Virus record (IMG/VR): IMGVR_UViG_3300028416_000084
Location: 1 to 23,673 of that record
DNA length: 23,673 nt
Source: a virus
Strand: one strand, 5' to 3'
The position numbers and the translations under genes were made by a program. Below the pieces are notes generated by a model. The model did not search any database. It was not told the origin of the DNA and was given only the letters and a program-made list of their open reading frames with translations. Shown here piece after piece: positions 1 through 23,673 of this stretch; within the stretch, counting starts at the first letter, position 1; each line of letters begins with the position of its first letter.

Positions 1-78
1 TGTAATAGCAGAAAAAGAGGAATGCTCCAAGATTGGACCCCATTTTTCAACTAATGCTTGATAGTTTGACTGAGTCAT
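1..78 (-). CDS. gp23: Major capsid protein gp23, N-terminal fragment (cut by window edge)
   Basis: Only the first 26 codons are present; the gene continues past the left edge. The N terminus (MTQSNYQALVEKWGPILEH) matches the start of T4-type gp23, which opens with a short helical segment of the 'L(v/l)EKWxPiLE' kind. It would form the hexameric capsid shell and be processed by the gp21 protease. Two L-x-E or I-x-E-type sites (LVE, ILE) lie in this N-terminal piece, consistent with a cleavable propeptide. The start is set by a strong AAGGAG ribosome site at 89-94 and a late promoter at 113-120. Its place right after genes 21 and 22 is the T4 order. Identity rests mainly on synteny plus this short match. 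Confidence 0.85.
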   Translation of the reverse strand, partial: MTQSNYQALVEKWGPILEHSSFSAIT

Positions 79-112
79 TAGATTCTATCTCCTTGTTGAT
101 TTATTCTGGATA

Positions 113-120
113 TATTTATA
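113..120 (-). promoter_or_regulatory. T4-type late promoter for gene 23
   Basis: The minus strand reads TATAAATA, the exact T4 late-promoter -10 octamer recognised by the gp55 sigma factor with the gp33/gp45 co-activator system. It lies 35 bases upstream of the gp23 ATG. Confidence 0.75.
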
Positions 121-145
121 AAAGTTAGGTTTTTCATTGGGTTAC

Positions 146-1105
146 TTAGTTACGGTTCAAATCTGCTAAAAGAGCATTGATCGTTGAGTGCTCAGAAAGT
201 GGTTGTTTCACTTCTGTGTCCTCTGTGATAATTGCTTCTTCTTCAGTGACTTCCTCAACTACTGGTTTCGCTTTTTTGAAGAACGATTCCTTTAGTGTTG
301 CAAGGTCTGATTTGTAGCTGTCAACATTATCGAAAGCAAGCTTTTCTGATAATACTTTAAATCTTTCTTGTTCTACAAGTGTAAGACCTTCAGTCATTTC
401 AGCAAAAACGCCAGCCGCTGTTTGTGCATCAGCTGCTTTTTTGAGCTCAACATTCTCAACAATCGCTTTATTAGCGTCTGCTTTTAATGTTTCAATTTCT
501 TCTTCAAGTCCAGCAACGACGTCTAGAGTTTCCTCATCAACATCAATGTTGTGCTCTTCGAATAGGCCTTTAAGACCGTCCATTAACGACTCCGCCATCT
601 CTACCTTAATACCGGCTTCAATAGCAATTTCGTTCTCTGACATCCACTCTTCTACAACGTAGTCAAGATATGAGTCAAGATTTTCTAACATCTGTTCAAC
701 TGATTCATCAAGCGCAGTTTGCATTGATGTTTCTAGAACTTCTGTTTTCTCAACGATGATAGCGTCAGCCTTGGCTGTTGCCGCTTCGTTAACCGCAGCT
801 TCGAATACCATAGTTGCTTTAGCTGTAAATTCTTCAGACAAATACATGCCTTCGAAAATAGTCGCGATTGACTCTGCTACTTCAATTACTTCTTCTACGA
901 TTTCATCAGAGTCTACTTCTGATTCTTCCGCTTGCATTGGTGCTGGTGCAACTTTATCGGCTGTTGGATCAACCTTTTTGTTTACGTCAGCTTTTTTCTT
1001 CTTATGTACGCCGCCTGCTGGTGTCGCAGGATCCATAACTTCTGCCGCAGGAACACCTGTTCCGCCAGATTTTTCGACGAACTTTTCGTCTAAGTCATTT
1101 GACAT
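146..1105 (-). CDS. gp22: Prohead core scaffolding protein gp22
   Basis: This 319-aa protein is strongly acidic and rich in Glu and Ala, with long helical, coiled-coil-like stretches. It has a Lys-rich patch near residues 35-45 (HKKKKAD) and a conserved-looking C-terminal tail (INALLADLNRN). These are traits of T4 gp22, the main internal scaffold on which the prohead assembles and which gp21 then degrades. Several L-x-E sites (LDE, LVE, LSE) fit the protease's known preference. T4 gp22 is about 269 aa, so this one is longer. An AAGGAG ribosome site precedes the ATG and a perfect late promoter lies at 1149-1156. It sits between 21 and 23 as in T4. Confidence 0.87.
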   Translation of the reverse strand: MSNDLDEKFVEKSGGTGVPAAEVMDPATPAGGVHKKKKADVNKKVDPTADKVAPAPMQAEESEVDSDEIVEEVIEVAESIATIFEGMYLSEEFTAKATMVFEAAVNEAATAKADAIIVEKTEVLETSMQTALDESVEQMLENLDSYLDYVVEEWMSENEIAIEAGIKVEMAESLMDGLKGLFEEHNIDVDEETLDVVAGLEEEIETLKADANKAIVENVELKKAADAQTAAGVFAEMTEGLTLVEQERFKVLSEKLAFDNVDSYKSDLATLKESFFKKAKPVVEEVTEEEAIITEDTEVKQPLSEHSTINALLADLNRN

Positions 1106-1148
1106 ATGTTCTACTCCTTTTATTTGGATACTTGTATTATATGAGTAT

Positions 1149-1156
1149 TATTTATA
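1149..1156 (-). promoter_or_regulatory. T4-type late promoter for gene 22
   Basis: Perfect TATAAATA on the minus strand, 44 bases upstream of the gp22 ATG, in the short AT-rich gap between genes 21 and 22. Confidence 0.72.
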
Positions 1157-1169
1157 ATAATATTATTTT

Positions 1170-1862
1170 TCAACTTTTTCTAAGTGAGTTCACAAAACGC
1201 TCGAATAATTCAGACGCAGTGCCTTCATCGATTTTAGTGACAACACGTCTAATTTGCTTTTCTACTACTTCTTGTATTTCTTCAATAACTTGTTCAATAG
1301 GTTCCTGAGCAATCCAGTTACCTGAAGCTATATCGTAATAGTATTCAGCATTCTCCATAATACCATTTACAAAACAATTTGGACCAGATGGGTCAGTCAC
1401 GATGTCGACAGTGGCTAGATGAAAGTCATTTTGTACTTCCATAATACCATCTCTCGTTGCTTTAACTGAACCTAATCCGCGGGTAGATACACCGATCTTA
1501 ACACCCTCGTCCATAAATGTTTTGACTATCTCACCCATTGGTGTACCAAGAATTTTGGCTTTACCAGTGAAGTTTGATCCCTCTCGTTTCATCTCTGTAA
1601 TAAGATGAGACACGCGATCGCCGTTGATTGTAGGTCCGTCTGGGTGACCCAATTCGCCTAGCGCTCGCTTTGTTTCTACAAAGTCAGCATTATATCTGAC
1701 CATTTCTTTTTCTAAAATCTGCGACGGATAAATTCTTCCGTTGCGGTTTTTAATATCGCCTTGCATAAAAATACCTTCGATGAAATGAGTTTTCTTACCC
1801 GTTTCTTCGTTCATTTCTACGGCAACATTGCATTCTTCTACAACTTCTGTTATTAGTCTCAT
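1170..1862 (-). CDS. gp21: Prohead core protease gp21
   Basis: A 230-aa serine protease of the T4 gp21 type (peptidase S77/herpes-assemblin-like fold). It cleaves scaffold and capsid proteins inside the prohead, typically after L/I-x-E. The likely catalytic His is in LGHPDGP (about residue 73) and the likely Ser in GVSTRG (about residue 126), followed by the family-typical TVDIVTDPSGP segment (151-161). The N-terminal 'GDIKNRNGRIYP' block is also characteristic of phage prohead proteases. The C-terminal part after about residue 185 is Glu-rich and probably helical. An AAGGA ribosome site precedes the ATG, and a late promoter at 1884-1891 overlaps the end of the upstream gene. Confidence 0.93.
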   Translation of the reverse strand: MRLITEVVEECNVAVEMNEETGKKTHFIEGIFMQGDIKNRNGRIYPSQILEKEMVRYNADFVETKRALGELGHPDGPTINGDRVSHLITEMKREGSNFTGKAKILGTPMGEIVKTFMDEGVKIGVSTRGLGSVKATRDGIMEVQNDFHLATVDIVTDPSGPNCFVNGIMENAEYYYDIASGNWIAQEPIEQVIEEIQEVVEKQIRRVVTKIDEGTASELFERFVNSLRKS

Positions 1863-1883
1863 ATCTTAGATCCTTTAATTTTT

Positions 1884-1891
1884 TATTTATA
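1884..1891 (-). promoter_or_regulatory. T4-type late promoter for gene 21
   Basis: Perfect TATAAATA on the minus strand, 22 bases upstream of the gp21 ATG. It overlaps the stop codon of the upstream prohead-core gene. Confidence 0.7.
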
Positions 1892-3170
1892 ACGCTTCTC
1901 GGGCAAACCCTACGATCTCTTTAAACCCTGCTTCGTCTTTCATCATTACCTTTGACATGTCTCTGCGGTTTTTTGCATTAAGATTTTTATAAAAGTCATT
2001 TAACAGTTTAGCATCTTGTTTAGATACCTTTACGTTTTTGCCATTTTTTAATCTCATGTTTCCCACTTTAACAGCTTCGTCTAACATTTCAGAAAAGCTT
2101 TCACGCCGAATAATATCTTGACCTCTATCGTCTGTTTGGTCTGTTCTAGTCTTTTTGAAAACCGTACGAGTCTTACCGTCTGGTCCTGTTTGAGTAACGC
2201 CGTGTTTCATCGCAGAAGAAGTAGTTTCAGCTACTTCAGTCTTTTTTTTACCTTTTGCACGCATGATAGCAAAATCGTGTCCATCAATTTTACCATTTTT
2301 GTTATGGTCAAGTTTCTTTTGTCCACCACTTAAAGCTTCGTTCCACTTACCAAATGCAATGTCAGAAACCTTATCAGAAAGATCTTCTTTATATGTGCCA
2401 CCATATGTGCCAGTTTTGTCAGAAGTGTGTGGTAAGTCATGATGAACACCCATTTTTATCTTATGGTGCTTATGGTAAGCTTTCATAGCAGATTTAACGC
2501 CTGCGTGATCGCCATCTTTGTTAGCCTTTAAAGCGTTGTTCAAGTGTCCAGCAGCTTTTGCGTGATGCTTAGCTTCATCATTCGAGAATTTAACTTTACG
2601 CTTGATAAATCTTTTTGTTGAAGCAGAATATTTGTCTTTGCCACCGGTTGGCATCTTAGCTTTATGTTCAGCATCATCTTTATGTTCAGCTTCTCTTTTG
2701 TTATGATAGTCTAGAGCAGTATTCAATTGCTTAGCTGCTTTTCTCTTATTCAACATGTTTCCGATAATACCTTCGTTAACATCTTCATTTTTATCTTTTT
2801 CCCAAGGAGCTTTAGCAAGAGAAACTTTTTTCTTACCTTCAGGAGTTGTTTCAGAAGCTTTGTCTAATGCTTTCATATTTGACATTTCTTTTGATTCGTT
2901 TGCTCTAAACTGGCTAAACTTTCTGCCTTTACGTAATACAGGCTCTTGGTCTGGTTTATCGCCATAAGCTGTATCGTATTCAGCATCAGCTTTTTCTGGT
3001 GTGTTATCCGCTTTACGTACAGCCTTTGGTTTTCCAATATCACCGCTAAACTGATTGTCTGGAGCTACAGGGTGCTGCCCAGGTTTTTGGTTATGTAAAT
3101 CTTTGAAAGCTTTTTCTTCCGAAGATTTCGGCTGAGCAACTTCGCTAAGGATATTTTTAAACGTTTTCAT
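1887..3170 (-). CDS. Putative prohead core/internal head protein with an EF-hand-like loop
   Basis: A 427-aa, Lys/His/Ala-rich, mostly hydrophilic protein in the place that T4 genes 67 and 68 (prohead core) occupy between 20 and 21. A GTG at 3173 is also in frame, but I chose the ATG at 3170 because GGAG lies 8 bases before it. The N terminus has an L-S-E site (residues 8-10), a likely gp21 cleavage point. Residues about 150-245 form a His/Lys/Ala-rich helical block. Residues 288-299 (DHNKNGKIDGHD) match a calcium-binding EF-hand loop (D/N at 1, 3, 5, 9 and 12). The last 60 residues (VGNMRLKNGK...EIVGFAREAL) look like a compact conserved domain that I recall from other marine T4-like phages. 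The core role is inferred from position and the LSE site; no exact family is named. Confidence 0.6.
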   Translation of the reverse strand: MKTFKNILSEVAQPKSSEEKAFKDLHNQKPGQHPVAPDNQFSGDIGKPKAVRKADNTPEKADAEYDTAYGDKPDQEPVLRKGRKFSQFRANESKEMSNMKALDKASETTPEGKKKVSLAKAPWEKDKNEDVNEGIIGNMLNKRKAAKQLNTALDYHNKREAEHKDDAEHKAKMPTGGKDKYSASTKRFIKRKVKFSNDEAKHHAKAAGHLNNALKANKDGDHAGVKSAMKAYHKHHKIKMGVHHDLPHTSDKTGTYGGTYKEDLSDKVSDIAFGKWNEALSGGQKKLDHNKNGKIDGHDFAIMRAKGKKKTEVAETTSSAMKHGVTQTGPDGKTRTVFKKTRTDQTDDRGQDIIRRESFSEMLDEAVKVGNMRLKNGKNVKVSKQDAKLLNDFYKNLNAKNRRDMSKVMMKDEAGFKEIVGFAREAL

Positions 3171-3197
3171 CACTTAACTCCTAATTTTGTTTGTATA

Positions 3198-3205
3198 TAT
3201 TTATA
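3198..3205 (-). promoter_or_regulatory. T4-type late promoter for the prohead-core gene
   Basis: Perfect TATAAATA on the minus strand in the gap between gene 20 and the 427-aa gene, 28 bases upstream of its ATG. Confidence 0.7.
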
Positions 3206-3224
3206 TGAATTTATTGTTCTCATT

Positions 3225-4745
3225 TTATTCTTCTGCCTCTTCCGGCGGATTTTCTTTGGCTTCAGCTTCGATTTGATCCTTCATGTCACCCATTTCTTCC
3301 TCTGACATACGAAGAACGTTACGCAATACCCATTCTCTAGAATAGTATGTGCCAACATGTTCTTCAACTTCACGTAGAGTACTGAGTCTTTCACGAGTAA
3401 TTTCAGCTTCTTTAAGCTCTTGGAAATAGTTATCCTGAACAAAATCGTAACGAATAGCGTTTTTAATTTCAGCAAATTCTTCTGGCGTTAAAACACCTTT
3501 AAGTACTAATTGCTTTTCAAGTAGTGACGTAAAGATAGACGTAAAACGCGCTCTTAGTCTTTTAATGAATTTACTAAATTTTAATTCATCACGAGTAATT
3601 TCTGAAACACGACCAAACGAATACATTGTCTCTGGTTCTAAACGCGATAGCGGAACCTTTAATGATTTGTATAATTTACGTTGGAAGTATTGCATATTAG
3701 TATCGTCTGTTAATCCAGCTGCGTTTCCGCCTGCCATCGTATCAACTTCAGTTGAACGTTCACCACCACGACGAGGAAACCAAAAGTCTTCAGTCATAGT
3801 CATCATTTTACGAGCATCTGTAATTTCACCGGTTGACGAGTTATATTGTAACTTGTTTTTATGGCGAACCATCATGTCTCTTAAATACTGCTCAGCTTTC
3901 GATTTAGGTAAGTTGCCAACATCAATATAGAAGACTCTTCTTTCAGGAGCTCGTGTAATTGTGTAAATAACTGTTGCATCTTCCAACATCCTTAACTGGT
4001 TGAGTGGCTTTATTGAAGGATGTAAATATGATAAGACCAATGAATTGTTTTCATTCATTACGCCTGAAGTAACTCTAGCAATAGAGTCCTTAGCAATTTT
4101 ATATCCTTGAGTACCACCGCCTGCAGAGCTTGATTTGTTTGATCCAAATCCTGTTTCAGAATACATATAATATTCTGATTTAACTTTTTTAACTGGGATA
4201 CCTGAATGTGGATCCTTTTCACGTTTATCAACTTCACGAATAAGTTTTAATTTACGTGGATCTACATATCGTAATTCTTTAATCCCTTCAGGGATATTTT
4301 CCGGATCAATAATAACGTGATAGTTTAATCGACCATCAACATAGAATTTTTGGAACGTTTCGTAAGCTGTTGTAGAAAAATCCATTAATGACAAGATGCC
4401 ATCAAACTCTTCTATAACTATTTTCTTAACTTTGTCTGGTAAGTCTGTATCGTCCAAAAGAACTTCAACAACCTTATCATCTGTATCTACACTAATCGCT
4501 TCATTGATTACTTCGTCAACAGCTTGTGCAATTTCTGGTTGGTGTGCTAATCCTCGGTATTTTGTTACCAATTCCGATTCAGTTTTAGCAGTGCCTTCCA
4601 TATCCAAGAGTGTACTATAGAAGCCACCCATTGCGTTACCAACGGTGATAGCTCCATCGTCATTTTGAGGTTCAGCAAAAGAGGAAGGCTGAAAGCCCTC
4701 CCCGTCATCTGTGTCTCGTTTAATGTCAAAACCAAAAATCTTCAT
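3225..4745 (-). CDS. gp20: Portal vertex protein gp20
   Basis: A 506-aa T4-type portal protein (T4 gp20 is 524 aa). It forms the dodecameric ring at one capsid vertex that starts prohead assembly and conducts DNA. Recognisable blocks are the N-terminal 'KYRGLAHQPEIAQAVDEVINEAI', the central 'LRYVDPRKLKLIREV', 'DATVIYTITRAPERRVFYIDVGNLPKSKAEQYL' (about 255-290), 'RRGGERSTEVDTMAGG' and 'KVPLSRLEPE', in the same order as in T4-like portals. The C terminus is acidic (EENPPEEAEE-like). The ribosome site is weak (GAGAAAG) and there is no good late promoter of its own, so it is probably read with gene 19, which ends 19 bases upstream. Confidence 0.97.
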   Translation of the reverse strand: MKIFGFDIKRDTDDGEGFQPSSFAEPQNDDGAITVGNAMGGFYSTLLDMEGTAKTESELVTKYRGLAHQPEIAQAVDEVINEAISVDTDDKVVEVLLDDTDLPDKVKKIVIEEFDGILSLMDFSTTAYETFQKFYVDGRLNYHVIIDPENIPEGIKELRYVDPRKLKLIREVDKREKDPHSGIPVKKVKSEYYMYSETGFGSNKSSSAGGGTQGYKIAKDSIARVTSGVMNENNSLVLSYLHPSIKPLNQLRMLEDATVIYTITRAPERRVFYIDVGNLPKSKAEQYLRDMMVRHKNKLQYNSSTGEITDARKMMTMTEDFWFPRRGGERSTEVDTMAGGNAAGLTDDTNMQYFQRKLYKSLKVPLSRLEPETMYSFGRVSEITRDELKFSKFIKRLRARFTSIFTSLLEKQLVLKGVLTPEEFAEIKNAIRYDFVQDNYFQELKEAEITRERLSTLREVEEHVGTYYSREWVLRNVLRMSEEEMGDMKDQIEAEAKENPPEEAEE

Positions 4746-4764
4746 TTATTCACTTTCTCATTAT

Positions 4765-5298
4765 TTAAGTAGTTGGAATGCCGGTATTACCCTCAACACG
4801 CCATAAGTCATATTGGAATGTAACTCCAAATTCTTCGATTGTATCAGACTGTGCCCAATCCATTTGGATACCGTCGATACCGACTGGATACATACCTTCA
4901 AAGATATATGTTCTAAGAATTGAACCATCTTTACTGAACTGAGTAATTTGTCCAGTTGATTTGTAGTCTTGTGGCAATGCTCTAGTATTAGAGTCATGTG
5001 AGTTGATCGCGTTTGACCAAGCTTCCATTGCATTGCGTACTGCAAAGTCTTCATCGTTGATTACCTGCACGGTCCAATCCTGAAATGTTCTATCACCGGC
5101 ATACTTGATCTGACGACCAAAGTAAGGTACCGTAAATTGCCCCAGAATTGATTCTGGGATACCTGCTGAACGGATCATAAACGGAGTTTTGATGTCAGCT
5201 TCTGGAGCAATTGGGTTAGTGATTTGACATTGGAACAGGGTAGGACGTGCACCGCCACCGACGAGCTCTGATTTGAACTGGTTGATATTGAATGCCAT
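4765..5298 (-). CDS. gp19: Tail tube protein gp19
   Basis: A 177-aa T4-type inner tail tube subunit (T4 gp19 is 163 aa) that stacks as hexameric rings inside the sheath. Diagnostic stretches are 'GGGARPTLFQCQIT' near the N terminus, 'IPESILGQFTVPYFGRQIKYAGDRTFQDWTV' (about 48-80) and 'DFAVRNAMEAWSNAIN', followed by the C-terminal 'EEFGVTFQYDLWRVE'. It has a clear AGGAG ribosome site. It lies between sheath and portal as in T4. A weak late-promoter variant (AATAAATA) is at 5325-5332. Confidence 0.97.
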   Translation of the reverse strand: MAFNINQFKSELVGGGARPTLFQCQITNPIAPEADIKTPFMIRSAGIPESILGQFTVPYFGRQIKYAGDRTFQDWTVQVINDEDFAVRNAMEAWSNAINSHDSNTRALPQDYKSTGQITQFSKDGSILRTYIFEGMYPVGIDGIQMDWAQSDTIEEFGVTFQYDLWRVEGNTGIPTT

Positions 5299-5324
5299 GT
5301 CTATTTTCTCCTATTTTCTATTCT

Positions 5325-5332
5325 TATTTATT
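5325..5332 (-). promoter_or_regulatory. Possible variant late promoter for genes 19 and 20
   Basis: The minus strand reads AATAAATA, one mismatch from the late octamer, 27 bases upstream of gene 19. The same variant occurs at 13306-13313. Evidence is weak because the DNA is AT-rich. Confidence 0.3.
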
Positions 5333-7284
5333 TAAGTTAACTGACCAACAATTTCGTCAAATTCAATACCTGTTCTTGTAGCAACGAATGTTAATTCGAT
5401 AACGTTAATAGAACGGGCTGGTTTGATGAATATGCTTGCACGGAATTTATTTTGGTCAATTACCTCAGGAGTGTTAACGGTTGAGTCACTGACTACTCTG
5501 TAATCAATAATACCACGCCTTCCTTGGATATCACGTAAGAACGGATCTACAATATTCTTAAACTGTGTTTGAGTGAATTCATCGTTCAATTCAAACAAGA
5601 AGCTTTGAGCTGCTGTAGCGATAGATTTCTCAACCGCGATAAACAACCTACGAACATTTAGACGATCAAACGCAGATGCTAGACCTAAACCAGTTTTATC
5701 ACCAAATAGTACAATACCTTGACCTACTTGAGACATAACAGGGTTAATGTCTGAACCATACAATAAATCTCTCATTGTTTTGCTAGGGTTAAATGCTAGC
5801 TTAACAACGTTTTTGATTACACCTTTTCTGAAACCAGCTGGTGATTCCCAAGGTTCAACTCTAGCTGCTAATCCAGCCATATCACCGTTTAATGGTGTCC
5901 AACGATATACATCGTTATACTTATCATAGCGGTATTTGTATCCAGAGTCAATGAATGTGTATGACGAATTTTGTACCTTGTTACGATATGCAATTACGTT
6001 TGTAAGTTTAGCATTCATTTTAAGTTCGTCAACAACAGCTTCCTTAGATGGTGAGATAAATGCAACGCAATCTTTTCTTGTTTCACAAATATTAGAAACA
6101 ATATAGTTTGCTCTTACTGCAGCATCATCGCCTTTACCTTGTAATACAAATGCAATGTCGATTTCGTTAGAACTTCTTAAAGTATCATATGCTGCGCCTA
6201 ATTGAGCTAAGGTAGCCTTAGCTTCAGATAATGCAGTATTTCCACTAGGATTTCCACCTGAGAATGATTCATATTTCGCTACTGCTGTATTTGCAGTACC
6301 AATTTGCGACGCATAGTCAACTTGTACCCAATTAGAAAAGTTTTCAATCACTGTACCATAATAATTAGAAGTACCTTGTGGTGAAACCGCACCCGGTGTT
6401 GTTGAAATATTTTCGAATTTTTCTAGCATAAATCCTTTTGTACCGGAAATTAAACCATCTTCGTCAATCACTGCTACGTGAATATTGCCTGCGTCTGGCT
6501 TTCTAGCGAATGTTGCGCCATGTTGCCATTTCTTTTTCATTGACAATTTAGCAAGATCTGTTTCAGCTAGTGTATATTTGTTAGCAAACTCAATATCGTA
6601 TGTGTATAAAGCAAGGAATGCAGTATTAGCATCTCCCGGAGTTGCTTCAACTTCTACTCCTGTCTCTGTGAATGAGCTAACTCTTAGTTCTTGGTATCCG
6701 ACTGACTCGTTACCAATTTCTAATACGTCACCTGCAGATAAATCTATTAGGTTTTGTGTATTAGCAGTTTCAAATTGAACATTAGCAGCGTTAAAACTGA
6801 TAACCTGATCTATTTGAGTATTTGAAACTTTATTTGTTGGAATTCCTGCAACTGCAACGAATTCGCTTTCAAAGCCGTCTGAAGTTACCCAAGCAACTTG
6901 TAATGAATCACCAAGTTCACCTTTATACTTCGCTTTAAAAGCACCATAGTCACTGTTGTCTGCAATTACTACATTGTTTGCATTATAAGTTAAATCTAGT
7001 GTTGTACTGTTAGCTTCGGTTGAACCATCTTCTGCACGAACAACATACAGAGCATTTGAATACGATAAGTAATCAGCAGCTGTAAAAAATGTTTCGTAAT
7101 TGCTATCATTAGGTGCACCAAAACGATCTACGAGTTGATTTTCTGATGATAACAGCAATGGTTCGTTAGTCGGACCCCATCTAAACACACCTGCCAAAGC
7201 AGCTGGTGGTGTTGAAATGGCTGGTACTGCCTGGGAAGCATCAACTTCTCGAACGATAACAGAGGGACTTACGGAAAAAGCCAT
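5332..7284 (-). CDS. gp18: Tail sheath protein gp18
   Basis: A 650-aa contractile tail sheath subunit (T4 gp18 is 659 aa). The N terminus (PSVIVREVDASQ, with FRWGPTNEP at about 34-42) is the typical sheath opening, in which the N-terminal arm links neighbouring subunits. The conserved C-terminal region carries 'YRYDKYNDVYRWTPLNGDMAGL', 'ESPAGFRKGVIKNVVKLAFNPSKTMRD', 'GDKTGLGLASAFDRLNVRRLFI' and a closing beta segment (IKPARSINVIELTFVATRTG), all found in T4-like sheaths. The middle, about residues 100-330, is the variable outer domain. It has a strong AAGGAGA ribosome site and a perfect late promoter at 7346-7353. Confidence 0.97.
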   Translation of the reverse strand: MAFSVSPSVIVREVDASQAVPAISTPPAALAGVFRWGPTNEPLLLSSENQLVDRFGAPNDSNYETFFTAADYLSYSNALYVVRAEDGSTEANSTTLDLTYNANNVVIADNSDYGAFKAKYKGELGDSLQVAWVTSDGFESEFVAVAGIPTNKVSNTQIDQVISFNAANVQFETANTQNLIDLSAGDVLEIGNESVGYQELRVSSFTETGVEVEATPGDANTAFLALYTYDIEFANKYTLAETDLAKLSMKKKWQHGATFARKPDAGNIHVAVIDEDGLISGTKGFMLEKFENISTTPGAVSPQGTSNYYGTVIENFSNWVQVDYASQIGTANTAVAKYESFSGGNPSGNTALSEAKATLAQLGAAYDTLRSSNEIDIAFVLQGKGDDAAVRANYIVSNICETRKDCVAFISPSKEAVVDELKMNAKLTNVIAYRNKVQNSSYTFIDSGYKYRYDKYNDVYRWTPLNGDMAGLAARVEPWESPAGFRKGVIKNVVKLAFNPSKTMRDLLYGSDINPVMSQVGQGIVLFGDKTGLGLASAFDRLNVRRLFIAVEKSIATAAQSFLFELNDEFTQTQFKNIVDPFLRDIQGRRGIIDYRVVSDSTVNTPEVIDQNKFRASIFIKPARSINVIELTFVATRTGIEFDEIVGQLT

Positions 7285-7345
7285 ATTTTTCTCCTTTATG
7301 TATTGAAAACGCGTTAATCTTGTTTTATATATTTCTTACTGTTTC

Positions 7346-7353
7346 TATTTATA
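7346..7353 (-). promoter_or_regulatory. T4-type late promoter for gene 18
   Basis: Perfect TATAAATA on the minus strand, 62 bases upstream of the sheath ATG, in the gap after gene 17. Confidence 0.72.
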
Positions 7354-7378
7354 AAAAAAGGTATTCTATATAAATGAC

Positions 7379-8968
7379 TCACAGTCTGAGGCCGTCGTCT
7401 TCATAGTAAAAATCTTCGCCACTATCAACAAAGCCAAAAGGTAACAGTTCCTCCTCAATTTGTTCTTCTGTCTTCTCTCGTAACTTTATAAGTGTATTTA
7501 TGTCAGTCATATCTTTGAAATATGCCTGTTCAGTCATCCATGCGAATAGAACAAGGTTCATAACCAAATCGTCATGAAATCCTGACTCTGCTTCATATGA
7601 ATTAGCCTTTTTAGAGAATCGACTAATCTCTTGTATTGTATCAAAATCTTGAATAATAAGTTGGTTTTGTTCAATTAACATTTTAAGCATACTGCAGCCA
7701 GTTGCTTTAACATTTTTGGTTGTTCGTATTCCATTATCTACTTTTTTACCAAACCCACCAGTAAGCATTTTACCAGAGCGTCCGTTATTTGCGGTATATA
7801 GTATATTGTCATAACCATAATCCATTAAGAGAACATCAGCAACCTGTTCTCCGATATCGTTAACTTCAATTAAAACTGCAGCAGTATTATATACTTGGCC
7901 TATTCTATAAACAACTGATGCAAAGTCAATTGGTCCGACCATGTTATCTCTAAAGACCGCCACTTGTTTATATGGCATTTCGGTAATATCAATTACTGAA
8001 AAACATGAATAGTCTAAACCTTTACCACGAGCAACATCGACCGTCATACAATACTGTCTTTCTTTAATCGGCTTTTCGTATTGTATAAAACCATCAAGCT
8101 GCGCTATTGGTGTTGCGTGTAATAATTCTTTTAGTTTCCAACCTGCGATAAGAGTACCAGAACTACCTAGAAATTGGCAGCAGTATTCTTGGTTGAATTT
8201 TTCTTCGTCGTGGTCTAATGCTTCGATCGTTTCCTTACGCCATTTTTCATCTCGACCCGGAACATCATGCCACATAACCTCTTCATATTCGTAACCGTTA
8301 CTACCCTCTTTTGCGCCAGTACATGTTTTCCAAAAATGGTTTAATCCATTTGGAGTAGAAGTCATTAAAAGTTTTGTTGACTCGCCAGACGAAATAGTAG
8401 GATAAACAGATGCGAAAAATTCGTCGTATCCTTCAATAAATGCAACCTCATCGAGATATAGAAAATTAACAGACTTACCACGAATAGCACTTGACGATGT
8501 AGTACCTGCCAAAACTTGACAACCATTCTCAAGTGCAATGTTTCCTTTGTTCCATTCTTCAACCCCTTGTTGCAGCCATTTAGGTAATGCCTCAAATGCA
8601 AGCTTAACTCTTGCCATAACTTCTCGAGCAGCGTCACCTTTGTTAGCCAAAATAGCAACAGTTTTAAATTCGTTAAATAAAACATAGTGTAAAATGATAG
8701 CCATCGCCGTGGTTGTTTTACCAGACTGACGTGCCGTTAAAACTGCTAGGCGCCTATTGTCTGTAATTTTCCGCGTAATGTTTTCTTGGTAATCGTACAT
8801 CTTAAATGGAACTAATCCTTTATCAACGTGTACAATTTTAATATAGTTTTTCGCAAAGTAAATAGGATCTTGTGCGCATTTCATGTACTCCTTTAAAAGT
8901 TCAGGAGACCATTCTATCTCTTCACCAATCCTTTTAAGATTTGAGTTTCCTAAATAACCATCAGCCAT
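7379..8968 (-). CDS. gp17: Terminase large subunit gp17
   Basis: A 529-aa DNA-packaging motor ATPase and headful nuclease. The N-terminal ATPase shows Walker A (ARQSGKTT, about 79-86), Walker B with catalytic Glu (FLYLDE, about 169-174) and the coupling motif TSTP (203-206). The C-terminal RNase H-like nuclease shows its three acidic residues in MTVDVARG (D311), VLIEVND (E368) and GFHDDLVM (D466/D467). T4 gp17 is 610 aa; this one is shorter but has every key motif. It docks on the gp20 portal and works with gp16. The start overlaps the end of gene 16 by 8 bases, which suggests translational coupling. Confidence 0.98.
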   Translation of the reverse strand: MADGYLGNSNLKRIGEEIEWSPELLKEYMKCAQDPIYFAKNYIKIVHVDKGLVPFKMYDYQENITRKITDNRRLAVLTARQSGKTTTAMAIILHYVLFNEFKTVAILANKGDAAREVMARVKLAFEALPKWLQQGVEEWNKGNIALENGCQVLAGTTSSSAIRGKSVNFLYLDEVAFIEGYDEFFASVYPTISSGESTKLLMTSTPNGLNHFWKTCTGAKEGSNGYEYEEVMWHDVPGRDEKWRKETIEALDHDEEKFNQEYCCQFLGSSGTLIAGWKLKELLHATPIAQLDGFIQYEKPIKERQYCMTVDVARGKGLDYSCFSVIDITEMPYKQVAVFRDNMVGPIDFASVVYRIGQVYNTAAVLIEVNDIGEQVADVLLMDYGYDNILYTANNGRSGKMLTGGFGKKVDNGIRTTKNVKATGCSMLKMLIEQNQLIIQDFDTIQEISRFSKKANSYEAESGFHDDLVMNLVLFAWMTEQAYFKDMTDINTLIKLREKTEEQIEEELLPFGFVDSGEDFYYEDDGLRL

Positions 8969-9404
8969 TCTCAGTATCTTTCAACATTTTTAATAAGTCA
9001 GCAGTAGACACAATAAGATTGTTATTCACAGTGTTAGTTTGTGCAGCTTCTTTAGGCGCATTAATCTCTTCCTCTGCAAACTTTTTCTTAGTTGAAACAT
9101 CAGCGAAATCTTTGTTAGCATCAAGCAGAGTTTTCATTAGAGTAGAAACAACTTCAAAACCGCGAGCTGACTCTGATTGTTTAGCAATTTCTAACATTTC
9201 TCTAACCGCATCGTTTCCTAGCTCGATAACACCTTCTATGTTTTCACGAACCTTTGCGAGATCTCTAAGGTTTTCATCATCCTCGTCGGTTACTATTGCT
9301 GGAAGTATTTCTTCAACAACTTCTTCCGGCTGGGATGCCAATTCCTCTTCTCTAATTTCTGAAAGCGGTCTCAGTCCGAGGTTTTCAGCTATCTTATCAT
9401 TCAT
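8961..9404 (-). CDS. gp16: Terminase small subunit gp16
   Basis: A 147-aa acidic, mostly helical protein directly upstream of gp17, matching T4 gp16 (164 aa), which binds DNA as an oligomeric ring and regulates gp17. The middle part (ENIEGVIELGNDAVREMLEIAKQ...ARGFEVVSTLMKTLLDANKD) is the typical central oligomerisation helix pair. The variable, Asp/Glu-rich N terminus and a C-terminal tail probably contact DNA and gp17. A GTG at 9413 is also in frame and would overlap gene 15 by 8 bases. I prefer the ATG at 9404, just after the gene 15 stop, but neither start has a strong ribosome site. Confidence 0.9.
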   Translation of the reverse strand: MNDKIAENLGLRPLSEIREEELASQPEEVVEEILPAIVTDEDDENLRDLAKVRENIEGVIELGNDAVREMLEIAKQSESARGFEVVSTLMKTLLDANKDFADVSTKKKFAEEEINAPKEAAQTNTVNNNLIVSTADLLKMLKDTENG

Positions 9405-9405
9405 A

Positions 9406-11517
9406 TTATTCACTCACTATGGTTTTAATAATACCCCAGTTGTCATTAAATTCAATGTCTTGGTATGGAACTGATCCAAAGTCTGGAGACGATATAGTCA
9501 CTGCAGGTGGATTTCTGTATCCGGATCCTGCGTCGGTTATAGTTATTGATTGAACATCCCCGTTATTACCGACATTTGCTATAGCAGTTGCCTGTGACGA
9601 TGTTGGCGGAGAAACAGTAATTACTGGAGCGTTCGCGTAGAACTTCCCTGCATTATTTATTGTAATTGAGTCTATGATACCATTTACTAATGTTGGAGTT
9701 GCTGTAGCAACGAACGTCGCAGGAATATCGTCAGGATCATCAATCGTAACAATTGGAGCCGTGGTATACCCAGATCCACCAGAAGTAACATCAATAGAAA
9801 TTACCTCACCGTCAGTCACTGTTATTGAGGCTACTGGAAGATCCTTATCAAAGTTTTTGGTAAATAAATCACCTGTTCTTGCAGTTGTTGGTATCGTATA
9901 TGGATCACCACTAGACGCAGTAGGCATATCGCCTGTTGTTTCCCAAGTTACATTATCTAAGTATCCAAGGAAGCTTCTATTAGCTCCATCAAATACCGAC
10001 TCGTTACCTTGAGCATCACCAGCTCGATATGTATGTCCTGGGAATGCAACGTTACCTGCTCCACGTGTTTCTTGCGTACCATATAAGCCATTAACATTAA
10101 TACGAATAAGGTTTGTGTAATGTTCTACTTCTACATGGTTCCATTGATTAATGATTAAGTTAGTATCAGAAGTAACGACTGGTGCACCACCATATTGGAA
10201 CCTAACATTACCAGTATCAGCAGTAAAGAATATTTTTGTAAATGGCGCAAAGAGTACTGACATTGGATTATTACCACCCGGAAATGATGTTGGGTAAATC
10301 CAAAATGATACTTTATATCCAGTGTTAGAATTAAAATATCCAGTAAATGTATGTAATAGAGTAACATCATCTTCGCTACTGTGTGCTAATGCATCATCGC
10401 CAAACTTAAACTCTGCAGCCACATTTGGTGGAGGTGCTATTGAAAAACCCGGAGTATTATAAAAATTGCCTGGGTTTGTTATAGATACGTTAGCAACGGA
10501 ATCTCCACTTAATGTGGCAGTTGCGGTAGCCGTTGTTAAAGGCGTGTCTGGTAACCCTACAGTTACTGTTGGTATATTACTGAAATAACCACCACCATCA
10601 TTGATTGTCAAACCAGTCACTGCACTATTTGTTATAGTCGACGTTATGTCTGCATTTGCTACGTCAGGCGCGCTAATAGTGACGGCAGTATTTGAGTTAT
10701 AGTTTTCACCATCGTTAGTTATTCTAATGTTACTTACTGAACCTGTTGACAAAGATGATATAGCGGTTGCTGTTTCACCGACGTCAGTTATTGGCGTATT
10801 TGCGGTTGATAGACCCGGTTGAATATCAATGCCTTCTAAGAATGGGGAGTTAGTATCAGTACCATTAAACATATCGACGTCAACAAATTTAATAACCTTT
10901 TTCTTTTTCTCTGGGCCAAAGTAATAACCTCTAAGCGTAAAGGTAAGTGTATGTAAAACCATTTGTCTTTCGTCAAACGCACCTTCATAAAGATCCTCGA
11001 TTGTTACGCTGTTTAAAACAACAGGTATGTCAATAGGATCTAAATCTGGTATCATTTTAGCGCCTACGGTCCAATCTGGTGTAAAGAATGGTATAATTTG
11101 TTCTAGTATTTTTGTCGCATCTTCTGAATACTTTGTCATAATATACAAAGAAAAATCTAAGTTATATGGTACAGGATTATATACGTAAGACCTAGCATCA
11201 TCTGTTTCTGCCTTACCTCGTTTAATCATTTTACCAGTTGTTGCTAATTTGCGTGTAGGATCATATGAAATGTTTTGTATTTCAAAAGACATACGTGGTA
11301 ACGTCATAGCAGGACGACGACTATTAATTAAATCTGGATCACCGGCTACCCTTGCTAATATCTTTTGATATGGAGCATAGGCTAATGGAACAATCATTTC
11401 TTTTTTAAGTACACCAGCGTTATCGTGCCTTTGGATCTTTAACTGATTAAACAGTGTTCCAAACAAAGCTACGTATTTTCTTGTAGTTGAATTATAAAAA
11501 TAATTTGCGATTGCCAT
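9406..11517 (-). CDS. gp15: Tail sheath stabiliser gp15 with a large repeat/LamG-like insertion
   Basis: The first 235 residues match T4-type gp15, the hexameric tail terminator that caps the tube and sheath and joins tail to neck (RKYVALFGTLFNQLKIQR; 'PAMTLPRMSFEI'; 'RQMVLHTLTFTLRGYYFGP'). T4 gp15 is about 272 aa; this protein has 703. The extra 440 residues hold three repeats (about 259-365), a LamG/concanavalin-like domain (about 366-530, with VSFWIYP, NQWNHVEVE, GYLDNVTWE) and three more repeats (about 560-680). The last residues (DNWGIIKTIVSE) look like the normal gp15 C terminus, so the block is probably an insertion rather than a tail fusion. The inserted part would face outward at the neck and may bind glycans; that is inference. 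Confidence 0.92.
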   Translation of the reverse strand: MAIANYFYNSTTRKYVALFGTLFNQLKIQRHDNAGVLKKEMIVPLAYAPYQKILARVAGDPDLINSRRPAMTLPRMSFEIQNISYDPTRKLATTGKMIKRGKAETDDARSYVYNPVPYNLDFSLYIMTKYSEDATKILEQIIPFFTPDWTVGAKMIPDLDPIDIPVVLNSVTIEDLYEGAFDERQMVLHTLTFTLRGYYFGPEKKKKVIKFVDVDMFNGTDTNSPFLEGIDIQPGLSTANTPITDVGETATAISSLSTGSVSNIRITNDGENYNSNTAVTISAPDVANADITSTITNSAVTGLTINDGGGYFSNIPTVTVGLPDTPLTTATATATLSGDSVANVSITNPGNFYNTPGFSIAPPPNVAAEFKFGDDALAHSSEDDVTLLHTFTGYFNSNTGYKVSFWIYPTSFPGGNNPMSVLFAPFTKIFFTADTGNVRFQYGGAPVVTSDTNLIINQWNHVEVEHYTNLIRINVNGLYGTQETRGAGNVAFPGHTYRAGDAQGNESVFDGANRSFLGYLDNVTWETTGDMPTASSGDPYTIPTTARTGDLFTKNFDKDLPVASITVTDGEVISIDVTSGGSGYTTAPIVTIDDPDDIPATFVATATPTLVNGIIDSITINNAGKFYANAPVITVSPPTSSQATAIANVGNNGDVQSITITDAGSGYRNPPAVTISSPDFGSVPYQDIEFNDNWGIIKTIVSE
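9478..9840 (-). repeat. Protein-level beta repeats 4-6 in gp15
   Basis: Three imperfect units of about 40 residues with the pattern 'I-x-I-(T/N)-x-x-G-x-x-Y-x-x-x-P-x-V-T-I-x-x-P' (for example VTSGGSGYTTAPIVTIDDP and ITDAGSGYRNPPAVTISSP). They follow the LamG-like domain. Boundaries are approximate. Confidence 0.75.
10423..10755 (-). repeat. Protein-level beta repeats 1-3 in gp15
   Basis: Three units of the same repeat (ITNDGENYNSNTAVTISAP, INDGGGYFSNIPTVTVGLP, ITNPGNFYNTPGFSIAPPP) preceding the LamG-like domain. With units 4-6 they frame that domain symmetrically. Boundaries are approximate. Confidence 0.75.
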
Positions 11518-11521
11518 ATTG

Positions 11522-12199
11522 TTAATCCTGTATAGAAATGTTTTCGCTGAATGGATCCATTTCAGAGAAGTCTAATATATCATCTGCCTGATCTTCAAAC
11601 GCAAGGTTATTTGCAAGTGGGTCAACACCTTCAAGTGATGTAAGTGATGTAACCGTATTTGCTGATGTATCAATGTCCGCAAAGTAGTTATCAATTTCAT
11701 AATAGCCAGTATCAAACGTTTCACCAGAGTATTCAGCCAATTCACAACGCATGTCATATACTTGCAGCGCGCCAGTTTGATAGAATACACTTTCGTGTTC
11801 AACGTGTTGGATCTTATACATTTTTTGATTGAGTGGCATCCAAATCATTTCACCTTCAAGTGGACGTTTTCGCGTATCTTGTTCGCGTGTAACGTATTGC
11901 TCAAAAGTACGAATAGCAACAGTGAATGTAATTGAGTCACGAATTTGTAAACCAAACTTAGATAAAAAGTCACCTTCGCCTTCAAATCCATCAACGTTTT
12001 TAATGTATACTTCAAAATCATAATACTTATCAAACGTTGGCAAATCATCTTCGTTTAGAATTCTGTCAATGTTTTCGTGTAATCTTGTAATGAATTTGAC
12101 GTCTATGCCATAAATCTTAATTGACTCAATAACTAAATCGTCAATTAAGTTTTGCTCATATACGTTATCATGATTTCTAAAATATGCGTTCGTTGCCAT
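11522..12199 (-). CDS. gp14: Neck protein gp14
   Basis: A 225-aa T4-type gp14 (T4 256 aa), one of two proteins that close the packaged head and make the tail-docking neck. Characteristic stretches are the N-terminal 'NAYFRNHDNVYEQNLIDDLVIESIKIYGIDVKFI', the central 'GLQIRDSITFTVAIRTFE' and 'RPLEGEMIWMPLNQKMYKIQHVEHESVFYQTG', and the acidic C-terminal tail 'ADDILDFSEMDPFSE'. It lies 3 bases downstream of gene 13 and 4 bases upstream of gene 15, in the standard order, and is probably cotranscribed from the 14365 late promoter. Confidence 0.95.
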   Translation of the reverse strand: MATNAYFRNHDNVYEQNLIDDLVIESIKIYGIDVKFITRLHENIDRILNEDDLPTFDKYYDFEVYIKNVDGFEGEGDFLSKFGLQIRDSITFTVAIRTFEQYVTREQDTRKRPLEGEMIWMPLNQKMYKIQHVEHESVFYQTGALQVYDMRCELAEYSGETFDTGYYEIDNYFADIDTSANTVTSLTSLEGVDPLANNLAFEDQADDILDFSEMDPFSENISIQD

Positions 12200-12202
12200 A
12201 AC

Positions 12203-12946
12203 TTATCCAATAAAATTGTAAGTGAGAGGTTGAAGCGATCTGATTGCGTCTTCTTCAATTCTCTCCCTGTCAGCTCTCGCCTCTGCTAATATTTGTTCTC
12301 CGTTGAACTGTACACCACCAACTAAAGTCATTTGGTTAAATTTAGTAAGGTTCATGCCCCATTGCTCTCTGACTAAAACCGCGGCATAATTTTGCAGCCA
12401 TCTGTCTGTCCATAATTCTGCATATGCGTCTTCATCAAGAATGTCGTATGCTTCAATAATAATATAGCCGCCAACTCTCCATTGTTTAGTATCAGTATCA
12501 ATGTGTAATTTGTTTACGTACTTATTATAACGAATTAATGGTTTACCAACAAGTAGCTCTTGCATAAACTCAATATGTTGCATTGTCATATAATAAGTCT
12601 GCATAGAGTAACTAGTCATATCTTGTATGTTATTTAAAACGAATTGATAGTTAACGTTAAACATACCAGTACCTGTAGAAATATTAGTATCAAAACCAAA
12701 TATTTTAGAAATACCAAGTAAGTTTGGTGGCAAAGGAATATATCCGTTTTCCTTATCAGCTTCAGTAATCTGATGCTTAAGATATACTAATTGACTACCA
12801 TTATAATGATAATCTCTCCAAAAAGAAACTGCCTCATCTACACGATCATCAACCTGTTCGTCAGCAACGTTAATTTCAATTACTGGTGCGCCGATCTTTC
12901 TTAAAATAAAATCTTTAAAATCTTCTCTAGATTGAGGTTGTGCCAT
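12203..12946 (-). CDS. gp13: Neck protein gp13
   Basis: A 247-aa T4-type gp13 (T4 309 aa), the head-completion and connector partner of gp14. The N terminus (SREDFKDFILRKIGAPVIEINVADEQVDDRVDEA), followed by the Trp/Tyr-rich 'FWRDYHYNGS', is typical. So are 'YIPLPPNLLGISKIF' and the aromatic 'IIIEAYDILDEDAYAELWTDRWLQNYAAVLVREQWG' region (about 170-205). It is 3 bases upstream of gene 14 and 3 bases downstream of the small BppU-like gene. Confidence 0.95.
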   Translation of the reverse strand: MAQPQSREDFKDFILRKIGAPVIEINVADEQVDDRVDEAVSFWRDYHYNGSQLVYLKHQITEADKENGYIPLPPNLLGISKIFGFDTNISTGTGMFNVNYQFVLNNIQDMTSYSMQTYYMTMQHIEFMQELLVGKPLIRYNKYVNKLHIDTDTKQWRVGGYIIIEAYDILDEDAYAELWTDRWLQNYAAVLVREQWGMNLTKFNQMTLVGGVQFNGEQILAEARADRERIEEDAIRSLQPLTYNFIG

Positions 12947-12949
12947 GTC

Positions 12950-13281
12950 TTATCCTAACTCTTCTCTAATGATTATTTTGATGTATCCTGAGTTAGGAAA
13001 CGTTTCAATTTGACCGTTAGTATATGTTACTTGGAATTCGGCGTTGTGAATTCCCGTATTTGATGTATCTCCAGCCTGCCAAGGATAAGATACTATACCC
13101 TTCGTGGCATTAATAATAGATGCAGTGCCTAAATTAACTAAGCTTGAGCCTTCTTCTGTTGACATATTAAACTTTACTTGCGAAGCAGGATCAATGATTT
13201 TGCTCGGCCAGTTGAGTCTGTTAAGACGGCTTCAATGGACGGAGCAGTGTCGTTTTGCTTTATGTAAAAATTCGCCGCCAT
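12950..13281 (-). CDS. BppU-like small virion protein, interrupted by a frameshift
   Basis: Two minus-strand frames together read as one about 110-aa protein resembling the N-terminal domain of phage baseplate upper proteins. The first frame starts at ATG 13281 behind a GGAG site, reads MAANFYIKQNDTAPSIEAVL and onward, and stops after 35 codons at 13174. The second frame continues as IIDPASQVKFNM and runs to the stop at 12950 with 'YPWQAGDTSNTG...QIETFPNSGYI'. Its only ATG (13165) would remove the first third of the domain. One extra A in the A4 run at 13198-13201 joins the frames exactly (332 to 333 bases). This is either a sequencing or assembly homopolymer error, a real mutation, or less likely a programmed -1 slip. 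Confidence 0.7.
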
Positions 13282-13305
13282 GTGTTTATCTCCAAGGTTT
13301 ACTTT

Positions 13306-13313
13306 TATTTATT
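13306..13313 (-). promoter_or_regulatory. Possible variant late promoter before the BppU-like gene
   Basis: The minus strand reads AATAAATA, one base from the late octamer and identical to the variant before gene 19. It lies 24 bases upstream of ATG 13281. Weak evidence. Confidence 0.28.
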
Positions 13314-13321
13314 AAAATAAA

Positions 13322-13912
13322 TTAGTTTCTAACTTCAGCATAAGTTAAACCAATATTTTTTAGTTTTATATTGTTTGGTTCTGATGTTCTACGTATAAGA
13401 ACATTATTTTCTTTAGTATTTGTCAGCTCTATAGAATTTGGACCAGACCGTGCTCTATTTGTAAGCGTATAGTTAATTACTGTTGAATTAAGAGCAAACC
13501 CAAATGCTCCTGTAGTTTGACCCAACGAGAATTGCGCCATAGTACCGGATATTGTAATTGGGAATATTATATCTGCACCACCAGAAATTACTGAGAAACC
13601 ACTTGAAGAAGCAGTAAAGTCAATTTCATTATTGCCAGAATATAAGTAACTCTGTATACCAAACTCAATACGAGCAGGTTCAGTCAAAGTAAATGGTATA
13701 GTTCCACTAAATTCACCGTATACCGTCGGGGTCTCAACGGCAACTTGAACATCAAATGTTAAGGTTTGATTTAATTCAGCAAGTACTGGTACAAAAACAT
13801 CAGAACTAAATGTATAGTCAAATGTACTAGAAGCCTCTCCAGCGATAGTTGAAAAACCACCTCCAAAGAAGCTTAAATCTAGTGTTGATGTAAATACGCC
13901 ATTTGCGGACAT
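13322..13912 (-). CDS. Beta-rich probable virion protein of unknown family
   Basis: A 196-aa protein I do not recognise. It is rich in Ser, Thr, Gly, Phe and Ile, with alternating hydrophobic strands and almost no predicted helix or charge until the last 40 residues, where a more polar segment (RARSGPNSIELTNTKENNVLIRRTSEPNNIKLKN) resembles a repeated strand-turn motif. There is no signal peptide or membrane segment. This composition is common in phage tail-fibre, spike and decoration proteins. It follows the 135-aa gene by 11 bases with an AAGGA ribosome site and precedes the BppU-like gene, so it belongs to the late virion operon. Its structural role is inferred from context. Confidence 0.6.
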   Translation of the reverse strand: MSANGVFTSTLDLSFFGGGFSTIAGEASSTFDYTFSSDVFVPVLAELNQTLTFDVQVAVETPTVYGEFSGTIPFTLTEPARIEFGIQSYLYSGNNEIDFTASSSGFSVISGGADIIFPITISGTMAQFSLGQTTGAFGFALNSTVINYTLTNRARSGPNSIELTNTKENNVLIRRTSEPNNIKLKNIGLTYAEVRN

Positions 13913-13923
13913 TTATTCAGTCC

Positions 13924-14331
13924 TTATGCGCCACCAGCGGTAATTGAAAATGTTGTTATTGTAATTTGCTGACCAATAGCAATGTTAGTGTTATCTAACT
14001 GCATATCTCCACCGCCACCTGACGCTGTGATTGTACCTTGCATGTGGCAAACTGTTCCATCGCTTTGATGAATTCTAAAATAACCTGCTGTACCTGACGC
14101 ATCAGCAGATAAGTCTTGCCAATTACCAGACAACTGAATTACGCCGCCTGAAGGAACTGCTAACCATTCGGTAGGCAATATCATAGTAGCAACGATGTTA
14201 CCAGTATTTGCTGATTGACATTCTGTAGGTGCCACACCAGTTGCGATAGTTAAAATAGGGTTTGCACCGACTGTTGTCTCTAATGACTGAAGTGTACCAT
14301 TACGAGCTCCCGGTGATAACTGAAAAGCCAT
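13924..14331 (-). CDS. Small phage structural/tail-associated protein (widespread marine phage family)
   Basis: A 135-aa protein whose start (MAFQLSPGARNGTLQSLETTVGANPILTI...GVAPTECQSANTG) and core (LSGNWQDLSADASGTAGYFRIHQSDGTVCHMQGTI) match a small family I recall from many tailed-phage genomes, usually listed as hypothetical or tail-fibre associated. The fold is probably an all-beta sandwich; the end is Gly/Thr-rich. The start is fixed by a strong AAGGAG site and a perfect late promoter at 14365-14372. It is the first gene of the long late operon that leads through 13-17. The exact role is unknown. Confidence 0.65.
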   Translation of the reverse strand: MAFQLSPGARNGTLQSLETTVGANPILTIATGVAPTECQSANTGNIVATMILPTEWLAVPSGGVIQLSGNWQDLSADASGTAGYFRIHQSDGTVCHMQGTITASGGGGDMQLDNTNIAIGQQITITTFSITAGGA

Positions 14332-14364
14332 CTTTCTCTCCTTTGTTTCAATATTATTTATCTA

Positions 14365-14372
14365 TATTTATA
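14365..14372 (-). promoter_or_regulatory. T4-type late promoter for the 135-aa gene through gene 17
   Basis: Perfect TATAAATA on the minus strand, 33 bases upstream of ATG 14331. It is the only perfect late octamer before the run of closely spaced genes down to gene 17. It sits next to an oppositely oriented sigma70-type promoter. Confidence 0.72.
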
Positions 14373-14381
14373 AAAAAAGAG

Positions 14382-14409
14382 TTGACATATAAATCCAGTG
14401 TGGTATAAT
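14382..14409 (+). promoter_or_regulatory. Orphan sigma70/early-type promoter pointing rightward
   Basis: TTGACA (14382-14387), a 16-base spacer and TATAAT (14404-14409), preceded by the extended TGTGG. It shares GTTGACATAT and TGTGGTAT(A/T)AT with the promoter before the plus-strand cluster at 18912. No plus-strand gene follows: the next bases are the stop codon and antisense of the nucleotidyltransferase gene. It may make an antisense RNA or be a relic of a lost early gene. Confidence 0.65.
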
Positions 14410-14439
14410 AGATTTATCTACTACAAAACAATAATAATG

Positions 14440-15213
14440 TTATCTTCGTTCAATATCATCTTCCGATAGAGTATTTCCCATCCATACTTCAATTACTTTG
14501 ACTGGACGGTCGCCAACATTGGTCGCGTGATGCCAACATTTTACTGGAATATCAATACTGTCACCGGTTTTATATACTTTAGATGTAGAGTAACCATTAT
14601 TAAATTCTAAATCCATTTTTAATTCACCATCAACGATATGCCAATGTTCGGAACGAACAAAATGGCGTTGGTCTGATAATGATTTACCAACATCAACCGA
14701 TAACTCTTTTACTTTCCAATGACCATTTTGGTCTAAGTCTCTATATTTACCCCATAGTCTTTGCGTTGTTGGCTTATCCCATTCCTTTAGGATCCACGAT
14801 GAACTGTTCTTTTTATCTTCACCACCAACTCCAAACATAAACGATACATTACACTCATCACGTAATTCTTTAGCAAACTCTACTTCTGGCGTTGTTCCTT
14901 TTTTACGATCACCGCCATTAACAAATATGATTTCTGAATTTCGTGGAGCTTGTTTTGCTACATACCGAATAGCATCACATGCAGTATCGTCTGAGTCATC
15001 AAAAGTAAATACATGGCCTACACAGCCAAGTTCTTTAATAATAGCCATGCGTTCTTCAACAGACATAAAAGGTTTACCCTTTTTACGAGTTAACCATTCA
15101 TCGCTGTTTACGCCAACAAACAAAATACTACCAAGTTCTTTTGCTGCTTTAAAATATTCAATATGTCCTGAGTGTAGGGGATCAAACCCACCTGTACAAA
15201 TTACCGGTTTCAT
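14440..15213 (-). CDS. Cytidylyltransferase-like nucleotidyltransferase fused to a ManC-type cupin
   Basis: A 257-aa two-domain protein. Residues 1-140 are a nucleotidyltransferase of the cytidylyltransferase/RfaE-C type: GGFDPLHSGH (8-17) holds the HxGH nucleotide-binding motif, with NSDEWLTRKKG and a C-terminal SSSWI comparable to the family's second motif. Such enzymes activate sugar- or polyol-phosphates as nucleotide conjugates. Residues about 165-245 are a cupin like the C-terminal domain of type II phosphomannose isomerase/ManC (VKELSVDVGKSLSDQRHFVRSEHWHIVDG, then PVKCWHHATN). I start at ATG 15213 (GGAG upstream, TAATG overlap with the previous gene) rather than an in-frame TTG at 15243. 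The substrate is unknown. Confidence 0.82.
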   Translation of the reverse strand: MKPVICTGGFDPLHSGHIEYFKAAKELGSILFVGVNSDEWLTRKKGKPFMSVEERMAIIKELGCVGHVFTFDDSDDTACDAIRYVAKQAPRNSEIIFVNGGDRKKGTTPEVEFAKELRDECNVSFMFGVGGEDKKNSSSWILKEWDKPTTQRLWGKYRDLDQNGHWKVKELSVDVGKSLSDQRHFVRSEHWHIVDGELKMDLEFNNGYSTSKVYKTGDSIDIPVKCWHHATNVGDRPVKVIEVWMGNTLSEDDIERR

Positions 15214-16445
15214 TACATTCTCTCCTTCATCATATAATTCCAAGCAAAATTGGTCTTTTTGTTTGTACGCATATTTTGGTTAACAAACCCGGGATGTACC
15301 CACCAATCTTCGTACGCATTTGTTTCATCAACTGCAACATTTGGTACTAACAATATATATCCAATTTCTTTTAGTATTTTTCTGGTCTTATCTTTAAGAT
15401 CCGATCCCCACCAACATTCGTTGTGTTGAATTTGAATTATTGAAAACTCATATTCGTTAAATGGTATATTTTCTAATGTTACTAAAGATGCGTTATCTGC
15501 ATTGATACGTAAAAAATCTACGTGTTGTTCAATACAGTTTTGTTTAAATAAATCTTTAAAGTTAACTTGACTCGCATCAGCAAGAACCGCGGTTGTGTTA
15601 CGTTTCCTACTAAATATAGCGCACATTCTTTCAGAAACATCAACTGATAAGCCTTTCCAGCCAAAGTCTTTTTCTAATAGGTATGTATTATTAAACAATG
15701 TCGGGTGACCTGATCCTACTTCAATAAACGTGCCATTCTTTTTACCATTTAAAGTTGATAAAACAAACATATCTTGGAAGTGACGAGAATAGTTTTTCTT
15801 TACTTTATCTAAACCATCAAATGTAAATTTATATTTACTACTTTCAGCATCGGTATATGGCAGTGTACTAGGATAGCCAACTTGACTTATCCACCAATCA
15901 ACGCTTTCGCGCATTTCTTTATTCATATCTAATTTACGTTTATGTTTTAAATCAAAGAATAAATTTTTAGAGTCATCTCGCCCATCTGATTTCCATTTAG
16001 ATACAGCAAAGCAATATTCTAAACCAACTGATCCGGGATAATCTAATTCTTTATTTGGTTCAACGTCTTCGCAATCCATACCCATTTTGGCGTACATCGC
16101 TCCATCTCTAAAATTACTTTGTTCTATTGAATATTTAGCAGCCCAATAATAAGCCTCTGGTCTCGCAGGTAAAACTGATATGGCACTTTTAATTAAACCG
16201 TTAACCGTTTGATTTCTGGCTTCTGATCTGGCAAACAATGCAGCGCCAAGTACCATACATCTATACTGAAGTTCTTTTTCTTCGTCTGTTTCACCTTCGC
16301 AAAAATCTGCAGCACGTAAATACCAGCCAAAGGCAGCAGCACCTTGTTTTAATTTATCATATTCTTTTGCCAAATTAAACATTTTAAAAGGATTATCATA
16401 ATCCATAATAACATCATGCAATAACTGTTTATTTTTAAATATCAT
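15213..16445 (-). CDS. TPR-like N terminus with FkbM-type methyltransferase-like domain
   Basis: A 410-aa protein. Residues about 15-150 are helical with TPR-like spacing (FKMFNLAKEYDKLKQGAAAFGWYLRAADF; ARPEAYYWAAKYSIEQSNFRDGAMYAKMGM), a layout common in glycan-related proteins. Residues about 205-370 resemble FkbM methyltransferases: GTFIEVGSGHP (238-248) as SAM motif I, FGWKGLSVDVS (261-271), then VDFLRINADNAS (309-320) where the family usually has 'idfLkIDvEG'. That key motif is altered here, so activity is uncertain. The start overlaps the end of the GH130-like gene by 4 bases (ATGA), and the stop overlaps the next start by 1 base. It probably acts with its neighbours in glycan modification. 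Confidence 0.75.
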   Translation of the reverse strand: MIFKNKQLLHDVIMDYDNPFKMFNLAKEYDKLKQGAAAFGWYLRAADFCEGETDEEKELQYRCMVLGAALFARSEARNQTVNGLIKSAISVLPARPEAYYWAAKYSIEQSNFRDGAMYAKMGMDCEDVEPNKELDYPGSVGLEYCFAVSKWKSDGRDDSKNLFFDLKHKRKLDMNKEMRESVDWWISQVGYPSTLPYTDAESSKYKFTFDGLDKVKKNYSRHFQDMFVLSTLNGKKNGTFIEVGSGHPTLFNNTYLLEKDFGWKGLSVDVSERMCAIFSRKRNTTAVLADASQVNFKDLFKQNCIEQHVDFLRINADNASLVTLENIPFNEYEFSIIQIQHNECWWGSDLKDKTRKILKEIGYILLVPNVAVDETNAYEDWWVHPGFVNQNMRTNKKTNFAWNYMMKERM

Positions 16446-17485
16446 ATTTCACCCATAGCCAAAAAGTTAGCAAACACTGTTTTAGGCAGCTTTAATATAT
16501 AAGAAGCGTTATCCTGCCATCCATAAGATATTAGAATGTCGTCCCCTATTATCGCAACACCAGTAACAAACTCAATATTATAATCCTGACCTTTTACGTG
16601 GTCGTAATACGTTCCCATAAAATGGAATTCTCTAGACTTATGAACAATATTCCAATCGTTATCCCAGATAATTACTCGATGCGCATAGTTACCATCTTTT
16701 CTACCAAAAGGATCTCTTAGTAAATTTGTTTCGTGGATAAATGCCATTCGCTGGTTATCGTTAATACGAATAACTTGTGAACCACCTCTAAAGTCTTTAT
16801 TGGCTTCCATATATTTGTCTTTATCATATACCGCGTCTTCAGTTGTTTGCGTTTCAATATCGTATTTGATAACTTGTGTTGGGTTAGTCCATTTAACAAA
16901 GTGGTATGGCATATCAAGTATTGGCATCCAATTCTTTTCGCAATATGATTTATCACCATTTGGAGAAGGAATAGGATTACGAGAAACCTCTGTCCATTGA
17001 CCATCAATAAATTCAATCTCTGCCATTTCCATACGACCACGGCCTTTATCATCATAACAATCTCTGCGTACACCACATAGGAACATTCTATCTTCCCAAC
17101 TAAATAGTCGGCAATCTTCTAAACCAATAAAGTTCCATGTCGGCTTACCTGTATCTAAAGCCATATGAACACGCTGTGCGTTGACCATATTTAAATTACT
17201 GTCAAGTTCGCACATAACATTATGAGTTGTAAGTGTTACATCATTTTCTGGATGTATGTACACCAAAGGACCCCACTGATGAGGAAACTTTTTACCTTCG
17301 CTGTGATATAGATAATAGTTAACGTGTCTTACGTTAATAAAGAGTTTATCTTTGTGCTGAAAAACCGAGGGATTCATAATCCCAGTTTCATTACCAAGTA
17401 CTTCTGTTGGTATGATAATAGGATGGATTGAACCACCTCGTTTTAAAGCATATGTGGCCAAGCCACCCATGTGCAAATCGTGCAT
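16442..17485 (-). CDS. GH130-like five-bladed beta-propeller protein
   Basis: A 347-aa protein with motifs of the GH130/beta-mannoside phosphorylase-like propeller superfamily: MNPSVF (37-42), GLEDCRLF (121-128; compare 'GxEDPR' in GH130), EKNWMPI (183-189), RGGSQVI (233-239), EFVTGVAI (305-312) and the closing ISYGWQDNASYILKLP (319-334). Members hydrolyse or phosphorolyse mannose-containing glycans, and related domains occur attached to bacterial glycosyltransferases. There is no signal peptide. GGAG lies just before ATG 17485. It overlaps the TPR-FkbM gene by 4 bases, so both are coexpressed. The fold assignment is fairly secure; substrate and catalysis are not. Confidence 0.72.
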   Translation of the reverse strand: MHDLHMGGLATYALKRGGSIHPIIIPTEVLGNETGIMNPSVFQHKDKLFINVRHVNYYLYHSEGKKFPHQWGPLVYIHPENDVTLTTHNVMCELDSNLNMVNAQRVHMALDTGKPTWNFIGLEDCRLFSWEDRMFLCGVRRDCYDDKGRGRMEMAEIEFIDGQWTEVSRNPIPSPNGDKSYCEKNWMPILDMPYHFVKWTNPTQVIKYDIETQTTEDAVYDKDKYMEANKDFRGGSQVIRINDNQRMAFIHETNLLRDPFGRKDGNYAHRVIIWDNDWNIVHKSREFHFMGTYYDHVKGQDYNIEFVTGVAIIGDDILISYGWQDNASYILKLPKTVFANFLAMGEI

Positions 17486-17514
17486 AATAACTCCATAATA
17501 TAAAGTTTAGATAA

Positions 17515-17850
17515 TTACCAATTAGGGGTAATCATAGTCATTGTATTTTGTTCAACCTTTGAGTCGAGAATATTATTTATAGTGGCAATCTTATCAGCAC
17601 CTAATGCTTCTTCAACCCACGCTATAACATTGGCTTTAGTAACACTATCCAAATCAATATAATCTGCAGCCGATGTTGTTGATAAGTCAAGCTTTGTAGT
17701 TGAAACGTAGCTTGCTTTTTTATTCGCCTCGTTGGTTGCTATCTTTTTCCATTTAACAGAAATGATGGCATCTGATAAAACTTCACCTGCGGCATTAGTT
17801 TGGTCTAATGTTCCAAGCTTTAGTATCTCCCAAGTATAAGTCATGCTCAT
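17515..17850 (-). CDS. Small phage protein, paralogue A
   Basis: A 111-aa protein related to the gene just upstream: both open with a short aromatic strand (TYTWEILKLGTLDQTNAAGEVL against TYTYSVRNLKVQDQVNAAGETL), have V-x-W or T-Y-W then TNEA near residue 35-40, and share a 'Y/F-x-x-L-x-x-V(T)-x-x-x-V-x-x-W' helix. The family is one I recall as small uncharacterised phage proteins in marine myoviruses. This copy lacks the Pro-Trp-rich tail of its partner and ends in ITPNW. Two start codons (17850 and 17844) are possible; the ribosome site is weak. Function unknown. Confidence 0.65.
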   Translation of the reverse strand: MSMTYTWEILKLGTLDQTNAAGEVLSDAIISVKWKKIATNEANKKASYVSTTKLDLSTTSAADYIDLDSVTKANVIAWVEEALGADKIATINNILDSKVEQNTMTMITPNW

Positions 17851-17854
17851 ACTC

Positions 17855-18232
17855 TTATTCTACAGGAGCTTCAGGTTCTACACCCCAAGGTAATTCTGGA
17901 CCAGAAACTTCAGTTTGTACATTTATGTCAATATCTTTTTGGATTTGATCATCAATATGCGCTTTGTATTGTGGATCAGCATTAATCACTGCAGCGATCC
18001 AGCCTGTTACATGCGATTCTTCTAATTCTTCAAACGCCGTGAATGATCCAGCTGGTACATTGGCAGCCGAGAATGGAGTTGCGCCAGAAAATTTTCCAAC
18101 TTGTCCTGCTTCATTTGTGCCTTGAATTTCCCAGTAAGTTTGAACTACCGCGTTTGTTAAAGTTTCACCGGCCGCGTTTACTTGATCTTGTACCTTCAAG
18201 TTACGGACAGAATAAGTATATGTAAATGCCAT
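17855..18232 (-). CDS. Small phage protein, paralogue B
   Basis: A 125-aa protein. I start at ATG 18232 (MAFTYTYSV) because GGAGACAATA directly precedes it; an upstream in-frame ATG at 18244 overlaps that ribosome site. The pattern 'VVQTYWEIQGTNEAGQVGKFSGATPF', then 'FTAFEELEESHVTGWIAAVI' and a tail 'GPELPWG', is typical of a small family of tailed-phage proteins of unknown function. It lies 4 bases from its paralogue and 60 bases downstream of a perfect late promoter, so both are made late and may be virion-associated. Confidence 0.7.
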   Translation of the reverse strand: MAFTYTYSVRNLKVQDQVNAAGETLTNAVVQTYWEIQGTNEAGQVGKFSGATPFSAANVPAGSFTAFEELEESHVTGWIAAVINADPQYKAHIDDQIQKDIDINVQTEVSGPELPWGVEPEAPVE

Positions 18233-18291
18233 TATTGTCTCCATTTAATTATAGTGTTTGATTCATCTTACACTCTTTTAATTTATAGTTC

Positions 18292-18299
18292 TATTTATA
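18292..18299 (-). promoter_or_regulatory. T4-type late promoter for the accessory operon
   Basis: Perfect TATAAATA on the minus strand, 60 bases upstream of ATG 18232, just past the stop of the oxygenase gene. It probably drives the two paralogues and the three glycan-type genes after them. Confidence 0.7.
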
Positions 18300-18301
18300 C
18301 A

Positions 18302-18865
18302 TTACCCACCGCGATACAAATATAAGTCAACCGGTACACATATTCTAAGACTAGAATAATAAGGATTGACGTGGTGGTATGTAAAGCTTGGAAATATCAT
18401 AAAATCTCCAGTTTTTGGTGTGATTGCTTTTTTATCAAATACATCGTTCCACCAATCATCGTAGCCACGATTTGCGTTTGTTCTTGGATCTGAAAAAACA
18501 ATATCGCCACCAGAGTTTTGGTCTTCAGCTAGTATATAAAATACACCAGACAAATGAGCACCTGAGTGATTATGTATAGTCATGTTATAATCTTTTCCAT
18601 GACCAGTAATCCACGCTTTCATCTCGTGCGCTTTATAATCTGTAATATGTTTTCCAATGCTTGCATAGAGATAGCGATCAAAGTTGCTATATACCATGTC
18701 TTTAAATTTATTCATTTCATCTGAATTATCTTTGAATATATTTCCACCGTTTACTTCACCTTCCATGTTATTTAAATCATAGTTAGTAAAAATATATTCT
18801 ATTAATCCATCAGTATCAAATTTTCCTGAGCCAATCTTTGTTGGCCACATTTCTTTAAATTCCAT
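18302..18865 (-). CDS. 2-oxoglutarate/Fe(II)-dependent oxygenase (prolyl-hydroxylase-like)
   Basis: A 187-aa double-stranded beta-helix oxygenase of the small phage/marine type (2OG-FeII_Oxy_5-like). The core reads HNHSGAHLSGVFYIL (98-112), which carries metal-ligand candidates, then GGDIVFSDPR (119-128), GDFMIFPSFTYHHVNP (153-168) with the distal His, and SSLRICVPVDL (171-181) with the Arg expected to bind the 2OG carboxylate. Such enzymes hydroxylate peptides, proteins or small molecules; the substrate is not evident. It has GGAG before the ATG and its own late promoter, and it diverges from the plus-strand radical SAM cluster. Confidence 0.85.
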   Translation of the reverse strand: MEFKEMWPTKIGSGKFDTDGLIEYIFTNYDLNNMEGEVNGGNIFKDNSDEMNKFKDMVYSNFDRYLYASIGKHITDYKAHEMKAWITGHGKDYNMTIHNHSGAHLSGVFYILAEDQNSGGDIVFSDPRTNANRGYDDWWNDVFDKKAITPKTGDFMIFPSFTYHHVNPYYSSLRICVPVDLYLYRGG

Positions 18866-18891
18866 AACACAATCTCCATAATATATGAATC

Positions 18892-18899
18892 TATTTATA
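18892..18899 (-). promoter_or_regulatory. T4-type late promoter for the 2OG oxygenase
   Basis: Perfect TATAAATA on the minus strand, 26 bases upstream of ATG 18865. It lies back to back with the rightward sigma70-type promoter, so this 110-base gap is an early/late divergent control region. Confidence 0.72.
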
Positions 18900-18911
18900 A
18901 CATATAACTGG

Positions 18912-18940
18912 TTGACATATTCGCTTCTTTGTGGTATTAT
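18912..18940 (+). promoter_or_regulatory. Sigma70/early-type promoter for the radical SAM operon
   Basis: TTGACA (18912-18917), a 17-base spacer and TATTAT (18935-18940), with TGTGG just before the -10. Extended TGTG elements are a feature of T4-type early promoters read by unmodified host polymerase. The ATG follows about 35 bases downstream of the -10. Confidence 0.8.
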
Positions 18941-18975
18941 AAATACATATCGTATATTACCATTGGAACTACATT

Positions 18976-19446
18976 ATGATAGAAACATTTGAAGAATTTG
19001 AAAACTGGTTAATGACAGAAGAATGCTTTGAGAACCATGATGTATCTCATATAGATAATAACGGCAATCAACATTATTTAGAACATTCAGAATACATTTC
19101 TTACCTTGGTGCTATTACAATTTTATTAGCAAACAAAGCTACGATTAAAGTAGAACAAGCCGAGCAATGGTTTCCACATATAGCTGGAACTGCACACATC
19201 TTCTATAACAATGACAATGGTCCATCGTTTGATACTCACACGGATCCTATAGATATTTTAATAGAGTGCATAGCCGGTAAAAAGACTTTAGAAATAGATG
19301 GTAAAGAATATACACTAGGACCTCGCGACAAAATTGGTATTGCTAAAAATACTAAACACAGAGCACTTAATTATGAAAAGGCATTGATGATCTCATATGG
19401 CATTGGCGATACAGAAACACTTACTCGTATACGTAAAAACGACTGA
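18976..19446 (+). CDS. Small cupin/JmjC-like protein with an HxD...H iron-site pattern
   Basis: A 156-aa single-domain beta-barrel protein. The segment PSFDTHTDPIDILIECIAGKKTLEIDG (83-109) resembles the JmjC/Cupin_4 signature 'HxDxxdvlvlQlxGxKxW', with H88 and D90 as the first two metal ligands. GIAKNTKHRALN (121-132) supplies H128 as the distal ligand. I see no certain 2OG-binding residue, so it could be an oxygenase or a metal cupin. It is the first gene after the early promoter (GGAA before the ATG), and its last 50 bases overlap the first radical SAM gene, which argues for coordinated translation and a shared pathway. Confidence 0.7.
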   Translation: MIETFEEFENWLMTEECFENHDVSHIDNNGNQHYLEHSEYISYLGAITILLANKATIKVEQAEQWFPHIAGTAHIFYNNDNGPSFDTHTDPIDILIECIAGKKTLEIDGKEYTLGPRDKIGIAKNTKHRALNYEKALMISYGIGDTETLTRIRKND

Positions 19447-20425
19447 AACCTGCAATCTTAATTGCGCACACTGCTTTACGTCTGGTATTAACGGTAGAAA
19501 AATCTACTTTGATGCTGAAAAGACTGCTAAGTGGTGTAATGAGTTGTGTGATGGTACAAACGAAATACATTTTGAATACCACGGTGGTGAACCTTTATTA
19601 GCACCTATGGCAGACCTAATGAAGTTTTATAATATTACTAAAGAACATTGGGGTGACCGATGTACGCATGGTATTACAACTAATTTGGTTTATAAACTTA
19701 CTGATGAAAGACTTGAGTTTTTAAAATTATTAGATGGTGGTTCTGTAGGCACATCTTGGGATCCAAACATTAGGTTCTCTAACGAAAAGCAGCGTAAACT
19801 ATGGGAAGACAATGTAAAACGTTTAGTTGACGAAGGATGTTTTGTTAAATGTTTTATATCAGTCTCAAAAGATGTAGTTAAAATGGATCCGCTTGAAATA
19901 GCTGACTATATGCATTCATTAGGTGTTGAGTGTATAAACTATGAGCGTTTAACACATGATGGTAATGCAACAATTAACTTAGATATTTTTCCGCATAACA
20001 GTGAGTTAGATGCCTTTTGGATGAAGATGCACGAAACTACACAAGACCATCCTGTAGCCAATGCGTTTCTTGGTTCTGTTTATGATAAGTTTAGTAAAGG
20101 ACAATTTTTTAACGGAACTTTTTGTAGAGACTGCGAACAAAAATTACATACCATCAATGCCGATGGGACTGTAGCCGGTTGTCCTAACACTGCACCAACT
20201 CAATGGTATGGTACTATTGATACTCCTGCAAAAGAAGTTCGTCAATCGCCAAAACGTATGGAAGTTATATCATGTGAAATGCACGAAAGAGATCCACGCT
20301 GTTATGATTGTCCTGTGTTTATATATTGCCATTCTGATTGTCACCAACTTCAATGGATGGAAGATGTTTGCCCAGCACCTAAAACATTAATGATGAAACT
20401 TGCAAAGGATAAGGGATGGATTTAA
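19397..20425 (+). CDS. Radical SAM/SPASM protein 1
   Basis: A 342-aa radical SAM enzyme. CNLNCAHC (19-26) is the CxxxCxxC motif for the [4Fe-4S] cluster that cleaves SAM. EYHGGEP is the GGE motif that holds SAM's amino group, and TTNL follows on the next strand. The C terminus is SPASM-like, with auxiliary-cluster cysteines in FCRDCEQKLHTINADGTVAGCP and CYDCPVFIYCHSDCHQ plus a later VCP. SPASM enzymes generally modify ribosomal peptides or proteins. There is no N-terminal RRE domain: the catalytic core starts almost at once. The ATG lies inside the cupin gene (50-base overlap), and no later ATG could keep the motif. The substrate is unknown. Confidence 0.92.
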   Translation: MALAIQKHLLVYVKTTETCNLNCAHCFTSGINGRKIYFDAEKTAKWCNELCDGTNEIHFEYHGGEPLLAPMADLMKFYNITKEHWGDRCTHGITTNLVYKLTDERLEFLKLLDGGSVGTSWDPNIRFSNEKQRKLWEDNVKRLVDEGCFVKCFISVSKDVVKMDPLEIADYMHSLGVECINYERLTHDGNATINLDIFPHNSELDAFWMKMHETTQDHPVANAFLGSVYDKFSKGQFFNGTFCRDCEQKLHTINADGTVAGCPNTAPTQWYGTIDTPAKEVRQSPKRMEVISCEMHERDPRCYDCPVFIYCHSDCHQLQWMEDVCPAPKTLMMKLAKDKGWI

Positions 20426-21456
20426 TTATTAAACCAACAGAGGCTTGTAATTTCAAGTGTACCTTCTGTTCATCAACTGATATTGATGCTGATAAGGCTG
20501 GTTTACTTGATTTAGAATATGTTTATAAATTTCTAAAACGCTATCCTGACACCAATACGATTATTGTAAATGGTGGTGATCCGTTAATGGTTGATCCAAA
20601 ATGGTATTGGGATTTGATTGCTCACCTTGACGAACACGATTACCCTGCATCAATTAGTTTTACATCAAATCTTTGGCCATTCCTTATTAGACCAGAGAAA
20701 TGGTTACCTTTATTTAAACACGAAAGATTTGGATGTACTACATCATTTCAATATGGTGGTGGAAGATTAAAAGGTGATTACTCTGAGTTTACTGAAAAAG
20801 ATTTTTGGCGGGTATCAGATGCTATGTTAAAACATACTGGTGAACGTCCAAGTTTTATTTCTGTAATCGTTGATGAAAACTTTGATGATGCAATTAAAAA
20901 TGTAGAGCTTGCTAAAGAAATGGGAGTTGAATGTAAACTTAATTACGCTATGGCTTCTGGCGTACAAGGTTCTACGTTTAGGCTAAGTAAAATATACGAA
21001 ACCTATATAAAGATATATGATATGGGCTTAGCAGAATATGAACACAATACTAAACAAATGATGGTAAGATTAAATAAAAATAGTTACACCTCTTGCCCAC
21101 AGAATAGGCAATGCGATAGTGGTATTCGTGCATTTAATCCGGGTGGTGATTACTATTCTTGTGGTTCGTTTGCTGACGATTACGATTACCCTATTAATTT
21201 TGAAGAAGAGATGAATGGTGAAATGCAGACACCATTGCAGAATGATCCTAATATACAGACAATGAAAATGGCTTGTTATACATGTCCAATGTTTGATATA
21301 TGTAATGGTTGTAAGAAAACTGTACGTGATATGAAACGCGAAGGTCAAGCTGAGGATCATTGTTATCATATGAAAAAACTAGCACCAAGAATACTTGAAA
21401 TAAACGGAATGGATCCGGGATTGGCGACACCTTATGTTAATGAATCTATCAATTAA
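20416..21456 (+). CDS. Radical SAM/SPASM protein 2
   Basis: A 346-aa radical SAM enzyme: CNFKCTFC at 11-18, VNGGDPLM as a GGD variant of the GGE motif, and FTSNLWP on the next strand. The SPASM-like C terminus has QCDSGIRAFNPGGDYYSC, then CYTCPMFDICNGCKK and a final HCYHM cysteine, enough for auxiliary Fe-S clusters. The start overlaps protein 1 by 10 bases; AAGG lies upstream. It is clearly distinct in sequence from its neighbours, so the cluster is not a recent tandem duplication. The short N terminus leaves no room for a peptide-recognition domain. Confidence 0.92.
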   Translation: MDLIIKPTEACNFKCTFCSSTDIDADKAGLLDLEYVYKFLKRYPDTNTIIVNGGDPLMVDPKWYWDLIAHLDEHDYPASISFTSNLWPFLIRPEKWLPLFKHERFGCTTSFQYGGGRLKGDYSEFTEKDFWRVSDAMLKHTGERPSFISVIVDENFDDAIKNVELAKEMGVECKLNYAMASGVQGSTFRLSKIYETYIKIYDMGLAEYEHNTKQMMVRLNKNSYTSCPQNRQCDSGIRAFNPGGDYYSCGSFADDYDYPINFEEEMNGEMQTPLQNDPNIQTMKMACYTCPMFDICNGCKKTVRDMKREGQAEDHCYHMKKLAPRILEINGMDPGLATPYVNESIN

Positions 21457-22348
21457 TCCAACATACTATTGTAACTTTGCTTGTGATTTCTGTTATTTAA
21501 CTACAGAGCAATTAAACGATAGACATAAAATTACTCCTTTATGGTTAGAAAACAGCCTACAACAAATTACTGACAAGGTTGGTCATGTTGATTTATATGG
21601 TGGAGAGATTGGTTTACTATCGCCAGAATATTATTATTCATTAAAGAAAGTAATACGCAATCATTATAAAGGTCCTATTAATATCAATACTAACTTATCG
21701 GCATTCCCTGACTTTTTTAGAGATGAGGATGTAACGTTATCCGTATCATATGATTTCCATGCCAGAGAAAAAGAGCAGCACATTTTAAATAACATGATGA
21801 ATGCCAATAAAGATTTATCTGTATTGATATTAGCCTCGCCAAAAGTATTAGAGATGGATGTAGAGTTTATGATCTTTACGCTTAATATGATTTCTAATGT
21901 TCAGTCAGTTGAAATTAAACCATATTCAATTAATCAAGCAAACCAACATAATGTAACACATAAAGACTTTGAAGATTTCGTTATTAAGTTTGATGAAGCA
22001 AATACAGAAAAGAATTTTAATTTCCAAAACATTGATAATATATACAATAGCATAGAAGGTAAGTATGATGCTTTTAGTAATGACCACGTTTACATAACGC
22101 CACGTGGAAAATTTGGCGTCTTGGAATTTGATAAATATGATAGAGAATACTTTAAAGAGTACGACACTTACCATGAATATTTAACGTGGGCACGTGAAGA
22201 ACCTGAGAATAATTTGAGCGATATATGTAAGGCATGTTCTTATTATGGGAAATGTTTAACAGAACATTATCGGTATGTACACGACTTAACCAATAGTTGT
22301 AATGGATATAAAGGGTTATTAGATTATTATGAAAGAATGGAAAGCTAG
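21434..22348 (+). CDS. Radical SAM protein 3 with Cys-rich C terminus
   Basis: A 304-aa radical SAM enzyme: CNFACDFCY at 13-21, LYGGEIGLL as the GGE motif and NINTNLS on the next strand. The C terminus has ICKACSYYGKCLTEHYRYV and then SCNGY, a reduced SPASM/twitch-like pattern with fewer cysteines than proteins 1 and 2. A 23-base overlap joins it to protein 2. A second ATG (21440) is possible and changes only two residues. The overlap with the next gene is 20 bases. It may hold only one auxiliary cluster. Confidence 0.9.
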   Translation: MLMNLSINPTYYCNFACDFCYLTTEQLNDRHKITPLWLENSLQQITDKVGHVDLYGGEIGLLSPEYYYSLKKVIRNHYKGPININTNLSAFPDFFRDEDVTLSVSYDFHAREKEQHILNNMMNANKDLSVLILASPKVLEMDVEFMIFTLNMISNVQSVEIKPYSINQANQHNVTHKDFEDFVIKFDEANTEKNFNFQNIDNIYNSIEGKYDAFSNDHVYITPRGKFGVLEFDKYDREYFKEYDTYHEYLTWAREEPENNLSDICKACSYYGKCLTEHYRYVHDLTNSCNGYKGLLDYYERMES

Positions 22349-22727
22349 GCAAAGCGCATATCATTTAACGGCATCGTTGTTTAAAGATGATCTGACTGAC
22401 GTAGAAATTAATTGGCAGCCAGATAATATTGTTGATTATGCTCTTATACATTTCAGAGAATATGTTGACGAATGGATTTATCCTGCAAAATCATATGTGG
22501 TTGCGATATGTTATGCGCATTGGTTAAACAGAGATTTTAAAGAACCATTCTTTGATGCGCTTAATGACGAAGCTTTATTGTTTAATAACGATCCACACTT
22601 TGTTCCATATTGGCAAGACAAAGATACATATGACGAAATATTATTTAAATTAGACTTTAACGAAAAACTTGGTATGGTACCTGACATATACGAATACTAT
22701 AAAGAGGAAATGTTATTTGGACTTTGA
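22329..22727 (+). CDS. Unknown 132-aa protein inside the radical SAM operon
   Basis: I do not recognise this family. It is an acidic, aromatic-rich protein, probably mostly helical, with many Trp and Tyr (EYVDEWIYPAKSYVVAICYAHWLN around 44-67; FVPYWQDKDTYDE around 91-103) and a single Cys. It has no signal peptide, no membrane segment and no leader/core look of a RiPP precursor. It overlaps radical SAM 3 by 20 bases and radical SAM 4 by 11 bases, so it is translated as part of the set. It could be a partner or adaptor (for example peptide-binding) or a substrate; this is inference from position. Confidence 0.7.
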   Translation: MKEWKARQSAYHLTASLFKDDLTDVEINWQPDNIVDYALIHFREYVDEWIYPAKSYVVAICYAHWLNRDFKEPFFDALNDEALLFNNDPHFVPYWQDKDTYDEILFKLDFNEKLGMVPDIYEYYKEEMLFGL

Positions 22728-23673
22728 AATAACAAAAACACTATTAGAAACTAAACGTCCGGATATAGCCGAGATTGAGTTGACTTTATTTGAAAACTGT
22801 CATCTCAATTGTTCGTTCTGTCACCACGATAAAAAATCTACCGTAGGTTTGAGCAGGGAAGAGATATTTTCTAAATTAGATTTGGTTGAACAACATGTCA
22901 TTAAGATGAAAGGCAGAGTTGATATAATACAAATCAATATGGTTGGTGGCGAGTTATTCCAAGATAGAATATCAGAATGGGCTTACCCTGTTTACTTTGA
23001 TTTTTTAGTAGCAATCAAAAAGATATTTGATGAACATAAACAAAAGATTAAAGTTGTATGGGTAACATCGTTTCAATTCAGTAAACGAGATAGAGTTCAG
23101 CGACTACTCGACGACTTAAACGCTGAAGCTATCCCTTCCTATATTATATGTTCATACGATTTTGACGGGCGACCAACAAAAGGTCCATACGCTAAAAATA
23201 TAGAATACTTTGCTGATTATATCATATCTATTAATATGGTTGCTACTACTTTGTCAATCAAAAAGTTTATGGCAGACGACGATGAGTATTTCCATTACTT
23301 ATATGAAAAGTTTGATGAATTTTACTTTGATGATTATATTCCAGATCGTGGATATGATTATATGATTCCATCAGATAGTGAGTACCTCGAGTTTTTAAAA
23401 TTTGTATACCATCACTATCCTGACATTAACCCTATTAAAGATCTCATATATAATGAGAGTAACCATATGCATTGCTTGGCTTTAAACAAGGTTACGATAT
23501 TCCCAGATAATTCTACATCAAATTGTCGGTGGGATAGATACGATCAACGAGATTTTAATACAGAATACAAACCTAAAGATAACGCCGGAATGATGCAAGC
23601 CTATATGGACGAGAATGGTTGCTTATCTTGTAAGTGGTGGAATAAATGTGGTTTCCGCTGCTATACACAATGG
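22717..23673 (+). CDS. Radical SAM protein 4 (truncated by window end)
   Basis: An open frame of 319 codons runs to the last base of the window without a stop. CHLNCSFC (28-35) is the CxxxCxxC motif; NMVGGELFQ carries the GGE motif; VTSFQFS lies on the following strand. Near the end, HCLALNKVTIFPDNSTSNC and then CLSCKWWNKCGFRCY look like SPASM auxiliary-cluster cysteines, so little more than the C-terminal tail is missing. No ATG precedes the motif. TTG at 22717, with GAGG 9 bases upstream and an 11-base overlap with the 132-aa gene, is the best start. It has about 15 extra residues before the barrel compared with proteins 2 and 3. Confidence 0.88.
   Translation, partial: MDFEITKTLLETKRPDIAEIELTLFENCHLNCSFCHHDKKSTVGLSREEIFSKLDLVEQHVIKMKGRVDIIQINMVGGELFQDRISEWAYPVYFDFLVAIKKIFDEHKQKIKVVWVTSFQFSKRDRVQRLLDDLNAEAIPSYIICSYDFDGRPTKGPYAKNIEYFADYIISINMVATTLSIKKFMADDDEYFHYLYEKFDEFYFDDYIPDRGYDYMIPSDSEYLEFLKFVYHHYPDINPIKDLIYNESNHMHCLALNKVTIFPDNSTSNCRWDRYDQRDFNTEYKPKDNAGMMQAYMDENGCLSCKWWNKCGFRCYTQW

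Follow-up and report, generated by a model that had tools for sequence, protein, structure and literature searches.

A multi-enzyme radical SAM cassette of phages and its candidate substrate, a protein with a C-terminal Cys/His/Ser tail

The window analysed here, a virus record of 23,673 bases, carries at its right end a cupin-like gene (CUP), three complete radical SAM (rSAM) genes (R1, R2 and R3), a small gene (U132) and a fourth rSAM gene (R4). These rSAM genes are about half of a widespread and previously undescribed set of up to nine, which goes together with genes for a protein, named TAIL, that ends in a Cys/His/Ser-rich tail. We consider it likely that the tail protein is the substrate of the rSAM enzymes; that it is associated with the fibre or the virion is rather probable, and that it is both, with a role in attachment, is at best moderately favoured. 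On balance, the genes are read as a late-expressed island whose enzymes would act on the Cys/His/Ser tail of an attachment protein associated with the fibre.

The first gene, CUP (18976-19446, plus strand), encodes a small cupin-like protein and adjoins R1 in most loci. R1 (19397-20425, plus strand) and R2 (20416-21456, plus strand) encode predicted radical SAM/SPASM enzymes, R1 with a full auxiliary cysteine set and R2 as the member with the highest conservation (55-60% identical to jumbo phages). The radical SAM protein R3 (21434-22348, plus strand) has one auxiliary-cluster cysteine set (C265, C268, C274 and C289). U132 (22329-22727, plus strand; phrog_20737) encodes a small protein and is co-conserved 3' of R3 in phages and Bdellovibrionota. 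R4 (22717-23673, plus strand), again of predicted radical SAM/SPASM type, is cut by the window end and is complete in locus L007, where it ends at 13378. This confirmed the ORF layout given by the original prediction (four divergent rSAM genes in tandem, with one cupin-like and one unknown gene), and its description of the phage as T4-like agrees with the structural genes in the window. Its "cupin-oxygenase" did not hold as a single gene: the cupin has only a sub-threshold Cupin_2 match (E 2.5e-5), and the oxygenase is encoded apart from it, by a 2OG-Fe(II) gene of the minus strand (18302-18865; PF13759, phrog_81). In nearly all relatives from the window's group this gene adjoins the cassette in divergent orientation, and it is a possible cassette member. 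Next to it, two tandem DUF7936 proteins (PF25590; 17515-18244, minus strand) are kept beside the cassette in the window's group. A conserved trio (14440-17485, minus strand), formed by a fused cytidylyltransferase/mannose-6-phosphate-isomerase-like cupin, a 410-aa FkbM-like protein and a 347-aa protein, stands where other relatives carry a GT25 gene.

Both hallmarks of the radical SAM superfamily, the CxxxCxxC motif and a GGE-type SAM-binding motif, are present in R1-R4 and were invariant in each of the four families (alignments of 18-20 members), R2 having GGD. The Pfam Radical_SAM model was above its cut-off for R2 only and sub-threshold for R1 (E 2e-5), R3 (1e-5) and R4 (5e-3), and all four proteins matched PHROG 1802, a radical-SAM family (E 2e-55 to 2e-18). 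The SPASM subfamily was recognised by its C-terminal cysteines, about seven in number, which would bind two auxiliary 4Fe-4S clusters. A full SPASM-type cysteine set, conserved at 96% or more, was found in the alignments of R1, R2 and R4, which are predicted members of this subfamily. Four conserved auxiliary cysteines only, short of the SPASM set and indicating a single-cluster type, were found in R3 and in the Rc and Rd families, to which five extra enzymes beyond the window belong. Thus, the earlier assignment of SPASM to each of the four enzymes stands for R1, R2 and R4 and falls for R3. The best mutual match among R1-R4 was only 28% identity over 90 aa and there has therefore been no recent duplication, in agreement with the earlier view of strongly differing, distinct enzymes. 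In some phages there is also a B12-binding rSAM, which is closest to KedN5-type methyltransferases.

Among solved structures, the profiles of R1 and R2 aligned nearly full length to the anaerobic sulfatase-maturating enzyme (anSME; PDB, E about 1e-7 to 1e-6), which is also the nearest solved fold for R2. Single R1 and R2 proteins gave no match in phmmer searches of the PDB, whereas the profiles did. R3 showed similarity to PDB entries in the core only, and the profile search with R4 found no relative among solved structures. The best NCBIfam matches of R1 and R2 were the RiPP maturases DarE and DynA, with all equivalog models far below cut-off.

A 64-kb contig (G001) includes the window at 99.99% identity. 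In this contig R4 is followed by one unknown gene, by four rSAM-type genes on the other strand (L007) and then by c19, c22 and a fifth rSAM, giving a total of nine rSAM genes and two tail proteins in the same phage. Phages of the window's group have the set divided into two halves that converge, with c19 and c22 in the places that c30 and c51 hold elsewhere; by eye, the two pairs look related. Upstream of the last rSAM lie two tandem genes (L109, 17633-18013 and 18013-18396) for proteins of 126 and 127 aa. Their products end in YYCHASCHSSCHSSRGRR and YYCHASCHTSCHSSRGRR, both terminating in CHASCHxSCHSSRGRR, and the genes are directly 3' of a 2,798-aa ORF in which a tail-fibre domain was matched (phrog_19602, E 4e-10). 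The expectation that the cluster runs past the window with more members was therefore borne out by five more rSAMs and two tail proteins, and the reported lack of a precursor was an artefact of the window end, since a candidate substrate lies just outside it and in every cassette-bearing record tested.

The TAIL motif can be written as (C-H-[small]-[S/N])x3-R-G-R-R, i.e. (CHxS)3-RGRR, placed right at the stop codon. The DNA pattern for CHxxCHxxC was present, in 1-2 copies each, in 18/18 cassette-bearing records, which had been fetched through the cassette enzymes and include the jumbo phages Atu_ph07, Phosso, DT01 and FLC6; the reversed-pattern control gave 0. A blind scan of IMG/VR DNA with the pattern CHxxCHxxCHxxRxRR retrieved at least 120 viral stretches, and 137 of 139 in-frame matches finished exactly at the stop codon, among the matches listed. 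The in-frame viral matches in L173 and L176, which did not end at a stop, were rejected as simple-sequence runs. The C, H and R positions were fixed by the search pattern and their invariance is built in; the pattern-free positions were still conserved (S 92%, S/N 98%, S 88% and G 92%, among the matches listed), whereas the TAIL body reached about 1 bit per column with 0.3% Cys (same matches). Loci reached through R2, without the pattern, carry the same tail. A tblastn search of phage records with the tail peptide gave no match, perhaps as a result of the low-complexity filter. One variant, a tail ORF on the minus strand of L150 (near 8109-8155), has a four-unit tail, CHSNCHSNCHSNCHTNRSRR, in an rSAM-rich neighbourhood where no c30 gene was recognised.

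Among the matches listed, an rSAM gene was found in the fetched stretch at 117/124 TAIL-ORF loci (103/109 viral and 14/15 genomic), and most of the seven loci lacking it are short stretches or end near the tail gene. In the control, cassette genes occurred at 1/73 genomic chance-match loci without a tail ORF; this locus, L241, is a real Bacteriovoracaceae system in which the ORF had been miscalled. The TAIL proteins are 100-300 aa long. The model of the tail protein (pLDDT 79) shows a beta hairpin as well as helices, one of them long, and its tail helix is held only loosely; its fold matched nothing, including any known fibre tip, in the PDB or among viral structures. The c30 model (pLDDT 93) also matched nothing in the PDB, and no RRE-like fold was recognised in it.

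One question raised by this linkage is whether TAIL is a RiPP precursor, whose modified C-terminal peptide would be cleaved off and set free to act as an antibacterial, as a signal or in superinfection exclusion. A linked precursor-like protein with a conserved modifiable core is indeed present (117/124 loci among the matches listed, 18/18 cassette records), clusters of many rSAM enzymes that come with a Cys-rich C-terminal core are typical of RiPPs, RiPP maturases are the best NCBIfam matches of R1 and R2, and one bacterial copy (L339) has adjoining ABC-transporter genes. However, proteolytic release and export find no counterpart in the phage operons, where no recurring cassette peptidase or exporter was detected, and the TAIL body is large (median 186 aa) and of fibre-like composition, unlike a short leader. 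In addition, gp170, the tail protein of Atu_ph07, falls within a virion-protein block. We regard a released peptide as unlikely, and favour a modified tail that stays on its protein.

The position of the tail genes points to the fibre. When phage genomes were searched for a conserved gene order, as the original prediction had proposed, the order fibre-cupin-R1-TAIL-c30-R4-R2-R3 was found to recur; the common operon reads fibre-CUP-R1-TAIL-c30-c51-R4-(B12-rSAM)-R2-R3-U132-2OG. R1 is directly upstream of TAIL in 72 cases and c30 directly downstream in 79 (among the matches listed). Of the 57 loci with enough flank, 43 encode a fibre C-terminal domain upstream in the same orientation; in 34/55 loci it lies directly 5' of the cupin gene. 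In Atu_ph07, gp170 is the first CDS of the 170-215 block, and the accessible text of Attai et al. places most virion proteins identified by mass spectrometry in CDS 31-76, 170-215 and 284-329 (PMC6102473). The numbering was checked against the annotations of the baseplate (gp181), portal (gp198) and prohead (gp204). As far as this text goes, gp170 itself may be among the proteins detected in virions.

Two further features of these operons were observed. In the relatives L042 (5655-7583, minus strand) and L111 (2740-3813, minus strand), a fused GT25/PLOD-type glycosyltransferase with a weak 2OG-oxygenase match occurs together with a collagen-repeat tail fibre, which is encoded directly upstream of the tail proteins; the two form a phage counterpart of collagen lysyl hydroxylation/glycosylation. 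The Burkholderia phages FLC6 and SURPRISE13 have dihydrofolate-reductase-like genes inside the cassette (L114, 10216-11428; FLC6 gp77-gp78).

The gene order also bears on whether the tail is modified at all. The CHxxCHxxCH tail could bind metal unmodified instead, since three evenly spaced CH pairs could chelate it, and a metal-binding, Fe-S-binding or disulfide tip would leave the rSAM enzymes to some other target, such as a fibre protein, a glycan or a host factor; the glycan and collagen-modifying genes of the neighbourhood fit this explanation. Against it, most loci have TAIL within the rSAM operon, flanked by R1 and c30, and TAIL and the rSAMs occur together wherever the flanks are of sufficient length for a judgement. 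An unmodified tip consequently seems to us a minor candidate, with a low probability, beside a tail that is acted on by the enzymes.

The cassette promoter (18912-18945, plus strand) combines a sigma70-like TTGACA-17-TATTAT element with an overlapping T4-late element, TATAAATA (18938-18945). The sigma70-type promoter claimed before the cassette is present (18912-18940, 11/12 positions matching, about 30 nt 5' of the cupin gene), and the T4-late element overlaps its -10 box. A further copy at 18892-18899 (minus strand) is the T4-type late promoter element of the 2OG gene. The window holds 10 copies of this element versus 4 expected, several of them just upstream of structural genes. The early expression proposed in the original prediction was not upheld, since the cassette promoter holds TATAAATA like the promoters of the adjoining late structural genes; late expression is the better reading of the promoter sequence. 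The same evidence weighs on the proposal that the enzymes serve defence, counter-defence or early modification of a host protein, for which the sigma70-like promoter and a generic similarity to the viperin core might speak. The PADLOC result amounted to weak generic radical-SAM core similarity to viperins, the late element overlaps the promoter, the genes sit with tail-fibre genes and a dedicated substrate candidate is encoded by the phage itself. Hence, a role in defence or on host proteins is very improbable, and modification of the phage's own tail protein is preferred.

C-terminal tails were also found with the DNA pattern in bacterial assemblies. Some of these copies (Rhodobacteraceae, Rickettsiales and Euryarchaeota bins) are probably phage contigs binned with bacteria. 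The Bdellovibrionota copies are in chromosomal contexts, several of them mid-contig (contigs of 63-382 kb), and their distribution is patchy (5/129 genomes in the order of G015). Peptidase_S74, the intramolecular chaperone of phage tail spikes, was a neighbour in four scanned Bdellovibrionota loci. Three of the four S74 proteins match the prepilin N-terminal methylation motif (two above and one just below the Pfam cut-off), and the fourth has a prepilin-like start, as seen by eye. Prepilin-like proteins with the S74 fibre chaperone are encoded at L338 (6654-8323), L339 (14955-16704) and L340 (1628-3528), and small proteins ending in GRHWVxVK adjoin them. These prepilin-like S74 proteins look like a membrane-anchored tail-fibre-like adhesin. 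Given the S74 neighbours in Bdellovibrionota and the fibre linkage in phages, the set therefore adjoins fibre-like contact proteins in both.

Taken as a whole, the window would show one half, the left one, of a phage island for protein modification that is expressed late. In this island R1-R4 and the five further rSAMs would act on the dedicated TAIL protein, probably with the cupin, U132, c30/c19 and c22/c51 as accessory helpers, to which many phages add a 2OG oxygenase and an enzyme like a B12-rSAM methylase. Cys, His and Ser of the tail would be the obvious targets. The product is probably on or near the fibre, as its gene runs in line with the tail-fibre gene, and the modified tail (carrying, for example, Cys/His/Ser cross-links, thioethers, or oxidised Cys or Ser) would face the host surface, where it might help the phage to attach or form a tip that is stable or reactive. 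Bdellovibrionota may use a related set beside their membrane-anchored fibre-like adhesin, and these phages and some predatory bacteria probably modify an attachment protein chemically. The multi-step modification of a protein by distinct enzymes, as predicted, is supported as an interpretation. Nine rSAMs for one 16-residue tail are extravagant, and some may therefore act elsewhere, on other residues or proteins. A wider claim, that phages and predatory bacteria share a multi-rSAM line by which a fibre-type adhesin receives a new kind of modified Cys/His/Ser tip, one that no described virion modification resembles, is advanced tentatively, and we hold it to be somewhat doubtful. If the main reading is right, rSAM chemistry would be a new addition to virion proteins, the tail fibres of phages would be connected with the prey-contact structures of predatory bacteria, and a large source of new peptide-modifying enzymes would open up, some of them in cultivated Agrobacterium, Sinorhizobium, Pseudomonas and Burkholderia phages.

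We compared the cassette with known systems. The anSME, a SPASM enzyme (PDB 4K36-4K39), is like R1 and R2 in its nearly full-length profile alignment and modifies a protein, not a small molecule; it differs in being very distant (31-35 bits), and here 4-9 enzymes occur together. Membership in the anSME family was rejected (TIGR03942, 33-42 bits against a cut-off of 349; no sulfatase seen in the cluster or nearby). Such enzymes read a CxPxR motif, which the last unit of TAIL, CH[GST]SR, loosely resembles; formylglycine at this unit would be an idea drawn only from that weak similarity. The rSAM RiPP systems (darobactin DarE, dynobactin DynA, sacti- and ranthipeptides) share tandem SPASM enzymes and a dedicated Cys-containing C-terminal core, but here no peptidase or exporter was found, no RRE-like fold was recognised in the c30 model, the substrate body is large and the context is that of tail fibres; membership with DarE or DynA was rejected on the equivalog cut-offs. 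The His-Xaa-Ser system (HxsA/HxsB/HxsC/HxsD) has in common HxS repeats in a putative substrate and two or more rSAMs, and was rejected as well (no HxsA match; R1 31 and R2 23 bits against HxsB/HxsC cut-offs of 370 and 268). Viperin (pVip) membership was likewise rejected (N-terminal core only, 20-29 bits; NCBIfam viperin model 17-22 bits against 180).

The Campylobacter phages CP220 and CPt10 have 11-12 rSAMs (PMC2853527), many in a T4-like phage as here, but their set is a different, sugar-like one. An amidinotransferase and sugar transferases accompany that cluster, which PMC2853527 interprets as metabolic; together with the glycan-type genes nearby in the window, it is what would suggest that our enzymes make a surface sugar, a cofactor or a nucleotide. 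However, CP220 was rejected as a member (one weak match to the cassette families, no tail motif in the 49 kb examined), the glycan genes are swapped for others in relatives while the rSAM set stays, and R1 and R2 align to a protein-modifying enzyme, so that an auxiliary metabolic pathway appears improbable. As to the original prediction's concern that the same genes might belong to a described pathway, the His-Xaa-Ser, anSME, DarE/DynA and viperin comparisons all remained below their cut-offs, and the Campylobacter set is homologous in no more than the one weak match.

Two more phage clusters resemble the cassette. Aeromonas phage 332-Vera has 8 rSAM genes in its structural region, called unusual (PMC12390700), and the host-recognition cluster of pelagimyophages contains rSAMs (PMC7029224); in both, multiple rSAMs lie in tail/host-recognition clusters, for which no substrate, motif or function was proposed there. 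Among open-licence journal papers, none was found that names a substrate or the TAIL motif. Judged from their published descriptions, both clusters are probably the same system as the cassette described here, and rSAM-rich phages, an unexplained oddity noted several times since 2010, become a testable system with a substrate candidate and a motif.
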